Of a DNA stretch of 64,000 nucleotides, positions 1 through 64,000 are shown piece by piece; the first letter of the stretch is position 1; each line of letters opens with the position of its first letter. The notes below the pieces were generated by a model. The model saw nothing but the letters and a program-made list of their open reading frames with translations, ran no database searches and was not told the origin of the DNA. The DNA is from Ilumatobacter coccineus YM16-304. GTDB taxonomy: Bacteria; Actinomycetota; Acidimicrobiia; Acidimicrobiales; Ilumatobacteraceae. The stretch is taken from the NCBI RefSeq assembly GCF_000348785.1, contig NC_020520.1:620001-684000 (forward strand), in the 5' to 3' direction. Both the position numbers and the translations under genes were made by a program.

Positions 1-750
1 GAGGACGCGGTGCCACTTGTTGGCGGGGAGTTCGGGATGGATCGCGGCGAGGCCGGTGCAGTACTTGCTGATCTTGGTCGGCCGAACGTGGTGGTGCCAC
101 AGCCACCGGTCGGCGGCGCTGGGTGTGCCAACCGACTTCGTCTCGACGACGATGGCACCGAGGACGACGCCGTCACCGTGCTCGCCAGCGGTGTCACCCA
201 TCTCGTCGGTGCAACGCAGATGCCGATCGAACGTGAGGCGACTCCGGCTGGCGGTGTCGACGATGGTGCTGCGGTCGTACGCGGTGCCGAGCACCGGTCG
301 CAGCGCCGCGGCGAGCTCGGGGCCGCCGGTGGCGTCGGCGACGAACCCGCATCCGTCCGCCGTGATCGTGTCGTGATCGCCGCGGGCGTAGTCGATTCGT
401 GACTTGACGTTGGCGCCGCGCTGGCCCTTCGACTTGACCTCCAGAAAGCACGGCCCGGCGGCGCCGTAACGGCGGCTCCGAACCTTGTGTCGCCGCCGCC
501 GACCCTGCACGGCTGCCCGGTAGAGCGCGAAGTCCTCGGTGTCGAAATAGGTCGAGCGGTACCGGCACGAGCGCTCGCCGTCGATCTCGAGCACGCGAGC
601 GGTCGGCGCCGACGCATCGAGCAGCGCCACGAGGGTGGCCTCGTCGACGAGGTACTTCCGGTCGACTCGGGTCTGGAGTTCGGCGACGTCGTTCGCGTCG
701 CGCAGCGAGATCGGCTCGAACGTGGCGAGCGCCTGGTCGATCGAGTCCAT
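1..750 (-). CDS. VTC-domain protein (polyphosphate polymerase-like), 3' end cut by window edge
   Basis: The frame is open from an ATG at 750 to the left edge, giving about 250 residues without a stop. The protein begins MDSIDQALATFEPISL and has RVDRKYLVD near residue 28, CRYRSTYFDTEDF near 62, CFLEVKSKG near 100 and VVETKS near 210. These basic and acidic strands fit the tunnel-fold VTC domain (CYTH-like), whose characterised eukaryotic members make polyphosphate from ATP. It overlaps the DUF4956 stop by one base (TGATG), so the two are co-transcribed. A function in polyphosphate synthesis is inferred from family only; bacterial members next to CotH and DUF4956 are poorly characterised. Confidence 0.85.
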   Translation of the reverse strand, partial: MDSIDQALATFEPISLRDANDVAELQTRVDRKYLVDEATLVALLDASAPTARVLEIDGERSCRYRSTYFDTEDFALYRAAVQGRRRRHKVRSRRYGAAGPCFLEVKSKGQRGANVKSRIDYARGDHDTITADGCGFVADATGGPELAAALRPVLGTAYDRSTIVDTASRSRLTFDRHLRCTDEMGDTAGEHGDGVVLGAIVVETKSVGTPSAADRWLWHHHVRPTKISKYCTGLAAIHPELPANKWHRVL

Positions 751-1358
751 CACAGCCCCAGCGACGTGTCGGCGAACTCGGGATGCCCGGACGGGATGTC
801 GCCCGACCCCTGATCTCTTCGCAGCTTGAAACACACGTCGACCACGGTGGTGTCGTGGACCAGGTCGAGCTTCTTGACTCGGAGGCGAGTGACCTCGGCA
901 CCGAGCAGCGACTCGAGATGGGCGACGGCGACCGATTCGTCGGGATACGCCGTGTCGAGCGTGATCGTCTGGTGGCGATGGTTCGTGAACAGCCGAGGAT
1001 GATCGGCCACGAACAGGATGACCAGGATCGCACCCATGAGCACGGGCGTCACCCACGCCGGCGACACCTTCACGCCGCCGAGCAGCCCGATCGCCAATGC
1101 GGTGAAGTAGTAGGCGATCTCGTCCTGGGAGAGCTCCGACGACCGCAGCCGAATGATCGACAACACGCCGAACAGTCCGAGCCCGAGCCCGGCGCTCACC
1201 TCTGCCGTTGCGAGCGCAGTGGCGACGGCCATCACCCCGACGTTCAACCCGAGGATCGCCACGACCATGTCGCGTCGGCGATAGCGGGGGAAGTAGAGGC
1301 CGAACACCAAGAGGGTGATGGCGACGAGGTCGGCGGTGACGAGTGCTGCTGATGACAT
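750..1358 (-). CDS. DUF4956 integral membrane protein
   Basis: 202 residues from ATG 1358 (MSSAALVTADLVAITLL). Four to five hydrophobic segments fill roughly residues 5-125, with the family-typical stretch GLGLFGVLSIIRLRS followed by an acidic helix (ELSQDEIAYYF). The C-terminal 75 residues are soluble and may reach the cytoplasm. DUF4956 genes often sit beside VTC and CotH genes, as here. A longer frame upstream is rejected because it is Arg/Cys-rich and runs through the divergent promoter region. The molecular role is unknown; a membrane partner of the VTC protein is the natural inference. Confidence 0.85.
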   Translation of the reverse strand: MSSAALVTADLVAITLLVFGLYFPRYRRRDMVVAILGLNVGVMAVATALATAEVSAGLGLGLFGVLSIIRLRSSELSQDEIAYYFTALAIGLLGGVKVSPAWVTPVLMGAILVILFVADHPRLFTNHRHQTITLDTAYPDESVAVAHLESLLGAEVTRLRVKKLDLVHDTTVVDVCFKLRRDQGSGDIPSGHPEFADTSLGL

Positions 1359-1380
1359 GACGCCATCGAAGCGAACGAGT

Positions 1381-1443
1381 TTGTGAGCTTCGTGTGAATG
1401 GTCTTCGGATCTTCCGTGACCGCGATTCACAGAGGACTCACAA
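1381..1443. promoter_or_regulatory. mirrored pair of TGTGA direct repeats (OmpR-type box) between divergent operons
   Basis: TGTGA occurs at 1382-1386 and 1393-1397, 11 bp apart. The complement TCACA occurs at 1427-1431 and 1438-1442, also 11 bp apart. The outer arms are TTGTGAG (1381-1387) and CTCACAA (1437-1443); the inner arms are GTGAAT (1394-1399) and ATTCAC (1425-1430). Direct repeats spaced by one helical turn are the classic target form of OmpR/PhoB-family regulators, and such a regulator is encoded in the CotH operon. Binding by that regulator is inferred. Confidence 0.6.
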
Positions 1444-1522
1444 GTGGTTCCCACGACGTCCGCAAGATGCGTTGCTTGGGTGGTGACATCACCAGAACGA
1501 CCCGCCCCGACAGGAGCACCCC

Positions 1523-3112
1523 ATGACCAGCACCTCCAACACCTCCTACATCTCCAACACCTCCGGCACATCATCCGGTCGGCACCACGAACCCGTCCGA
1601 CCACGCCGGTTCGGCTCCGGGCTCGCGATCACGACCGCCGGTCTGCTCGTGTTCACCGGCTGCGCCACAGGATCGCAAGCGGCGTCACCGGACTCGACGG
1701 CCGCCGACACCGACTCCTCGTCGGCGGTGACCTCGGCGACCGACGACGCCCAGTCGAGCAGCGACGTGGCGGCCGGCGAGCTCGACCTCTTCGACAGCAC
1801 CGTCGTGCACACCATCAGCGTCGACTTCGATCAAGCCGACTACGACGCGATGATCGACACGTTCACGTCGACGGGTGACAAGGAATGGATCTCGGCCACC
1901 GTCACCCTCGACGGCGAGGTCTACGAGAACGTCGGGCTCCGCCTGAAGGGCAACTCGTCGCTCTTCGGACTCACCTCGGCGACGTCCGGCAACCCGGAAG
2001 ACCTGCCGTGGCTGATCCGGCTCAACGAGTTCGTCGATGGCGCCGACCACCAGGACTACGAGGAGATCGTGATCCGGTCGAACTCGACCGAGACCGCGAT
2101 GAACGAGGCCGTCGCGCAGCAACTCCTCGCGCTCACCGGGCTCGCCGCGCAGCAGCCGATCGCCACGGCGTTCACCGTCAACGGCGGCGAGACCGAACTC
2201 CGTCTCGCCGTCGAGCACCCGGACGAAGAGTGGTACGAAGACAACTTCGCCGACGAGGACGGGTTGCTGTACAAGGCCGACAGCGAGGGTGACTACAGCT
2301 ATCGCGGCGACGATCCCGAGGCGTACGAGGACGTGTTCGACCAGAAGGCCGGCGACGACGACCTCGAACCGTTGATCGACTTCCTCGACTTCATCAACAA
2401 CGTCGACGACGCCACGTTCGAGGCCGAGTTGAACGACCATCTCGACGTCGAGTCCTTCGCCACCTACCTGGCGTTCCAGGATCTCATCGGCAACTCCGAC
2501 GACATCGACGGTCGCGGCAACAACTCCTACCTGCAGTACGACACGACCGCCGACCGGTTCACCGTCGTGTCGTGGGACCTCAACCTCGCCTTCGCCACCG
2601 CCAACGTCGGCGGAGGCGGCGGAGACTTCGGTGCGGGTGGCGTCGGCGGCCGCGGCGGCTTCCCCGGCGTCCCCGACGGTACGGACGTGCCCGACTTCGG
2701 TGAGGACGTGCCCGACCTCGGTGCGGACGGCCGTCCGACCGGCCCGCCACCGGGAGCGCCGGCCGATGCCAGCGTCGACCGACCTGGCCTCGACGAATCT
2801 GGCCTCGACGGAACCGTCGTCGACGTCGACGTCGCCGGTGGCGGCCGGCCTGGTGACGTGGGCGGTGTCGGTGGTCCCGGCGGCCAGGCCAACGTGTTGG
2901 TCGATCGGTTCATGGCCGTCGACGACTTCGCCGCGCTCTACACCGCAGCGACCGACGAACTCAGGGAGGACCTCTTCGCGAGCGGTACTGTCGACGAGGT
3001 GATCGCGAACTGGGCCGACCTCCTGATCATCGACGCCTCCGACCTGGTGTCGGAGGCCACCGTCACCACCGAAGCCGCAGCGCTCATCGCCTACGCCGAC
3101 AGGGTCCGATGA
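1523..3112 (+). CDS. CotH-family kinase-like lipoprotein
   Basis: 529 residues, ATG 1523 preceded by GACAGGAGC. A Ser/Thr-rich start leads to a hydrophobic helix and lipobox LVFTGC (Cys47), so it is probably a membrane-anchored outer-face lipoprotein. CotH signatures include VGLRLKGNSS near residue 135 and an RGNNSYLQYD...VVSWDLNLAF segment near 330-355. Characterised CotH proteins phosphorylate spore-coat proteins; here no spore function is implied. A Gly/Asp/Pro-rich insertion (about residues 360-455) separates the kinase-like core from a C-terminal helical part. It is first in an operon with the response regulator (ATGA overlap) and sensor kinase. Confidence 0.85.
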   Translation: MTSTSNTSYISNTSGTSSGRHHEPVRPRRFGSGLAITTAGLLVFTGCATGSQAASPDSTAADTDSSSAVTSATDDAQSSSDVAAGELDLFDSTVVHTISVDFDQADYDAMIDTFTSTGDKEWISATVTLDGEVYENVGLRLKGNSSLFGLTSATSGNPEDLPWLIRLNEFVDGADHQDYEEIVIRSNSTETAMNEAVAQQLLALTGLAAQQPIATAFTVNGGETELRLAVEHPDEEWYEDNFADEDGLLYKADSEGDYSYRGDDPEAYEDVFDQKAGDDDLEPLIDFLDFINNVDDATFEAELNDHLDVESFATYLAFQDLIGNSDDIDGRGNNSYLQYDTTADRFTVVSWDLNLAFATANVGGGGGDFGAGGVGGRGGFPGVPDGTDVPDFGEDVPDLGADGRPTGPPPGAPADASVDRPGLDESGLDGTVVDVDVAGGGRPGDVGGVGGPGGQANVLVDRFMAVDDFAALYTAATDELREDLFASGTVDEVIANWADLLIIDASDLVSEATVTTEAAALIAYADRVR

Positions 3113-3798
3113 GCGATCGGCCCCCGAAGATCCTCGTCGTCGACGACGAAGAGAACATCCGGTTCCTCGTCGAGTCGGCGCTCCAACTCGCGGGCATGGA
3201 AACCGAGGGGGCCGACGACGGCCGAGCGGCACTGAAGGCGGCCGCCGACGCTCGCCCCGACCTCATCGTGCTCGACGTGATGATGCCCGAACTCGACGGT
3301 TTCGAGGTGCTGCAACGTCTCCGCGACAGTGGCGTGCGAACACCGGTGATCTTCTTGACCGCACGCGACTCGACCGACGACCGGGTGCGCGGCCTCACCA
3401 CCGGGGGCGACGACTACATGGTCAAGCCGTTCGCAGTGGCCGAACTCGTGGCGCGTGTGCAGCTCCGCCTCCAGCAAACCGGGCGCGCCTCGAGCCAGAC
3501 GGTGCTGCGCTGTGCCGACCTCGAACTCGACGTCGAGGCGCACCGAGTCAGCCGCGGCGGCACCGTCGTCGAGCTGTCGCCGACCGAGTACAAGTTGCTG
3601 CACCACCTCCTCGCCAACAGCGGTCGCGTGCTCACCCGCGCGCAACTGCTCGACCACGTGTGGGATTACGACTTCGGCGGCGACTCGTCGGTGGTCGACA
3701 CCTACATCAGCTATCTGCGACGCAAACTCGACCACGTCGAACCCAAGCTGATCCACACGATTCGCGGCGTCGGGTTCTGCCTGCGAGCCGACGAGTGA
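3109..3798 (+). CDS. OmpR-family response regulator
   Basis: 229 residues. The receiver domain (about 7-118) has the acidic pair D12-D13, phospho-acceptor D56 in LIVLDVMMPELDG, T in FLTARD and K106 in YMVKPF. The C-terminal winged helix (about 130-228) has the typical LSPTEYKLLHHL, DHVWDYDFGGDSSVVDTYISYLRRKL and HTIRGVGF segments. The start ATG overlaps the CotH stop and its own stop overlaps the kinase start, so the three are translationally coupled. It is the obvious candidate to bind the direct repeats at 1381-1443 and autoregulate the locus. Confidence 0.95.
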   Translation: MSDRPPKILVVDDEENIRFLVESALQLAGMETEGADDGRAALKAAADARPDLIVLDVMMPELDGFEVLQRLRDSGVRTPVIFLTARDSTDDRVRGLTTGGDDYMVKPFAVAELVARVQLRLQQTGRASSQTVLRCADLELDVEAHRVSRGGTVVELSPTEYKLLHHLLANSGRVLTRAQLLDHVWDYDFGGDSSVVDTYISYLRRKLDHVEPKLIHTIRGVGFCLRADE

Positions 3799-5162
3799 AG
3801 CTGCGCACACGCGTCCTGTTCGGGTTCGCGATGATCTTCGCCGTGGTGATCGCCGCCGGCGTCTTCACCGTCAACGCGCAACGCAACCAGCTGTACGAAC
3901 AGATCGACGAGCGGTTGACCAGCACGCCGCTGCCTCCCGACACCCGTGACCGGCCCGTCGGAGGAGCCCCTGGCCGAGGCGGGGCACAACCGCTCGACGA
4001 CGCGAACGTCTCCGACGTGTACGTCGCCGTCATCACGCCCGACGACACCGTTCACCCGGCCATCGAAGGACAGCTGCTCAGCGATCTTCCCGACGTGCAA
4101 TCGCTCGTCGACGACCGCCCGACCGACACCACGTTCGTCACGACCGACGGCGTCGCGGGCACGTCGAAATTCCGCGTGCTCTTCATGCCGAGCACCGACA
4201 CCTCGCTCGCCGCGATCATCGCCGTTCCCGTCGACGATGTCGACGACACCATCCGGCAACTGGCGCTCACCTACCTCGGCGTCGCCGGACTCATCCTGCT
4301 GGCGCTGATCCTCATCGCATCGTGGATCAGTCGCTTCGGACTGCGCCCGATCAGCGCGATGACCGATGTCGCAGAGGCGATCTCGTCGGGCGAGCGTGAC
4401 CGTCGCGCCGAGGTGACCGACCTCTCGACCGAGGCCGGGCGACTCGGCCACGCCTTCAACGTGATGCTCGACGACCGCGACGCCGGCGAGGAACGGCTCC
4501 GTCAATTCGTCTCCAACGCGTCGCACGAACTCCGCACACCGCTGACCTCCATCCGCGGGTACCTCGACCTGTACGCGGCCGGCGGCTTCCGCCAGCCCGG
4601 AGAACTCGACGACGCGATGCGGCGCCTTCACGTCGAGGCAGAGCGGATGAACCTGTTGGTCGAGGACTTGCTCGTCTTGGCGAAGTTCGACGAGGAGCAA
4701 CCACTCGACATCGCGTCGGTGCGCGTCGACGACATGGCCCGTGACGTCGTCGCCCTGGCCCTCGCCGGACACCCCGATCGTGAAATCCTCGTCGACGCAA
4801 CCGACGAGATCGAGGTCGCCGCCGACCGGTTGCGACTGCATCAGGCGCTCGCCGTGCTCGTCGACAACGCGACCCGTCACACACCCGACGACGCCACCAT
4901 TCGAGTCACCGCGGCCCGCACGCCGAGCCACGTCGAGTTGGCGGTGAGCGACGCAGGGCCTGGGCTCACCCCCGAGGAGGCGGCGGTCGTGTTCGATCGC
5001 TTCAGCCGTGGCGACCGCTCGCGCGCTCGTCGCACGGGCGGTTCAGGCCTCGGTCTCTCGATCGCACAGGCGATCGTCCACGCTCACGGTGGCGAGATCG
5101 ACGTGACATCGGCGCCCGGCGAGGGGGCCACGTTCACGATTCGGTTGCCGCAGCGCGACTGA
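3795..5162 (+). CDS. sensor histidine kinase
   Basis: 455 residues from GTG 3795, overlapping the regulator stop by 4 bp. One N-terminal membrane helix (about 7-30), an extracytoplasmic region to about 150, a second helix (about 158-178), then HAMP (ISRFGLRPISAM onward). The H-box FVSNASHELRTPLTSIRGY carries His244. The N-box (LVDNATRHTP), D/F-box (DAGPGLTPEEAAVVFDRF) and G-box (GGSGLGLSIAQAI) complete the ATPase domain. The sensed signal is unknown. Its partner is the regulator encoded just upstream; the operon context suggests control of the CotH/VTC/DUF4956 envelope module. Confidence 0.95.
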   Translation: MKLRTRVLFGFAMIFAVVIAAGVFTVNAQRNQLYEQIDERLTSTPLPPDTRDRPVGGAPGRGGAQPLDDANVSDVYVAVITPDDTVHPAIEGQLLSDLPDVQSLVDDRPTDTTFVTTDGVAGTSKFRVLFMPSTDTSLAAIIAVPVDDVDDTIRQLALTYLGVAGLILLALILIASWISRFGLRPISAMTDVAEAISSGERDRRAEVTDLSTEAGRLGHAFNVMLDDRDAGEERLRQFVSNASHELRTPLTSIRGYLDLYAAGGFRQPGELDDAMRRLHVEAERMNLLVEDLLVLAKFDEEQPLDIASVRVDDMARDVVALALAGHPDREILVDATDEIEVAADRLRLHQALAVLVDNATRHTPDDATIRVTAARTPSHVELAVSDAGPGLTPEEAAVVFDRFSRGDRSRARRTGGSGLGLSIAQAIVHAHGGEIDVTSAPGEGATFTIRLPQRD

Positions 5163-5176
5163 GCCGGCCGGCTCAG
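5159..5176. repeat. 18-bp perfect palindrome over the kinase stop codon
   Basis: CTGAGCCGGCCGGCTCAG contains the TGA stop of the kinase. It has no T-tract and no loop of its own, so calling it a terminator is uncertain; it may only mark the operon end. Confidence 0.4.
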
Positions 5177-5316
5177 CCAGTCGCCGGGATCGGGGTGCCC
5201 CCGGCGCGAGTTGCGATTCGACCCGGGTTCACCCGGGTGATGGCCCGGAGCGGGTGAGGCGCCGCCACCTACGCCGGAGGGAGGATGGCGGCATCCACCC
5301 GACGAAAGGACGCCCG

Positions 5317-6507
5317 ATGCCGAACACCACCAACCCGAACACCACCGACCCGAACACCGACCCGAACATCAGCGACCCGAACACCGCCGCCGACAACGAC
5401 GACGCCGGAGACCCGAGCACTGGATGTTTCGACGACGCCGACGGCGCGAGCGTCGCGCAGCTGCGTGCTGAGATGCAGCGGCTCGCCGATGGGGCGGTCC
5501 GCGGTCGTCGGACTCACGGTCTGTCGCTCGGGGTGCAGTCGGACGATGGCGCGACCAACGTTCAGGTCGCCGCCGGAGACGCCGCGACCGACGACAACTA
5601 TGCGATCGCGAGCATCACCAAGATGTTCACCGCCGCACTCGTGTTGGGGCTGGTCGACGACGGCCGCCTGCGACTCGACGACCGAGTCATCGACCTGCTT
5701 CCCGAACTCGACCTGGCCGGTCTCCACCGGCACGATGGCGTCGATCACACCGCCGAACTCGCGGTCCATCACCTGCTCCACCAGACGTCGGGTCTCGCCG
5801 ATTACTGGAACGGTGGCATCGAGAAGCAGCTCACCCGCGGCGACGATCGTGCGTACTCGGTCCAGGACACGATCGACATCGCACGCGACAACGGCGCCGA
5901 GTTCGCACCCGGTGATCGTGGCGGGCGACGTTCGTCGTATTCCGACACCAACTATCAGCTGCTCGCTGCGATCGTCGAGGAGGCGACCGGAGGGTCGTAC
6001 GCCGATGCCGTGAGCGCTCGGATCACCGAACCGCTCGGCCTGACCGAGACGTACCTGTTCGGGGTCGGAGGTCATCGCCCGGCGCCGGTGGTGCTGCGAC
6101 AGGGGAAGCAGTCGTTGTCGATCCCACTGGCGCTCGCGTCCGAACGCGGCGCCGGTGCCGTCGTGTCGACGCTCGACGACCAGTTGCGCTTCAGTCGGGC
6201 CTGGCACCGCGGCGAGTTGTTCGAGGGTGGAACACGTCGCGCGACGCCGCACTGGAATCGGGTCGTGTTCTTCGCACTCGCGTACGGCCACGGGGTGATG
6301 CGCTACAAGCTGCCGCGCTGGATGTCGCGTCGTCCGGTTCCCGAGATGGTCGGCCATTCCGGCACGACCGGCTCGTTCCTGTTCCACATCCCAGCACTGC
6401 GATGCCACGTCGCCGGCACCTTCAACCAGTTCGCCGAACCGGCGCGGCCGTTCCGCCTGCTCCCGCGCATCGCGAGTGAGATCGCCGCCGTCCAGCAGGG
6501 CCGCTGA
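5317..6507 (+). CDS. serine beta-lactamase-like hydrolase (class C/PBP4* type)
   Basis: 396 residues from ATG 5317, which has GAAAGGA upstream; a frame extension to 5254 lacks such a site. Residues 1-24 are a low-complexity NPNT/DPNT repeat with no hydrophobic signal helix, so secretion is not evident. The active-site motif is S99-I-T-K102; YSDTNYQL near residue 208 supplies the Tyr-x-Asn-like element and MVGHSGTTGSF near 347 matches the third (HxG) motif. The fold covers D-alanyl carboxypeptidases, esterases and lactamases, and the exact substrate cannot be told. It is monocistronic, facing a convergent TetR gene. Confidence 0.85.
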   Translation: MPNTTNPNTTDPNTDPNISDPNTAADNDDAGDPSTGCFDDADGASVAQLRAEMQRLADGAVRGRRTHGLSLGVQSDDGATNVQVAAGDAATDDNYAIASITKMFTAALVLGLVDDGRLRLDDRVIDLLPELDLAGLHRHDGVDHTAELAVHHLLHQTSGLADYWNGGIEKQLTRGDDRAYSVQDTIDIARDNGAEFAPGDRGGRRSSYSDTNYQLLAAIVEEATGGSYADAVSARITEPLGLTETYLFGVGGHRPAPVVLRQGKQSLSIPLALASERGAGAVVSTLDDQLRFSRAWHRGELFEGGTRRATPHWNRVVFFALAYGHGVMRYKLPRWMSRRPVPEMVGHSGTTGSFLFHIPALRCHVAGTFNQFAEPARPFRLLPRIASEIAAVQQGR

Positions 6508-6561
6508 CATCGGCCGACTGGCCGAGCGACACGTCGCCACAACTGACGGGCGATGGGCCGG

Positions 6562-7098
6562 TCAGGCAATGCCGATGCGGCGAGCGGCGCGGTCGGCGGA
6601 CTCGGGGCCGGCGATCTGCCGCAGCAGGAGGAGGCCGTCGATCAGCGCGATCGCCGCCTCGGCTTCGATGCGTTGTTCGTCCGGGTCTCCCCGGATGAAC
6701 TCAGCGGCCCAGACGATCCACAGTTCGACAAGAGTCGGCACGACCGTGCGATACGGCTCGCGCCCGCTCACGGCGAGGCCATTCGCTTCGAAGAACAGGG
6801 CGAAGACGGAATCGGCCTCCGGTGTGGTGACGAGCGGCCACGCTGAGCGCACCAACTCGAGATGATCGGCGGCGGGCTCCGTGAAGGCCTGGGCCAGCGT
6901 CTCCTGGAGCTCCGACCCCATCGCGATGATCACCTCGTTGATCAGGTCGATCTTCGACGGGAAGTAGTAGACGATCACCCGATCGCTGATGCCGAGTCGT
7001 TTGGCGAGTCGGCCGAACGTGAGTTGGCTCAACCCGTCGTCGTGTGCCGCTGCGAGCGCGCCATCGAGGATCTCGGATCTGGTGTGCTTGTGACCCAC
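6562..7098 (-). CDS. TetR-family transcriptional regulator
   Basis: 178 residues from GTG 7098; a TTG at 7125 in the same frame would add nine residues. The N-terminal helix-turn-helix reads LTFGRLAKRLGISDRVIVYYF, the usual TetR recognition helix region, followed by a variable ligand-binding domain. It is divergent from an alpha/beta hydrolase, and the 14-bp palindrome in the shared spacer is a likely operator. The ligand is probably related to the hydrolase substrate, by inference from the divergent layout. Confidence 0.9.
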   Translation of the reverse strand: MGHKHTRSEILDGALAAAHDDGLSQLTFGRLAKRLGISDRVIVYYFPSKIDLINEVIIAMGSELQETLAQAFTEPAADHLELVRSAWPLVTTPEADSVFALFFEANGLAVSGREPYRTVVPTLVELWIVWAAEFIRGDPDEQRIEAEAAIALIDGLLLLRQIAGPESADRAARRIGIA

Positions 7099-7135
7099 AG
7101 GGGTTGATTGTAGTGATGACTTCAATTACCGTTTC

Positions 7136-7149
7136 GTAGTGATCACTAC
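7136..7149. promoter_or_regulatory. 14-bp palindromic operator (probable TetR site)
   Basis: GTAGTGATCACTAC is a perfect palindrome 23 bp upstream of the hydrolase ATG. A further half-site GTAGTGAT lies at 7110-7117, nearer the regulator start. Their location between the divergent pair suggests repression of both genes by the TetR protein. Confidence 0.65.
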
Positions 7150-7172
7150 AACTCGATGATGGAGTGTGCCCG

Positions 7173-8045
7173 ATGGCGACCTTGACGCAAGCAGCAGCAT
7201 CCGATCTGTTCCGACGCGAACCCGACCGGTTCCTCGACGTCGGCGCCGGCGAGGTCGCCCATCGATGCGTCGGCACCGGCCCCGACGTGTTGTTCGTCCA
7301 CGGTTGGCCCGTCAGCGGCGCCACGTTCCGCTTGCTGCTCCCGCACCTGGTCGACCACGTGACCTGTCATGTCATCGACTTCCCGTCCGCCGGCTCGAGC
7401 CGGTTCGACGCGAACACACCCATGTCGATCGACCAACACGTCGAGACCGTTCGGCGAGTCGTCGACCTTCTCGGGCTCGACGACGTCGCCGTGGTCGGGC
7501 ACGACAGCGGGGGTCTGATCGCTCGCCACGCCATGGCGGGTGACCCTCGTCTGCGGGCGATGGGTCTGATCAACACCGAGCCGCCCGACCCGAGTTGGCG
7601 CTTCCGCTCGTTCATCGCCGCTCGCCGTCTCCCTGGCTTCAGCGCAGGTCTCGGTTGGGTTGCCGGCACGCCCCGCGTGCGGCGGCTCAAGATGGTGCTC
7701 GGCGACGCGTTCGTCGACCGGAGCCTGCTCGACGGTGAAGCCGACGAGTTCTACTTCCAACCGCTGCACAACAGTGCGAAGCACCGAGACGCCGCCACCA
7801 GACTGCTCCGCAGCCTCGACATGGAGATGATCACCGGCCTCCCCGATGTGCACCGGCGCATCGACGTGCCGGTCCGGCTCGTGTGGGGTGATCAGGACCC
7901 CTTCTTCCCCGTCGAGCGAGCGGAGGCGATGGTCGAGACGTTCCCCGACGCAACCATCGAGATCATCGAGGGTGCCGGACTGTTCTCCCACGAGGAGCGC
8001 CCGGCCGAGGTCGCCGCCGCACTGTTGCCCACTCTCGCGAACTGA
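7173..8045 (+). CDS. alpha/beta hydrolase with Asp nucleophile (dehalogenase/epoxide-hydrolase-like)
   Basis: 290 residues from ATG 7173 with GGAG at 7161-7164. The oxyanion-hole motif HGWPVSG (43-49) precedes the nucleophile elbow VVGHDSGG, where Asp111 takes the usual Ser position. The acid residue lies in WGDQDPFFP and the catalytic His in LFSHEERP. An Asp nucleophile is the mark of haloalkane or haloacid dehalogenases and epoxide hydrolases within this superfamily, so hydrolysis of an epoxide or C-halogen bond is more likely than ester hydrolysis. The cap domain (about 120-215) would set the substrate, which is unknown. Confidence 0.85.
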   Translation: MATLTQAAASDLFRREPDRFLDVGAGEVAHRCVGTGPDVLFVHGWPVSGATFRLLLPHLVDHVTCHVIDFPSAGSSRFDANTPMSIDQHVETVRRVVDLLGLDDVAVVGHDSGGLIARHAMAGDPRLRAMGLINTEPPDPSWRFRSFIAARRLPGFSAGLGWVAGTPRVRRLKMVLGDAFVDRSLLDGEADEFYFQPLHNSAKHRDAATRLLRSLDMEMITGLPDVHRRIDVPVRLVWGDQDPFFPVERAEAMVETFPDATIEIIEGAGLFSHEERPAEVAAALLPTLAN

Positions 8046-8057
8046 GTCGGGACGCGG

Positions 8058-8648
8058 CTATCGGTCGCGCAGTCCTTTGCCGGCGAGGATGCGGTCGACG
8101 ACCTTGTCGATCCGGCTGTGGCGTGTCGTCGACTGCTTGGCGCTCGAGATGTGAAGGTTGTACTCGCGCTGGCGGCCGGGGGTGAGGCCATCGAACGCCT
8201 CGGCGAGGTCGACATCAGCAGCCAACCGCTCCTGGAGTTCGGGTGCGAGTTCTTCGGCGGGTCGCGGTGGGAGTTCGGTGCCGGCTCGCGCGTGATGGAT
8301 CGCGTCGGCGACGTACGACGGAATCGTGTCGCCGACCGCCTCGACCTCGGCGACCGACGTGAACTTCATCCGCTTCGGGCCGTGCGTGTTCGGACCCTGC
8401 GCGTGGAGCAGGTTCGCAGGGTCGTCGAGCAGGACTCCTTGGAAGAACATCAGGGCCAGGTGGTCGGAGAACTCTTGGAGCAGCGCGACGTTGACGTCGT
8501 CGTCGATGCGGTAGCACGGCTTGCCCCACTTGATCGTCTCGTCGAGACCGCACCCCAGCAGGATCGGGCGGATGGCGGCGATCTCGTCGGGCCACCGCTC
8601 GCTGTCGGCGAGGTAGGCGTCGACATCTGGGTAGTCGTTCATCGTCAT
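8058..8648 (-). CDS. YdeI/DUF1801 family protein with OmpD-associated C-terminal region
   Basis: 196 residues from ATG 8648, which has a strong GGAGGAC site; the much longer frame upstream is rejected as shadow. The N-terminal DUF1801 fold includes ETIKWGKPCYRI (about 37-48) and ALMFFQGVLLDD (about 63-74). The C-terminal part contains the family-typical AFDGLTPGRQREYNLHISSAK, followed by a basic end. YdeI-type proteins are small soluble proteins linked to antimicrobial tolerance in some bacteria, but the biochemical activity is not known. It is convergent with the hydrolase, 12 bp away. Confidence 0.85.
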   Translation of the reverse strand: MTMNDYPDVDAYLADSERWPDEIAAIRPILLGCGLDETIKWGKPCYRIDDDVNVALLQEFSDHLALMFFQGVLLDDPANLLHAQGPNTHGPKRMKFTSVAEVEAVGDTIPSYVADAIHHARAGTELPPRPAEELAPELQERLAADVDLAEAFDGLTPGRQREYNLHISSAKQSTTRHSRIDKVVDRILAGKGLRDR

Positions 8649-8838
8649 GTCCTCCGAGCTTCGGTCGATGTTGCTGCCGTCGATGTACGTTCCGGCAGAC
8701 ACTATGTGGCTGGCGTGGGGCAGCCGCGAGCGCGGCAACACGCGGCGGAGCGCTTGGGCGGGTGCGGGCGCCACTCGGCAACGGCGGGCTGCCGCACCGC
8801 TGACGGTCGATGATGTGACTCCTCGGTTCGCGCCCGCG

Positions 8839-10056
8839 CTACGCGGCGCTGCGTCTCGGCGGGCCCGCCCGTAGGACGGTGCCGTCGGGGATGCGGATCG
8901 ACAGCTCGCGGTTCGGGCCGAGCGACACGTCCCACACGTTGTCGTGCAACAGCGTGTGATGGTGCTGGCAGATCGGCAGCAGATTGTCGAGATCGGTTCG
9001 GCCACCGTTGCTCCACCAGACGACGTGATGCAACCGGCAGCGGTCGTAGTGCACGGCGCAGCCCGGCACCGCGCACGTGGCGTACAGACCCTGCAACGCC
9101 CGGCGTTGTGCACGGTTGGCGAGGCGGGAGGTGCGGCCGAGATCGAGCCGACCCGGTGCGTGCAGCACGACGCCGTTGGCCACGATCACGGCGTCGGGAT
9201 CCGACCGGCCGAGCACACCGTCGAGCACCGACAGCGGCAACTCGACGGGAATGCCCCAATCGAGCACCGGGCCACCAGCGCCGTTGGTCTGCGTCGCGTC
9301 GATCACCACCACCGGTGGGCCCGAAGCCGAGCCGCTGGCGCCGTCGCCGATGACGAGCTCGGCGAGTGCGAGCGCTTCGAGATGCTGCGTGCGTTCGAGT
9401 GCATCGACCGGCGCGGTGGCGGGAACGTCGTGCGCGAACATCGAACGCGTGGCTGTTCTGATTCGACGAGCGAGCTCTCTCCCGAGGTCGGGATCGAAGC
9501 GACCCTTGAGATTGAACATGCCGTCGTCGTCGGTCCATGTGCGCAGGCGAGTCGCTCGTCGTTGCCGCTCGAGGCGTGCCTCACCGTCGGCTGCGGCGAG
9601 TGCCTTGGCGGCGCGCTTGAGGAACGCGTCGAACTCGGCGATCGATCGCTGCGAGGCGGCGGTGGCGAGTGCCTCGTCGTCACCGAGCAGGCTCGCGGTG
9701 GCCGCCTCGTCGAGGTCACGGGTGGCTCGGGTCAACGCATCGACGTGGCCGGCGGTGATGACGCCATCGGACAGCGCGTCGGCCATCGCTGCGGCCGAGT
9801 CGAGGGTGTCGGCACGTTCACGTTCTCTGCTCGCCGCGCCGAGGGTGCAGCCCGACGTGTCGGCGATCGCTGCCTCCGGGAACGACGTCGGGTGCTGGGC
9901 GAGCGCCCGGACGAGTTCGGCTCGCTGCGCGGCGATGAACGACTGCACTTCGACCGTGGCCTTGAGCGCTGCTTCGAGTTCGGCCGGTGCGGCATCGGGC
10001 GAGCCGGTGGTGGCGACCACCCGTTCCAGACGCTCGACCGCTGCTCGCAGCTTCAT
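8839..10056 (-). CDS. DUF222 / HNH endonuclease domain protein
   Basis: 405 residues from ATG 10056 (MKLRAAVERLERVV). Residues about 1-290 form the helical DUF222 region common in actinobacteria. The C-terminal HNH motif is present: CAVPGCAVHYDRCRLHHVVWW, then NGGRTDLDNLLPICQHHH, with paired Cys residues and the His-Asn-His triad. Many paralogues of this family occur per actinobacterial genome, some thought to be 13E12-like mobile or repeat proteins. No flanking repeats, inteins or recombinase were seen here, so mobility is not supported. Upstream of 10056 no clear Shine-Dalgarno site is visible. Confidence 0.9.
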   Translation of the reverse strand: MKLRAAVERLERVVATTGSPDAAPAELEAALKATVEVQSFIAAQRAELVRALAQHPTSFPEAAIADTSGCTLGAASRERERADTLDSAAAMADALSDGVITAGHVDALTRATRDLDEAATASLLGDDEALATAASQRSIAEFDAFLKRAAKALAAADGEARLERQRRATRLRTWTDDDGMFNLKGRFDPDLGRELARRIRTATRSMFAHDVPATAPVDALERTQHLEALALAELVIGDGASGSASGPPVVVIDATQTNGAGGPVLDWGIPVELPLSVLDGVLGRSDPDAVIVANGVVLHAPGRLDLGRTSRLANRAQRRALQGLYATCAVPGCAVHYDRCRLHHVVWWSNGGRTDLDNLLPICQHHHTLLHDNVWDVSLGPNRELSIRIPDGTVLRAGPPRRSAA

Positions 10057-10119
10057 GATCCCAGTATGACGCAAGGGTGTCACAGAGTTGAGGGGGCGAA
10101 GTCGAGGGTCTCGGCGTGG

Positions 10120-10260
10120 TCAGAAGTACTGGTCTCGCCACTCGCGGCTGGCGCGCTCGATGTCGGGGAGGAGTGCGCGGACGGCGTGGCCGTCTCGCTG
10201 TGCTTGCAGCGCTTCCTCGTGCAGGCCGCCGTCGAAGAGGATGGTGCCGATGCGCGACAC
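10120..10260 (-). CDS. possible 46-residue small protein after the BLUF cyclase
   Basis: GTG 10260 opens a frame reading MSRIGTILFDGGLHEEALQ and ending REWRDQYF before TGA. It lies in the same frame as the cyclase, 33 bp beyond the cyclase stop, and its codons are GC-rich at third positions like real genes here. There is no clear ribosome site. It could be a coupled small gene, a remnant of a longer C-terminus, or chance. No family is recognised. Confidence 0.35.
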   Translation of the reverse strand: MSRIGTILFDGGLHEEALQAQRDGHAVRALLPDIERASREWRDQYF

Positions 10261-10293
10261 ATCGTTCGTCGGACGCCTCGGGAAGCGCCCTTC

Positions 10294-11346
10294 TCACCCT
10301 GGCCCGCCGGTGGCCACCACGTCGAGCGCCCGCTCTGCCGTCGCTCGCAACGCCGTCGTGTCGTCGCCGGTGTCGAGGGAGTACACCTGCGTCGTGCTGC
10401 CGAGTCCGATGTCGAACGCGCCGACGTCGGTGATGCTCCACTGCTGCTTCGCCGCCCGCTTCACCGCCTCGGTCATCAGCACCGGCGTGTCGAGCGTGCG
10501 GGTCAACGCCTCGAGGCGCGCCGCGGTGTTCACCGGCTCGCCGATGATCGTGTAGTCCATCTTCACCGACGACCCCATCGACCCTTCGAGCACCGGGCCG
10601 AGCGCGAGTCCGAAGCCGCTGTACAACAACCGAAGTGGACTGTGCGGCGGAACGTCGTCGCGCGCCTTCTTCAGCCCGAGGAGGATGTCGGCACAACTCT
10701 GGATGGCGCTGTCGGTGAGGTCGGGGTCGAAGTAGGCCATGACGCCGTCGCCGAGGAGCTTCGTCACCTCGCCGCCGCGCCGGGCGATACCGGTGCAGCA
10801 GATCTCGAAATAGGCCGAGACGAGTTGTGACACGTCGTCGATCGGCAGCCGATCGCTGATCGCCGAGAACGCGACCATGTCGGTGAACATCACCAGGCGA
10901 TCAGCCTTGTGGAGCGGCACGTCGAGCGGGTTGAGGCCCTGACGCAGAATCCGTGACACGGCAGGCTGGGTGTAGCGCTCGATGATGTGCTGCGCCTCAC
11001 CCATTCGCCCGAGCAGGAGCTTCATCGGGCCGACGACATCACCGTCGAGATGGTCGAGATCGAGCACGTTCATCGACCAGTCCGGGAACAGCCGCTCGGC
11101 GATGCCGTGCTCGGTTCGGAGACAGATGATGTCGGTGTGGCGATCGTCGCCCAGGACGCGACGGTAGAGATCGTCGATCGCCCACTCGTCGCCCTCGATG
11201 ATCTGGAAGAAGACATCGCCCAGGGTCAACAGCACACCGCTGATTCCGTCGGCGGCATTCCGTCGCGACGAATCGATGCCGATCTGATCGATCTCGCTGC
11301 GGTCGAGCGGTCGGGCGAAGGCGCTCATGTAGGTCATCCGCTTCAC
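10294..11346 (-). CDS. BLUF-domain adenylyl cyclase, bPAC-like photoactivated cyclase
   Basis: 350 residues from GTG 11346, placed by an AAGGAGG site 8 bp upstream; 350 is also the length I recall for bPAC of Beggiatoa. The BLUF domain (1-95) keeps the flavin photocycle residues Tyr6, Asn30, Gln48 (VFFQIIEG), Trp90 and Met92 (FPDWSM). After a helical linker, the class III cyclase domain (about 145-340) has metal Asp156 and Asp200, adenine-selecting Lys196 and Thr266, Asn273 and Arg277. The stretch MGSSVKMDYTIIGEPVN nearly matches bPAC. It should make cAMP from ATP in blue light, in the cytosol. It is divergent from the DAC-domain gene. Confidence 0.93.
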   Translation of the reverse strand: MKRMTYMSAFARPLDRSEIDQIGIDSSRRNAADGISGVLLTLGDVFFQIIEGDEWAIDDLYRRVLGDDRHTDIICLRTEHGIAERLFPDWSMNVLDLDHLDGDVVGPMKLLLGRMGEAQHIIERYTQPAVSRILRQGLNPLDVPLHKADRLVMFTDMVAFSAISDRLPIDDVSQLVSAYFEICCTGIARRGGEVTKLLGDGVMAYFDPDLTDSAIQSCADILLGLKKARDDVPPHSPLRLLYSGFGLALGPVLEGSMGSSVKMDYTIIGEPVNTAARLEALTRTLDTPVLMTEAVKRAAKQQWSITDVGAFDIGLGSTTQVYSLDTGDDTTALRATAERALDVVATGGPG

Positions 11347-11379
11347 TGCCGCCACCTCCTTCGGTCACCGATCAGGTCG

Positions 11380-11385
11380 AAGCTA
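11380..11385 (-). promoter_or_regulatory. possible -10 element of the BLUF cyclase
   Basis: On the minus strand TAGCTT lies about 35 bp before the GTG start and fits the actinobacterial TANNNT form. No clear -35 element is seen. This is assigned by position only. Confidence 0.3.
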
Positions 11386-11507
11386 GTGCCTCACCTCTCG
11401 CTGACTTCGAGCAGCGGGATCACGGTGTGGCAGTGGTGTCCGACACGTCGAGTCGGATTCGGTCGATGTGCGGTCGCCGGACGCCAGGCCCGCAGTACGG
11501 TCGGCTC

Positions 11508-12512
11508 GTGACACGATGGGATGCCCACGAGCTGCCCGTCCTTCCCGGACGGCTGCAACGCCTCGCCGACGAGCTGAACGAAGAGGCCTTGCCCGCCCTC
11601 GACGGAGCGTCCGATCCGGTCATCGCACTCGTCGAGCTGGCATACGCCCTTCGGCCACACCTGCACGAAGGACGCGTCCCGTCGTACGGCGTGCTGCTCC
11701 CTCCCGGCCCGATCGCCGACGTCGTCTCGGCATCGGCGGCACTCCACACCTCGGTCGATCTCATCGGAGCTCACGACCTCGATCTGAAGTTCGCTCGCCG
11801 CTTCGCCGATGGGGTGACGTCGTTCGGCGTCAGGACCGACGACGCCGTCGACCAGCTCGCATGTTTCGATCGGAACATGTCCGACGAACACGACCTGGTC
11901 GGGCTGCAGGCAGCGATCGGCGGGCTCATCATCCAGCGCCACCCGGCCGGTGAGGTTCGGGTCTTCGGGCCGGCCGGCGTGGTCAGGTGGAACGGAACCG
12001 GATGGCACCACGACGTTCCGATGAACGCCTGGATCGCGCGCCTCTCGACCGTCGCTCCCGACCTCCCGGTCGGTGGGGTGCGCCCACTCCTGCGCTTCGC
12101 GATCCACAAGCTCGGCGGGCATCGCATCGGGGCGACGCTGATCTGGCGGCCGACTCCACACGCCGTGCCGCCGCATCGACACGAATCGCTCATCCACAAC
12201 GCACCGCCGCTCCGAGTCGGCAAGGTCGGAGAAGAGGCCGCACTCGCGCACGCGCTCTCCCAGACCGACGGCGCAGCGGTGTTCGACGGCACGGCCACGC
12301 TGACCGCGCTCGGAATCCGGCTCGCCCCGTCGTCGGTCGCCGAGCAGTCGATCAGCCCGATCGGGGGCATGCGTCACACGTCCGCGCTCCGCTACTCGCA
12401 CGACGACCCTCACTCGATCGTGATCGTGGTGTCGGAGTCGGGGCCGGTGACGCTCATGCACGCCGGCCGGGCAATTACCGAAGCCGACCCCGCCGACGAG
12501 ACCATCGGCTGA
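11508..12512 (+). CDS. DAC (DisA_N-type diadenylate cyclase) domain protein
   Basis: 334 residues from GTG 11508; an alternative GTG at 11427 would add 27 residues. The C-terminal 85 residues carry the DAC signatures: D254-G-A in TDGAAVFDGT, then IGGMRHTSALRYS and SIVIVVSESGPVTL, which parallel the DGA and GTRHRAA...IIVSEETG blocks of CdaA/DisA. The usual RHR is R289-H290-T291 here, so activity is uncertain. The N-terminal 210 residues are soluble and unlike DisA or CdaA; they may be a sensor domain. Product, if active, would be c-di-AMP. Divergent from the BLUF cyclase. Confidence 0.75.
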   Translation: MTRWDAHELPVLPGRLQRLADELNEEALPALDGASDPVIALVELAYALRPHLHEGRVPSYGVLLPPGPIADVVSASAALHTSVDLIGAHDLDLKFARRFADGVTSFGVRTDDAVDQLACFDRNMSDEHDLVGLQAAIGGLIIQRHPAGEVRVFGPAGVVRWNGTGWHHDVPMNAWIARLSTVAPDLPVGGVRPLLRFAIHKLGGHRIGATLIWRPTPHAVPPHRHESLIHNAPPLRVGKVGEEAALAHALSQTDGAAVFDGTATLTALGIRLAPSSVAEQSISPIGGMRHTSALRYSHDDPHSIVIVVSESGPVTLMHAGRAITEADPADETIG

Positions 12513-12647
12513 TCCGCCACACGGGTCGGCTGCACGGCCGACGACACGACGTGGCCAGCACGGGCCACGAGGCCTGGACAGGCGTGCCCGGCATCTCTAG
12601 CGTCGATGGGTGACCGGGCGATCGGCTCGGAACGAGACGGAGGACCC

Positions 12648-13058
12648 ATGACCGAGAGCACCGATGCGACCAGCTTCATCCGCAGCGCGATGCCACTGTG
12701 CGACACGCTCGGCATCTCCGCGATGGCCATGACGCCAGAGCGCGTCGAACTCACCATGGACTGGACGGACGCGCTCTGCACGAGCGGCGGCCTCCTGCAC
12801 GGTGGCGCGCTCATGGCGCTCGCCGACTCGGCGGGTGGAGCGTCGGCGTTCCTCAATCTCCCCGAGGGAGCCACGGGCACCTCGACCATCGAATCGAAGA
12901 CCAACTTCCTCGGCGGCGTCACCGAGGGCTCGGTCGTGGCGACAGCGACGCCGCTCCACGTCGGGTCGACCACGATCGTCGTCGAGACCGAGATCCGCCA
13001 CGAGCAACGACTCGTCGCCAAGGTGACCCAGACCCAGGCGGTCCTGCGGCCGCGCTGA
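12648..13058 (+). CDS. PaaI-type hotdog thioesterase
   Basis: 136 residues from ATG 12648, preceded by GGAGGA. The hotdog fold motif GGLLHGGALMALADSAGG (about 46-64) carries the His-Gly-Gly of the PaaI/YdiI branch, with the catalytic acidic residue expected on the following helix (Asp near 60). FLNLPEG...TIESKTNFLGGV and a C-terminal beta strand complete the fold. It should hydrolyse an acyl- or aryl-CoA thioester in the cytosol. A -10-like TAGCGT just upstream of 12606 fits a short leader. Confidence 0.9.
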   Translation: MTESTDATSFIRSAMPLCDTLGISAMAMTPERVELTMDWTDALCTSGGLLHGGALMALADSAGGASAFLNLPEGATGTSTIESKTNFLGGVTEGSVVATATPLHVGSTTIVVETEIRHEQRLVAKVTQTQAVLRPR

Positions 13059-13075
13059 CGACGCGCCAGGGCCCG

Positions 13076-13103
13076 CGAGTCGCGTCGAGGCCGACGCGAC
13101 TCG
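13076..13103. terminator. 12-bp stem hairpin between convergent genes
   Basis: CGAGTCGCGTCG at 13076-13087 pairs perfectly with CGACGCGACTCG at 13092-13103 around the loop AGGC. It lies midway between the convergent thioesterase (ends 13058) and the UGSC gene (ends 13136). There is no T-run, but a strong GC stem at this site suits a bidirectional terminator in this GC-rich genome. Confidence 0.65.
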
Positions 13104-13135
13104 GCACGACGCGACCTCCTCGGCTTCGGACGCCG

Positions 13136-14863
13136 TCAGAAGATGCCGCAGACGAGGTCGGTCGAGGTCGACCGGTCGATCGTGCGGGCCGTCCAGTCGC
13201 CGTGCGGCCCGTCGTTGCTCAACACGTACGCGTTGGTCCGCGTCGGATCGCCAGCGACTGCGATGGCGAACTTCGACGGGTCGGTCACGATCGGAACCAG
13301 GCGGTCCGGGTCGCCCGACTCGGCGAACACGGCGGGCACGTGGCCGGCATCGGCCAACTCGACGAGCGTGCGGCGCCCCGAGGTGAGGTTGCTCCACTCG
13401 CCGATCAGCTTCTCGAAACGCCACGCCGGGATGCGCGCGTGCTCGAACAGTGCGGCGCGCACGTCGTTCTTCGACCATCCGGCGGCGGCGAACATGCGAG
13501 CGATGATCGGCGACACGACGAGCAGCGGTCGATACTGGGCCTGGCCCAACCCGTACACGTGGGTGAGATCCCATCCGCTGATCCGCGCCAGCCCGTCGGC
13601 GAGGTAGGGGACCACCTCGTCGGGGGACGAGCCGAAGACGCTGCCGACGATCGCCCCCGAGTTGAAGCGCGCCATCGTCAGCACGTCGTCGGTGCGGTCG
13701 AAACCGAAGTCGGCCGCGAGCGGTCCCCAGCCGATCTCGGCGAGGGCGTCCATGTCTTCGGCGAGGACGACGCGGGCCGAGTTGCCGAACGTCGCCTTGT
13801 CGTGTTCGTCGGGAGTGAAGCCGAATACGTTGCGCAGGAACAACCGCAACCAACGACCGACCGTGGTGTTCGCGTGGTGCCCGTCGCGCAGCGCACCTTG
13901 GCCGTGGTTGAAGCCGAGGTCGTTCACCGACGGACCCGACACGATCATCAACGCGTCGGCGCCCGTCGTGTTGCCCGAGTGCTCTGCTCCGTAGCGCGGA
14001 TCGAGCAGGATCTGTGCCGCGGAGATGAGGACCGGGAGGTGTGCCGGCTCGCACCCGGCCATCACCGCGTTCACCGCGATCGACCAGATCGTCACGTCGC
14101 GACCCGACGACGGGGCGATGCCGAGTCGCTTCCACGGGTCGTGCGCCGTGACCGCGATGAAGTCGTCGACGCGCTCGCGGGTCGGCGGGATGAAGGGCAT
14201 GCCATCGCACCAGCCGTGCGCGAGGTACGTCCGATAGATCTCGTCGATCGTCCCCGACGCGGCGACGTCGAGCGCGCTCGGCTCGGCAACCTCGGCGTCG
14301 CCGACCGCGACGGGTTCGGTCAGGCCGGCGACGATCCGATCGACGGCGATCTCGCGCACGTTGGCGAGCAGTACGTCGCTCGACTGCGCGTCGACGTGGC
14401 CGGGGAGCACGGCGAGCGGCAAGCCGTCGAAGCCGTGCCCGCGACCGGTCGCGGCGGCCTGGGTGACGAAGCCTTCGCACACGATCGACACCGAGGGAAT
14501 GCCGGCTGCTTCAGCTGCGATGGATGCCCGCATCACGGCGGGCGTACAGCTGCCTCAACACCCCATGGCGGAGACGACGGCATCGATGTGTCGATGCGTC
14601 AACCCCTCCGCGAGCCCGGCGACCATCTCCTTCTCGTCGGCACCGTGCGTGTTGCCGAACTCGTCGTAGCCGACGATGTCGACGGTCGGGAAGCGGCGCC
14701 GCAGTTCGGCCTCGACCTCCGGAAAGACCTCGTCGCCACGGAACAGGAAGTCCCACAGGAACGCGACACGCTTGCCGTCGAGCGTGTCGAGGCGAGGAGC
14801 GAGCGCTGTCTGCTGCACACCTCGGGGGGACTTCGGCCAGACCACGTCGTACGTCGACTCCAT
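13136..14863 (-). CDS. UGSC-family selenoprotein, in-frame TGA read as selenocysteine
   Basis: Two adjacent frames join as one 575-residue protein if TGA 14555-14557 is read as Sec103. The junction reads SAMGC-U-GSCTPAVMRAS, that is C102-U103-G-S-C106, the motif that names the UGSC family. The N-terminal domain (1-100) begins LAPRLDTLDGKRVAFLWDF; the downstream domain has GWCDGMPFIPPTRERV, AVNAVMAGCEPAHLP and NTTGADALMIVSGPS, all intact. A SECIS-like hairpin follows the TGA. A redox-active Sec/Cys centre is inferred; the reaction is unknown. Start ATG 14863 leaves an 80-bp divergent promoter spacer; GTG 14872 and 14920 are alternatives. Ordinary gene callers will split this gene or call it broken. 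Confidence 0.85.
14526..14543 (-). promoter_or_regulatory. bacterial SECIS-like hairpin after the selenocysteine TGA
   Basis: On the mRNA, GCCCGC (14543-14538) pairs perfectly with GCGGGC (14531-14526) around the loop CGUGAU. The loop begins 18 nt after the UGA and has G as its second base. Known bacterial SECIS rules ask for a short stem with a G near the start of a small apical loop, about 16-37 nt from the UGA, and this meets them. It should recruit SelB with Sec-tRNA; those genes are not in the window. Confidence 0.7.
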
Positions 14864-14929
14864 GCGGCCCACTCTTGCACGACGGACCTGGTAGCCGCTG
14901 GCGTAGTTCGCGCCGATCACGGCTGATCG

Positions 14930-14935
14930 TAGAAT
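14930..14935 (+). promoter_or_regulatory. -10 element of the Lrp/AsnC gene (probable leaderless transcript)
   Basis: TAGAAT ends 8 bp before the ATG at 14944. This spacing places the transcription start at or next to the A of the ATG, and there is no ribosome site, as expected for a leaderless actinobacterial mRNA. Confidence 0.55.
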
Positions 14936-14943
14936 CGACGGTC

Positions 14944-15396
14944 ATGGATGACGTCGATCGTGCAATTCTCCACCAACTGCAGGTCAACGGTCGAATCGCC
15001 AACAACGAGCTGGCGGCGATCGTCGGACTGAGTCCGTCGTCGTGCCTCCGACGCGTTCGCAACCTCGAGGCGACGGGCCTCATCACGGGCTACGTCGCGC
15101 TGCTCGATCGCGATGCGGTCGGTAGCGGCTACGAGGCGCTCGTGTGGGTGACGCTGCGCGAGGTCACCCGCACCACGATGCTCGACTTCGAAGCAGCGAT
15201 CGCCGACGCTCCCAACATCACCGAGGCCAGCAGGATGATGGGCCAGCCCGATTACCTCCTCCGCGTCGTCGCCGCCGACGCCGTTGCGTTCGAGACGCTG
15301 TACATGGACGTGCTCGCCACGCTGCCGCACGTCCAACAACTCACCTCGCAACTCGCGATGAAGGTCGTGAAGCGCTCGACCGCCCTGCCCCTCTGA
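14944..15396 (+). CDS. Lrp/AsnC-family transcriptional regulator
   Basis: 150 residues from ATG 14944. The N-terminal helix-turn-helix is MDDVDRAILHQLQVNGR then NNELAAIVGLSPSSCLRRVRNLE, typical of the family, and the C-terminal RAM ligand domain (about 65-140) ends in the oligomerisation strands. Such proteins sense amino acids or related small molecules. It is divergent from the UGSC selenoprotein gene and may control it; this is inference from layout. Confidence 0.92.
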   Translation: MDDVDRAILHQLQVNGRIANNELAAIVGLSPSSCLRRVRNLEATGLITGYVALLDRDAVGSGYEALVWVTLREVTRTTMLDFEAAIADAPNITEASRMMGQPDYLLRVVAADAVAFETLYMDVLATLPHVQQLTSQLAMKVVKRSTALPL

Positions 15397-15411
15397 ACGG
15401 GCCGGCTCGCG

Positions 15412-15425
15412 GAACGGCGCCGTTC
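15412..15425. repeat. 14-bp perfect palindrome after the Lrp gene
   Basis: GAACGGCGCCGTTC lies 16 bp beyond the Lrp stop, between convergent genes. It has no loop or T-run, so terminator function is possible but weakly supported. Confidence 0.35.
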
Positions 15426-15492
15426 ACGAGGAACGACGCCGCCACCGGTCGGGAGATGGGGGAGGAGGGTAAGGATCGCGGACGCTGTCGGA

Positions 15493-15954
15493 TCAGCTCT
15501 CGGTCTCGTCGCCGACCACACGGTCGAGCGCGCGGTCTTCGGCCCGGTCGAGACGTTCCTGAGCCTCCTCGGCGGTGAGGTCACCGGCGGCCACCTTCGC
15601 ATCGAGTCGCTCGGCCTTCCCGTCGACGATGGCGTCGACGACCGCATCGATCTCGACGCCCTGCGCCGCGGCGATGTCGGCGATCGACATCCCCGACTCC
15701 TGAGCGACGCTCAGTTCGTCGGTGGTGATGCCGAGCGCTTCTGCCACGGCATCGTCGTTGCAGCCGCGCCCGTCGCGCTGCTCGCCGTCGGTGTCGTCGA
15801 CCGTCACGTCGTCGAGCGTCTGCAGCCCGACCGGCTCCGTCGAGGTGTCGGCGATGCCGTCATCGCTGGCCTGGGCCACGACGCTGCCGACGCTCACGGC
15901 GCCACCGGCGACGATCGCTGCGGTCAGCACTGCACGGGTGAGGTTCTTGTTCAT
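15493..15954 (-). CDS. secreted hypothetical protein
   Basis: 153 residues from ATG 15954 with AAAGGGAA upstream. An N-terminal signal peptide (MNKNLTRAVLTAAIVAGGAVSVGSVVAQAS) is clear. The mature part is acidic and helical, with two similar short helices: DAVAEALGITTDELSVAQ and SIADIAAAQGVEIDAVVD, then a charged helix KAERLDAKVAAGDLTAEEAQERLD. These resemble short helix repeats seen in exported actinobacterial proteins with no known activity. No enzyme motif is seen. Confidence 0.8.
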   Translation of the reverse strand: MNKNLTRAVLTAAIVAGGAVSVGSVVAQASDDGIADTSTEPVGLQTLDDVTVDDTDGEQRDGRGCNDDAVAEALGITTDELSVAQESGMSIADIAAAQGVEIDAVVDAIVDGKAERLDAKVAAGDLTAEEAQERLDRAEDRALDRVVGDETES

Positions 15955-16211
15955 GGTGTTCCCTTTCGGTTGGATCGAGCCGGAGTCTCCGGCGATGTCG
16001 TTGTCGACATCCACCACGCTCGTGTCACCGGGTAAAGCGACGTGTCGCAGCGTCGAAAGAGAAACAAAGGATCGAGAGACGTGGCGGGACCATGTCGGGC
16101 ACGCGCCATTGCCGTCGAGGCCGAGAACTCGGAAGCAGTTCCCAGAGTTCTCACAGGGTGATGATCTACCGTCCGCCGAATGTCCGTGTTCTCGTTCGCC
16201 CCTGCAGGCCC

Positions 16212-17792
16212 ATGATCGACTCGTCGAACGCTGACGCCACCGAGTCCGGACCGATGCCGGACCTTGCCGACCAGCCGTCGTGCCGATGGTGGTCGGTGCC
16301 GGTCGTCTGGGGAATCGCCGCCATCGGTGTCGCCGCGCTGATCGCTGCGACCGCACCGTCGAGCGAACGTCCTCCCGAGCGGATCGCGACCGCGCTCGTC
16401 CTCGCGGGCGCCACCCTCTCTTTTTTCTCGTGGCGTGGACGGCACTGGCGGCTGTTCCCGTTCGGCATCGTGTCGATCGTCGGCGGGGTGCTGTTGCGAC
16501 TCGACGGACCCCGCTTCATCGAACCGGTCACGCGCGTCGGCGGCATCGTCGTCGTGATCGTCGGCGCGCTCGCCTCGCGATGGGTACTCGGCCGACTCGG
16601 TCGTCTCGCGAGTGCGGCGGCGTTCAGCGTGTTCGTCGCTGCTGCCACGTTGTTCGTCTACTACGACCGCGAACTGTTGTCGCTCGCGCTCGGTGTGAGT
16701 GGCGCACTCGCTGTCGTCGTCGCCGGTACGGGGCTGGCCCGTGCTCGGCGCGACAGTGAACTGTCGGCGAAGCATCGCTTCGGCGAGATCATGGATCGCG
16801 GCGCGAGGGCGATCATCGAGCGGGCGTCGGACGCAGCGGCAGGCGAACCGGTTCGAGACAAGGTGCTCTACACGGGGGCCGGTTGGCGGTCGCGGGTGTT
16901 CCGGTTCGTGGTGTTGATGTCGTTCGCCTCGGCGATCGCCTCCCTTGGCGTGCTCGCCGACTCCACGGCGGTGGTCATCGGCGCGATGCTCGTGGCACCG
17001 CTGCTCACGCCGTTCATGGGCATGTCGTTGTCGCTGGTCGTCGGATTGACCGAGGAACTGCGTCGAGAGAGCTTCGTGGCGTTGCTCGGCACGGCCGTGG
17101 CGATCGGGGTCGGCTACCTCATGTCAGCGATGTTCGGGAGTGGCACCGACGTGGCGTCCAACGCCGAGATCGTTTCGCGCACCTCACCCACGCTGCTCGA
17201 TCTGGTCATCGCTCTCGCTGCGGGTGCCGCCGGCGCGTATGCGCTGTCGCGTCGCGACGTGTCCGACGCGCTGCCGGGCGTCGCTGTGGCCATCGCCCTC
17301 GTTCCGCCCCTCGCGGTGGTCGGAATCACCGCGCAACTCGGCGCTGCCGACGACGCCATCGGAGCGTTCCTGCTCTTCGGTGCCAACGCGATGGCGATCA
17401 TTGCGATGGGAGCGTTGACATTCCTTGTCACGGGAGCGGCGGCAGCTGAGTCGAAGCGCCGATGGACGCTCGACTGGTGGACGATCGGCCTCGGAGCAGT
17501 CGCAGTCGTGGTGTTCGCCGCGCTCGTCATCAACACGGCGGCGGTCAACGAGGACGCGGTCACGTCCGAACGCGCCACCGCAGCCATCGAACGGTGGATC
17601 GGCGACCGTGACTACGAGGTGATCTCGGTGGACGTCGGCGGCCCCGTCGCAACGATCGTGCTCAGTGGGCCGTCGGGCCCTGGCGACCTCGACGACCTGG
17701 GCAGCGCGCTCGCGCTCGCCGTCCCTGACGCAGAATCGGTCGACGTCCGGATCGCCGTGACCGAACAGGCCACACTCGAACTCGATGGTTGA
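16212..17792 (+). CDS. DUF389 (TIGR00341-type) multi-pass membrane protein
   Basis: 526 residues from ATG 16212. Five or six membrane helices fill about 25-175, then a soluble linker, then the DUF389 core (about 235-440) with RSRVFRFVVLMSFASAIASLGVLADSTAV read in part as the family-typical first helix, VIGAMLVAPLLTPFMG and AVAIALVPPLAVVGI. The C-terminal 80 residues are a soluble alpha/beta tail. The family has no established activity. Just upstream, AGTTCCCAG and AGTTCTCACAG at 16137-16157 form an imperfect direct repeat of unknown meaning. It overlaps the ApbE gene by 8 bp. Confidence 0.85.
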   Translation: MIDSSNADATESGPMPDLADQPSCRWWSVPVVWGIAAIGVAALIAATAPSSERPPERIATALVLAGATLSFFSWRGRHWRLFPFGIVSIVGGVLLRLDGPRFIEPVTRVGGIVVVIVGALASRWVLGRLGRLASAAAFSVFVAAATLFVYYDRELLSLALGVSGALAVVVAGTGLARARRDSELSAKHRFGEIMDRGARAIIERASDAAAGEPVRDKVLYTGAGWRSRVFRFVVLMSFASAIASLGVLADSTAVVIGAMLVAPLLTPFMGMSLSLVVGLTEELRRESFVALLGTAVAIGVGYLMSAMFGSGTDVASNAEIVSRTSPTLLDLVIALAAGAAGAYALSRRDVSDALPGVAVAIALVPPLAVVGITAQLGAADDAIGAFLLFGANAMAIIAMGALTFLVTGAAAAESKRRWTLDWWTIGLGAVAVVVFAALVINTAAVNEDAVTSERATAAIERWIGDRDYEVISVDVGGPVATIVLSGPSGPGDLDDLGSALALAVPDAESVDVRIAVTEQATLELDG

Positions 17793-18750
17793 ACGATCGA
17801 GCGTTGCCGGCAACCGAGAGGTGTTCACGCACAGTCCCTTGCTCGGGACGGTCGTGGCGGTCACGGTCGAGCGCGCCGATGCCCGTCTGGCGCGAAAAGT
17901 CGACTCGCTCGTCGTGGCGGAGATCGACCGGCTCGAAGCGATGCTCAGTCGCCATCGACACGACAGCGCGCTGGAGCGCTGGAAGCGCGACGAGTTGACC
18001 GGCGACGACATGCCGCACGAGTTCGCCGGCCTCCTGATTCGCGCGCGTTGGTGGGCGACGCGCACCAACGGGGCGCTCGATCCCCGCGCTGGAGCGTTGA
18101 CCGAGCTGTGGCGTCGATCGGCCGCCGCTGGGCACGTGCCAGCGGACCGCGAGGTCGACGCAGCGCGGCGCTTGCTCGCCCAGCCCGGGTACGAGATCAC
18201 CGACGACGGTGAGGTGCGACGCGTCGGCGACTGCACCGACCTCGATCTGCACGCATTTGGAAAGGGCTGGATCGTCGACCGTGCACTGCGCGCGGCGCAG
18301 GCGACCGCGCCGAACGCAGCGATCGTCGTGAGCGCCGGCGGCGACATCGCTCGGGCCGGACCGGGCGACACCGTGATCGCGATCGATGACCCGTTCCGCC
18401 CCTACGACAACGCAGCGCCCGTCGACCGAGTGATCCTCGGCCGCGGAGGACTCGCCACCAGCGGCAGCGCTCGGCGAAGTGTCGAGATCGACGGCCACAG
18501 GTTCTCGCACATCATCGACCCTCGCACCGGGCAGCCCGCGCATGGCGCCGCGTCGGTCAGCGTGATCGCCGACTCGGCCGAAGCCGCCGACGCGTGGGCG
18601 ACAGCGCTCGCGCTTGCCGGCCCGGACGAGATCGTCCCGACCGCCGACGCGGCCGGCGTTGCGGTCATGGCCGTGCTCGCTGATCACTCGACTCTCGCCA
18701 ATGTTCGATGGCGAGCGCGACGGGTCGGCGAGAGCGGCAGGGTCACATGA
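17785..18750 (+). CDS. ApbE-like FAD:protein FMN transferase
   Basis: 321 residues from ATG 17785, overlapping the DUF389 gene by 8 bp. It has the ApbE landmarks: an N-terminal GTVVAVTV strand, DLDLHAFGKGWIVDRAL (about 152-168), AIVVSAGGDIA, LATSGSARRSVEIDG and FSHIIDPRTGQPA, then SAEAADAWATALA. These bind FAD and Mg. The enzyme covalently attaches FMN to a Thr in exported flavoproteins. No signal peptide is visible, so it may act on the cytoplasmic side. Its likely partners are the membrane PepSY and DUF2271 proteins encoded convergently. Confidence 0.92.
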   Translation: MVERSSVAGNREVFTHSPLLGTVVAVTVERADARLARKVDSLVVAEIDRLEAMLSRHRHDSALERWKRDELTGDDMPHEFAGLLIRARWWATRTNGALDPRAGALTELWRRSAAAGHVPADREVDAARRLLAQPGYEITDDGEVRRVGDCTDLDLHAFGKGWIVDRALRAAQATAPNAAIVVSAGGDIARAGPGDTVIAIDDPFRPYDNAAPVDRVILGRGGLATSGSARRSVEIDGHRFSHIIDPRTGQPAHGAASVSVIADSAEAADAWATALALAGPDEIVPTADAAGVAVMAVLADHSTLANVRWRARRVGESGRVT

Positions 18751-19420
18751 GTGCGACGACGATGAGACCCACGATGATCGCGCTGCCCGCGGCGGCGCTG
18801 ACGTAGGCGGAGCGACGGCGCTTGCGCAGAAAGAACTGCAGCACGATGCCGCTCAGTGACACGACGATCAAGAAGATGGCCGCAGCATCGACCGCCCATG
18901 ACCACGCACCACCTGTGTCGGTGCCGGTGTGGAAGTCGCTCAACACCGCCACCCAACCCTGCTGCTCGGCCGAGAACTCGTAGGTGGACGTCTCGATGTC
19001 GACCACCAGGTCGGCGGTGTAGCCAGGGTTGGCGTAAACGATCGAAGCGGATCCGCCGGCCTCGCCGAACGACGTGACCTCGCCGTTCGCTCCCAACTCG
19101 TTGCGAGCGAACTCCGACAACGTGAGGTAGTCGAGCGCACCATCGTCGAGGTAGAGCTCGACCGGCAACTCGCCGGTCGACACCGTGATGTTCGCCTCGT
19201 CGCCGAGCGTCCACGTCGGATGGTTGAGCATCAACCCGGTGAACGCGAACAGCAACACGACCGTGAACGCGATCATGCTCGCGTACACGTGGATGAGCCG
19301 CGACCACTTCTGACCGCTGCGCGAGGCCGTCGATCTCGATGGAGCCGGACGCTGGTGAACGGGTCCGGCAGAACGCTCCGATGGGCGCGTCGCGAGCAGC
19401 GGATCGTCGAGTGCGGTCAC
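18743..19420 (-). CDS. PepSY-associated membrane protein
   Basis: 225 residues from GTG 19420. A basic N-terminus (about 1-38) precedes membrane helix 1 (about 45-65), an extracytoplasmic PepSY-like region (about 70-160) and two C-terminal helices (about 170-190 and 205-225) separated by RKRRRS. Proteins of this type occur with DUF2271 and ApbE genes and are thought to act in membrane flavin or iron electron transfer. Its stop overlaps the convergent ApbE stop by 8 bp, and its start overlaps the DUF2271 stop by 4 bp. Confidence 0.8.
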   Translation of the reverse strand: MTALDDPLLATRPSERSAGPVHQRPAPSRSTASRSGQKWSRLIHVYASMIAFTVVLLFAFTGLMLNHPTWTLGDEANITVSTGELPVELYLDDGALDYLTLSEFARNELGANGEVTSFGEAGGSASIVYANPGYTADLVVDIETSTYEFSAEQQGWVAVLSDFHTGTDTGGAWSWAVDAAAIFLIVVSLSGIVLQFFLRKRRRSAYVSAAAGSAIIVGLIVVALM

Positions 19421-20190
19421 GCCACGACCCGCGCAGTCAGGTTCGTCAGCTCGCCGTCGTCGGGGAGTACGGCTTCGAATTCGGAGCCGTCGAAGTCGAC
19501 GAGCGTGCTCGACAACTCGTACGGACCGTCTTCGCGGGCAGCCTCGACGAACAGTTGGTACGTCCCCGGCGCGATGGCGGCTCCGTCAGCGTCGAGTCCG
19601 TCCCAGGCGACTGTGTACGTGCCCGCCGGTCGGGTGGCACCCGACGAGGTCGAGTCGACCACCTCTTCGGTGAGATCGCTCCACTGTCGAAGCGTCCGTA
19701 GCCAGCGCGAGCCGCGTCCGCCGGTCTCGTACCAGAGGCTGATCGTGTCGACGAGGTTCCCGTCGAGGTCCTCGATCCACACGGCGATGTACGGGTTGTG
19801 GATCCGTTCCCCCGACGACGTCGGGGCGAACGTGAACTCGACCAGCAACTCGCCGCCGGTGGGGAGGGCGGACGCGGCGACCTCGCCGTCGTCCGGCGCG
19901 GTTGGCTCGGCGGGAGTCGATGCGGGCGTTGCGGCATCGTCGGTCGTCGTCGATTGCCCGGTCGACAGAGCGCCCGGGTCGGAGCCGTCGGATTCGTCGT
20001 CGGCGGAACTCGTCGGCACGCTGTCGTCCGCCGGAACGACGGCTGGAATCTGCGCGCCGTCGAAGACCGCGGCATCGTCGTCGCCGCACCCCGCCGTGAT
20101 GGTGAGCACTCCCACCGTCGCGAACGACCGAACCGGACGCCGTTTCAGCGCCTGTCTGTATCGACTGGAGTTGCGTCGTCGAGGGAACAC
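19417..20190 (-). CDS. DUF2271 lipoprotein
   Basis: 257 residues from GTG 20190. A basic N-terminus leads to a hydrophobic helix and lipobox ITAGC near residue 35, followed by an acidic Ser/Thr/Asp linker to about 110. The globular part is DUF2271: LLVEFTFAPTSSG, NPYIAVWIEDLDGNLVDTISLW, then PAGTYTVAWDGLDADG. An immunoglobulin-like fold is expected. TACGTT 6 bp before the start suggests a leaderless transcript. It forms an operon with the PepSY-TM gene. Confidence 0.82.
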   Translation of the reverse strand: MFPRRRNSSRYRQALKRRPVRSFATVGVLTITAGCGDDDAAVFDGAQIPAVVPADDSVPTSSADDESDGSDPGALSTGQSTTTDDAATPASTPAEPTAPDDGEVAASALPTGGELLVEFTFAPTSSGERIHNPYIAVWIEDLDGNLVDTISLWYETGGRGSRWLRTLRQWSDLTEEVVDSTSSGATRPAGTYTVAWDGLDADGAAIAPGTYQLFVEAAREDGPYELSSTLVDFDGSEFEAVLPDDGELTNLTARVVA

Positions 20191-20263
20191 GATCGGAACG
20201 TACGCCTCGTATGTAAGGATTCGCGAAGGATCCGATGAATGCTTCGTTCATCCGTGACCGAGG

Positions 20264-20902
20264 TCAGTACCCGGCGGTGAACACGGTTCGCTGATGCTTC
20301 GGGCGCTCGACTTCGTCGAGGATCGCGACGGCAGCGTCCTCGAACGAGATCGTCGATGCACCGTCGCTGTCGACGACCAGTTCGTCCCGGGCGACGCGGA
20401 ATCGTTCGGTACGTTCTCCCGGCAACAGGTCGGCGGAGGGGCTGAAGTAGGTCCAGTCGACTCCCGAGCTGCGCCGCAGCGCATCGAGTTGGTCGACGCA
20501 AGCGCGGGCGACGCCACGGATCGGCTCCGGAACGAAGCGGGGATCGTCGAGCACGAGTCGTCCATCGGAACCGGGGACCACGAGCGGGCCGGCACCACCG
20601 GCGACGATGAGTCGAGCACCGGTAGTGGTGACGCCACGGAGCAATGCGTCGGCGGTGATGGCCAGCTCGTCACCGCCGCTGCGCGGCCCCGAGGTCGCAC
20701 TGATCACCACGTCTCGTCCACGGCTGAGACGCACCACGTCATCGGGCACACGGGCGTCGCCCGTCTCCCAGGAGGTGGAGTCGACTGCAACGTGTGCGAC
20801 CGCGCTGCGCGACACGGCGGTGACCTGGTGGCCTCGAAGCATCGCTTCGTCGAGAACGCGTCGACCGACCTGGCCGGTCGCTCCGAAGATGGTGATGTTC
20901 AT
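20264..20902 (-). CDS. NAD(P)H-binding NmrA-like oxidoreductase
   Basis: 212 residues from ATG 20902 with GGAG upstream. The Rossmann motif is ITIFGATGQVGRRVLDEAM (3-21), with TAVSRS at the end of beta2 and DVVISATSGP at beta4, matching atypical SDRs of the NmrA/YwnB class. No complete YxxxK active site is evident, so it may be a redox sensor or a reductase. It is the last gene of the operon that starts with the FMN reductase, overlapping the upstream gene by 4 bp. Confidence 0.85.
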   Translation of the reverse strand: MNITIFGATGQVGRRVLDEAMLRGHQVTAVSRSAVAHVAVDSTSWETGDARVPDDVVRLSRGRDVVISATSGPRSGGDELAITADALLRGVTTTGARLIVAGGAGPLVVPGSDGRLVLDDPRFVPEPIRGVARACVDQLDALRRSSGVDWTYFSPSADLLPGERTERFRVARDELVVDSDGASTISFEDAAVAILDEVERPKHQRTVFTAGY

Positions 20903-22155
20903 GTCGTCGCTCCTTCGGCGAGATCGTGTTCGTTCCACCACGCGGCGAGGAATGCCGCCGCAGCGAGGAAGAGGTGTTCGTTGGAGGGGTCGTGTTCGGC
21001 GGCGTCGAGACAGGCGAGCGTGTACTTCACCAGGTGCGCGTCGCGATGAGTCGCCGCGTGGTCGACGAGGCGCTGGACGATGCTCGCCCGCATTGCCGTG
21101 TCGGCGTGCCATGTCGTCGCGGCGGCGGCGCCCGGGTGGAGCCGTTCCACCTCGGCGATGAAGCGTTGCGGAGGTTCGGGAGCCCAGCTCGGGTCGATCG
21201 CGGTCGAGCTCTGCGTCGCTCGGAAGCCGAGCACGAAGGTGGCCGCCACGTCGACGGCGCGCTGCGGGTCGTCGGTCCGGTCGCCGATGGCCAGTGCAGC
21301 AGCGGGCAGGGTCAGGCAGTGAGTCCATCCGTACGGAGCGTTGGCCGGGTCGTCTTGCAGCATCGACATGGCGGCGATCGGCAGCAACTCGCGGCGTGCC
21401 TGATCGATCGTCAGGTGCTGGGTCACGTCGGCCAACGCCCGGTGGGCGAGCCCCGTGTCGTCGACGAGGGCCATGGTCGGCTGCACGAAGTGACTCGACG
21501 GGCGGCCCTCGGCACGCGGCGACGTGAGACGTTCGAACAGCGAGGCATCGGACGGTGCTGGGCTCGGTTCGTCGAGCCACCGAAGCCGCCAGTCAGGGTG
21601 CCTTGCGATGTCGCCGATCACGGTGCGGCCCATGAGCGCCGGGTTGATGCCGGATGTCGGCCGGAACTGGGGGAGCAGTTCGAGGAAGATCGCTCCGTGG
21701 GCGGCCCCACCGAGGAGCCCGAGGACGAGGCCGGCGAGGTCACCGACGATCTCTGCCGGCGTCCGTGCGGCACACAGCGCGACGAATGCACGGTCGGCCG
21801 AATCGGGATCGCCGTCTTCCAGAGCGCTTCGCAGCACGTCGAGCGGGCGTTCGATCGGGGTCGACTCGCTGCCTGAGGCGGGGGCCGCCGCGGTGGCGGC
21901 CGTCTCGGCCCAGGTCTCGGCGATGTGGGCGATTCGTCGTCTCGCTGCCGTCCGCCGGGATGGGCTGACCAGCGGAAGGAGCCGGGCCCGGGCCATCAGT
22001 TCGAGTGGAGCGTGCAGCGTGAACGAGTTCGCATCGGCGCTCGATGACGACAGGAGACGGGACGCAGCGTCGAAGAGGTCGCTGTCGGTGAGCCTGTCTG
22101 TGTGGTCGGGCGACCACGAGCTCGGGGCGAGCAGGACCGACGTCTGCCGACTCAC
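20899..22155 (-). CDS. hypothetical protein, possibly questin-oxidase-like
   Basis: 418 residues from GTG 22155, which overlaps the DUF4386 stop by 4 bp. It is largely helical and soluble. Recognisable stretches are GGAAHGAIFLELLPQFRP, NPALMGRTVIGDIARHPDW and YGWTHCLTLPAAALAI, with many His residues in helices. This resembles the helical DUF4243/questin oxidase-like proteins, but I cannot confirm it by eye. Its place inside the MarR-linked redox operon suggests an oxidative role. Confidence 0.6.
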   Translation of the reverse strand: MSRQTSVLLAPSSWSPDHTDRLTDSDLFDAASRLLSSSSADANSFTLHAPLELMARARLLPLVSPSRRTAARRRIAHIAETWAETAATAAAPASGSESTPIERPLDVLRSALEDGDPDSADRAFVALCAARTPAEIVGDLAGLVLGLLGGAAHGAIFLELLPQFRPTSGINPALMGRTVIGDIARHPDWRLRWLDEPSPAPSDASLFERLTSPRAEGRPSSHFVQPTMALVDDTGLAHRALADVTQHLTIDQARRELLPIAAMSMLQDDPANAPYGWTHCLTLPAAALAIGDRTDDPQRAVDVAATFVLGFRATQSSTAIDPSWAPEPPQRFIAEVERLHPGAAAATTWHADTAMRASIVQRLVDHAATHRDAHLVKYTLACLDAAEHDPSNEHLFLAAAAFLAAWWNEHDLAEGATT

Positions 22156-22958
22156 GACGTCGCTCCGACCATGTGATGGCTTCCGACGTCGACCCCGCCG
22201 ACCGTGCTGGTCTCGTCGGCGAGTCGTTCGAGCCGGCGCCCCTTCGTGAGCAGCCACAGTGCGAACCAGACCTCGGCGATCAGGGCCGGGGCCAGAATGA
22301 TCGGCGAGGCCGACCCGTCGTAGCCGGCGACGAGGAAGTGGCTGAACGTGTCGATCAGGTAGCCGGTGCCGGCGAGGCAGAGCAACACGCCGAGGGGTCT
22401 CGGCATCTGTCCTGATGTGAGCGCGAGGTAGGCGACGGTCAGCGTGCTGGCGCCGAAGAACGCCAAGCCGAGGATGTAGCCGTACTCGTGCGCCTCGAGG
22501 TGGAGCAGCGCGAGTGAGGCGGTCTGGTCGTCGTCGAACGCGCCGAGATGGTCGGCGTCGTCGAGGATCCTGACGGCCTGGAACATGCTGAGCAGGTTCA
22601 GGCCGATGACCGCGGTCTGCGTCATGCGGAAGGCTGCGGCGAGCAGCGACAGCGTTCGGCCGAGTGGGCGAAGGAGTTGGTAGAGCACGACCGCGATGGC
22701 GACGTCGGCGAGGAACATGACGATGTCGGCAGCGAGGCCGGCCCGGAACAGCACCGGGGCATCGATGATGTTCTGCGCGGTCGTCGCAGGGTCGTCCGAC
22801 TCGATGAGTCGGGAGCGCACACCGAGCTCGGCGAAGAGGCCGCAGACGATGATGATCACGTAGAGGACGCCGGCGGTGCGAGCTGTAGCGAATCGTGATC
22901 GTGGCGGTCGACGGTCGGCCTCGCCGAAGGGGGTGCGGGGTTGCGGTGGGACGTACAT
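22152..22958 (-). CDS. DUF4386 membrane protein
   Basis: 268 residues from ATG 22958 with AGGAAGGA upstream. Six hydrophobic segments (about 28-48, 75-98, 105-125, 150-172, 180-205, 215-240) separated by short loops match the DUF4386 pattern, including TARTAGVLYVIIIVCGLFAE and ILGLAFFGASTLTVAYL. Function is unknown. It lies second in the operon after the FMN reductase. Confidence 0.82.
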   Translation of the reverse strand: MYVPPQPRTPFGEADRRPPRSRFATARTAGVLYVIIIVCGLFAELGVRSRLIESDDPATTAQNIIDAPVLFRAGLAADIVMFLADVAIAVVLYQLLRPLGRTLSLLAAAFRMTQTAVIGLNLLSMFQAVRILDDADHLGAFDDDQTASLALLHLEAHEYGYILGLAFFGASTLTVAYLALTSGQMPRPLGVLLCLAGTGYLIDTFSHFLVAGYDGSASPIILAPALIAEVWFALWLLTKGRRLERLADETSTVGGVDVGSHHMVGATS

Positions 22959-22983
22959 GGCAGGTTGTTCCTTCCTGAACGGT

Positions 22984-23544
22984 TCAGTTCGTCGAACGTT
23001 CGAGGACGCACTGGCCGACGAAGCTGTCCAGCGCGACGTCGTCGAGGCCGACGAGCGCCCCGTCCGATCCGATCGACGCCTCGCCGACGGTGAGCGTGCG
23101 ATCGGCGACGTCGAGGCCCATGTTCCTGAGCCAGGTGCAGACCATCGCGGCGCCGTTGGCGCCACCACCCCGTCCGGGGCTGGCCGAGGCGACGAGGATC
23201 CGGAGGTGGGCGAGCGCCGCTGCGTCGACTCGGCTGACCCAGTCGATGGTGTTCTTGAGCAGCGGCGAGAACGTGCCGTTGTACTCGGGTGACACGATCA
23301 CGAGCGCATCGGCTGATGCGATCTCGGCGGCGAGGGCCACGGCTGCAGCGGGGATGCCATCGCGGGCTTCGAGGTCGCCGTCGTAGAGCGGCAGGACGTG
23401 TTGGCGAAGGTCGACGAGTTCGGCGTGTCCGGCAGCGTCGAGCAGCTCGGCGATGTGACCGGCCAGCGCCTGGTTGATCGAGCCGGTGCGGGTGCTGGCC
23501 GCCACGACCAGGACCTTGTCGGGATGGGTGTGTGTTGTGTGCAT
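22984..23544 (-). CDS. NADPH-dependent FMN reductase (flavodoxin-like)
   Basis: 186 residues from ATG 23544, which has GGAGG at good spacing. The FMN phosphate loop is VVAASTRTGSINQALA (12-27); VIVSPEYNGTFSPLLKNTIDWVSR (about 80-103) is the typical SPEYNGS-like block of quinone/azo reductases. It should reduce FMN, quinones or azo compounds with NADPH in the cytosol. It is first in a four-gene operon (DUF4386, hypothetical, NmrA-like) divergent from a MarR gene. Confidence 0.92.
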   Translation of the reverse strand: MHTTHTHPDKVLVVAASTRTGSINQALAGHIAELLDAAGHAELVDLRQHVLPLYDGDLEARDGIPAAAVALAAEIASADALVIVSPEYNGTFSPLLKNTIDWVSRVDAAALAHLRILVASASPGRGGGANGAAMVCTWLRNMGLDVADRTLTVGEASIGSDGALVGLDDVALDSFVGQCVLERSTN

Positions 23545-23576
23545 GTCTGCCTCCAGTTGCAGTTCTCGTGAAGTAA

Positions 23577-23603
23577 CACGCCAAGAAGTATCTTGCTGGC
23601 GTG
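23577..23603. promoter_or_regulatory. 27-bp inverted repeat, probable MarR operator
   Basis: CACGCCA (23577-23583) and TGGCGTG (23597-23603) are perfect inverted arms, and inner AAG and CTT continue the symmetry around TAT. It lies between the divergent FMN reductase and MarR genes. Size and symmetry suit a MarR dimer. Confidence 0.65.
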
Positions 23604-23652
23604 AGACATTCAGTATCGACAACCGAAAGCTCGATGTCAAGAGACTTTCTGG

Positions 23653-23658
23653 TAAGAT
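23653..23658 (+). promoter_or_regulatory. -10 element of the MarR gene (probable leaderless transcript)
   Basis: TAAGAT ends 6 bp before GTG 23665 and no ribosome site is present, so transcription probably begins at the start codon. The operator above lies about 50 bp upstream of it. Confidence 0.5.
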
Positions 23659-23664
23659 TGTTTC

Positions 23665-24192
23665 GTGGATGAGAAACGAGATGCCGACGCCATGGACGAG
23701 ATCGTCGACGGGGTGCGGGGTTGGTCGCCGCAGACCGATGTCGAGGGTCTCCGCATCACCGGCCGCATCCTGCGCCTCGCTCGATATCTCGAGGCGGCGC
23801 GAGAGGAGACGCTCGGCGAGTACGGACTCTCGGTCGGCGACTTCGACATGCTCGCGACGCTTCGTCGCCGCGCCGTCGACGACGCGATCAAGATCCGCGA
23901 TCTTCAGCAGTCACTGATGCTCTCGTCGGGCGGCACGACGAAACGACTCGATCGCCTCGAGAATGCGGGATTGATCGAACGCCATCCCGACCCGCACGAT
24001 CGGCGAGGCACGCTCATCACGCTGTCGCCGCAGGGGTTCGAGTTGATCAGCGCGGCCGTCCCCGCCGTCGTCGAGCGCGAGGCGCGCTTCGTCGCCGAGT
24101 CGGTCGGTTCGAAGCGCAACCGTGCCGCGACCGAATCGAGCCTCCGCCAGATGCTCATCGCGTGCGAAACGACGTCCGCTGCTGCGCCCTAG
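23665..24192 (+). CDS. MarR-family transcriptional regulator
   Basis: 175 residues from GTG 23665. The winged helix includes IKIRDLQQSLMLSSGGTTKRLDRLENAGLIER and the wing DPHDRRGTLITLSPQG, the classic DxRxxxxxLT pattern. N- and C-terminal helices form the dimer. It is divergent from the FMN-reductase operon and most likely represses it, being released by a phenolic, quinone or oxidant signal; this is inference from family and layout. Confidence 0.92.
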   Translation: MDEKRDADAMDEIVDGVRGWSPQTDVEGLRITGRILRLARYLEAAREETLGEYGLSVGDFDMLATLRRRAVDDAIKIRDLQQSLMLSSGGTTKRLDRLENAGLIERHPDPHDRRGTLITLSPQGFELISAAVPAVVEREARFVAESVGSKRNRAATESSLRQMLIACETTSAAAP

Positions 24193-24203
24193 CGGGATGG
24201 CGC

Positions 24204-24217
24204 CGGCGCTCGCGCCG
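24204..24217. terminator. short GC hairpin between convergent MarR and SDR genes
   Basis: CGGCGC-TC-GCGCCG lies in the 99-bp spacer between the two stops. The loop is only two bases and there is no T-run, so terminator function is tentative. Confidence 0.35.
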
Positions 24218-24291
24218 ACGGGACGTGGTGGACGGCGGCGCAACGCAGCCGTCCGTCGGGCTCGTGACCGCCGAACGACGGTCAGGGTGGG

Positions 24292-25095
24292 TCAGGAAGA
24301 CGTGAGCGCGGCGATCTGCTCGTCGAGGGCGGCCACGAGGGCGGCGTTCATGCCTGCGTCGAGGGCATCGGGGTGCGGGCTGGCGAACCGGCCGGAGTCG
24401 TTGTCGAAGTAGCGACCTGACGCGGCGGCGAACTCGTCGCCGGTCGCCGCGCGGGTGAGCGCGTCGACGCCGATGCGGATGTCGTTGCCGGCGATGCCGT
24501 AGCCCTCGCGCACCATCTTGGTGGCGAGCAGCGAACCCGGGTTGACGGCCACGATGACCGGGCCATCGGCGCCGATCTCGGTGGCTATGTGACGCGTCCA
24601 CATCGCGATCGCCAGCTTGCTCTGCGCATATGCAGCACCATCGCCGAGTCGCCGGTCACCGGCGAGCGCGCGTAGGTCGACCGGAGCCTGGGCGGCCGAC
24701 GAGAGGTTCACGACCCGCCCGTTCGGCGGCAGGTTCGGGAGCAGTCGGCGTGTCAGCAGGTAGGGAGCGATCGTGTTGACGACGAATCGCACGTCGAGGC
24801 CGTCGGTCGTCACCGGGCGGTCGGTGTGGTAGACGCCGGCGTTGTTGATCAGCACATCGAGGCCGAGATCGGCGGCGGCATCGGCGAGCGCATCGACCTC
24901 GGCCAACATCGACAGGTCGGCGATGAGCGTGGCCGTCACCGAGCCGGCGCGACGAGCCTCGACCGCCTTGCGGGCGGCGTCGAGCTTGACCGGATTGCGG
25001 CCGTGGAGGACGAGCTGGTGGCCGAGCGTTGCGAGGTGTTCGGCGGTGGCGAGACCGATGCCGTCGGTGGCGCCGGTGATCATGATGGTTGACAT
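24292..25095 (-). CDS. short-chain dehydrogenase/reductase
   Basis: 267 residues from ATG 25095 with AAGGAG upstream. It has the classical SDR features: MITGATDGIGLATAEHLA, LHGRNP (NADP preference suggested by the Arg), VLINNAGVYH, NLSSAAQ and the catalytic YAQSK. The long insert after PVDLRALAG resembles retinol/WW-domain-type SDRs. It is last in a three-gene operon with an LLM oxidoreductase and a quinone oxidoreductase, overlapping the former by 16 bp. Confidence 0.92.
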   Translation of the reverse strand: MSTIMITGATDGIGLATAEHLATLGHQLVLHGRNPVKLDAARKAVEARRAGSVTATLIADLSMLAEVDALADAAADLGLDVLINNAGVYHTDRPVTTDGLDVRFVVNTIAPYLLTRRLLPNLPPNGRVVNLSSAAQAPVDLRALAGDRRLGDGAAYAQSKLAIAMWTRHIATEIGADGPVIVAVNPGSLLATKMVREGYGIAGNDIRIGVDALTRAATGDEFAAASGRYFDNDSGRFASPHPDALDAGMNAALVAALDEQIAALTSS

Positions 25096-26069
25096 GTGAG
25101 TGCTCCTTGGTGCGTGAAGTCGGGGAGGAGGTGGTTGGCGAGTGTCTCGAGCGTCGGCTCGACGGGCGAGGTGTTGAACCGCAGATTGAGGGCGACATGG
25201 TTGACACCTGCCGCCTCGAGCGAGCGCAGATGCTCGCCCAGTCGGTCGACGCCGAGTCGGTAGCCGAGGTGGATCGGACGCATCCGCTCCGACGGGTCGT
25301 CGGCCAGGTCGATGTAGAGCGGTTGCATCACCGGTTGCATGTCGCGGCCGGCGGCGTCGACCGCATCGCGGTACTGGTCGATCGCGTGACTCGTCTGAAC
25401 CGCATTCGCTCTCGGATACGTCATCCAGCCGTCGCCGTGCCGAGCGACCCACTCGGGTGTCTGCCGGCTCGATCCGGTGATCATGAGCGGCAGTCGGCCA
25501 CCGGTCGGCTTGGGGAGCAGGTCGATCGCCGTGTTCGTCGTGCCGAACGAGTTCGTGAAACGCGGCCGTTCATCGGCCATCCGCGTCAGGTACTCGAACG
25601 ATTCGCGGAAGCGTTCGCCGCGCTCCTCGAACGGAACGTTCATCGCCGGGAACTCGTCGGGGCGATCGCCCGACGCAACACCGAGGATCACCCTTCCGCC
25701 CGACAGGACGTCGGCACTGGCAGCCGCCTTCGCGACGTGTGCGGGGTGTCGCAATGGGAGCACGATGCTCGCCGTGCCGAGCGCGATCCGCTCGGTGGCG
25801 CCGGCCAGCAGTCCGAGGTAGACGAAGGGGTCGTGGAGCTGTCCGGCGTCACCGAACGAGTCGACGTTGAACGGCACGTCGCGCAGCCACACCGCGGCGA
25901 AGCCGAGCTCTTCGGCGAGGCGGACACGCTCGAGGTGTCGGTCCATCGTCGGTATCGGCCCGTGGTGGTTCTCGATCGGGGCGACGAGGCCCACGCTCAG
26001 ACGGCCAGGTCGAAACACCGAGTCGTAGCCGCGGTTGATCGGCGCGAAGTGTGTGTCGTGGTGCGTCAT
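25080..26069 (-). CDS. luciferase-like flavin oxidoreductase (TIGR03571-type)
   Basis: 329 residues from ATG 26069. The TIM-barrel LLM signatures are HLERVRLAEELGFAAVWLRDVPF (about 44-66), IALGTASIVLPLRHP, VLSGGRVILGVASGDRP and PLMITGSSRQTPEWVARHGDGW. FMN or F420 could be the cofactor; the short active-site regions do not decide it. It is the middle gene of the operon, next to the quinone oxidoreductase, with a 12-bp gap. Confidence 0.85.
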   Translation of the reverse strand: MTHHDTHFAPINRGYDSVFRPGRLSVGLVAPIENHHGPIPTMDRHLERVRLAEELGFAAVWLRDVPFNVDSFGDAGQLHDPFVYLGLLAGATERIALGTASIVLPLRHPAHVAKAAASADVLSGGRVILGVASGDRPDEFPAMNVPFEERGERFRESFEYLTRMADERPRFTNSFGTTNTAIDLLPKPTGGRLPLMITGSSRQTPEWVARHGDGWMTYPRANAVQTSHAIDQYRDAVDAAGRDMQPVMQPLYIDLADDPSERMRPIHLGYRLGVDRLGEHLRSLEAAGVNHVALNLRFNTSPVEPTLETLANHLLPDFTHQGALTCQPS

Positions 26070-26081
26070 CGTGCTCGCCGA

Positions 26082-27041
26082 TCAGCCGATGGTGGCGACG
26101 AGCTTGCCCATCGGGCCACCGGTCTCGCCGATCTCGTGGAGTTCTGCCAGTCGGTCGAGCGGCCGGGTGTCGCCCACGACGACGCGCAGACTGCCGGCCT
26201 CGATCATCGCCGCCACGGCTTCGAGCGATGCGTAGTCGGGTTCGACGAGGATCCACGTCGCGCTCACGCCTGCGTCGTCGAGCATTGATGCGGGTGGGAT
26301 CGCGTCGCCGCCGGGAACGACGACGAGTCGACCGCCACGGCGAAGACTCTTCACGGATCGCTCGGCGTGCTCCGAACCGCCGACGAGGTCGAGCACCGCG
26401 TCCATGTCGACGGCGATCTCCTCGAAACGCTCGGTCCGGTAGTCGATGAGGTGATCGACGCCCAGGTCGCGCAGGGCGTCGTGGTTCTTGGCCGATGCGG
26501 TTCCCCACACCTCTGCGCCGCGGGCCTTGGCGATCTGTGCCGCGAGGTGGCCGACGCCTCCTGACGCGGCGTGGACGAGCAAGCGGTCGCCCTCACCGAT
26601 GTGCAGCGTGTCGACCACCGCCTGCCAGGCGGTCAGCACTGCGAGCGGCAGCGCGCCGGCCTCGATGTCGGAGAGCGCAGCGGGCGTCCTGGCGACCTCG
26701 CGCGACCCGGCGACGACGTACTCGGCGTAGGCCTCGGCAGGTCGTGGGAATCGAGGCATGCCGAACACTCGGTCACCGACCTCGAAGCGTGTGACGCCCG
26801 CGCCGACCTCGACCACTTCGCCGGCGACGTCCCACCCGAGGATCATCGGGCGGGCGGCGTCGAACGTGCCGAAGGCGTCACCGTTCGCTCGAATCTTCCA
26901 GTCGACCGGGTTGATGCCGGCCGCCGCGTTCTTGATCAGCACCTCGGTCGGTCCGGGGGTCGGTCGATCGACCTGCTGTTGCGACAGTGAGCCGTCGTCG
27001 TGTCGGACGATCGCATGCATCTGGGGGTTGCTTTCCGTCAT
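26082..27041 (-). CDS. quinone oxidoreductase-like (zinc-free MDR) alcohol dehydrogenase
   Basis: 319 residues from ATG 27041. The GroES-like half has GINPVDWKIR and ILGWDVAGEVVEVGAG; the nucleotide-binding half has LLVHAASGGVGHLAAQIAKARGA, the motif for NADPH. There is no zinc-binding Cys cluster, which puts it with QOR enzymes that reduce quinones or enones. It is first in the operon and divergent from an HxlR regulator, a layout seen for electrophile-responsive quinone reductases. Confidence 0.9.
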   Translation of the reverse strand: MTESNPQMHAIVRHDDGSLSQQQVDRPTPGPTEVLIKNAAAGINPVDWKIRANGDAFGTFDAARPMILGWDVAGEVVEVGAGVTRFEVGDRVFGMPRFPRPAEAYAEYVVAGSREVARTPAALSDIEAGALPLAVLTAWQAVVDTLHIGEGDRLLVHAASGGVGHLAAQIAKARGAEVWGTASAKNHDALRDLGVDHLIDYRTERFEEIAVDMDAVLDLVGGSEHAERSVKSLRRGGRLVVVPGGDAIPPASMLDDAGVSATWILVEPDYASLEAVAAMIEAGSLRVVVGDTRPLDRLAELHEIGETGGPMGKLVATIG

Positions 27042-27060
27042 GTGATCCAGGATGATCTCT

Positions 27061-27108
27061 GTAGTACCCGAACGCAAGAAGGCACTCTCAAGACAGGTAG
27101 GTACCCGA
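27061..27108. promoter_or_regulatory. direct repeats in the QOR/HxlR divergent promoter
   Basis: GTAGTACCCGA at 27061-27071 and GTAGGTACCCGA at 27097-27108 recur 37 bp apart (about 3.5 turns) in the 66-bp spacer; the second abuts the HxlR start. They are candidate HxlR sites. Binding is not shown. Confidence 0.45.
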
Positions 27109-27542
27109 TGGAAACCACTGGTGAACAGGGAATTGTCGCCCTCTCGGTGGATCACGACTCCTGCGACGACCCCGAACACTTCGGCGACCTCTACTCGGCC
27201 GAGTGCCCGTGCCGTGACATTCTCGACCTCGTCGCCTCGAAGTGGTCGGCGTTGATCATCGGCAGACTCGAAGAGCGCGTGCATCGTTTCGGTGAGCTGC
27301 GACGCGCCATCCCGGGCATCACGCAGAAGATGCTCACGCAGACGCTCCGACGCCTCGAACAGGACGGACTCGTCGAGCGGACCGTGCTCGCTCAGAAGCG
27401 ACCACCGCAGGTCGAGTACTCGCTCACCGACCTCGGCCGAACCGTGACCGAGCCGCTCGCGGCCATGCGCGACTGGACCGAGCAACACCTCCCCGATGTC
27501 CGCGCCGCCCGGCGCCGATTCGAAGAACTCGAACCCGTCTGA
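27108..27542 (+). CDS. HxlR-family transcriptional regulator
   Basis: 144 residues from ATG 27108. The winged helix shows the family pattern AECPCRDILDLVASKWSALIIGRL, then RFGELRRAIPGITQKMLTQTLRRLEQDGLVER and VEYSLTDLG. The Cys pair in CPC is of the kind that lets QorR/YodB-type members sense quinones or aldehydes by thiol chemistry. It is divergent from, and likely controls, the quinone reductase operon. Confidence 0.92.
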   Translation: METTGEQGIVALSVDHDSCDDPEHFGDLYSAECPCRDILDLVASKWSALIIGRLEERVHRFGELRRAIPGITQKMLTQTLRRLEQDGLVERTVLAQKRPPQVEYSLTDLGRTVTEPLAAMRDWTEQHLPDVRAARRRFEELEPV

Positions 27543-27549
27543 TCCGACT

Positions 27550-27578
27550 GGCGGCGACGTTCGATCCGAGGCGCCGCC
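27550..27578. terminator. hairpin between convergent HxlR and LLM genes
   Basis: GGCGGCG (27550-27556) pairs with CGCCGCC (27572-27578) around a 15-base loop, in the 66-bp spacer between the two stops. There is no T-run. Confidence 0.35.
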
Positions 27579-27608
27579 GATGGGCTCGTCGCGCGCGTCG
27601 GCCCGTCG

Positions 27609-28580
27609 CTACGAGCCGCTGCCCGAGCGAAGGCGCTGAGCCAACTCGTCCTTCCAGACCTGCAAGAACGCCTCCTGGTCGGAACCGATCTGATGGAAGT
27701 AGACGTGGTCGACGCCGGCCGCCACTGCACGCTCGACGTTCTCGACGAGCGGGTCCAGGTCGGGTCCGTGGACGACCTGCTCGGCCAGCATCTCCTTCGT
27801 CACGATCGATGTGGCCATCTCGAAGTGCTCGGGTGTGGGCAGGTCTTGGCTGAGCTGACCGGGCACCGCAGTGTTCGGCCAGATGCGAGCGACCGTGTCG
27901 AGGGCCTCGTAGCGATCCTCCGCCCAGCAGAACGACAGCTGTGAGTACACCGGTCCCGAACCGCCAGCTTCCTTCCACACGTCGATCGGGCCGTCGGTAC
28001 CGGTGATCCAGAGTCCGTCGCCGACCTCGGCAGCGACGCCGGCGGCACGGTCACCGAACGCCGACACGACGAGTGGAATCTCATGCTCCGACGGGTCGTA
28101 GATGCGCGCGTTCTCGACGTGGAAGTGGTCGCCGGAGAAGGTCACGTTCTCGCCGGTCCACAGTTCACGGATCAGGTGGACCGCCTCGCGGAGCATCTCG
28201 ATGCGCTGCGGCGCCGGTGGCCATCGGTCGCCGAGGACGTGCTCGTTGAGCGCTTCGCCCGAACCGACACCCCACGTGAAGCGACCGTCGCAGAGCCCCG
28301 CCGTCGTCGCCGTGAGGTGCGCCAGGATCGCTGGGTGGATTCGCATGATCGGGCAAGTCACGCCCACCGCGATCTCGAGCTGTTCGGTCGTCGCCGCTAT
28401 GGCACCCAGCACCGGCCAGACGTTGGGAGAGTGGCCCTGTTCCGGGATCCACGGATGGAAGTGGTCGGAGATCGAGACGAAGTCGAATCCGGCAGCCTCG
28501 GCGAGTGAGGCCAGTTCGACGAGTCGCTGCGGGCCGTGTTCCTCGCTCGACAACGTCAGTCCGAACTTGGTGGCGCTCAT
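27609..28580 (-). CDS. F420-dependent LLM oxidoreductase (TIGR03557, G6PDH-like)
   Basis: 323 residues from ATG 28580 (MSATKFGLTLSSEEHGP). It has FDFVSISDHFHPWIPEQGHSP, ITCP-like VGVTCPIMRIHPAILA, RFTWGVGSGEALNEHVLG and VYFHQIGSDQEAFL, typical of the subfamily close to F420-dependent glucose-6-phosphate dehydrogenase. The substrate in this branch is usually unknown. It stands alone, convergent with the HxlR gene. Confidence 0.88.
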   Translation of the reverse strand: MSATKFGLTLSSEEHGPQRLVELASLAEAAGFDFVSISDHFHPWIPEQGHSPNVWPVLGAIAATTEQLEIAVGVTCPIMRIHPAILAHLTATTAGLCDGRFTWGVGSGEALNEHVLGDRWPPAPQRIEMLREAVHLIRELWTGENVTFSGDHFHVENARIYDPSEHEIPLVVSAFGDRAAGVAAEVGDGLWITGTDGPIDVWKEAGGSGPVYSQLSFCWAEDRYEALDTVARIWPNTAVPGQLSQDLPTPEHFEMATSIVTKEMLAEQVVHGPDLDPLVENVERAVAAGVDHVYFHQIGSDQEAFLQVWKDELAQRLRSGSGS

Positions 28581-28720
28581 CGTTCGCTCGCTCCACCTTC
28601 GACGATTCGACATGGTGTGTTGTTCATGCTGATCACCTCGTTGTGCTGAGTTGGTCTCGAAGAGGTCGTACCCGGATCGCGACGAACTATTCCCGCTGCT
28701 CGCCCCTGCTTCCGATCGCG

Positions 28721-28763
28721 TGCGTCGCCGCACACGGTGTCAGACACCGTGTGCGCCGACGCA
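28721..28763. repeat. 43-bp near-perfect inverted repeat
   Basis: TGCGTCGCCGCACACGGTGT (28721-28740) is mirrored by ACACCGTGTGCGCCGACGCA (28744-28763) with one mismatched pair; including the central C-A-G the stem is 21 pairs around a single A. It lies in the 233-bp gene-free spacer between the LLM promoter and the end of the PRC-barrel gene. It could be a terminator for the PRC-barrel gene or a REP-like element; the core GGTGTCAGACACC has the look of a dispersed repeat. Confidence 0.7.
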
Positions 28764-28813
28764 AGGAGCGGCGGTGCACTGTGCACTGGATGGCAATGCA
28801 CCAGATGGCGGTG

Positions 28814-29161
28814 TCACCAGATGTAGGGCTCGAAGTACGTGGTGTAGCGATCGCGGTCTCGGTCCCAGTCGCCACTCGTGCGATCGACCGTCTCGTCGAG
28901 ATCGGGTGCTTCCTTGATCTGGTCTTTGGTCATGTCGACGTAGACCTTCTCGTCGTCGTAGTCGACACGAGTCACGACGCCGGCGGGCAGGAGTCGGCGC
29001 TTGCCGAAGATCCAGAACCCGGTGTCGACGATGATGTGGTCACGATCGCTCGTGGCCTCGTCGACCTTTCCGATGCCGCCGTCGGTCGCCTCGACGTCGA
29101 AGCCGCTCAAATCCGTGTCCGCCCGATGGATGTTCTCGCGATACGTCCATGTGTTCGCCAT
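28814..29161 (-). CDS. PRC-barrel domain protein
   Basis: 115 residues from ATG 29161 with GAAAGGA upstream. The beta-barrel reads FDVEATDGGIGKVDEATSD, HIIVDTGFWIFGKRRLLPAGVV, RVDYDDEKVYVDMTKDQIKEAP, as in the actinobacterial/cyanobacterial stress-type PRC proteins. The C-terminal tail is rich in Asp, Arg and Tyr. PRC barrels mediate RNA or protein contacts, and the specific role is unknown. Confidence 0.88.
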   Translation of the reverse strand: MANTWTYRENIHRADTDLSGFDVEATDGGIGKVDEATSDRDHIIVDTGFWIFGKRRLLPAGVVTRVDYDDEKVYVDMTKDQIKEAPDLDETVDRTSGDWDRDRDRYTTYFEPYIW

Positions 29162-29541
29162 GGTGTCACGTCCTTTCGCTGAATCGTTGTGCTGTGTTGG
29201 GCGGGCCGGCCAGGCAGTCGCTCGGCCGGCCCGCACCGTTCTCGTACCCGCGGTGCCGCTGGCTCATTCGCGCGATCGGGCCGAGAGCGACTCGCGCATG
29301 GCGTCCGTGGTCGTCTGCGCGGTCGCGATGGCGCGCGCGGTCACGGCGTGGTTGACTGAGACCGTCGCCCCGGACCCCGGCGACGTTCGTCCGCCACCCA
29401 AGACCTCGGTGCCCGACTCCCACAACGGAGACGACCTCATGTGCACGAGCCATCTGGACTCGTCGACGCACGTGCGCACGATTCGCCGTACGTCGGCCCT
29501 CAGTGAACCGATGCCAGTGATGCCAGTGGAGCGAGAGCGCG
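29162..29541. other. 380-bp stretch without a convincing gene
   Basis: The first part holds the promoter and leader of the PRC-barrel gene. No frame shows recognisable domains. A 39-codon frame starting ATG 29439 (MCTSHLDSSTHVRT) overlaps the next gene start and has no ribosome site, so it is not called. No tRNA, repeat or strong hairpin was seen. Confidence 0.5.
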
Positions 29542-29994
29542 ATGCGACCTCGCAATGATCGCCGTCAGCAACACATCGTCGTCGCGAGCGACGATCACGT
29601 TCAGGCATCGCGGGTCGGCCTCTCGCTCGCTCGGCGACTGCACCGGCCGTTCCTCGACGGGACGGCGACGCCCGAGGCGATGCTCGCTGCGTCAGACAGC
29701 GACGCCGAATCGACGCCTCGCGACGCGGTGTGCGCGTGGTTCCACACTGCAACCCGGACGAGTTGTGGAGCGGTCGTCGCGACACCGGCGTTCGTGCTCG
29801 GCCGCCGGACCGACGACTCCGGCGACACCGACGTGTGGGTCGTCCGGCTCGACGGTGATCCCGATGATGTCGGTGACGCCGACGCCCACTCCGACACCGA
29901 CACCGGCGTCGACGTTCGTCTGGCGGTTCGGCACGACGACGTCGACCAGGTCGTCGATCGCATCGTCACCGCATGGAACGCCATCGATACGTGA
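29542..29994 (+). CDS. hypothetical protein
   Basis: 150 residues from ATG 29542 (MRPRNDRRQQHIVVASDD). The opening HIVVASDDHVQASRVGLSLARRLHRPFLDG has the rhythm of a gluconokinase/shikimate-kinase P-loop strand, helix and second strand, but the Gly-Lys-Ser/Thr loop is absent, so nucleotide binding is not supported. The rest is Asp-rich (DGDPDDVGDADAHSDTD). Third-position GC is high, which supports a real gene. No family is recognised. Confidence 0.5.
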   Translation: MRPRNDRRQQHIVVASDDHVQASRVGLSLARRLHRPFLDGTATPEAMLAASDSDAESTPRDAVCAWFHTATRTSCGAVVATPAFVLGRRTDDSGDTDVWVVRLDGDPDDVGDADAHSDTDTGVDVRLAVRHDDVDQVVDRIVTAWNAIDT

Positions 29995-30101
29995 CGCTCC
30001 ATCCCGTCCTCGCAGTCGTCGGTGCATAGGTCGGAGCAATTCGGGTACATCCCGTCTCAGACCGGACTCGACAGGAGTTCGGCTGTCGGAGAGGAGATCT
30101 C

Positions 30102-30374
30102 ATGCCACGGGGCAAGTCACCCGGGTCGTCGATCAAGGACCCGGATCAGTACGAAGCACTTCGCGATGAAGGAATGAGCAAGGAGAAGGCGGCGCGCATC
30201 TCGAACGCGTCGGCGGCCGAGGGCCGTTCAGAGGTCGGCAAACGCGGCGGCGAAGCCGAGGACTACGAGGATCGGACGAAGGAAGAACTGCTTGAGCGGG
30301 CTCGCGAGATCGGTATCGACGGCCGCTCCAAGATGTCGAAGAGCGAACTCATCGACGCCCTCCGAAACCACTGA
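30102..30374 (+). CDS. DUF7218 / Rho N-terminal-like small protein
   Basis: 90 residues from ATG 30102 with GGAGAGGAGAT upstream. The N-terminal half PRGKSPGSSIKDPDQYEALRDEGMSKEKAARISN is typical of small proteins called DUF7218. The C-terminal half TKEELLERAREIGIDGRSKMSKSELIDALR is a Rho-N/SAP-like helix-extended-helix that binds nucleic acid in related proteins. Its precise role is unknown. Confidence 0.85.
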   Translation: MPRGKSPGSSIKDPDQYEALRDEGMSKEKAARISNASAAEGRSEVGKRGGEAEDYEDRTKEELLERAREIGIDGRSKMSKSELIDALRNH

Positions 30375-30405
30375 CCCGGTCAGAAAGACACCCGCAGTCG
30401 CCACC

Positions 30406-30555
30406 CGTGAGGGTGATTTCTGCCCAGGCTCGATGTGGTCGCGTGAGGGTGATTTCTGCCCAGGCTCGATGTGGTCGCGTGAGGGTGATTTCTGCCCAGG
30501 CTCGATGTCGTCGCGTGAGGGTGATTTCTGCCCAGGCTCGATGTGGTCGCGTGAG
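30406..30555. repeat. 36-bp tandem repeat, four copies plus a partial fifth
   Basis: Copies at 30406-30441, 30442-30477, 30478-30513 and 30514-30549, then CGTGAG at 30550-30555. The unit starts CGTGAGGGTGATTTCTGCCC and continues AGGCTCGATGTGGTCG. The copies are identical except TCGTCG for TGGTCG at the end of the third. With 36 bp (a multiple of three) every frame stays open, but no start or ribosome site makes it coding. It lies between convergent genes. There are no spacers, so it is not CRISPR. Confidence 0.95.
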
Positions 30556-30567
30556 CTGGGGGCGGGG

Positions 30568-31095
30568 TCACCGTTTGGGTGAGGTGAGGAGCTGTTCGTA
30601 GAGGCGTCGGGTCTCATCGTCGAAGCACACGAAGCGGACCAGCTCGACGGAGGTCGCCGCAGAGCGAACTGCGTCGACCGCGACGGCGGCCGCGAGGTCA
30701 CTCGGGTAGCCGTAGACGCCGGTGGAGATCGCAGGAAAGGCAACCGACCGCGCCCCGACCTCGTCGGCGCGAGCGAGCGACGACGAGTAGCACGATGCGA
30801 GGAGTTCGGCCTCGCCGTGGTCCCCGCCTCGCCAATATGGACCCACGGTGTGGATGATCCACGTCGCCGGCAGCCGATGGCCCTTCGTGGTCTTTGCCTC
30901 CCCGGTGTCGCAGCCGCCGAGCAGTCGACATTCGTCGAGCAGGCCTGGGCCGGCGGCGCGGTGGATCGCCCCGTCGACTCCGCCGCCGCCGAGCAGCGAC
31001 GAGTTGGCAGCATTGACGATCGCATCGACCTGTTCGGTCGTGATGTCACCGGTCGTCACGTCGAGTGCGGGCCCAGTATGGCTGGTGTCGTTCAT
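30568..31095 (-). CDS. macrodomain protein (O-acetyl-ADP-ribose deacetylase type)
   Basis: 175 residues from ATG 31095. The ADP-ribose pocket motifs are present: [26 protein letters not shown] (24-49), [19 protein letters not shown], and [12 protein letters not shown] near 122. The domain hydrolyses O-acetyl-ADP-ribose or removes ADP-ribose from proteins or nucleic acid in the cytosol. The downstream neighbour is the tandem repeat. Monocistronic. Confidence 0.93.
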
Positions 31096-31154
31096 CGCTC
31101 GTCAGTGTCGCGTCTGAGTCATTGACAGCCGCCCGATGTTCCAGGTGGCGAGTC

Positions 31155-32165
31155 TCATGGGGTCTTCCAGGTGGTGCTGTTGCGAGCTCGGGAGAAGATC
31201 TCGTCGACGTCGTCCGGCGTCGTGGTGGCCGGGAGTGAGTGCAGCCACTCGACGACGCGGCGGCGGGTGGCCACGTGGACGTCGGGCGGCATCTGCTTGA
31301 TCTTGATGTCTTCCAGGTCGACGAAGACGATCGCTGCTCGCACCTCGATCGGACGTCCGCACGCAGCCGACAGCAGCTCGGCAGCGCGGGTTGCCTCGAA
31401 CTGCGAATTGCGGAGGTAGTCGGTCTTGCGGCCGTTGACCAGCAGTGCTCGACGCGCGACCCACACGTCGCCTCGCGGATGGCACTTCGTGTTGATCGTG
31501 ACGACCCCGGGCGGGCCGATGACCACGTGGTCGATGTCGCTGCCGTTCTTTCCGACGGGGACGGCGTGCAGCACGTGCCAGCCCGCCCCGAGCTTGGCGA
31601 GTTGTCGACCGACCTTCTCCTCGCCCTTCGCGCCGATGCGCCACGCCCGCTCGTCGGTCTTGACGCCGCAGAGACGGGCGAGCAGGTTGCGAACGGGGGC
31701 TTCGCTGTTGATGCGATCTCGCTCGGCTCGTGCTGCCGCGCCGGCTTCGTTCGAGGCGAGGTCGCGGGGTTCGGGGACGGGTTCGGAGACGGCAGTGAGC
31801 TCTGCGTCGACCGTCGGGTCTGCCGTGGATGTGGCGGCGGCGCCAACGTCGACCGACGGGTCGGCGACAGCCTCCTCGATGATGGGCGGCGGCGGAGTCG
31901 GCGCGGCCAGCACGGGTGGCGAGGCTGGCGGGGGAGCCTCGGGCGGAGGGGGCGGGGGCAGCCCGATCGGTGCGGCTGACGTTCCGGCGTCGGCGCTGGC
32001 CCACCGGCGAAGGCAGTCTTCGAGCGTGGCCTCGTAGCACGCTTCGGCCGCAGCGACCGTACGTTTCTTGAGGTCGACGTGGCCGATCTCGTTGCCGTCG
32101 GAATCGCGCACGTAGACGCGATCGTTCCCGAACCGTTTCCAACGTTGCTCGATGAGTTGGCTCAT
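31155..32165 (-). CDS. NERD-domain protein
   Basis: 336 residues from ATG 32165 (MSQLIEQRWKRFGND); GTG 32174 is an alternative. Three parts are visible: an N-terminal region to about 60, a Pro/Ala-rich low-complexity linker (about 65-140), and a C-terminal NERD domain (about 185-300) with RIGAKGEEKVGRQLAKLG, VGKNGSDIDHVVIGPPGVVTINTK and WVARRALLVNG. NERD is a nuclease-related fold; D in SDIDHVV and the TINTK Lys match the usual acidic/basic catalytic positions. DNA processing is possible but not established. Confidence 0.88.
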   Translation of the reverse strand: MSQLIEQRWKRFGNDRVYVRDSDGNEIGHVDLKKRTVAAAEACYEATLEDCLRRWASADAGTSAAPIGLPPPPPPEAPPPASPPVLAAPTPPPPIIEEAVADPSVDVGAAATSTADPTVDAELTAVSEPVPEPRDLASNEAGAAARAERDRINSEAPVRNLLARLCGVKTDERAWRIGAKGEEKVGRQLAKLGAGWHVLHAVPVGKNGSDIDHVVIGPPGVVTINTKCHPRGDVWVARRALLVNGRKTDYLRNSQFEATRAAELLSAACGRPIEVRAAIVFVDLEDIKIKQMPPDVHVATRRRVVEWLHSLPATTTPDDVDEIFSRARNSTTWKTP

Positions 32166-32352
32166 GTCTGACACATCGGCGCGTCACATGATCAGCATGA
32201 GGAAAATTGTCAGCACGCTGCCATCGGGTGGCGCGGGTCGTCCGGGTCGTCCCAGGTCACACACCCCGAATGTGTTTGGCCGCCCCGGTGAGATTTGTAC
32301 GTTTGAGACGGCGCTGAGCGGGGAACGGTCAAGAACTGGTCGGGGGTGACCG

Positions 32353-33678
32353 ATGCACCTGAAGATGGATACTGACGCATTGCTCGACTCGATGCGCGGC
32401 CTGATCATCGTCGTGCTCAGGGACGGAACGATCGAGCAGGCTCGCGGCGGCTTCGGCGGATTTCTCGGCCTCGACGTGGCGTCGCTGCCGGGCACCAACG
32501 TGTTCGAACACGTGCCGCCTGCCGACGCCGACGAACTGGCGCTCTACTTCATCGAGAGCGTGGACGAGTCGGCCAGCACGATCGCCCTCCCACTGCCGTT
32601 CCGAATGGCGGTCGTCGACCCCGACGGTTTTGCTCATCCGGTCGACGTCATCCCGACCGGGAAGATGATCAATGGCGACGACTGGTCGTGGACGGTCCTG
32701 TTGATCCCGGTGGCGCTCAACGGTTCGAACACTCGATCTCTCGACCTCGAGATCGGCGGAGCGCCGCGTGACGCCGTCCGCAAGATGCTCTGCGAAGAAC
32801 TTCGAGTCGACAACGCCAACTACACGAGCCGATGGCTTCTCATCGACCTCGCCGAACCGGACTCGCCGAACGTCATCGTCGCCCGACCCGTCGACCAGGT
32901 CATCGCCGACGCCGTGTCGGTCGGCCTACAAACCGGCTGGAAGCCGTGGGATGGTCTGTCGGCCGGTGCCTCGGCGTCGGTCGACGTCACCGCGTTTCCC
33001 GACAGTGTTCGCGCCGTGCTCGACGAGCGCGGCTGGACGCGATCGATCGTCGCCCCGGTCTTCGTGCACGGAAAGCTGTCGGCGGCATTCCTGCTCGTCG
33101 GCGGCGTGCCGAGTGACTACGACCCGATGAGCGTGAAACGAAACGTGGCCGCACGCATCCAGTCACTCGTGCGGGCCACCACCATGCTCATCGAACGCTG
33201 GAACGACCAGGACCGGCTCCATGCGGCCGCGACGACCGACGAGTTGACGGGGCTGATCAACCGGCGCGAACTGTTTGCTCGCCTCGGTTCGGAACGGCGT
33301 ACCGGTTCGCTGCTGTACGTCGACGTCGACGATTTCAAGAGCGTCAACGATCGACTCGGACACACCGCTGGCGACGAGGTGCTCGTGCAGCTCGCTCGTC
33401 GCATCGAGTCGGTGTGCCGACCGCAGGACGGCATCGGACGGGTCGGCGGCGACGAGTTCGTGGTCGTGCTGCCCGGCGCCGACGCCGAACTCGCCGATCA
33501 GATCGCCCGACGCATCGTCGAGAGCGTCGACGACCTCAGGCTCGAGTCGGGGCTCACCGTGTCGGTCAGTGTCGGAAGCGCGCCGCTCGACGTGAAGGAT
33601 CCGCTCGACGCCGCCGACCAGGCCATGTTGCGCGCCAAACGACGGCGCCGCGAGGTGGCGGGCTCCGGCCCCGCCTGA
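32353..33678 (+). CDS. PAS/GAF-GGDEF diguanylate cyclase
   Basis: 441 residues from ATG 32353. The N-terminal PAS-like domain (about 8-115) and a GAF-like domain (about 130-285) precede the GGDEF domain. The active-site motif is intact, GGDEF at 365-369, and the inhibitory I-site R356-P-Q-D359 sits five residues before it. ATTDELTGLINRRELFARL opens the domain. It makes c-di-GMP from GTP and should be product-inhibited. No membrane helix is seen, so it is a cytosolic sensor. TACGTT lies about 55 bp upstream as a possible -10. Confidence 0.95.
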   Translation: MHLKMDTDALLDSMRGLIIVVLRDGTIEQARGGFGGFLGLDVASLPGTNVFEHVPPADADELALYFIESVDESASTIALPLPFRMAVVDPDGFAHPVDVIPTGKMINGDDWSWTVLLIPVALNGSNTRSLDLEIGGAPRDAVRKMLCEELRVDNANYTSRWLLIDLAEPDSPNVIVARPVDQVIADAVSVGLQTGWKPWDGLSAGASASVDVTAFPDSVRAVLDERGWTRSIVAPVFVHGKLSAAFLLVGGVPSDYDPMSVKRNVAARIQSLVRATTMLIERWNDQDRLHAAATTDELTGLINRRELFARLGSERRTGSLLYVDVDDFKSVNDRLGHTAGDEVLVQLARRIESVCRPQDGIGRVGGDEFVVVLPGADAELADQIARRIVESVDDLRLESGLTVSVSVGSAPLDVKDPLDAADQAMLRAKRRRREVAGSGPA

Positions 33679-33692
33679 CGGACGGCCGCTCC

Positions 33693-36600
33693 TCACTCTG
33701 CGGAGTTCGACCCAACGATCTCGATGTCTGCAGTAGGCGAGTACGCCACGGTCGGCCCTGCCACCAACCTCACGCCCCACCACCACGCGCCGGTCGGAGC
33801 ATCGACCGGCGGTGAGAACTCGACCGTGACGACGCAGGTGTCGTGTGGCGGCACCGTGGCCTCGTGCCGAGGCGGCGTCATCGTCCACGTGCCCCACGGA
33901 CACAACACGTCGAGTTCGACCCACGCCGACAGGTCACCGTGGTTCTCGACGCGGATCTCCGCCGTGGCACGGCGCCCGGGCAGGACGCGAATCGACGCCG
34001 GGTCGGACGCCAGGACCACGGGTGCGGCACGAGTCCGGTGAACCTCGTCGTACACGGCCCAGCGTGAGCCGTCGGCGTGCCTGCCGCGAGCGATCACCCG
34101 GATTCCGCCAGGAGCCCGGTCGCCGGAGCACTCGGTCGAGTAGGTGGCGGTCCGCCCTGCTCCCGCGGAGATTGCCTCGGTGGCCGTGGAGACGACTCGA
34201 TCACCGGCGATGACCTGGACCTCGACGTCGAGGGGTTCGCAGCCGCTCTCCCGAGGGCTCAGCGTCATCAACGGGTCGGTGAGACGGACCAGGTCGACCT
34301 CGATCTGGCCATCGTCTCGACGCCCGAGAGGATGGATGCGAATGGCGACCGGGGCATGGCGTCGCTGCAGCGGACCTCGACCCTGCGACCACCAACGCGA
34401 GAACACCGGCGTCGGTTCGGCGTCGGGGCGGGGCGCGATCGCAAGATCCGCCAGCAGTGGCAACGTCATTTCGTCGGTTCGGAACGGCCCGGTGTCCAGG
34501 TCCGTGCCGGTCGCTCCTGGCTGACCGGGGAGCCCGGCCAGCCGCACGCGATGACGCGATGGCGTGCCCGTGCCGTTGCCGAGGCGCACTCGTGCGACAC
34601 CGGGACGCACGACGCTGACCGACCGGAGGATCGGCGTACCGGAACCCTCGACGTCGACGTCGACGTCGGCGCCGAGGACCTGGTCGGGTCGGTTGTGCGC
34701 GTTGGTGTCGGCGCCGGCGTCGCACGGATCATCCGGGGCTGGCATGCCGACGGTGACCACCGCGTCGAGCGGATGCTGCAGGTCGTTCGCCGACCGCACC
34801 ACTGCTGCTCGACGCCAATCGCCGTCGCGGGCGAAGAGCGCTCCGTTGTATGCGTGCGTCCAGTGCTGGAGTTGAAACGACGAGCCGTCGGGCACCGTTC
34901 GTCGGGGTGGCTCGATCCACTGACCCGACGGCCACCCGGTCGAGGAGCGCATGATGGCGCAGCTCAGCACGCCGTCTGTCGTCACTGCGCAACTCGGTGT
35001 GCCGGTGTTTGCCACGGCCACCGTTCGCCCTGGCCACGGAGGCCGGAACGCGCCCGCAGGATCGGCGGTCGTGGCCGACTCGACGGTGATCCGGTGCACG
35101 GCGAGCTCTTCGATGAGTGCATCGAGTTCGCGTTCGAGCGCTGCGGCGTCGACGGCGATCACGGTCAGGACGGGGAGGTCGTCGTCGTTCGTGACGTCGA
35201 GACCCGGTTGCCACACATCCGTCAGCGGCCGAATGGCGGGCGTCCACGCGCGGGCGCTGCCCGTGTCGGCGAGGTTCCGGTCGATACGGCTCCGATCAGC
35301 GGTGGGCAGCCTCCTCAGTGCAGCCTCGGCGACCGAGTTCGCCCCCACTTCTCCGAGAGCGATCCGCAGATCCGGAGCGTTGGAGTCGAAACCGAGGCGG
35401 CCGTATCGGCGACCGGCGGCCGACGTCGTAGTGGCCGTCACGCCAGCGGCCCCCAACGCCACGACCAGTCGGCGCGCGCTGGACATCGACGTCGGCGACC
35501 AGTCAGCGGTCACGACCTCCCCGATGCCGATGGCATGCGAGAGCACAGGACTCGCTGCGTCTGCCTCCGCGCAGTCTGCGACGAGGTCGACTCGGGCAGT
35601 GACCGACGAACCGAACCAGTTCGTGGCGGCGGTGTCGAGCGTCTCGGCGTGAAGTGCTGCGTCGACGTCGGTGAAGGCGAATCCACGACCGACGACGGCT
35701 TCACCGACTTCGACGACGGGGGTCGCTCCCGGAACCGCCGCCGCCCATTCGACCCGAACGAGTTCGTCGCGGAGATCAGGGTCATCGATCACGGCACCGA
35801 CATCGACGCGATCTACGCCGGCGAGCAGCGTCAATGTCGACCTGACGCGAGCGTCGCTCTCGCCGTTCGTCATGGCCGCCGTGGGCAGGGACGCGTCGAT
35901 CACGAGTCGCTCGCCGATCGGTGACGTCTCGCAGCGAACCTTCGCCGGTCGGTCGGACGAGCGCCGCGTCGTCCCGGTCGGCGACAGGTGCCACGGGCCC
36001 TCGCCGTGCGTGGGGTGGTTCGGGTACTCGTCGTGGACGACGAACTCGTTGCCCAGCCGATCCTCGATCATCATCTCGTCGTCGAGCGCTCGCCACGACG
36101 TCACGCAACCGCCGCGCTGCGGGTCGACCGTCAATCGGTGATGTCGGTTCTCGATCGTCGTGCCGGGACGGTGTTCCCAGCGTGGCAGTGCCCGGTCGGG
36201 AGCAGCGATGACGCGCAGCGTGGTGCGGCCGATCCCGGAGGTCGCAACGAGGACGCGTAGCGCGATCGAGATCGTCGCACCTGACGTCTCGTCGACATCG
36301 AGGACGTCGACGACGAAGGGAAGCTCGTCGCCGTCTTGGCTCAGAACGGTCAGCCCCGATGGGGTGTTCGGATCGAGCGCAGCGAGATGGTCGCGGTCGA
36401 GGACGACCCGCACGGCATCGGTGCGCGCCCCGATGGTCGCGTCGAACACCGTGACCGTCAACGCGGCGGAACCGTGGTCGGTGCCAACGTCAAGCGTGCC
36501 GTCGCGCCGGTGGAGGTGGTCGAGCGCTCTGCTCTTCACGGTGTGTGCGAGAGCGTGGGCGCGACGCCAGCCAGCGAGGAGTTCCAGATACGCCTGGTCC

Positions 36601-38180
36601 GACTCGGTGCCGGTGATGGCGTCGTGGTGAGCGCCGTACACGAGGAGTCGCCACGCTTCGTCGAGTTCGTTCGCCGGATAGTCGACCCCGTGGCGGCTGC
36701 TCGCGACCGTCGACCAGAGCTCGGCGTCGACGAGTGTGTTCTCGATCTCGCGCTGGGCCTGCTTGGTGTCGATGTACGACACGTCCTTCCCGGTGTACAC
36801 CGGATTCATGTCGCGCGATTGCGGTGACAGCGGGCGACCGGCGAGTTCGTCGCGCATCGCACCGATGAAGTCGCTCGGCAGCGAACAACGGACTTTCGGC
36901 CAGGCGTAGCGAGCGGCGAACCAGCCGGGTAGCTCGGTGATCCAGCGCGCTGGAGGCGAGAGGTCGGTGCCGACCAGCATCTGCACATGGCTCGACGCCG
37001 CCAGATTGCCGAGGTGCGTGCCGACCCCGATCAGGAACTCGGCCGCTTCCTCGATGGTGTCGTATCCGTCGATCCGAAAGCCCGACGAATAGTGCGCCGC
37101 GAGGTATGCGGCGATGACGCTTCGGCCGTCCGGAGCGATCCATTCGAACTCGGTCGGGAATTGCATCTCGCCCGGGTCGGCGGGTGACGAGAAGCCGCCG
37201 TCGAGCATCGGGCCCCACGCTCCGAACGGACCGCGTGCAAAGACGATCGTCTCGACGCCAGCGTCCGCCAACAGGCTGGGGAACTGGGGGTCGTGGCCGA
37301 ACACGTCGAGTTGCCACGACGTGTCGGCTCGCTGGCCGAGCACGTCACGCTGGAACTCGGTGCCCATGTCGAGATTGCGGCGAGACAGTTCTGCGCTGGT
37401 GAGGGTGCCGTTCGGTTCGTTGTAGGTCGCGCCGACGACCTCGGCGCGACCATCGGCCAGCAGCCGTCGTAGACGTTCTCGATCCTCGAGATGGTGTGTC
37501 CAGAGCGGTGCGAGGTAGTCGACCTCGGCAACGCAGAACCGATACTCGGGGTCATCTTCGGCACGGTCGATGTGGGTGCGCAGAATGTCGATCACCGAGC
37601 GCTGGAACTGCATCCGTGGTGAGCCCGACCAGTCGAATCGATCCAGTTCGTCGAACGTCGACGCCTGAGTGTTCCACCACACCGGGTCCATGTGGAAGTG
37701 CGGGATCAGATGAATCGTCCGCCCGGGTTCGTGAACGAGCAATGGCACCTCCGCCGTCGCCGAGGAGACCGAGGTCGACACGATCACGTTCAGCCTGACG
37801 GTGTCTCCCGGCTCGGGTGGTGGACCGTTGAACTCGATTGGCACGTCGATCACCCGCAGTCGGAGTCGACGATCGTCGGTGACGCGGATCGGCGCAGGAT
37901 CGTCGACGGTGATCGTGATCTCGGCACCGGGTCGGGTCCTCAAGGTGAGGCGCAGGATCTGCGCCAGACGTTCCATTCCTTCGGGTTCGAGATCGACGAA
38001 GTACGCGGTCGACTCGGCTCCCATCAACTCGACGGTGTCTCCCGATCGCCAGGTCACGAGAGGCGACGAGTCGGGAGCGAGCGATCGCAACCGTTGTTCG
38101 GTGATGTCATCGAGATCACCACTGCATCTGCTCGGGTGCAACTCGCGACAGCACGAGGCGCTCGACGACCGCGACCGCAC
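33693..38180 (-). CDS. GH38-family alpha-mannosidase, very large
   Basis: Up to 1495 residues; the start is uncertain (GTG 38180, TTG 38090, GTG 38057 are candidates, and the first overlaps the permease gene by 65 bp). The catalytic half has IHLIPHFHMDPVWWNT (metal His-x-Asp), SWQLDVFGHDPQFP (nucleophile Asp) and YGAHHDAITGTESD (metal His-Asp), all as in GH38. The middle and C-terminal parts are beta-sandwich domains; the last 350 residues exceed the usual family length. No signal peptide is seen, so it cleaves alpha-mannosides in the cytosol. It follows the ABC importer in the same direction. Confidence 0.9.
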   Translation of the reverse strand: MRSRSSSASCCRELHPSRCSGDLDDITEQRLRSLAPDSSPLVTWRSGDTVELMGAESTAYFVDLEPEGMERLAQILRLTLRTRPGAEITITVDDPAPIRVTDDRRLRLRVIDVPIEFNGPPPEPGDTVRLNVIVSTSVSSATAEVPLLVHEPGRTIHLIPHFHMDPVWWNTQASTFDELDRFDWSGSPRMQFQRSVIDILRTHIDRAEDDPEYRFCVAEVDYLAPLWTHHLEDRERLRRLLADGRAEVVGATYNEPNGTLTSAELSRRNLDMGTEFQRDVLGQRADTSWQLDVFGHDPQFPSLLADAGVETIVFARGPFGAWGPMLDGGFSSPADPGEMQFPTEFEWIAPDGRSVIAAYLAAHYSSGFRIDGYDTIEEAAEFLIGVGTHLGNLAASSHVQMLVGTDLSPPARWITELPGWFAARYAWPKVRCSLPSDFIGAMRDELAGRPLSPQSRDMNPVYTGKDVSYIDTKQAQREIENTLVDAELWSTVASSRHGVDYPANELDEAWRLLVYGAHHDAITGTESDQAYLELLAGWRRAHALAHTVKSRALDHLHRRDGTLDVGTDHGSAALTVTVFDATIGARTDAVRVVLDRDHLAALDPNTPSGLTVLSQDGDELPFVVDVLDVDETSGATISIALRVLVATSGIGRTTLRVIAAPDRALPRWEHRPGTTIENRHHRLTVDPQRGGCVTSWRALDDEMMIEDRLGNEFVVHDEYPNHPTHGEGPWHLSPTGTTRRSSDRPAKVRCETSPIGERLVIDASLPTAAMTNGESDARVRSTLTLLAGVDRVDVGAVIDDPDLRDELVRVEWAAAVPGATPVVEVGEAVVGRGFAFTDVDAALHAETLDTAATNWFGSSVTARVDLVADCAEADAASPVLSHAIGIGEVVTADWSPTSMSSARRLVVALGAAGVTATTTSAAGRRYGRLGFDSNAPDLRIALGEVGANSVAEAALRRLPTADRSRIDRNLADTGSARAWTPAIRPLTDVWQPGLDVTNDDDLPVLTVIAVDAAALERELDALIEELAVHRITVESATTADPAGAFRPPWPGRTVAVANTGTPSCAVTTDGVLSCAIMRSSTGWPSGQWIEPPRRTVPDGSSFQLQHWTHAYNGALFARDGDWRRAAVVRSANDLQHPLDAVVTVGMPAPDDPCDAGADTNAHNRPDQVLGADVDVDVEGSGTPILRSVSVVRPGVARVRLGNGTGTPSRHRVRLAGLPGQPGATGTDLDTGPFRTDEMTLPLLADLAIAPRPDAEPTPVFSRWWSQGRGPLQRRHAPVAIRIHPLGRRDDGQIEVDLVRLTDPLMTLSPRESGCEPLDVEVQVIAGDRVVSTATEAISAGAGRTATYSTECSGDRAPGGIRVIARGRHADGSRWAVYDEVHRTRAAPVVLASDPASIRVLPGRRATAEIRVENHGDLSAWVELDVLCPWGTWTMTPPRHEATVPPHDTCVVTVEFSPPVDAPTGAWWWGVRLVAGPTVAYSPTADIEIVGSNSAE

Positions 38181-39747
38181 CGTACGAGATCGACGCGATC
38201 GCGGTGACGATCACGACGCAGGCCCACAACGTCTCATAGCGACTGCTCACTGCTGCGATCGCCATCAGGTTTCCGATGCCGGATCCGGTCGCCAACCACT
38301 CCGCAACCGTGGCCGCCAGGATCGTGGCGGGCACCGCCATGCGCGCCGCAGCGAAGAACGCGGGTGCCATGGCGGGGATCTGCCCGGACAGCAACGTGCG
38401 TACCCGGCTCGTGTCGTACACCGCGTAGAAGTCGAGCACCTGACCCGGTGTCTGACGGAGGCCGTGGGCGCACGCGACCAGTGTCGGGAAGAAGGTCATG
38501 ATTGCGACCGTGATGGTCATCCCGGCCACGCCTCTGCCGAACGCCTGCACGAGCAGCGGTGCGATCGCGATGATCGGGACGCACCTCAATGCGACCGCGA
38601 TCGGGGTGAGCGTCCGGCGGACCGCGGCGAAGAGGTCGAAGATCGATGCTGCCGCAGCGCCGAGCAGGAGCCCGAGCAGATAGCCGGGGATGACGACCTG
38701 GGCCGTGTCGCTGAGGGATTCGAGGATCTCGGAGCGGTTGGCGGAGGCGGATGGTCCGGAGACCATGTAGCGCCACACGTCGCTCGGGCGTTTCGCGAAG
38801 TACGAGTCGAGGTCGAAGAAGTTCATGAGCCCCGCCCAGATCACCACGATGATCGCCAACGTGATCGTCGCCTCGACAGCGGTGCGCGCGATGCGGCGCG
38901 ATGTCGACATCGCTCGACCGCTCGATCCGGGTGCCATGAGGAGCGAAGGACGACCGACGGAAAGCCGCTTGCCGATCGCTCCGACGCCGACGTAGGCCGC
39001 CATCGACACGAGCGCGGAGATCGAGGCCACCGCCCACAGTTCGTCGGTCTTGAGTGCCCGCATCGAGTTGATCGTGAGAATGCCCATTCCTCGATCGGCG
39101 CCGGTGAACTCTCCGACGAGTGCACCGAGGAACGCGGCCGGCGCAGCAACCTGGAGACCGGCGAAGAGATAGGGGATCGAGGCGCGAGCGCGAATCGTCG
39201 CCAGGACTCGGAACCGCCCGCGTCCGTAGCTGTGGATCAGATCGGTCCATGACTGTGGAACTGCGCGGAATCCCACGAGAACCGGAACGAGCGTCGTGTA
39301 GAACACCGCGAGGGCGGCCATCGTGACTTGAGGACCCTCGCCGACACCCCACACCACGCGGAGAATTGGTCCCATCGCCACCAACGGCAGGCAGAACACT
39401 GCCAGCGACAGGCGCAACAGCACGCGTTCGACCGACGGTGCGACCGCGACGAGCGATGCCAGCGCGATCGCGACGAGGTTGCCCCAGAAGAAGCCGCGGA
39501 TGGCCGACCAGGCGGTGATCCGAACCGCACGTTGATACAGGTCCCAGTTCTCGATGCTGGCTGCGACAACTCCGGTCGGCGGGGCGATCAGATTCGTTCC
39601 ACCGAGGATCACGCGCGCGATGAACTCCCACGCTGCGGCCACGACGGCGAAACCGGCGATGGTGCGAGCGCCAGACCCGATCGATGCGCGAGACGGAGAG
39701 AGCCGCACCTTCACCGGGCGGGACTGGGCGGTGACGGCGGCGGTCAC
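38116..39747 (-). CDS. fused two-domain ABC permease (nitrate/sulfonate/taurine type)
   Basis: 543 residues from GTG 39747, overlapping the ATPase stop by 4 bp. Two BPD_transp_1 units lie in one chain: the first about 25-275, with FLGALVGEFTGADRGMGILTINS, and the second about 300-540, with ILAATVAEWLATGSGIGNLMA. Both EAA-like loops contact the ATPase. Each half has about six membrane helices. Members of this class normally have one domain and act as homodimers, so the fusion is unusual. It imports a small anionic compound in the standard model. Confidence 0.9.
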   Translation of the reverse strand: MTAAVTAQSRPVKVRLSPSRASIGSGARTIAGFAVVAAAWEFIARVILGGTNLIAPPTGVVAASIENWDLYQRAVRITAWSAIRGFFWGNLVAIALASLVAVAPSVERVLLRLSLAVFCLPLVAMGPILRVVWGVGEGPQVTMAALAVFYTTLVPVLVGFRAVPQSWTDLIHSYGRGRFRVLATIRARASIPYLFAGLQVAAPAAFLGALVGEFTGADRGMGILTINSMRALKTDELWAVASISALVSMAAYVGVGAIGKRLSVGRPSLLMAPGSSGRAMSTSRRIARTAVEATITLAIIVVIWAGLMNFFDLDSYFAKRPSDVWRYMVSGPSASANRSEILESLSDTAQVVIPGYLLGLLLGAAAASIFDLFAAVRRTLTPIAVALRCVPIIAIAPLLVQAFGRGVAGMTITVAIMTFFPTLVACAHGLRQTPGQVLDFYAVYDTSRVRTLLSGQIPAMAPAFFAAARMAVPATILAATVAEWLATGSGIGNLMAIAAVSSRYETLWACVVIVTAIASISYGAVAVVERLVLSRVAPEQMQW

Positions 39748-40565
39748 TCTGGCTCGTCGTCCTTGTCGACGTCGACACCGAGCAGCACACCGACTTCGTC
39801 CACGAGCTGGTGGAACTCGGGAAGGTGCAGGTGCTTCGCCCGTCGTGGTCGCTCGATCGGGATGTCGACCGTTGCGGCGACTCGGCCGGGACGCGCCGAC
39901 ATCACGACGACGTGGTCGGCGAGCAGCACGGCTTCGGGGATCGAGTGGGTGACGAGGAGCGTCGTGCTCCCGCGGTCCTGCCAGATGGGCGGTAGTTCGA
40001 GGTTGAGTCGTCGGCGGGTGAGTTCGTCGACTGCGCCGAACGGTTCGTCGAGCAACAGCAGGCGTGGGGCGGTGACCAGACAGCGGGCGATCGCCGCTCG
40101 CTGACGCATGCCACCGGACAGCTGAGCTGGTTTGGCCTTCTCGAATCCGGCAAGTCCGACGAGCTTGATCAGTTCGGCGACACGACCGGGTGCCGACCTC
40201 TTGCCCGCGAGCTTCAGCGCCAGTGCCACGTTCGACTCGACCGTGCGCCACGGGAGAAGGGAAGCATCTTGGAATGCGACAGCGATCTCGCCTTGCCGTC
40301 GCAACACATCGGGGCTCTCACCGTCGATGCTGACCATGCCTGCGGTGGCGGACTCGAGGCCGGCGATGATCCTCAGCAGCGTGGACTTGCCGCACCCGGA
40401 CGGCCCGACCAGCGCCGTCACCGTTCCCGGCTCCAGCACGGTCGAGACGTGATCGAGTGCGTGGACCGCAGCGCTGCCGTCGCCGAACCGCTTCGTGATG
40501 TCGATGCACTCGACTCGCGGGGCCAACCCCTCGTCCACCGGCGTGTTCGATGTTGCCGGGGTCAT
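39744..40565 (-). CDS. ABC importer ATPase (SsuB/TauB-like)
   Basis: 273 residues from ATG 40565. Walker A GPSGCGKST (about 54-62), Q-loop AVAFQDASLLPWRTVESNVALAL, signature LSGGMRQRAAIARCL, Walker B LLLLDEPFGAVDE and the H-loop TH in LLVTHSIPEAVLLADHVVVM are complete. The sequence around the Q-loop (LLPW) is that of nitrate/sulfonate/taurine transporters. It overlaps the permease by 4 bp and lies 57 bp after the binding-protein gene. Confidence 0.93.
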   Translation of the reverse strand: MTPATSNTPVDEGLAPRVECIDITKRFGDGSAAVHALDHVSTVLEPGTVTALVGPSGCGKSTLLRIIAGLESATAGMVSIDGESPDVLRRQGEIAVAFQDASLLPWRTVESNVALALKLAGKRSAPGRVAELIKLVGLAGFEKAKPAQLSGGMRQRAAIARCLVTAPRLLLLDEPFGAVDELTRRRLNLELPPIWQDRGSTTLLVTHSIPEAVLLADHVVVMSARPGRVAATVDIPIERPRRAKHLHLPEFHQLVDEVGVLLGVDVDKDDEPE

Positions 40566-40621
40566 CCTGTGGGCCTCGTCGGTGCCTTCGGTCGGTCGAT
40601 GTCTCGGAGGAGACGAGACGT

Positions 40622-41740
40622 TCACAGCGTGGGTCCGTCTGCGTAGATCTCCTCCAGCAGCGATCGGTCGAAGAGTTCCGGCGAGGCGCCAGCGATCTCG
40701 AGGTCGGCGAACAGCTTCATGTTCTCTTCGACGGTCTCGTCGGTGAACCAGGCGAACCCGTTGGCGTCGGTCACGTCGCTGTACATGATGTCGAGCTGGA
40801 CTTCGGCCTGTTCGAGTTGTGTCTCGATGTCGAGACCCGCATCGGGGTTCATGTCGATCGAGATCTGTGCAGCTTCGGCGTGATCGGTCTTGTAGTCCTG
40901 CCAGCCGAGGATCTCGGCACGCAGGAGGCTGATGATCTGTTCGCGCTTTTCGCCGACGAGGTTCTCGGTCAACACCGTGTACACCTGAGAGGCCGGGTTG
41001 AACCCGAAGTCGGCGAGCAGCATCGTGCTGTGCTCGATGCCCTGAACTCCGAGAGCGACGGGCAAGTCGTTGTAGAAGCAGAAGATCGAGTCGGCCTGAT
41101 CGGCGGTGAGGACCGCCGGGTCGTACTGGCTGGGGATGAACTCGATCTGCGATCGATCGATATCGTTGTACTGCAGGAACGCGTCGAGTGCCGGCGTGTC
41201 GGTGCCGGCGACGGCGATACGTGTTCCGATCAGCGACTCGGGGGTCACGAGGTTCTTCTCGGCGAGCGACAGGAGCGTGCCCGGAGCACGCTGGTACTGC
41301 ATGCCGACGATGGTGAGCGCGGCGCCTTCCGCGTTGGACCGAGCGACGTTGTCGCCACCGGAGATGTTCATCAGTGCAGCGCCCGAAACGGTCTGCGTGT
41401 TGCCGGCGACGTTCGGCCCGCCGGAGCCGAGCGTGATGTCCAGACCCTGGTCGGCGTAGTAGCCGCGGTCGACGCCGAGGTAGGTGCCGCCGAACTGGAC
41501 GCTCGGTGTCCACGAGAGTTGCAGTGTGGTCGGCGTCAGCGACACAGCCGGGACGGAGTCGGCAGCGGCGCCGGAGGTCGAGGGCTCGTCGGCCGACGAC
41601 GAGTCGTCGTCACTGCCGCAGGCCGCGAGGAACGCCGGCCCCATCGACATGGCTCCGACACCGATGCATCCGTTGCGTAGTAGACGCCTGCGGGTCATCG
41701 TCGTCGGAGACTGCATCTTCAGGTCGTATTGCTTGGTCAT
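40622..41740 (-). CDS. ABC substrate-binding lipoprotein (NMT1/THI5-like)
   Basis: 372 residues from ATG 41740, six bases after GGAG; ATG 41746 is too close to that site. A twin-arginine style leader MTRRRLLRNGCIGVGAMSMG ends in lipobox FLAACG near residue 41, then an acidic Ser/Asp linker. The mature domain shows LQLSWTPSVQFGGTYLGVDRGYYADQGLDI, usual for NMT1/SsuA-like binders of small organic ligands (riboflavin-, pyrimidine- or sulfonate-like). Ligand is unknown. It begins the leftward operon with the ATPase, permease and mannosidase. Confidence 0.9.
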   Translation of the reverse strand: MTKQYDLKMQSPTTMTRRRLLRNGCIGVGAMSMGPAFLAACGSDDDSSSADEPSTSGAAADSVPAVSLTPTTLQLSWTPSVQFGGTYLGVDRGYYADQGLDITLGSGGPNVAGNTQTVSGAALMNISGGDNVARSNAEGAALTIVGMQYQRAPGTLLSLAEKNLVTPESLIGTRIAVAGTDTPALDAFLQYNDIDRSQIEFIPSQYDPAVLTADQADSIFCFYNDLPVALGVQGIEHSTMLLADFGFNPASQVYTVLTENLVGEKREQIISLLRAEILGWQDYKTDHAEAAQISIDMNPDAGLDIETQLEQAEVQLDIMYSDVTDANGFAWFTDETVEENMKLFADLEIAGASPELFDRSLLEEIYADGPTL

Positions 41741-41793
41741 CTTCATCTCCAGGTTCTCGGTTGGGGGGAGCACCGACCGACGTAGCGCCGATC

Positions 41794-41821
41794 CGCAATA
41801 TTTGATGTGGTCAATATTGCG
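41794..41821. promoter_or_regulatory. inverted repeat with regulon box TTGATGTGGTCAA
   Basis: CGCAATATT (41794-41802) and AATATTGCG (41813-41821) are perfect inverted arms. Inside lies TTGATGTGGTCAA (41802-41814), which matches boxes at 42060 and 43606. It is 53 bp upstream of the binding-protein start. Confidence 0.7.
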
Positions 41822-42059
41822 GGTCAACGTCACGGGGCATCGACGTGCATGTTTCGGCCGCGTGAACTCCCCGAGCGACGCGCTCGTGGTGTGTGGTCGT
41901 CGAGCGCTCGATGGTTCGACCATCGCCTCCGATCCCGACACGCAGCGCTCGTCATCTCGTCCAGCGTGCCGCTCGACGACGCGAACCGATCGGCGTCGAC
42001 CGACGTCGTAACGGAGCGTTCACGCGAGTCCGCCCCCGTGGGGGCCCGTCACCGGTACT

Positions 42060-42072
42060 TTGATGACATCAA
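42060..42072. promoter_or_regulatory. regulon box TTGATGACATCAA upstream of the sulfatase
   Basis: A 13-bp palindrome with a single central A. Its last base is 34 bp from the A of the sulfatase ATG, the same distance as the box before the dioxygenase genes. Confidence 0.7.
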
Positions 42073-42105
42073 TATCTGCAGACTGGGCGAAACGAGGAAC
42101 CCACG

Positions 42106-43518
42106 ATGACGAATCAACCGAACGTCGTACTCATCAACTGTGACGACCTGGGGTACGGCGATCTCGGCTGCTATGGATCGACGCTCAACAAGACGCCGGC
42201 GATCGACGGGCTCGCGGCCGATGGACTCCGATTCGATTCGTTCTACACGGCATCGCCGGTGTGTTCGCCGGCTCGCGGTGCACTCTTGACCGGTTGCTAC
42301 CCGCCGCGGATCGGATTCGGACGCTTCGAAGGTGTGTCGGTGTTGTTTCCAGGCATGGGGCTCGGTCTGGCGCCGGAGGAATACAGCTTGGCGAGTCTGC
42401 TGTCGGATGCCGGCTACCGAACGCAGGCGGTCGGGAAGTGGCACTGTGGTGACCAGCCCGACTTTCAGCCGACCAACCACGGGTTCGATCACTATTTCGG
42501 GTTGCCGTACAGCAACGACATGGGGATTCAGGCCGGAGGCGAGCCGCCGACAATGCCGGAGTTGGCGCCACTGCCGTTGATCGCCGACGGGCAGGTCATC
42601 GAACAGCAGCCGGACCTCGCGGCGTTGACGGGGCGTTACGTCGATGAGGCGCTCAAGTTCATGCGTGTCTCTGATGAGCGGCCCTTCTTCTTGTATCTCG
42701 CGCACATGTACGTTCACCTCCCGATCTATGTCGAGGAGCGATTCGCCGAGCAGTCGTCCAACGGCGTCTACGGCGCGGCGGTCGAATCGATCGACTGGGC
42801 GACGGCGGTCATCCTTGCCGAACTCGAGGCGCAGGGAATCGTCGACGACACGATCGTGATCTTCACCAGCGACAACGGATCGCTCGGCGACAATCCGCCG
42901 CCATGGGGTGAAGGCGAGTCGCTCGGCGCGAGCAACGGTGCGCTGCGCGGCGCGAAGACCACGACCTGGGAGGGTGGCCAGAGGGTGCCGGGGATCGTCC
43001 GCTGGCCGGCCCGCGTCGAAGCGGGTCGAGTCAGCGGCGAACTCGTCACGGCGATGGATCTGTACCCGACCTTGGCTGCGCTGTGTGGCGGTCGAGTGCC
43101 GACCGATCGGATCATCGATGGGCGCGACATTCAGTCGATCTGGTTCGGCGATGCGCCCTCTCCGCACGAGGTCTTCTACTACTACTGGATGAACGATCTG
43201 GAGGCGGTTCGCTCCGGCCGCTGGAAGCTGCACTTCTCCAAACACGGAGCCGAGCAGCGCGAGTTGTACGACCTCGACAGCGACATCGGGGAGACGACGA
43301 ACGTTCTCGCGGATGTGCTCGCCGATCGTCCGGACGTGGTCGAGCGCCTCGACCGACTCGCCGAGGTCGCCCGTTCGACGCTCGGCGACGAACGGCTCGG
43401 CCGATCGGGATCGGAGGTCCGTCCGGTCGGAGAGGTCGACGATCCAGCGCCGCTGACGAGGTATGACCCCGATCACCCGTACATCGTTGCCGAGTACGAC
43501 ATCACTGCGCGCGGCTGA
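42106..43518 (+). CDS. type I formylglycine sulfatase, cytoplasmic
   Basis: 470 residues from ATG 42106. PNVVLINCDDLGYGDLGCYG supplies the metal-binding Asp pair, and PVCSPARGALLTGCYPPR holds the C53-S-P-A-R57 sulfatase motif in which the Cys is converted to formylglycine. KWHCGD, HMYVHLP and FTSDNGS complete the active site. It hydrolyses a sulfate ester. No signal peptide is present, so it works on an imported substrate and needs a formylglycine-generating enzyme encoded elsewhere. It starts the rightward catabolic group. Confidence 0.95.
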   Translation: MTNQPNVVLINCDDLGYGDLGCYGSTLNKTPAIDGLAADGLRFDSFYTASPVCSPARGALLTGCYPPRIGFGRFEGVSVLFPGMGLGLAPEEYSLASLLSDAGYRTQAVGKWHCGDQPDFQPTNHGFDHYFGLPYSNDMGIQAGGEPPTMPELAPLPLIADGQVIEQQPDLAALTGRYVDEALKFMRVSDERPFFLYLAHMYVHLPIYVEERFAEQSSNGVYGAAVESIDWATAVILAELEAQGIVDDTIVIFTSDNGSLGDNPPPWGEGESLGASNGALRGAKTTTWEGGQRVPGIVRWPARVEAGRVSGELVTAMDLYPTLAALCGGRVPTDRIIDGRDIQSIWFGDAPSPHEVFYYYWMNDLEAVRSGRWKLHFSKHGAEQRELYDLDSDIGETTNVLADVLADRPDVVERLDRLAEVARSTLGDERLGRSGSEVRPVGEVDDPAPLTRYDPDHPYIVAEYDITARG

Positions 43519-43605
43519 CGCAAACCAGTTGAGCGCTGCGCGGCTGAGTCACGAAACGCGCTGTTCACGGAGATGGGTTCGTATTGCAACGTTGCCATGG
43601 TTTGA

Positions 43606-43618
43606 TTGACTACATCAA
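43606..43618. promoter_or_regulatory. regulon box upstream of the Rieske dioxygenase
   Basis: TTGACTACATCAA reads TTGATGTAGTCAA on the minus strand, one base different from the box at 41802. It is the core of a wider palindrome TGATTGA-CTACA-TCAATCA at 43603-43621. It ends 34 bp before the dioxygenase beta ATG. Confidence 0.7.
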
Positions 43619-43651
43619 TCAGCCGGAGACGATTCGAGCAACGACGTACAC

Positions 43652-44257
43652 ATGGCCAGTCCGACAATCACCAACTCCCCGACCGATCGGCTCGCCGACG
43701 TCGAGCAGCGTTGTGCGCAGCTCGGCTTCCTGGTCGACTCCATCGCCGCGAGGCAGCGCGCCGATCCGGAGGTGTCGGCTCAGGCGGCGGCGATCCTCTT
43801 CCACGAAGCGCGACTCCTCGACGCTCAGCGTTACGAGGATTGGTTGGAGAGTTGGGCGGACGACGGCATCTGGTGGGTACCGATCGCACACACGTCGCCC
43901 GACGCGAACGCCCAGTCGCTCGCGCTCGACGACGTTCGTCGCCTTCGCGAACGCGTGGCCTGGATGACCGACCCGGCCGCGTGGTCCCAGCACCCGGCGA
44001 CCCGCGTGGTCCGCTCGGTGAACGCGGTCGAAGCATGGTTCGACGGACCGGATCGTCTTGTCGCTTCGTCCGCGTTGACCCTGAGCAGTGTGCGGCGTGG
44101 GAACGTTCGTGTGGTGGCCGGACGTCAGGTCCACGAGTTCGTCGTCGATCGCTCACACCCCTTGGCCTCACCCTTCGGCGACCTGCGACTGCGGAGCAAG
44201 GTGATCCTGCTCATCGACTCCGAGATCGGGCAGTCGAACCCGGGGTACCTGCTGTGA
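43652..44257 (+). CDS. aromatic-ring-hydroxylating dioxygenase beta subunit
   Basis: 201 residues from ATG 43652. The cone-shaped NTF2-like fold shows ILFHEARLLDAQRYEDWLESWADDGIWWVPI (about 48-78), SALTLSSVRRGN and LRLRSKVILLIDSEIGQSNPGYLL, typical for small subunits of Rieske oxygenases. It supports the hexameric alpha3beta3 structure. The beta gene precedes alpha and overlaps it by 4 bp (GTGA). No ferredoxin or reductase gene is in this group, so electrons come from elsewhere. Confidence 0.92.
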   Translation: MASPTITNSPTDRLADVEQRCAQLGFLVDSIAARQRADPEVSAQAAAILFHEARLLDAQRYEDWLESWADDGIWWVPIAHTSPDANAQSLALDDVRRLRERVAWMTDPAAWSQHPATRVVRSVNAVEAWFDGPDRLVASSALTLSSVRRGNVRVVAGRQVHEFVVDRSHPLASPFGDLRLRSKVILLIDSEIGQSNPGYLL

Positions 44258-45561
44258 GCGCGTCGGTCAGCATCGACGGACTCGTCGAGCCGACGCGGGT
44301 GCATCGGCGGCTCTACACCGACCCGGCGATCTTCGAACGGGAGATGGTCGACGTGTTCGGGGGCTCGTGGACATATCTCTGCCACGAGAGTCAGATCGCA
44401 GAACCCGACTCGTACCTCACCGTCGACGTCGGCCGTCGATCGACCATCGTCACGCGCAGCCGCGACGGCGTCGTCAGGGCGCTCTTCAATCGGTGTTCCC
44501 ACCGCGGGACGACGGTCGTCGAAGGCGCAGGCGGCTGTGCCAAGCGATTCACCTGCCCGTATCACGGGTGGTCATTCGCCAACGACGGACGACTACTCGC
44601 TGTCCCGTACCCCGACTCGTATGGGCCGTCGTTCGACAAGGCGCAGTTCGGTCTTGGAGGGCTCCGGGTCGAGATCTACCGCGGCTTCGTTTTCGGAACC
44701 GTCGATCACGACGGCCCCGATCTGGCCGAGTATCTCGGGGCGGCATCCGGCTGGCTGGACGTCCACATCGATCGCAACCCAGGCGGTGAGCTCGCCGTGC
44801 TTCCGGGGCCGATCCGGCAGGAGTATCGCGGCAATTGGAAGCTCGCGTTCGACAATGCGTCGGACGGGCTACACGCCACGTTCGCTCATCGCTCGTACAA
44901 CCACCTCGGCCGATCAACCGATGTCGAAACCGTCCTCGCACGCGATCCAGCGCAGACCGAGATGTTTGCGAAGGCCTTGGGTCACGGACACATGCTCGTG
45001 GATCAGCGGCCAGGACTCGCGTCCGACGCATGGGCGACGATGCGCGCCATGCCGTTCTCCGACGAGCTGATCGCGTCGCTCACCTCGACACTCGGTCCCG
45101 ATGAAGCACGCGCGCAGCTCGAACTCGCGACGGGCTCGATGGTCAACCTGACGCTGTTCCCGAACATGATCCTCGTCGGCAACCAGCTGATGGTCGTCGA
45201 GCCGCTCGCGGTCGATCACACGCGCCTCACGCTCTACCTGCTGGCCGCGCCCCGAGCATCGGACGAGGTGGCACGACTGCGGCCCCGAGTCGAGGAGGAC
45301 TTCACCAACTTCGGCACACCCGACGATCTCGAGATGTTCGAGCGGGTGCAGCGCGGGCTGCTCGTGCCGGAGATGGAGTGGATCGACACCAGCCGCGGCC
45401 ACGACGCCGGGTGTGAGTGGATCGATCCCGACGATGGTCTGCTCACCGGCCCGATCACGTCGGAGGCGCCGATGCGCGGCTACCACGCCGAATACCTCCG
45501 ATTGATGACCGATCGTTCGCCGAGAGTGACGGTTCGCACCGCTGGGGCCAACGATGGATGA
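44254..45561 (+). CDS. Rieske-type aromatic-ring-hydroxylating dioxygenase alpha subunit
   Basis: 435 residues from GTG 44254. The Rieske centre is NRCSHRGTTVVEGAGG then FTCPYHGWSF (Cys-x-His and Cys-x2-His, about 74-98). The mononuclear iron site is in the catalytic domain at NASDGLHATFAHRSY, with a downstream Asp likely. The enzyme adds O2 to an arene or oxidatively removes a group, with NAD(P)H electrons supplied by a reductase not encoded here. It overlaps the PhyH-like gene by 8 bp. The 5' extension of this frame to 43606 is rejected because it covers the beta gene. Confidence 0.94.
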   Translation: MSASVSIDGLVEPTRVHRRLYTDPAIFEREMVDVFGGSWTYLCHESQIAEPDSYLTVDVGRRSTIVTRSRDGVVRALFNRCSHRGTTVVEGAGGCAKRFTCPYHGWSFANDGRLLAVPYPDSYGPSFDKAQFGLGGLRVEIYRGFVFGTVDHDGPDLAEYLGAASGWLDVHIDRNPGGELAVLPGPIRQEYRGNWKLAFDNASDGLHATFAHRSYNHLGRSTDVETVLARDPAQTEMFAKALGHGHMLVDQRPGLASDAWATMRAMPFSDELIASLTSTLGPDEARAQLELATGSMVNLTLFPNMILVGNQLMVVEPLAVDHTRLTLYLLAAPRASDEVARLRPRVEEDFTNFGTPDDLEMFERVQRGLLVPEMEWIDTSRGHDAGCEWIDPDDGLLTGPITSEAPMRGYHAEYLRLMTDRSPRVTVRTAGANDG

Positions 45562-46387
45562 CGAGGCCTGTTTCGAAGCGTTCGTCAGCGACGGTCACGT
45601 CGTGCAACGCAAGGCGCTCGGCGCTCACCAACTCGACATCCTGCGCCGCGAGATAGACGAATGTCGGAGCGCACCGAGTGAGCATCACGCCGTCCTCGGT
45701 CGGGTCGGCGACGCGGTGTTCGACAGCGATCTCTTCCGATGGCGAGACCGGCCGGCGATCGGCGATCTGATCGCCGCCGAGCGACTCGTCTCGCAGGCGA
45801 CACTGCTCCTCGCTTCACCGGTGCTCTTCGTCGAGGACCAGTGGTTCGCCGCGGATCCCGGCTCGGCCACCGGCTCGCCGTGGCATCAGGACGGTCCGTA
45901 CTACGAGATCGACCGGGCATTCGTCACGTGTTGGATCGCCCTCGATGACGTCGACGCGGCGCACGCTCTCCACGTCATACCCGGAAGCCACCTCGACGGG
46001 ACTCGCCTCGATGCTGTCGCGTTCGACGCGGATGGCGACACGATCAGCAACGTCTCTCACTCGGACGATCACAGCGATGCATCGACGCTGGCTCTCGCCG
46101 TGGAGCGCGCGGTGTCGTACGACATGAGCGCCGGCGATGCGCTGTGGTTCGACGCCGGCACCGTGCATGGCGTGCCGGTCCCTTCGCCAGTCGGCGGCCG
46201 CAGATTCAGCCTTCGATATGCGCCGGCCGATGCCCGCCGGCAGACGACCGACCGGCCGGTTGCCGCGTTCTGGAGCACGCTGCCCCACGGTCTCGACGAT
46301 GGCGACCACCTCTCGGACAGCCCGTGGTTTCCCGTCCTCGACAGTTCCTCATCCCCCGACGAAAGAACCGATCATGCCCAGCAGTGA
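45554..46387 (+). CDS. phytanoyl-CoA dioxygenase (PhyH)-family Fe/2OG oxygenase
   Basis: 277 residues from ATG 45554. The iron-binding His-x-Asp is in GSPWHQDGPYY (about 108-118), the distal His in AGTVHGVPVPSP, followed by Arg in RRFSLRYAP that would bind 2-oxoglutarate. ALHVIPGSHLDG is a family-typical segment. It hydroxylates a small organic substrate in the cytosol. Overlaps show it is in the dioxygenase operon, with 8 bp before it and 14 bp after it. Confidence 0.9.
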   Translation: MDDEACFEAFVSDGHVVQRKALGAHQLDILRREIDECRSAPSEHHAVLGRVGDAVFDSDLFRWRDRPAIGDLIAAERLVSQATLLLASPVLFVEDQWFAADPGSATGSPWHQDGPYYEIDRAFVTCWIALDDVDAAHALHVIPGSHLDGTRLDAVAFDADGDTISNVSHSDDHSDASTLALAVERAVSYDMSAGDALWFDAGTVHGVPVPSPVGGRRFSLRYAPADARRQTTDRPVAAFWSTLPHGLDDGDHLSDSPWFPVLDSSSSPDERTDHAQQ

Positions 46388-46784
46388 CGACAACAAGAAG
46401 ATCATCGCCGACCTGGTCGACGCACAGTGGAACCGCCGCGACCTCGACTTCGTCCGGGCCACGTACGCACCTGACGCATCGATCTTCGTCCCCGGCTACG
46501 ACACCGGCGGCATCGACGATGTGATCGACGACGCCCAGCACTACTTCGATGCGTTCACCGACGTGACGATGTCGGTCGACGATCTCATCGCCGAAGGCGA
46601 CCGGGTCGTGCTTCGCTGGACCACAGCCGGCCGTCACGTCGGTGACTACTACGGCACTCCGGCGACCGATCGTGTCATCGCGATGCAGGGAGTCGACGTG
46701 TTCCGTCTCGATGGCGGGCTGATCGTCGAAGCGTGGAGTCTTTGGGACGCCGCCTCGGTCGACAAGCAGTTGGCTGGAGAATGA
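46374..46784 (+). CDS. SnoaL/NTF2-like polyketide-cyclase-type protein
   Basis: 136 residues from ATG 46374. The cone fold reads ADLVDAQWNRRDLDFVRATYAPDA, DDAQHYFDAFTDVTMSVDDLIAEGDRVVLRWTTAGRH and FRLDGGLIVEAWSLWD. SnoaL-like proteins isomerise, dehydrate or cyclise small molecules, and no residue here fixes the reaction. It is last in the rightward catabolic operon and overlaps the PhyH-like gene by 14 bp. A convergent cupin regulator follows. Confidence 0.88.
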   Translation: MPSSDDNKKIIADLVDAQWNRRDLDFVRATYAPDASIFVPGYDTGGIDDVIDDAQHYFDAFTDVTMSVDDLIAEGDRVVLRWTTAGRHVGDYYGTPATDRVIAMQGVDVFRLDGGLIVEAWSLWDAASVDKQLAGE

Positions 46785-46795
46785 CGGCCTCGCCG

Positions 46796-47383
46796 TCAGG
46801 AGTCCTGGCCGGTGATCACGTGTACGAAGCGAGTTCGAACGGGTCCGTCCTGCTTCCAGCGATGCCGCATGTGGCTCGGGTAGCGGATGCTGTCGCCGGC
46901 ACGCAGGTGATGGGGTGGAGCGTCCTCGATCTCCACGATCAAACCGCCCTCGAGTACGTTGATGAACTCGACGCCCTTCGACTCGTAGAAACCGCCGAGC
47001 TCGTCGCCCGGTTCGGCGAGGTACTCCGACACCGTCATGACCGAACCGTCGATGAGGGCACGACGATGCGCCGAGTGCTCGTCGTCGGTGACCCGATACA
47101 TCGGTGTCTCGGTGGATCGGATGACATCGACCACGTCGGGAACGTCGTCTGCGAGCAGCATCTCGGGAGTGACGCCATAGAGTTCGGCGAGGGTGAACAT
47201 CGTCGTGAGACTCGGGGCCGCCTGGCCTCGTTCGATCTGACTGAGGAAGGGCTGGGAGATGCCGGTCCGGGCCGCCACCTCACGCATCGTCAGCCCATGT
47301 GTCCGACGAGAAGCTCTCAGCCGAGTGCCCAGCTGCTCCAAACGCGGAGCTCTCTCACGCTCCGCCGCGCCGTCGATCGTCAT
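46796..47383 (-). CDS. XRE-cupin transcriptional regulator
   Basis: 195 residues from ATG 47383. The N-terminal Cro/cI helix-turn-helix is LGTRLRASRRTHGLTMREVAARTGISQPFLSQIERG (18-53); the C-terminal cupin barrel has EFINVLEGGLIVEIEDAPPHHLRAGDSIRYPSHMRHRW. Such proteins sense small ligands in the barrel. It is divergent from the 2OG oxygenase, and convergent with the dioxygenase operon, so either could be its target. Its own binding site is not obvious. Confidence 0.92.
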   Translation of the reverse strand: MTIDGAAERERAPRLEQLGTRLRASRRTHGLTMREVAARTGISQPFLSQIERGQAAPSLTTMFTLAELYGVTPEMLLADDVPDVVDVIRSTETPMYRVTDDEHSAHRRALIDGSVMTVSEYLAEPGDELGGFYESKGVEFINVLEGGLIVEIEDAPPHHLRAGDSIRYPSHMRHRWKQDGPVRTRFVHVITGQDS

Positions 47384-47423
47384 CGTCGTTCAACGTACCG
47401 CCCTTACACCGTCAGGAGGAGAA

Positions 47424-48413
47424 ATGGCCCACACGGCCGACCATGATGAGCATCTGCCCGCGATCCCGGTGATCGATCTGCAGCGGTGGCGCGATGGCGA
47501 CCCGTCGGTCGCTGCCACCGTCGACGACGCGCTCCGCACCGTGGGCTTCGTGATGCTCGCCGGCCACGGCGTCGATCAGGGGCTCATCGACGGCACCCGC
47601 TCGGCTGGCTACGCGTTCTTCCACGGACCCGACGAGGCGAAGGCGTCGGTAGCGGTGACCCCCGACGCGTATCGCGGCTGGGTGGGGTCGGGCACGCAGT
47701 CGAACGCAGCCACCTACGGGATCGAGACCTTGCCCGATCTCAAGGAGAGCTACATCGTCGGGCCGACGGCACCCGCCGACGTCGAACTCAGCCCGGCAGG
47801 AGAGCAGTGGTTTCTGCCGAACCGGTGGCCCGCCGCTCCGGCGGATCTTCGAACGTGGACCGAGCGATACCACGCAGCGATGGCTGGGCTGGCCGAAGAA
47901 GTCCTCACGTTGTTCGCCGAAGCGCTCGGTCTCGAAGCTGACGCGTTGACCAGCTTCTGCGCGACGCCGACGTCGAGCATCAACCTGAACTGGTATCCCA
48001 GTCACACCGTCACGCCCTCGGCGCCCGTCGGACAGTTTCGAGTGGGTCCACACACCGACTTCGGCACCATCACCTTGCTCGATCGCGAGCCGGGCGCGGG
48101 TGGGCTCCAGGTGCAACGCCTCGATGGCGAGTGGGTGGATGCTCCGTGGGTTCCCGGAACCTTCACGGTCAACATCGGCGACCTCATGAGTCACTGGACG
48201 AACGGTCGCTGGCGGTCGACACGCCACCGAGTGCTCCCGCCACCGATCGACGTTCCGTCCGAAGAATTGCTCTCGCTCGTGTTCTTCCACGGGGCCGACC
48301 ACGACGCAGTGGTGGTCCCGTTCGACGTCGGGGGAAGCGGGGTCGTCGATCGCAGCCCGGTGCTCGCCGGGGAGTACGTCGCGGCGAAAGTCGCCGCGCT
48401 CGCGGTCGACTGA
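47424..48413 (+). CDS. isopenicillin-N-synthase-like Fe/2OG oxygenase
   Basis: 329 residues from ATG 47424 with AGGAGG. N-terminal DIOX_N region (IPVIDLQRWRDG ... VGFVMLAGHGV), then the Fe-binding HTD in GPHTDFGTITLLDRE, the distal His in STRHRVLPPP and a 2OG-binding Arg. It should use Fe(II), O2 and 2-oxoglutarate to oxidise a small molecule; plant-hormone-like and IPNS-like members share this fold. It is divergent from the XRE-cupin gene with a 40-bp spacer. Confidence 0.9.
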   Translation: MAHTADHDEHLPAIPVIDLQRWRDGDPSVAATVDDALRTVGFVMLAGHGVDQGLIDGTRSAGYAFFHGPDEAKASVAVTPDAYRGWVGSGTQSNAATYGIETLPDLKESYIVGPTAPADVELSPAGEQWFLPNRWPAAPADLRTWTERYHAAMAGLAEEVLTLFAEALGLEADALTSFCATPTSSINLNWYPSHTVTPSAPVGQFRVGPHTDFGTITLLDREPGAGGLQVQRLDGEWVDAPWVPGTFTVNIGDLMSHWTNGRWRSTRHRVLPPPIDVPSEELLSLVFFHGADHDAVVVPFDVGGSGVVDRSPVLAGEYVAAKVAALAVD

Positions 48414-48575
48414 GCGTCGACCCCGCACACCGCTGATGTGCGTGGTCGTCCCGGCGTCTCGAACCGTCGTGAAATACCCTTGCGGCGCTCGTGCCGCGCC
48501 AATGGCTCGGCGACAGCCTCGTACGGTGGGGAGTGATCCACACACGAGCGGCGAACAGCCGAGCGAGGAGCAGCG

Positions 48576-49919
48576 ATGGTCGAGTACTGGGGCAACGAGA
48601 CACGTAAGGCGATCGAGAACTTTCCGATCTCGGGTGAACGCGTGCCGGCATCGGTCATCCGGTGGCTGGGACGGATCAAGTCGGCTGCGGCGACCGCCAA
48701 CGCCGAACTGGGCGTGCTCGATGCCGAGTTGGCCGCTCGGGTCGCGACCGCGGCCGACGAGATCGGTGCAGGCGAACACGCCGACCAGTTCCCGATCGAC
48801 ATCTTCCAGACTGGCTCGGGCACGTCGACGAACATGAACGTCAACGAAGTCATCGCGCACCTCGCCGGCGACGACGTCCACCCGAACGATCACGTCAACC
48901 TCGGTCAGAGCTCGAACGACGTGTTTCCGACCGCGGTGCATCTGGCCGCGCTCGACATGGCGACCACCACGCTCGCTCCGGCGCTGCGATCACTCGAACG
49001 CTCGTTGGCCGGAAAGGCGGCCGAGTTCGCCGATCTGGCCAAGGCCGGACGCACGCACCTGATGGACGCCGTACCGATCACGCTCGGCGAAGAGTTCGGG
49101 GCCTTCGCTCACCAGGTGGGTCTCGGCATCGACCGCGTCGAGTCGTGTCTGCAACGGGTGGCAGCGGTTCCGCTCGGTGGCACCGCCGTCGGCAACGGGT
49201 TGAACACACACCCCGACTTCGCCCGCCGCGTGCGTGAGCTCATCGCCGAGCGAACCGGCGTCGAGGTCGTCGAGCCCGGCGATCGTTTCGAAGCGCAGGC
49301 AAGCCGCGATTCGCTCGTCGAACTGTCGGGTGCCCTCAAGGTCGTCGCCGTCTCGCTCACCAAGATCGCGAACGACATCGCGCTCCTCGCGAGCGGCCCG
49401 CGGGCCGGGCTCGGCGAGATCACGTTGCCGGCATTGCAGAAGGGGTCGTCGATCATGCCGGGCAAGGTCAACCCGGTGCTCGCCGAGGTGGTGCTGCAGG
49501 TCGCTGCGCAGGTCATCGGCAACGACACGGCCATCACCATCGGCGGTATGCAGGGCAACTTCCAGCTCAATGTTCGGATCCCGCTGATCGCGCGCAACCT
49601 CCTGGGTTCGATGGAGATCCTCGCGTCGACGTCGATCGTCTTCGCCGAGAACTGCGTCGCCGGAATCGTCGCGAACCATGATCGGTTGGCGTGGTTGGCC
49701 GACCACACGCTGGCATCGGCGACGGCGCTCAATCCGATCGTCGGCTACGACGTCGCGGGCGCCATCGTGCAACTCGCGGACCGCGACGGGTTGTCGTTGC
49801 GCGACGCGGCCCGAACGTTCGATGTCGACGAGGAGGTCATCGCCGACGTTCTCGACGCTCGCAAGATCGCCCGCGGCAACCGGGTCGACGACAACGGATA
49901 CGGTGCGCCACATGACTGA
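48576..49919 (+). CDS. fumC: fumarate hydratase class II
   Basis: 447 residues from ATG 48576. The class II fumarase/aspartase fold has FQTGSGTSTNMNVNEV (about 77-92), HPNDHVNLGQSSNDVFPTAV, GRTHLMDAVPITLGEE and the signature GSSIMPGKVNPV near residue 291. It interconverts fumarate and malate in the citric acid cycle, in the cytosol. SS residues of the flexible loop are intact. It overlaps the next small gene by 8 bp. A TACGGT about 52 bp upstream may be its -10. Confidence 0.96.
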   Translation: MVEYWGNETRKAIENFPISGERVPASVIRWLGRIKSAAATANAELGVLDAELAARVATAADEIGAGEHADQFPIDIFQTGSGTSTNMNVNEVIAHLAGDDVHPNDHVNLGQSSNDVFPTAVHLAALDMATTTLAPALRSLERSLAGKAAEFADLAKAGRTHLMDAVPITLGEEFGAFAHQVGLGIDRVESCLQRVAAVPLGGTAVGNGLNTHPDFARRVRELIAERTGVEVVEPGDRFEAQASRDSLVELSGALKVVAVSLTKIANDIALLASGPRAGLGEITLPALQKGSSIMPGKVNPVLAEVVLQVAAQVIGNDTAITIGGMQGNFQLNVRIPLIARNLLGSMEILASTSIVFAENCVAGIVANHDRLAWLADHTLASATALNPIVGYDVAGAIVQLADRDGLSLRDAARTFDVDEEVIADVLDARKIARGNRVDDNGYGAPHD

Positions 49920-50226
49920 CGGCACGGAGATGGAGACGTTGAGCCAGGCCACGACCCGTCTGTCGAAGGCCGGCTACGTCGAGAACTACACCGCACGCGA
50001 CGGGCACCTTGCGTGCGGCAAGTGCGGTGCTTCCTACGACCCGGCGACGGTGACGATCGACGAGATCGTGCGCTTCGAAGGGCAGAGCAATCCGGACGAC
50101 GAGGCGGTGGCGTACGCGATCGATGCCGGATGCGGCCATCGCGGCCTCTACGTGTCGGCGTACGGTCCCGATGCGACGGCCGACGACATCGCCGTGGTCG
50201 CAGCCCTTCCCGACGCTCGGCCCTGA
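49912..50226 (+). CDS. small Cys-containing protein coupled to fumC
   Basis: 104 residues from ATG 49912. A C-x2-C pair (LACGKCGASYDP, about 35-46) and a later Cys-Gly-His in AGCGHRG (about 74-80) suggest a zinc ribbon-like site with only three or four ligands. It is acidic and ends in a helix. No known family is recognised with confidence. Its gene overlaps fumC by 8 bp, so it is co-translated. Confidence 0.7.
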   Translation: MTDGTEMETLSQATTRLSKAGYVENYTARDGHLACGKCGASYDPATVTIDEIVRFEGQSNPDDEAVAYAIDAGCGHRGLYVSAYGPDATADDIAVVAALPDARP

Positions 50227-50235
50227 CCGGTCAGG
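50222..50235. terminator. palindrome holding two convergent stop codons
   Basis: CCTGACCGGTCAGG contains both TGA stops of the facing genes (50224-50226 and 50231-50233). It is 14 bp, perfectly symmetric and has no T-run, so any termination role is weak. Confidence 0.3.
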
Positions 50236-50524
50236 ACGGGGCGACGTCGACGCGCCGCTCGAACACGAACTCGTACTCGAGATAGGCGTTGGCGTACTCC
50301 TGGCCCGGCGCCGGTGGAATCAGCTGGGCCGACTGCAACAGCATCCAGCCGTCGCGCAACGCGGCGACCCCGCTGGAGTACGGCGGTCGTCCGGGCTGCT
50401 CCGATTCGGGCAGCTGCGGTCCGGCTCCGTCGCTGCCGTCGTGGAACGCCCAACCCACCACGCTCTCGTCGAGCGCCGAGCCCTGCAACCACAGGTAGAG
50501 GACCTGCTGCCGCGTGGTCGTCAT
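50231..50524 (-). CDS. hypothetical protein paired with PhyH oxygenase
   Basis: 97 residues from ATG 50524, overlapping the oxygenase stop by 4 bp. It starts MTTTRQQVLYLWLQGSALDES and ends EYANAYLEYEFVFERRVDVAPS. It is compact and Trp-rich with no signal peptide, membrane helix or metal motif. No family is recognised. The tight coupling suggests a partner or accessory to the oxygenase. Confidence 0.6.
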   Translation of the reverse strand: MTTTRQQVLYLWLQGSALDESVVGWAFHDGSDGAGPQLPESEQPGRPPYSSGVAALRDGWMLLQSAQLIPPAPGQEYANAYLEYEFVFERRVDVAPS

Positions 50525-51423
50525 GCGTCGTTCCCGATCAGGTCGGCGCGACCTTCGAGACGTGACAGGTAGTAGTCGACGTCGAACTCGTCGTCACCGC
50601 TCAGATACCGCCACAACCGGGCGCGCTGCATCTGGTCGTTGCGGTAGTCGGTGATCCCCATCCACGGGTGCCACGTCCGGAAGATCTCGGCGACGCTGCC
50701 CGGCTGCATACGGGCGAAGACGTGGTCGCTCGGCGGATTCTGCACCTCGTCGAGGTCGTCGGTGTTCCACTGCCGAACCTGCGGTGCGGTTGGGTTGAGT
50801 CGCACCTTGTAGAGCCAGCGGTCGTTGGCCCCCGGGTTGGGTTGGCCCGCATGCCAGAGCCCGTGGTGGAAGACGAACACGCTGCCCGCTTCGCACGACA
50901 CCTGCTGCTCGCCGACGATGTTCTGATAGCGACTGAGACCCGACGACCGAACCCGTGACAGGTGGCTGCCGGGAAGAAACCGGGTGCCGCCTTCGCCGGG
51001 AGCGACGGCGCTCGGGTACCAGAACAGCTGCACGTCGAACGTCGGGTCGGGCGAGTCGGTCACCGCGTCGACGTGGAGCGGCTGGACGTAGGTGCCGCCG
51101 CCCGGGATGTAGTGAACCCAGTCGTGATCGAACACCGGGTCGGTCCCGACCATCGACTCGATGATCCCGCGGATCTGCGGCAGTCGGAGGTACTCGCCGA
51201 TCGCCGACGGAAGCGGATAACACTCGTCGAGTGGTGTGCGTGAGTGCGGCGGCTTCATCCCGTCGGGGAGCAGCCGCTCGGCGTTGAGCCGTTCGATCTC
51301 CTCGATCGCTCGGCGGTTGATGTCGTCGGGCACGATCGCGTCGAACCGCAGGAATCCGTTGGCCACGAACTGGGCCATCTGGCGCGTCGACAATCGATGG
51401 TCGCTCGCTGTGGAAAGTGTCAT
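50521..51423 (-). CDS. PhyH-family Fe/2OG oxygenase
   Basis: 300 residues from ATG 51423. The metal His-x-Asp is in VQPLHVDAVTDSP (about 119-131), GGTRFLPGSHLSR matches the family loop, and the distal His lies in HHGLWHAGQPNPGAND. It also keeps Arg near the end of the barrel. A 2-oxoglutarate-dependent hydroxylase is expected. It is followed by a coupled small gene and preceded by a SnoaL/P450 operon in the same direction. The substrate is unknown. Confidence 0.9.
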   Translation of the reverse strand: MTLSTASDHRLSTRQMAQFVANGFLRFDAIVPDDINRRAIEEIERLNAERLLPDGMKPPHSRTPLDECYPLPSAIGEYLRLPQIRGIIESMVGTDPVFDHDWVHYIPGGGTYVQPLHVDAVTDSPDPTFDVQLFWYPSAVAPGEGGTRFLPGSHLSRVRSSGLSRYQNIVGEQQVSCEAGSVFVFHHGLWHAGQPNPGANDRWLYKVRLNPTAPQVRQWNTDDLDEVQNPPSDHVFARMQPGSVAEIFRTWHPWMGITDYRNDQMQRARLWRYLSGDDEFDVDYYLSRLEGRADLIGNDA

Positions 51424-51522
51424 TAAGATCCCCCCTGATCGTGACGCCCGTCATCGTAGGCGGCACCGTCGGCCCGGTCGGACACGGACGTCGCCCGCTC
51501 GACGAGCGTCGCTGTCAGGGGG

Positions 51523-52065
51523 TCACGTCGACGCGTCGACGCGGTAGCCGAGTTCGAGATCCCACGAGTGGTACGAGAGATCGTGCTGGTCGCGGCGGCC
51601 GGCGAGTCGATGCTGGATCGGCATCCTGGTCGACCCCAGCGCCCTCGACCAGTCGGTCACACAGGTTCGGTGGGCGATGCGCCACACCCCGTCGCGACGT
51701 TCGAAGCGGTCGACGTATCGACCGCAGTGGAGTTCGTCGGACGCTCCGTCGCCGTCGTGGTATCGGTACCAACCGTTCCAGTGGCATTCGGAGGTGGCGC
51801 GATCGCCGCGCACGTCGACCAGTGGATTCGTGATGTCGTGCTGCGTCGACACCCACGCACCGACGTGCCCCATCACCCACGGTACGAACTCGTCGACGGG
51901 TCCGGCGAAGAGACCGTGATCGTCGGTGGCATCGGGGTGGAAGCAGGTCGCGAGTCGATCGGCGTCGAGCCGGTCGACAGCGGCGGCGTATCGATACAGC
52001 ACCTCGGTGATCTCCTGGACGTCGAGCAGCCGCTCCATACGTGCGTTGGTCGCTTCATCGGTCAT
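51523..52065 (-). CDS. SnoaL-like (NTF2-fold) protein
   Basis: 180 residues from ATG 52065. The fold begins VQEITEVLYRYAAAVDRLDADRLATCFHPDATDDHG (17-52) and continues with THDITNP-like STQHDITNPLVDVRGDRATSECHWNGWYRY and DRFERRDGVWRIAHRTCVTDW. It matches ring-hydroxylating/SnoaL-like NTF2 proteins that dehydrate or isomerise. It lies 12 bp after the P450 gene. Confidence 0.88.
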   Translation of the reverse strand: MTDEATNARMERLLDVQEITEVLYRYAAAVDRLDADRLATCFHPDATDDHGLFAGPVDEFVPWVMGHVGAWVSTQHDITNPLVDVRGDRATSECHWNGWYRYHDGDGASDELHCGRYVDRFERRDGVWRIAHRTCVTDWSRALGSTRMPIQHRLAGRRDQHDLSYHSWDLELGYRVDAST

Positions 52066-52077
52066 GAGTGATCCCCT

Positions 52078-53358
52078 TCATTCGGTGGTCGATCCGGATC
52101 GGCGGTTCGGTTCGCCCTCGGTATCCGGTCGGTCCCATGCGACGGGCAGCGAGCGACGGCCCCACAGGTAGAACGGCGCGACTCGCTCGTGCTCGCCATC
52201 GAACCGGAGCCCGGGCAACCCCGAGACGATTGCCCGGAGTGCCTCGCGCGCTTCGAGTCTGGCAAGTGGAGCACCGAGACAGAAGTGGGGTCCGGCTCCG
52301 AAGCCGACGTGCCGACGAGCCTCCTGCGGCGGCCGATCCAGCGAGAAGACGTCGGGCTCATCGAACTCGGCGTCGTCGTGGTTCGCCGAAGCGTAGAGCA
52401 GCATCACCTTCGCGTCTTCCGGAATCTCGACGCCGTGCTTCTCGATCGGGCACGTGGTCGTGCGGAAGAGTCCGAGCACCGGTGCGTCGAAACGGAGGCT
52501 CTCTTCGATCACGACGTCGATCAGACTCAGATCGGCGCGCACGCGCTGGAGGAGGTCTGGTTGCTCCAGCAGTCGCACGACGGCGTTGGTGATCAATGAC
52601 GTCGTCGTTTCGTTGCCGCCGACGAGGAGTTGAACGATGACGCCGAAGATCTCCGCCGATGAGAGCGAGGCGTCTTCGTCTTCAGCCGTGACCAGCGCGC
52701 TGATCAGATCATCGGAGAGGTCGTCGTCACGCTCCAACGCGTCGCGCCGGGCTTCGATGTGCTCGTCGAGGTACGCCCTGAGGTCGCGCCAAACGGAACG
52801 GTGTGTCTCTCGATCGGTGGCGACGAGATCGGCGGCCAGCGCGTCGGACCACTCCTTGAATCGGCTGTGATCGTCGGGCGGGATGCCGAGCATCGTCGCG
52901 ATCGTGATCGTCGGCAGCGGAGAGGCGAACTCGGCGTGTAGGTCGCCGCGCCCAGCGCCGACGAGTCTGGCGAGAAGATCGTCGGCAAGACCGGCGACGA
53001 ACGGCTCCATGTCGGCGACGGCACGCGGTGTGAATGCTCGCTGCAACAGTCGCCGGAACGCTGTGTGGGCCGGCGGATCGCTGAAAAGTCCGCCTTCCGG
53101 AGTGTGACGCGGTCCCTGACCGTGGCGACTCGAGAAGGTCTCGGTATCGCGAAGCGCCGAAACGACGTCGTCGTATCTCGACAGCGTGAAAAAGGGAGGG
53201 TCGAAGGCGTCGAACCGGTGCACCGGGCATCCCTCACGGAGTCGGCGATGGGTCCCGATCGGGTCGGCCAACGTCTGTTCGTCGAACGGGTTGTACTCGA
53301 CCGATGTACTGTCAGGAACAGCGACGACATCATCGGATTCGCGGTCGAAGTCAGACAT
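52078..53358 (-). CDS. cytochrome P450
   Basis: 426 residues from ATG 53358. The oxygen-binding helix is LLVGGNETTTSLITNAV, the ExxR is EESLR (about 305), the PERF-like region is DVFSLDRPP, and the heme ligand is in FGAGPHFCLGAPLARLEAR. It is soluble, as in bacterial class I P450s, and needs a ferredoxin and reductase not seen here. It monooxygenates a small organic substrate. It is divergent from a TetR regulator and precedes the SnoaL gene. Confidence 0.95.
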   Translation of the reverse strand: MSDFDRESDDVVAVPDSTSVEYNPFDEQTLADPIGTHRRLREGCPVHRFDAFDPPFFTLSRYDDVVSALRDTETFSSRHGQGPRHTPEGGLFSDPPAHTAFRRLLQRAFTPRAVADMEPFVAGLADDLLARLVGAGRGDLHAEFASPLPTITIATMLGIPPDDHSRFKEWSDALAADLVATDRETHRSVWRDLRAYLDEHIEARRDALERDDDLSDDLISALVTAEDEDASLSSAEIFGVIVQLLVGGNETTTSLITNAVVRLLEQPDLLQRVRADLSLIDVVIEESLRFDAPVLGLFRTTTCPIEKHGVEIPEDAKVMLLYASANHDDAEFDEPDVFSLDRPPQEARRHVGFGAGPHFCLGAPLARLEAREALRAIVSGLPGLRFDGEHERVAPFYLWGRRSLPVAWDRPDTEGEPNRRSGSTTE

Positions 53359-53373
53359 CGGAATCTCCTAATA

Positions 53374-53389
53374 GATAACGCGTACTATC
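53374..53389. promoter_or_regulatory. candidate TetR operator between P450 and tetR
   Basis: GATA-N3-CG-N3-TATC is an imperfect 16-bp palindrome with an ACGCGT core, in the 67-bp spacer between divergent genes, 15 bp before the P450 ATG. Binding is inferred. Confidence 0.45.
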
Positions 53390-53425
53390 ATCCGAGCGAC
53401 GAGCGTTGCCCACGCTCTCGCCGCC

Positions 53426-54106
53426 ATGACTGATCGACGCCGTTCCCCGCTTCCCGAGACCCCGTTGCCGACCGCGCCGCAGCGCCGTCGAGGTCGGCCA
53501 CGAAAGGACTCGCGGCAACCTGGCGAACCCGAGATGCGGGAGGCGATCCTCCGATCGGCGGCGTTGCACTTCGCCACACGTGGGTATGACAACGCCTCGC
53601 TGGCGAACATCGCGGCGGGGGCCAATGCGACCACGGGGGCGATCTACGCTCACTTCAGAGGCAAGCCCGAACTGCTCGTCGAAGTCATCCGGGAAACGCT
53701 TGCGTTCCTCTCGTACGAGTCGCGTGACAGTGTCGCCGACGGCCCAGCCTCGCTCGAAGGGTACGTGCGTTGGCTGTTGCACGTCGACCGCCGTACCACC
53801 CGGCAGCTGATCAGCGAGGTGTACACGACCGCCGACCGAGTGCCGAAGGTCTTCGAGATGGTCAAGAACTACGCCGAAGGCGAGACGAAGGCAGTCGCCG
53901 CCATGATCACCCGGTGGGCGGAGGAAGGTCTGTGCGATCCACCGGCCGATCCGTTGCTCGTCGCACATCAGTTCTTCGTCGAGATCCTCGGCCTCTGTCG
54001 GATCGACAGCTTCGGTCCCGAGCTGCTCGACGACAAGGGGTGGCGGGAACTGGTGCTCACACGTGTTCGCCAGTTGCTCGGCGTGAATCCGCACGTCCAT
54101 CAGTAG
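53426..54106 (+). CDS. TetR-family transcriptional regulator
   Basis: 226 residues from ATG 53426. A basic Pro-rich N-terminal extension (about 1-35) precedes the helix-turn-helix ASLANIAAGANATTGAIYAHFRGKPELLVEV, followed by a helical ligand domain. It is divergent from the P450 gene and its 3' end overlaps the convergent LLM gene by 7 bp. It probably controls the P450/SnoaL genes. Confidence 0.9.
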   Translation: MTDRRRSPLPETPLPTAPQRRRGRPRKDSRQPGEPEMREAILRSAALHFATRGYDNASLANIAAGANATTGAIYAHFRGKPELLVEVIRETLAFLSYESRDSVADGPASLEGYVRWLLHVDRRTTRQLISEVYTTADRVPKVFEMVKNYAEGETKAVAAMITRWAEEGLCDPPADPLLVAHQFFVEILGLCRIDSFGPELLDDKGWRELVLTRVRQLLGVNPHVHQ

Positions 54107-54972
54107 CCACGCTCCGCGAGCGGGGCGGCGACTCGCTCCCAGTAGGCCTCGAGTCGAGGTCCGACGTCGTCGGCGCGGGCCGGGGGAATGACGTTGAGCC
54201 GTGACACTCCCAACTCGGCGAGTCGACATGCCGAGTCGACATCGCGTACCCGCGAGCAGGTCACTTCGATGGCATCGGGATCGCGTCCAGCCGCGACGGC
54301 GGCCCCGCGCATCACGCCGATCAGGTGAGCGATGTCGTCGATGTCGGATGGAGCGGGGATGAATCCGTCGGCCAACCGACCGGCGCGTTTCGCCACCGCT
54401 TCGCTGTGTCCGCCGAGCACGATCGGGGGCCCGGCCGGGCTCGACGGCTTCGGGAAGCTGCGAACTCGATCAAGATCGTAGAACTCGCCCCGGTACGTGG
54501 CTTGTGCGTCGCTCCAGAGCGCTCGCATCACGGCAATCTGTTCCTCGCTGCGGACGCCGCGTCGGTCCCAGGGCGCGTCGAGCAACTCGGCCTCCTCGCG
54601 GAGCCAACCGACGCCGAGCCCGAGGATCACGCGTCCGCTCGACAGGAGGTCGAGAGTGGCGACGGCCTTCGCGAGCCGTACCGGATGGTTGAGCGGAAGT
54701 ACCAGCACGCCGGTCGCGAGCTTGACCGCGTCGGTCACGGCGGCGACGTAGGCCATCCACACCAGTGGATCGGACATGACGAGGTCATTGCCGCCGGGCA
54801 TCTCACCGTCGTCGGTGTACGGGTAGGGCGAATCGAAACCGCCCGGAATGGCAACGTGCTCGACGGTCCAGATCGATTCGTAGCCGAGTTGCTCGACCAG
54901 TTGAGCGAACCGTTTCGCCTCCGCCGGATGTGCACGCTCGCCAGTGTTTGACGACACCACGCCGAACTTCAT
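54100..54972 (-). CDS. LLM class F420-dependent oxidoreductase (TIGR03619-type)
   Basis: 290 residues from ATG 54972 (MKFGVVSSNTGERAHP). It shows RFAQLVEQLGYESIWTVEHVAIP (21-43), KLATGVLVLPLNHPVRLAKAVATLD, SSGRVILGLGVGWLREEAE and PPIVLGGHSEAVAKRAGRLADGF, all LLM hallmarks of the F420 branch. Substrate unknown. It is the last gene of a leftward group after the Liv importer, 28 bp downstream of livF. Confidence 0.88.
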   Translation of the reverse strand: MKFGVVSSNTGERAHPAEAKRFAQLVEQLGYESIWTVEHVAIPGGFDSPYPYTDDGEMPGGNDLVMSDPLVWMAYVAAVTDAVKLATGVLVLPLNHPVRLAKAVATLDLLSSGRVILGLGVGWLREEAELLDAPWDRRGVRSEEQIAVMRALWSDAQATYRGEFYDLDRVRSFPKPSSPAGPPIVLGGHSEAVAKRAGRLADGFIPAPSDIDDIAHLIGVMRGAAVAAGRDPDAIEVTCSRVRDVDSACRLAELGVSRLNVIPPARADDVGPRLEAYWERVAAPLAERGY

Positions 54973-55000
54973 GATGGAACCTTCTTGGTCGGGGTACGCA

Positions 55001-55792
55001 TCAGCTCAACCAGCGCTTGCGACGTCGGTAGTGCTTCACTGCAGCGAAGTTGCGACGCGTACCGCTGTCGCCGACCCCGAGGTAGAACTCGCGGATCTCG
55101 CTGTCTGATCTGAGGTCTTCGGCGGCCTTGTCGAGCACCACGCGACCGTCTTCGAGGACGTATCCGTGGTCGGCCACCGACAGGGCCATGCGGGCGTTCT
55201 GCTCGACGAGCAACACCGAGGTGCCCTCGGCGTTGATCTCCGCGACCACGTCGCGAACTCGTTCGACGTAGCGTGGCGCCAGGCCCAGTGACGGTTCGTC
55301 GAGCACGAGGAGCGACGGTTCGCTCATCAACGCCCGACCGATCGCAACCATCTGCTGCTCCCCACCGGACAAGTACCCGGTGTGTACGTTGCGTCGATCG
55401 ACGAGTTGCGGGAAGAGCGAGTACACGCGGTCGAGGTTGCGGCGAACCGCATCTCGACCCGACCGCGTGAACGCGCCGACCAGCAAGCTCTCCTCGACGG
55501 TGAGCTCGATGAACATTCGACGGCCTTCCAACACTTGGCCGACACCTCGCCGGACGATGCTCGCAGCGCGTGCACCGACCAGCGAGACGCCGTCCAACTC
55601 GATCTCACCCTTGGTGACCTTGGCGTCGTGGTCGTCGAGCAACCCACCGACGGCGCGCAGCACCGTGGTCTTGCCGGCGCCGTTGGCGCCCAGCAGGGCG
55701 ACCACTTTGCCCGCCGGCACATCGAGGCTGACGCCGCGCAGTGCCACGATTGCGTCGTCGTAGACGACTTCGAGATTCTTGATCGAGAGCAT
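55001..55792 (-). CDS. livF: branched-chain-type ABC importer ATPase LivF
   Basis: 263 residues from ATG 55792. Walker A GANGAGKTTVLRAVGGLL (about 34-51), GVGQVLEGRRMFIELTVEESLLVGA (LivF-typical), signature YLSGGEQQMVAIGRALM and Walker B LLVLDEPSLGLAPRYVE are complete, with the H-loop in VLLVEQNARMAL. It pairs with LivG to power uptake. The tail RRNFAAVKHYRRRKRWLS is an unusual basic extension. It follows livK by 18 bp. Confidence 0.93.
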   Translation of the reverse strand: MLSIKNLEVVYDDAIVALRGVSLDVPAGKVVALLGANGAGKTTVLRAVGGLLDDHDAKVTKGEIELDGVSLVGARAASIVRRGVGQVLEGRRMFIELTVEESLLVGAFTRSGRDAVRRNLDRVYSLFPQLVDRRNVHTGYLSGGEQQMVAIGRALMSEPSLLVLDEPSLGLAPRYVERVRDVVAEINAEGTSVLLVEQNARMALSVADHGYVLEDGRVVLDKAAEDLRSDSEIREFYLGVGDSGTRRNFAAVKHYRRRKRWLS

Positions 55793-55810
55793 CGGGGCCG
55801 TTTCTCCGAA

Positions 55811-57163
55811 TCAGTCGCGCAGGCCGACGGCGGCGGCTGCGGGTCCTTCGAAGAAGTCGGTGATGGGCGTGAAGTTGCCCGGTGAATCATCGACGGCACA
55901 CATCTGCGACGCCCGGTACGGAATTCGGTCGACGGGGTCCGTGCCGAACGAGATCGGTGTCGTGAAGCCCTGAGTGTCGAGATCGACGATCTGTGTCGAC
56001 GCTTCGACCAGGCCTTCGGGTGTCAGGTCCCCGTTCGCCACCGCTTGCTCGATGATCCCGTGCAGCACGAGGGCTTGGAGGTAGCCGTACTGGAACGAGT
56101 TGTCGGGCTGTTGGTCCGGAGCGAATTCGGCGAGCGCGGCGTTGAGGTTGGTCATGCCTTCGATGTCGGAGGTCCACACAGCGATCCCGCAGGTCGTGAT
56201 GAACTGCGACTTCCAGGCGTCGGCCGTCGCGGTCTGGAGGAGCGCTCCAGTGAACGACGAGCCGGCTCCGACGAAGGTGGCGTCGTAGCCACTTGCTGCG
56301 GCTGCACCAATGACCACGTTGGCCGCGCCGGGGCCGACACCCATGATCACGTACTCGGCGCCAGCGTTGCGCATGGCCTGCACCTGACCGTCGGCCGAGG
56401 TGTCGGCAGCGCCCATCGAGGCTTCGGCGACGATTTCGAACCCGTAGGTCTCCGCTGCAACTTCGAGGCCGTAGATGTGGTCGGCACCGAGGTCGTCGGC
56501 CTGAGCGATGATGCCGATGGCCGGTGCCTCGCCGTCGCCGAGATCGTTGACGATGTACTCCACCGCGTTTGCGACCTCGATGCTGACTGGTGTGCTGACC
56601 AGTGCGATGTTTTGGTCGGTCAGGAAACCGGAGTCCTTCGACCCTGGGATGATGACCATCGAGTCCTCTGAAGCCAGCGCTCGGATGGCACCGACGATCG
56701 GTGTGCCGAACACCTGCATCGCGAGGACGTCAGGGCCGATCTGCTGATAGGTCTGCACCGCGACCTGACCGTCGTAGCGAGTGTCGCCGGCGATCACCTC
56801 GACCTGTCGACCGGCAATACCACCCTCGGCATTGACCGCATCGAAGTACGTCTCGAAACCGAGTGCGATCGGTCGACCTGCGGAGGCCACGGGGCCGGAC
56901 AGGTCGCTGAGTGCGGCAAGCTTGATCGTGTCGTCGCTGACACCACGACCGGTGGCCAGCTCGGCTGGTGCTTCCGCTGGTTCTTCGGTCGTCTCGGCCG
57001 CGTCTGCCGGCTCATCTGCGTCGGCGGAGTCGTCGGCTGCTGCCGGCGCTTCGCTGGTGACCGATTCGGCGTCGGAATCTCCATCGCTGCCGCATGACGC
57101 GGCGACGGTGGCGAATGCTGCGACGAGCGCAACGGCTCGCCACGTTGTTGTGTTCTTTCTCAC
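55811..57163 (-). CDS. livK: branched-chain-type ABC substrate-binding lipoprotein
   Basis: 450 residues from GTG 57163, placed by GAGGA. The leader ends in lipobox VAASC near residue 24. An acidic Ala/Asp/Glu linker to about 70 precedes the periplasmic-binding fold type I (IKLAALSDLSGPVASAGRPIALGFETYFDAVNAEGGIAGRQVEVI). Related proteins bind amino acids, aromatic acids or other small organic acids, so the ligand is open. Most of the frame further upstream (to 57427) is rejected as extension through the leader of livM. Confidence 0.9.
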   Translation of the reverse strand: MRKNTTTWRAVALVAAFATVAASCGSDGDSDAESVTSEAPAAADDSADADEPADAAETTEEPAEAPAELATGRGVSDDTIKLAALSDLSGPVASAGRPIALGFETYFDAVNAEGGIAGRQVEVIAGDTRYDGQVAVQTYQQIGPDVLAMQVFGTPIVGAIRALASEDSMVIIPGSKDSGFLTDQNIALVSTPVSIEVANAVEYIVNDLGDGEAPAIGIIAQADDLGADHIYGLEVAAETYGFEIVAEASMGAADTSADGQVQAMRNAGAEYVIMGVGPGAANVVIGAAAASGYDATFVGAGSSFTGALLQTATADAWKSQFITTCGIAVWTSDIEGMTNLNAALAEFAPDQQPDNSFQYGYLQALVLHGIIEQAVANGDLTPEGLVEASTQIVDLDTQGFTTPISFGTDPVDRIPYRASQMCAVDDSPGNFTPITDFFEGPAAAAVGLRD

Positions 57164-57240
57164 GGGGTCCTCCTCAAGTTGGTGTTCATGTGTGTTGTCT
57201 TCGGGGGGTGCCCCGTCGAGGGTCGACGGGGCGATCTGTG

Positions 57241-58419
57241 TCAGTAGCGGAACGGCCAGCTCCGCAGGTAGGCCTTCACCCGCCGCCAGATACCGGTGAT
57301 TCCGGCCGGCTCGAAGATGAGGAACCCGATCACCACCGCGCCGTAGATCACACTCGAGAGCAGCTCGGGGGTGAGCCCGCGCTGCGATGCGAGATCGGTG
57401 GTGACGAAGGGGAGCCCATGCCCCCATTCATCGATCACGCGAGGGATCGCCGTGATGAAGAGTGCGCCGAGAATGCCGCCCGACACGGAGCCGAGTCCGC
57501 CGACGACGGCCATGGCGAGGTACTGGACGGCCAGCAAGAGGCCGAACGTGGCCGGATTGACGAAGCGGATGTACGAGCCGTAGAACGCACCAGCCATGCC
57601 GCCGATGAACGCCGACAGCACGAACGCCTGCGTCTTCACTCGGGAGACGTGGATGCCGATCGTGGACGCAGCGATGTCTTGATCACGGACCGAGTTGAAC
57701 GCTCGGCCGATGCGCGTTCGCTGCAGGTTGCGGATCGCGAGTGCGATCACGGCGACCGAGGCAGCGAGCACGACGAACCACTTCTGATCCGAGGTGAGGT
57801 CGATGCCGAGCCACGTTGCGTCCTCCGACATCTTCGTACCGAAGAGCGAAGGCGACGAGATTGCACGGCCTGCGCCGCCGCCGGTGATGCCATCGAGGTT
57901 GAGAAGGAGATGCTGGCCGACGAAGACGAGGGCGAGTGTCGAGAACGCGAGGTACAGACCGCGCAATCGCAGGGCGAGCGGCCCGACAAGGAGACTGAAT
58001 GCAGCGGCGATCACTCCGCCTGCGATGACGACGGCCGGGAACGGCCAACCGTGGTCGGTACCGAGCCAACCGGCGGTGTACGCACCTGCGCCGACGAACA
58101 CGGCGTGGCCGAGCGAGATCTGGCCGGCATCGCCCGACACCACGTTGAGCCCGATCACCGCGATCGCGGCGATCGCCGCGAAGTTCGCCACCGACAGCCA
58201 GTAGTCGCCGAGCCAGAACATCGCCCAGGCGGCGAAGGCCATCAGCAAGATGGCGCCGCCGCGAAGGAACGGCGTGCTGAAGATGCGGAGTTCGACGTCG
58301 TAGTCGTTGGCCAATGGGGGCCGCAGTGGCGACCGCAGTCGACGAGCGCTCGACTTCTTGCGAGTGCCGGTTCTGGGTGTCGCTCTGGGCGTCGTTTTGG
58401 GTGTCGCGGTCTCAGACAC
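57241..58419 (-). CDS. livM: ABC permease LivM
   Basis: 392 residues from GTG 58419. A basic soluble tail (about 1-45) precedes about ten membrane helices. Family landmarks are IGLNVVSGDAGQISLGHAVFVGAGAYTAG and AIRNLQRTRIGRAFNSVRDQDIAASTIGI. With LivH it forms the membrane channel. Its start overlaps the livH stop by 8 bp. Confidence 0.93.
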   Translation of the reverse strand: MSETATPKTTPRATPRTGTRKKSSARRLRSPLRPPLANDYDVELRIFSTPFLRGGAILLMAFAAWAMFWLGDYWLSVANFAAIAAIAVIGLNVVSGDAGQISLGHAVFVGAGAYTAGWLGTDHGWPFPAVVIAGGVIAAAFSLLVGPLALRLRGLYLAFSTLALVFVGQHLLLNLDGITGGGAGRAISSPSLFGTKMSEDATWLGIDLTSDQKWFVVLAASVAVIALAIRNLQRTRIGRAFNSVRDQDIAASTIGIHVSRVKTQAFVLSAFIGGMAGAFYGSYIRFVNPATFGLLLAVQYLAMAVVGGLGSVSGGILGALFITAIPRVIDEWGHGLPFVTTDLASQRGLTPELLSSVIYGAVVIGFLIFEPAGITGIWRRVKAYLRSWPFRY

Positions 58420-59311
58420 GGGTGATCTCCTTCGTTCCGAACAGTCCGTAGGGCCGGACCATCAACACCACGATCAAGATGACGTACGGAGCGACCTGGT
58501 GGAAGTTCGACCCGAGCCACGGCGCCCACTCGGGCTGATAGCCGGCCACGAGCACCTGGACCACGCCGACGATGACCCCGCCGGTGATTGCTCCCACGAT
58601 CGAGTCGAAACCGCCCAGAATCGCGGCGGGCAGCGCAAGGAGTGCGGCCGACGACATGTTGAGGTCGAGCGCCCGTGGGAAGCCGGCGAGGAAGACGCCG
58701 GCGACCGTGGCCAGGATCGCTGCGAGCGCCCAGGCGAGGGCGTAGATCGAGCGGACGTTGACGCCCATCGCACTCGCCGCTTCGTGGTCTTGAGCGGTCG
58801 CTCGCATTGCGACGCCGTACCGACTCGCCTGGAAGAACCAGGTCAGCACAGCGACGAGCGCGACGGTCGTGACGACCGTGGCGATGCTGACGTGCGTGAT
58901 CCGGACGCCACCGACGTCGATGAGCTTCGCGCCGTACGGGTCGCCGATCGACTTGCTGTCGAACCCGAAACCGGAGGCGAGTCCGGCACGCATCACGATC
59001 GACAGGCCGAGGGTGACCATGACGATGCTGAACAGCGACTCGCCGACCATGGTGCGCAGCACGACCACCTGGACGAACACGCCGAACGCGGCGGTCAACG
59101 CCGCAGCGATCGGCACCGCCAGGTAGAACGGCACCGCGGAGCGCTCCGTCACCATGAGGAACACGAGGTAGGCGCCCATCATCACGAACTCGCCGTGTGC
59201 GAAGTTGAAGACCCCGGTCGCCTTGAAGACGATGACGAAGCCGAGCGCGATCAGCGAGTAGATGCAGCCGAGCGCCACGCCGCTGAAGACGAGTTGGAGA
59301 AGTTCGGTCAT
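58412..59311 (-). CDS. livH: ABC permease LivH
   Basis: 299 residues from ATG 59311. Eight or so membrane helices, with LVFSGVALGCIYSLIALGFVIVFKATGVFNFAHGEFVMMGAY as the LivH start and AGLASGFGF-type loops; ILGGFDSIVGAITGGVIVGVVQVL near the end. It forms the channel with LivM. The start overlaps the acyl-CoA synthetase stop by 4 bp (ATGA). Confidence 0.93.
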   Translation of the reverse strand: MTELLQLVFSGVALGCIYSLIALGFVIVFKATGVFNFAHGEFVMMGAYLVFLMVTERSAVPFYLAVPIAAALTAAFGVFVQVVVLRTMVGESLFSIVMVTLGLSIVMRAGLASGFGFDSKSIGDPYGAKLIDVGGVRITHVSIATVVTTVALVAVLTWFFQASRYGVAMRATAQDHEAASAMGVNVRSIYALAWALAAILATVAGVFLAGFPRALDLNMSSAALLALPAAILGGFDSIVGAITGGVIVGVVQVLVAGYQPEWAPWLGSNFHQVAPYVILIVVLMVRPYGLFGTKEITRV

Positions 59312-61161
59312 GAGGTTTCCTCGTACATTCCTTCGATCAGGTCTGCGAACCGCTCAGCGATGACGCGCCGCTTGACCTTCTGTGTTGCGGTGACTTCGGA
59401 GTCGTCTTCGTCGAGTTCCTTGGGCAGGAGCCGGTACGACTTGACCTGCTCGACTCGAGCGAGTTCGGTGTTCGCCTCACGAACGACTTCGGCGACCAAC
59501 TCGAGGATCTCGGGTTGCTCGGTGAGGTCGCGATACGTGGTGTACGCGACGTCGTTGCGCTGCGCCCAGTCGCCGGCGACTTCGCCTTCGATGCCGATCA
59601 GCGCCGACACGTACTTGCGTCCGTCGCCGATCACGATCGCTTCCTTGACGAGCGGAGAGGCACGCAGACGGTTCTCGATGACGGTCGGCGTGATGTTCTT
59701 GCCGCCGGCCGTGATCATCACGTCTTTCTTGCGGTCGGTGATGCGCAGGTGGCCGTCGGCGAGTTCGCCGATGTCGCCGGTCATCAACCAGCCGTCGTCG
59801 GTGAACGACTGCTTCGTCGCCTCCTCGTCGCGGAAGTAGCCACTGAACACGAGGGGCCCCTTGACGAGGATCTCTCCGTCGTCGGCGATCTTCACGTCCA
59901 TGCTCGGCACGGGCGGCCCGACGGTGCCGACGCGCACGTCGTCCGACAGCGTCCACGAGACGGTGGCGGCTTCGGTGAGGCCGTACGCCTCGCAGATCGG
60001 CACGCCGATACCGAGGAAGAACTCGAGCGTCTCCTGCGAGATGGGGGCCGAACCCGACACCGCTTGGCGGCAGCGGAGCATGCCGAGCTTCGCCTTGAGC
60101 GGCCGGTACAGCATCCAGTGCCCGATGCCGCCGACGATCCGCGTGGCGAGCGTGTCCTGGCCGCGGTTGGCGACACGAACGCTGCCGCGCCAGCGCGCGA
60201 CTCGCAGCCAGAGCCGGAAGTTCGCTCGCTTCAACCAGTCGGTGTCGTTGGCTCGCGACTCGATGTTGGCGCGCATCTTCTGCCAGATGCGGGGCACGCC
60301 GAGGAACACCGACGGCTGGATCTCGACGAGGTTCTGCTGAACCGCTTCGATGCTCTCTGCGAAGTTGACGACGCACCCCAACTGCAGCGGGATGAAGAGC
60401 GTGTAGACCTTCTCGGCCAGGTGGCAGAGCGGCAGGTACGACAGCACCTCGTCGGACCGGGTCATGCCCAGGGCGCCGAGCGCGGCTTGGCCGTCTTCGA
60501 CCATGAGGTGAGCGCTGAGCATGGCCGCCTTGGGCTGGCCGGTCGTGCCGGAGGTGTAGACGATGGTCGCGACCTCGCTCGGCACGCGGCGATCGACCTC
60601 GTCGTTGAACAGCAACGGGTGCTGTTCGAGCGCTGCGGTGCCGAGGGCGAGGAAGTCCTCCCACCACATCAGTCGCTCGTCGTCGTAGTCGGTCACGCCG
60701 CGTCGATCGATGACGATGATGCGTTCGACCGACGGACACGCGTCGCCGGCTTCGATCACCTTGTCGACCTGTTCCTGGTCTTCGGCGATGAGAACGCGCG
60801 CCCCGGAGTGTTCGAGCAGGAAGCCGACTTCGGCAGCGGGGTTCGTCGGGTAGATCCCGAACGGGATCGCGCCGATGCCCTGGGCTCCGATGTCGGCATA
60901 GACCCACTCGGGTCGGTTTTCGGAGTGGATCGCGACGCGGTCACCCGCGGCGACGCCGAGTTCGGTGAGTGCTGCGCCGACCGTGGCGGCCAGGTTCCAG
61001 TACTCGGCCCAGTCGATCTCGCGCCACCGGCCGAGGCGCTTCTCGCGGATCGCCGTTTCGGTCGGCCGTTGCTGCGCCTGGAAACGAAGCCACGCCGGGA
61101 GCGTGGTCGGCGTGTCGTCAGGCGTGGAGATGCGGCCGTCGTGTGTCAGTGGCATGGTCAT
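59308..61161 (-). CDS. long-chain-type acyl-CoA synthetase (AMP-forming)
   Basis: 617 residues from ATG 61161. The P-loop-like motif is IVYTSGTTGQPKAAMLS (about 195-211), A5 is ICEAYGLTEAATVSW, A7 GWLMTGDIGEL, A8 ITDRKKDVMITAGGKNITP. The length and FACS-like A8 suit fatty or aryl acid activation: acid + ATP + CoA to acyl-CoA + AMP + PPi, in the cytosol. It sits between livG and livH with 1-bp and 4-bp overlaps, so imported acid is probably activated at once. It is a common Liv-operon arrangement for aromatic or steroid-ring acids. Confidence 0.93.
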   Translation of the reverse strand: MTMPLTHDGRISTPDDTPTTLPAWLRFQAQQRPTETAIREKRLGRWREIDWAEYWNLAATVGAALTELGVAAGDRVAIHSENRPEWVYADIGAQGIGAIPFGIYPTNPAAEVGFLLEHSGARVLIAEDQEQVDKVIEAGDACPSVERIIVIDRRGVTDYDDERLMWWEDFLALGTAALEQHPLLFNDEVDRRVPSEVATIVYTSGTTGQPKAAMLSAHLMVEDGQAALGALGMTRSDEVLSYLPLCHLAEKVYTLFIPLQLGCVVNFAESIEAVQQNLVEIQPSVFLGVPRIWQKMRANIESRANDTDWLKRANFRLWLRVARWRGSVRVANRGQDTLATRIVGGIGHWMLYRPLKAKLGMLRCRQAVSGSAPISQETLEFFLGIGVPICEAYGLTEAATVSWTLSDDVRVGTVGPPVPSMDVKIADDGEILVKGPLVFSGYFRDEEATKQSFTDDGWLMTGDIGELADGHLRITDRKKDVMITAGGKNITPTVIENRLRASPLVKEAIVIGDGRKYVSALIGIEGEVAGDWAQRNDVAYTTYRDLTEQPEILELVAEVVREANTELARVEQVKSYRLLPKELDEDDSEVTATQKVKRRVIAERFADLIEGMYEETS

Positions 61162-61922
61162 CAGATGACCTCCTCGCCGAGATAGGCCGCGGCGACGCGT
61201 TCGTTCTTCACGATCTCCGCCGGCGTGCCGACGCCGACCAGGCGGCCGAAGTCGAGGACGAGCACGCGATCGGAGATGTCCATGACCATGCCCATGTCGT
61301 GCTCGATCAACACGACCGTCGCGCCCCACTCCGACACGACGTCGAGCAGGAATCGAGCGATGTCTTCGGTCTCTTCCAGGTTGAGGCCCGCTGCCGGTTC
61401 GTCGACGAGGAGCAGCCGTGGCTCGGTCGCGAGTGCTCGGGCGAGTTCGACACGCTTCTGCAGGCCGTAGGGGAGTTCGGTCACGACGCTGTGGCGGTAG
61501 TGATCGATGTCGAGGAAGTCGAGGATCTCCTCGACTCGCGCTCGGTGGGCGATCTCCTCACGCTTTGCCGGACCCCAGAAACACATGCCGGCGAAGAGTC
61601 CGCGCTGCATGAGGCGGTGGCGGCCGGCCATCGCGTTCTCGAGCACCGTCGAGTTCGAGAACAACGCCAGGTTCTGGAAACTGCGCGCGATGCCGCGCTG
61701 AGCGACACCGTGCGGCGGAAGCCCGCTGATCACCTCGCCGTCGAGTCGGACCTGGCCCGATGTGGCAGGCGTGAGTCCGGTGAGGACGTTGAACATCGAG
61801 GTCTTACCGGCACCGTTGGGGCCGACGATCGAGAACAACTCGCCTTCGTTCACCTTGAACGAGACGTCGTCGATCGCTCGGACCGCTCCGTATTCGAGGG
61901 TCAATCCTTCGACGCTCAGCAC
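61161..61922 (-). CDS. livG: branched-chain-type ABC importer ATPase LivG
   Basis: 253 residues from ATG 61922. Walker A GPNGAGKTSMFNVLTGL (about 34-50), GIARSFQNLALFSNSTVLENAM (LivG-typical Q-loop), LPYGLQKRVELARALATEP as a signature variant (YGLQKR in place of SGG) and Walker B LLLVDEPAAGLN. H-loop His in VVLIEHDMGMVM. First gene of the leftward Liv operon. It is 50 bp from the divergent SDR gene. Confidence 0.93.
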   Translation of the reverse strand: MLSVEGLTLEYGAVRAIDDVSFKVNEGELFSIVGPNGAGKTSMFNVLTGLTPATSGQVRLDGEVISGLPPHGVAQRGIARSFQNLALFSNSTVLENAMAGRHRLMQRGLFAGMCFWGPAKREEIAHRARVEEILDFLDIDHYRHSVVTELPYGLQKRVELARALATEPRLLLVDEPAAGLNLEETEDIARFLLDVVSEWGATVVLIEHDMGMVMDISDRVLVLDFGRLVGVGTPAEIVKNERVAAAYLGEEVI

Positions 61923-61972
61923 GACACGCTCCGTCGTTCGAGCCGCGGAGCTCGCACGTAGGGTCCGGCCTC

Positions 61973-62773
61973 ATGGCTGATGAACCTCGTGTCGTTCTCG
62001 TGGCTGGTGCTTCTCGCGGCATCGGCCGCGCTCTGGTCGATCGTTGCCGTGCGCACGGCGACACCGTGATCGCACTGAGCCGTTCGGCTCCGGACGTCGC
62101 CTTCGAGGCCGACGTGCACCATGTGCTCGTCGATCTGCTCGATGCCGAGGCCACCGCGGCCGCCGCTCGTGGTGCTGCCGAGGCGCTGGGTCGACTCGAC
62201 GCGACCGTCTACGTCGCCGGAGTGACGCTGAGCGGCACCGTCGAGGAGTCGACCGGCCACGAGTTCGATCGCGTCATGGGCACCAACGTGCGCGGTGCGA
62301 TGCACGTTGCTCGAGCGGCGCTGCCCGTCATGCGCGCTGCGCAGCGCGGGCTGATCGTCAACGTCTCGTCGCAGTCGGCTCACCTGCCGAGCCCGTACTT
62401 CGGTCTGTACGGCGCATCGAAGGCGGCGCTCGAACATCTCACCGTCTCGCTCGATCACGAAGTGCGACCGTTCGGCATCGCCGCGCGACTCGTCGTGCCC
62501 GGCGGAGTGCGTACGGGCATCCTCGATGGCGACGGACACGGGGCCGAGGCGGTGGCGGGGCACGAACCGACCGAGAGTGTCTACGCCTCGGCCCTGGAGC
62601 GACAGTGTCGGCGTGCTCGCCGAGCGATCGCTGAAGGCGTGGAGGCGAGCGTCGTGGCCGAAGCCATCGTTGGAGTGCTGCGAGCCGAGGATCCGCCGAT
62701 GCGAACCATCGTCGGCGAGGATGCGCTCCACTCGATCGCAGAGGGCGGCGTATGGCCCGCGGCGTCCGACTGA
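61973..62773 (+). CDS. short-chain dehydrogenase/reductase
   Basis: 266 residues from ATG 61973. Motifs are VVLVAGASRGIGRALVDRC (7-25), a TVYVAGVTLSG strand in place of NAG, NVSSQSA, YGASK with catalytic Tyr/Lys and PGGVRTG. It is an NAD(P)-dependent ketone/alcohol enzyme. It is divergent from the Liv operon, 50 bp apart, so the two may share control. Confidence 0.9.
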   Translation: MADEPRVVLVAGASRGIGRALVDRCRAHGDTVIALSRSAPDVAFEADVHHVLVDLLDAEATAAAARGAAEALGRLDATVYVAGVTLSGTVEESTGHEFDRVMGTNVRGAMHVARAALPVMRAAQRGLIVNVSSQSAHLPSPYFGLYGASKAALEHLTVSLDHEVRPFGIAARLVVPGGVRTGILDGDGHGAEAVAGHEPTESVYASALERQCRRARRAIAEGVEASVVAEAIVGVLRAEDPPMRTIVGEDALHSIAEGGVWPAASD

Positions 62774-62838
62774 GGCGCTGAATGCAGCACGACGCCGCTC
62801 GTCACTTCTGGAATCCATTCGCTCCCCCTGAGAACTGC

Positions 62839-62854
62839 CCGGTCCCCTGACCGG
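62839..62854. terminator. small hairpin downstream of the SDR gene
   Basis: CCGGTC-CCCT-GACCGG lies 65 bp after the SDR stop. It has a 6-bp stem and 4-base loop but no T-run. A terminator role is tentative. Confidence 0.35.
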
Positions 62855-62955
62855 TGACAACTGCTCGAGTGCCATCCGCTGCGGGTTGGCCTCTTGCACG
62901 AAACATATTATGGACTACTTTTAATCCTCGTGGCCCTTCCGAAACGAGTCGAAGC

Positions 62956-64000
62956 ATGACCCTGTCCCCCCACGACGAACTTTTCGTCCACCAGACGCCC
63001 ACGACGTTCGGCGAGGTGTCGTCCTCCGATCTCGGCTGGGACGACGGCACCTACCTGGGCGCGTACTCGGCTGATGCCGGGGTCTTTCTCTTCGCCGGCA
63101 TGCGGGTCGCACCCAACACCGACATGATCGGCGGGTACGTCGGCGTCATCCACGACGGGCGTCAACGGACGTGCCGCGTCAGCCGCCCGTGGCGTGCCGA
63201 CATGAGCACGACCATCGGTCCATTGCGCCTCGATGTGATCGAACCGTTCGAAGAGATTCGACTCGTCCTCGATGCCAACGAATCGGGCATCGAGGTCGAT
63301 CTCACCTGGGTCGCCACCCGCCCCGCCCATCTCGAACCACGGCATCAGGCGCGTCGGCGCGGCCGCCTGACCACCGATCAATCGCGCTACTCGCAAGGCG
63401 GATCGCCGACCGGACGCATCACGATCGACGGACACACGCACGAGGTCACGCCCGCGAACTGGTCGGCCGACCGAGACCACTCGTGGGGCCTCTACGCCTC
63501 GCGTGCGCCGCTCGCCCCCTCGTCGCGGTGGCTGCCGCCGAGCGAGCACGACGGCAAGTCGCGGGCACTGCGACTCTGGGCCAACTTCGAGGTCGACGGT
63601 GCTGCCGGCATGTTCCATCTCCACGAAGCAGCCGACGGCAGCCGCGACGGACTGAACGACACCTTCTCCAGCCCCTTCGAAGGCGCAGCATGGAGAGACG
63701 GCGAGGTGGCCGTCCGCTTCACCGACGCCGAACACGAGATCGAACTGGTGCCCGGAACGCGACTCGTCAGCGGGGTGACGGTGCGCTTCACCGACACCGA
63801 CGACCAGACGTGGGTCCACCGCTACGAACCGGCGGCGGTTCCGTGGACGCCCGCCACGATCGGCTACGGGCGCGGCTCGTGGTCGGATGGCGGCTCGATG
63901 TTCACCTACCGCGAAGGCGTCGCGTCGGAGTGGGACGAGTTGCAGGTCGACCCGCAACCCTTCGAGTTGGTGCTCGCCGATGGGCGCTCGATCCCGAACT
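62956..64000 (+). CDS. DUF7064/7065-like protein, 3' end cut by window edge
   Basis: ATG 62956 opens a frame that stays open to 64000 (348 residues). It begins MTLSPHDELFVHQTPTTFGEV and contains DRDHSWGLYASRAP near 175, HEVTPANWSADRDHSWG, GMFHLHEAADGS and YGRGSWSDGGSMFTYREG. The paired beta-strand pattern with RDHSWG resembles hydroxylated-lipid or carotenoid-type beta-sandwich domains annotated as DUF7064/7065. The family name is given from memory. AT-rich sequence (ATATTATGGACTACTTTTAAT) about 40 bp upstream probably holds its promoter. Confidence 0.7.
   Translation, partial: MTLSPHDELFVHQTPTTFGEVSSSDLGWDDGTYLGAYSADAGVFLFAGMRVAPNTDMIGGYVGVIHDGRQRTCRVSRPWRADMSTTIGPLRLDVIEPFEEIRLVLDANESGIEVDLTWVATRPAHLEPRHQARRRGRLTTDQSRYSQGGSPTGRITIDGHTHEVTPANWSADRDHSWGLYASRAPLAPSSRWLPPSEHDGKSRALRLWANFEVDGAAGMFHLHEAADGSRDGLNDTFSSPFEGAAWRDGEVAVRFTDAEHEIELVPGTRLVSGVTVRFTDTDDQTWVHRYEPAAVPWTPATIGYGRGSWSDGGSMFTYREGVASEWDELQVDPQPFELVLADGRSIPN

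Follow-up and report, generated by a model that had tools for sequence, protein, structure and literature searches.

UGSC selenoproteins, together with a fusion of UGSC to a domain called Unknown_1, were reported in 2008 from an ocean survey, in which the UGSC domain was thought likely to be thioredoxin-like (PMC2398784). The family is represented by the models PF24696 and NF041046 (selenoprotein, UxxC). Glycine reductase (GrdB) and D-proline reductase (PrdB) are described as working through Se-C bond cleavage and a pyruvoyl group (PMC10298544). FarB/FarE has been proposed for fluoroacetate reduction, in which FarE lacks both of the cysteines that making a pyruvoyl group requires (PMC10838667). 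The available portions of the open, non-preprint literature (PMC2398784, PMC13188914, PMC9312934, PMC7539508) draw no link between UGSC and either PrdB/GrdB or a flavoprotein.

The window, by which we mean the whole 64,000-nucleotide stretch of Ilumatobacter coccineum YM16-304 DNA that was analysed, contains one such fused gene on its minus strand, with the following parts.

13136..14863, minus strand: UGSC-CTD fusion gene for a selenoprotein of 575 aa, Sec103 included (from the frame, Pfam and relatives)
14555..14557, minus strand: in-frame TGA, almost certainly Sec103 of MGC-U-GSC (from the relatives' alignment and the sel machinery)
14318..14845, minus strand: UGSC domain, residues 7-182 (from Pfam; Rossmann-like model; probable distant kin of the PrdB/GrdB Sec domain)
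13139..14296, minus strand: CTD, residues 190-575, in which Cys271 is near-invariant (a gene of its own, or thioredoxin-fused, in other places)

The frame from 14863 to 13136 starts with ATG and ends with TGA, has no TAA or TAG, and has as its sole internal stop the TGA at codon 103. A sequence-only reading that preceded this work had taken two minus-strand frames to be one frame broken by a single TGA at 14555-14557, and reading the frame bears this out. The TGA lies in the context VVSAMGC-U-GSCTPAV, which supplies the U/C-G-S-C motif of the UGSC family by way of the in-frame UGA, and the predicted product has 575 aa and ~61.5 kDa with Sec (GC3 0.89). PF24696 matches it at 112.6 bits (cut-off 25) over residues 7-182, across the TGA, and the NCBIfam equivalog NF041046 scores 57.4 bits, under its curated cut-off of 125; residues ~190-575, the CTD, have no Pfam match above cut-off. 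The earlier reading had envisaged a downstream domain of ~460 residues; instead, UGSC spans the TGA and the second domain occupies ~385 aa within the 472 post-TGA residues. A 742-codon plus-strand frame (12698-14926) that overlaps the fused gene was rejected, with selection by codon-position GC favouring the minus-strand pieces. We conclude that the fused gene almost certainly encodes a genuine UGSC-family selenoprotein with a second domain, the CTD, and that both the family and a UGSC fusion were already known.

The codon 103 TGA is almost certainly read as selenocysteine, judging from its relatives, the hairpin that follows it and the Sec machinery of the host. Some part of the protein is matched at E<=0.001 in 150 of 298 genomes of the host order (own included), and the same-order comparison covers the best 30 loci of those matching. 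Besides the own copy, 27 loci align as one piece at 51-70% identity, all 27 with the TGA; two further loci, aligned in two pieces, also carry it, and in L055, a distant fused protein of the same order at 29% identity, the site is Cys. The earlier reading had proposed that Cys-containing relatives would align at the TGA, and they do: of 116 aligned fused rows, some of which repeat a genome, 104 have U at the site and 10 have C; the one row with G is a degenerate second copy in the Lachnospiraceae locus L125, and the one row with A a spurious second alignment in L055. Rumen copies have Cys at the Sec site. Across the same rows Cys106 is conserved in 114 and Cys271 in 112, and the latter is the sole CTD Cys column conserved above 40%. 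Cys102, an extra Cys directly before the Sec of the window protein, is likewise found in 61 of the 116. The wider scan, for which the best 80 loci were listed, reached Actinomycetota, Pseudomonadota, Chloroflexota, Acidobacteriota, Bacillota, Bacteroidota and Thermodesulfobacteriota, although these phyla were taken from record labels, some of which look doubtful (Bordetella parapertussis for several bins). All 69 fused proteins scanned match PF24696 at E<=0.1 (best 3.4e-34).

Several of these loci merit a word of their own. The second fused copy in L125 (2385-4028) has neither Sec or Cys at the site nor Cys106 (GVGGGASGAAA), and is perhaps a non-redox paralogue. On Paracoccus ferrooxidans plasmid pFER4 (L076, 8941-10598), a UGSC-CTD pair lies within ~8 kb of selA and 4 kb of selB, and the annotated UGSC gene stops at its own UGA. 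On the conjugative IncP plasmid p2-T1 of Acidovorax sp. T1 (L073, 8640-8930), an annotated hypothetical protein stops at the UGSC TGA, and this Sec-type UGSC-CTD gene lies a few kb from IS1071.

Bacterial SECIS elements are hairpins that follow immediately on the UGA and carry G as the first or second base of the loop. The window has a candidate of this type, and its loop has the G in that position.

14526..14543, minus strand: SECIS-type hairpin GCCCGC-CGUGAU-GCGGGC, 6 bp, with the apical loop opening 17 nt downstream of the UGA

The 76 nt that surround the UGA in the window itself do not fold unusually well (z -0.07), and the case for the hairpin thus rests on comparison. Of 89 Sec sequences (window excluded), 73 can form the complete set of six pairs. 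In an alignment of 63 of the 90 available sequences, from which 16 similar ones and 11 with a differing hairpin were left out, 98.7% of cells pair, versus 33-53% in slid controls. Covariation in this chosen set is thin: in five sequences both bases of one pair are replaced (G-C to A-U), and three of the six pairs are invariant. The columns hardly vary, which makes the shuffle control weak (98.7% paired versus 97.5% when shuffled; the number of co-varying pairs was matched in 253 of 500 shuffles). The Arg codon at Sec+9 is more telling. Counting only rows with the motif and with Arg there, 54 of the 59 Sec rows use CGG, where ~15 would be expected from each gene's own Arg codon use; both Cys rows use CGC, and in these two Cys genes the hairpin does not fold. 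At the level of sequence, we regard this synonymous-codon constraint as stronger evidence of recoding than the covariation. In nine loci (L140, L144, L146, L149, L116, L126, L129, L143 and L147) the six pairs of the window type do not form after the UGA; in the first four the hairpin appears, by eye, to have moved by about three bases.

The host also has the means to decode such a gene. The sequence-only reading had predicted SelA, SelB, SelC and SelD, and all four were found in a profile search of the whole 4,830,181-base contig, each with its best match above the curated cut-off: selA at 413 bits (cut-off 268), selB at 275 (242), selD at 369 (125) and tRNA-Sec at 66.5 (47). The selD gene (C1:2441028-2441951, minus) itself holds an in-frame TGA (GAG-U-GCK), and the selenophosphate synthetase of this host is probably also a selenoprotein. 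The genome has three UGSC genes, each with one TGA: the fused gene of the window, one that adjoins a thioredoxin-CTD gene and one that adjoins a CTD gene. Two PrdB-like selenoprotein genes (L230, C1:313489-314109, minus; L231, C1:1392057-1392656, plus) have an in-frame TGA and a U-P-x-C motif; they score under the PrdB cut-off, in a genome with no detected PF09338 proprotein, and match the UGSC HMM poorly (8.4 and 1.1 bits). YM16-304 is a marine aerobe (PMC3910706), and the terms 'selenocysteine', 'selenoprotein' and 'selenium' are absent from the accessible text of its genome paper (PMC3910706).

What the Sec-bearing domain is related to is suggested by several profile comparisons. Among the 69 fused proteins, matches at E<=0.1 were obtained to PrdB in 38 (best 3.3e-5), GrdB in 14 (best 7.5e-5), GrdF in 12 and GrdH in 11; the window protein itself reaches 10.4 bits against PrdB (E 0.32; family cut-off 300). 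When a UGSC-domain HMM was run on translated clostridial loci, the top 18 matches were PrdB or GrdB frames, at E 6e-6 to 1.8e-9 in a small database that makes E-values generous, and their Sec (Cys in four) aligned on the window-type Sec; the next match was a GrdE, at E 0.095. By hhalign, the UGSC domain gave 96.6% with PrdB and 95.7% with GrdB, a weak signal with GrdE (15.8%), 0.8% with PrdA, and at most 0.2% in reversed controls. These comparisons support a distant homology between the UGSC domain and the Sec-bearing domain of PrdB and GrdB; the low scores of the host's two PrdB-like genes with the UGSC HMM, and the weak PrdB match of the window protein itself, speak against it.

The whole-protein model has a pLDDT of 92, and its N-domain consists of alternating beta-alpha units whose second-look matches are Rossmann-like at Z about 10 (PurE: Z 10.3, rmsd 2.8, 123 aligned). 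In the PDB copy searched by sequence, PrdB has no evident relative; its top match, a designed spike fragment at E 1.2e-4, was taken as chance. When the fused alignment was searched against PDB sequences, Hsp104/ClpB was all that came up, at E 0.017 or worse.

The CTD (model pLDDT 92.4) is also found as a separate gene beside UGSC, and in 14 of 79 loci the fused gene has a second, same-strand CTD copy no more than 700 nt away. In some relatives the CTD is preceded by a thioredoxin-type domain, whose profile finds PDB thioredoxins (best E 5.8e-6; all of the 60 matches listed, of 124, are thioredoxins). We considered the CTD as a relative of GrdE or PrdA that forms a pyruvoyl group from Cys271, and rejected this at the sequence level: hhalign gave 0.2% for GrdE and 0.1% for PrdA, and HMMER was unconvincing. 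PF09338 matched one of the 69 fused proteins, at E 0.039. A profile search of the own genome for the PF09338 pyruvoyl proprotein gave no match; its positive control comes from another class, where 38 of 291 genomes searched in this way gave one. Pyruvoyl chemistry is not simply transferable to this protein, since its CTD shows no sequence relation to GrdE or PrdA and no PF09338 partner was found in its genome.

Gene neighbourhoods offer a second view of electron supply. In the scan, a flavoprotein of ~305 residues (Pyr_redox_2, thioredoxin-reductase-like, mostly with a C-x-x-C-D motif; CAWCN in L092) was found near the fused gene in 14 of the best 80 loci listed and in two of five plasmid loci (L075, L077), counts made with an HMM built from 6 of these 16 loci that had first been noticed among neighbours. 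It usually adjoins the fused gene or its CTD partner, and in L110 it is 3 kb off on the opposite strand. In the own genome it finds two strong matches, about 32% identical, from which about one or fewer chance neighbours in 80 loci would be estimated; the second of these (L226), beside an AhpC-like gene, looks like AhpF. Together with the thioredoxin-CTD fusions, these arrangements support a genetic linkage of the family to thioredoxin-type donors. No flavoprotein or thioredoxin gene was found beside the window gene, and none of 20 same-order neighbourhoods holds the flavoprotein; the window gene therefore probably uses the general thioredoxin system.

The immediate neighbours of the window gene are a regulator on one side and, on the other, a 4HBT thioesterase gene that converges on it.

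14944..15396, plus strand: Lrp/AsnC-type regulator, divergent, adjoining the selenoprotein gene (from Pfam)

Among 28 loci from Acidimicrobiales or related actinobacteria (some of which repeat a genome), 7 keep this regulator beside the gene, at 62-71% identity; among 10 other loci, none does. For the wider neighbourhoods, 171 ORFs were chosen and 134 scanned with Pfam. No family had more than two members among the 60 same-order neighbour proteins. TctC organic-acid binding proteins account for 9 of 64 neighbour proteins elsewhere (3 of 10 picked by hand) and for none of the 60 same-order ones, among the 25 of 67 families listed. We give the TctC hint low weight because such genes are common in Betaproteobacteria, and regard what AsnC and TctC suggest about a substrate as circumstantial. 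Elsewhere in the window two second-messenger genes lie side by side, a fusion of BLUF (a blue-light sensor) to a nucleotide cyclase adjoining a DACNK-DAC diadenylate-cyclase-like gene (10294-11355, minus; 11427-12512, plus).

We think it reasonably probable that this is a Sec-decoded UGSC-CTD protein in which the Sec/Cys pair cleaves an activated bond of a small substrate and is re-reduced in thioredoxin fashion; that is, a thioredoxin-fed Sec/Cys reductase that would act on a small organic or amino acid. UGA103 is almost certainly decoded as Sec by SelA/B/C/D with the hairpin just downstream, and Sec103 and Cys106 would make a selenol/thiol pair. The selenolate may then attack a carbon-heteroatom or other activated bond of the substrate, which, as a guess, could be held between UGSC and CTD, with Cys271 perhaps taking part. 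A selenenylsulfide with Cys106 would form, and thioredoxin or a thioredoxin-reductase-like flavoprotein would restore the reduced pair. In relatives the donor could be the thioredoxin domain fused to the CTD or the flavoprotein encoded nearby, and in YM16-304 it is likely to be the general thioredoxin system. The divergent AsnC-type regulator may control expression. The earlier reading had called the reaction of the family unknown; the PrdB/GrdB homology and the thioredoxin links now narrow the type of reaction.

A bolder version of this proposal, which we hold tentatively and would sooner bet against than for, is that UGSC and CTD together form a branch of the glycine/proline reductases that tolerates oxygen and does without pyruvoyl. 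In such a branch the CTD would replace GrdE/PrdA as substrate activator, and thioredoxin (through the CTD fusion) or a neighbouring flavoprotein would feed C-X cleavage in a small acid. It would be widespread in bacteria, including aerobes, with a Cys form in haloarchaea.

The protein could instead use its Sec as a thiol peroxidase, a disulfide reductase or an antioxidant enzyme of a general kind, fed by thioredoxin and acting on a peroxide or disulfide with no C-X cleavage. We consider this unlikely but worth serious attention, since the UxxC motif, the thioredoxin domain on the CTD and the thioredoxin-reductase-like neighbour would all suit such an enzyme, and the 2008 survey, in the part available, marks UGSC as a thiol oxidoreductase homologue or thioredoxin-like fold (PMC2398784). 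The nearest detected relatives of the Sec domain are nevertheless PrdB and GrdB, and the best matches of the model are Rossmann-like, though still compatible with a thioredoxin relation. TctC among the proteobacterial neighbour proteins (9 of 64) also speaks against it, though these genes are common in those taxa. It is less probable still that the CTD is the main catalyst, as a hydratase, lyase or cyclic-amide hydrolase for example, and that the Sec domain merely regulates or protects it. In a Foldseek search with the CTD, class I fumarate hydratase did head the list, followed by 'Toblerone' cyclic-amide hydrolases (best E 1.7e-4), but we rejected a fumarase or Toblerone fold, with an rmsd of about 17 Å in the fumarase alignments and a best second-look Z of 4.8, and the one conserved CTD Cys column (Cys271) leaves no three-Cys cluster site visible. 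Finally, although the standard code ends the frame at residue 102, a pseudogene, sequencing error or true stop with a 102-residue product is scarcely credible: several phyla contribute to the 116 fused rows, of which 104 have the same TGA and 10 have Cys, and the hairpin, the synonymous constraint and the complete Sec machinery point the same way. The earlier reading had likewise argued against a pseudogene.

The gene bears on annotation as well. UGSC enzymes of this kind are hidden in public genomes because annotated plasmid genes, those of Acidovorax T1 and Paracoccus pFER4, stop at the UGA, and the window protein falls under the cut-off of the NCBI naming model (NF041046). What goes beyond the literature covered is a likely function: through the ties to PrdB/GrdB and to thioredoxin, what was an 'unknown redox protein' would gain a reaction type open to assay.

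Compared with the UGSC family as described by PF24696 and NF041046, the window protein has the same domain, motif and Sec position, but it scores under the NF041046 cut-off, is fused to the CTD and has Cys102 before the Sec. Like the UGSC/Unknown_1 fusion of 2008, it joins a UGSC selenoprotein to an extra conserved domain; from what is available of that survey, Unknown_1 is likely to be the CTD (PMC2398784), which here spans several phyla. Its Sec-bearing alpha/beta region is distantly homologous to that of PrdB of D-proline reductase and GrdB of glycine reductase, and the UxxC motifs coincide in the alignment. In contrast to those systems, it lies far under the PrdB cut-off, its CTD shows no sequence relation to GrdE or PrdA, their proproteins, and its host is an aerobe (PMC3910706). 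For a reductase of this lineage that would work free of pyruvoyl, FarB/FarE, as put forward from genomics and expression, provides a proposed precedent (PMC10838667).
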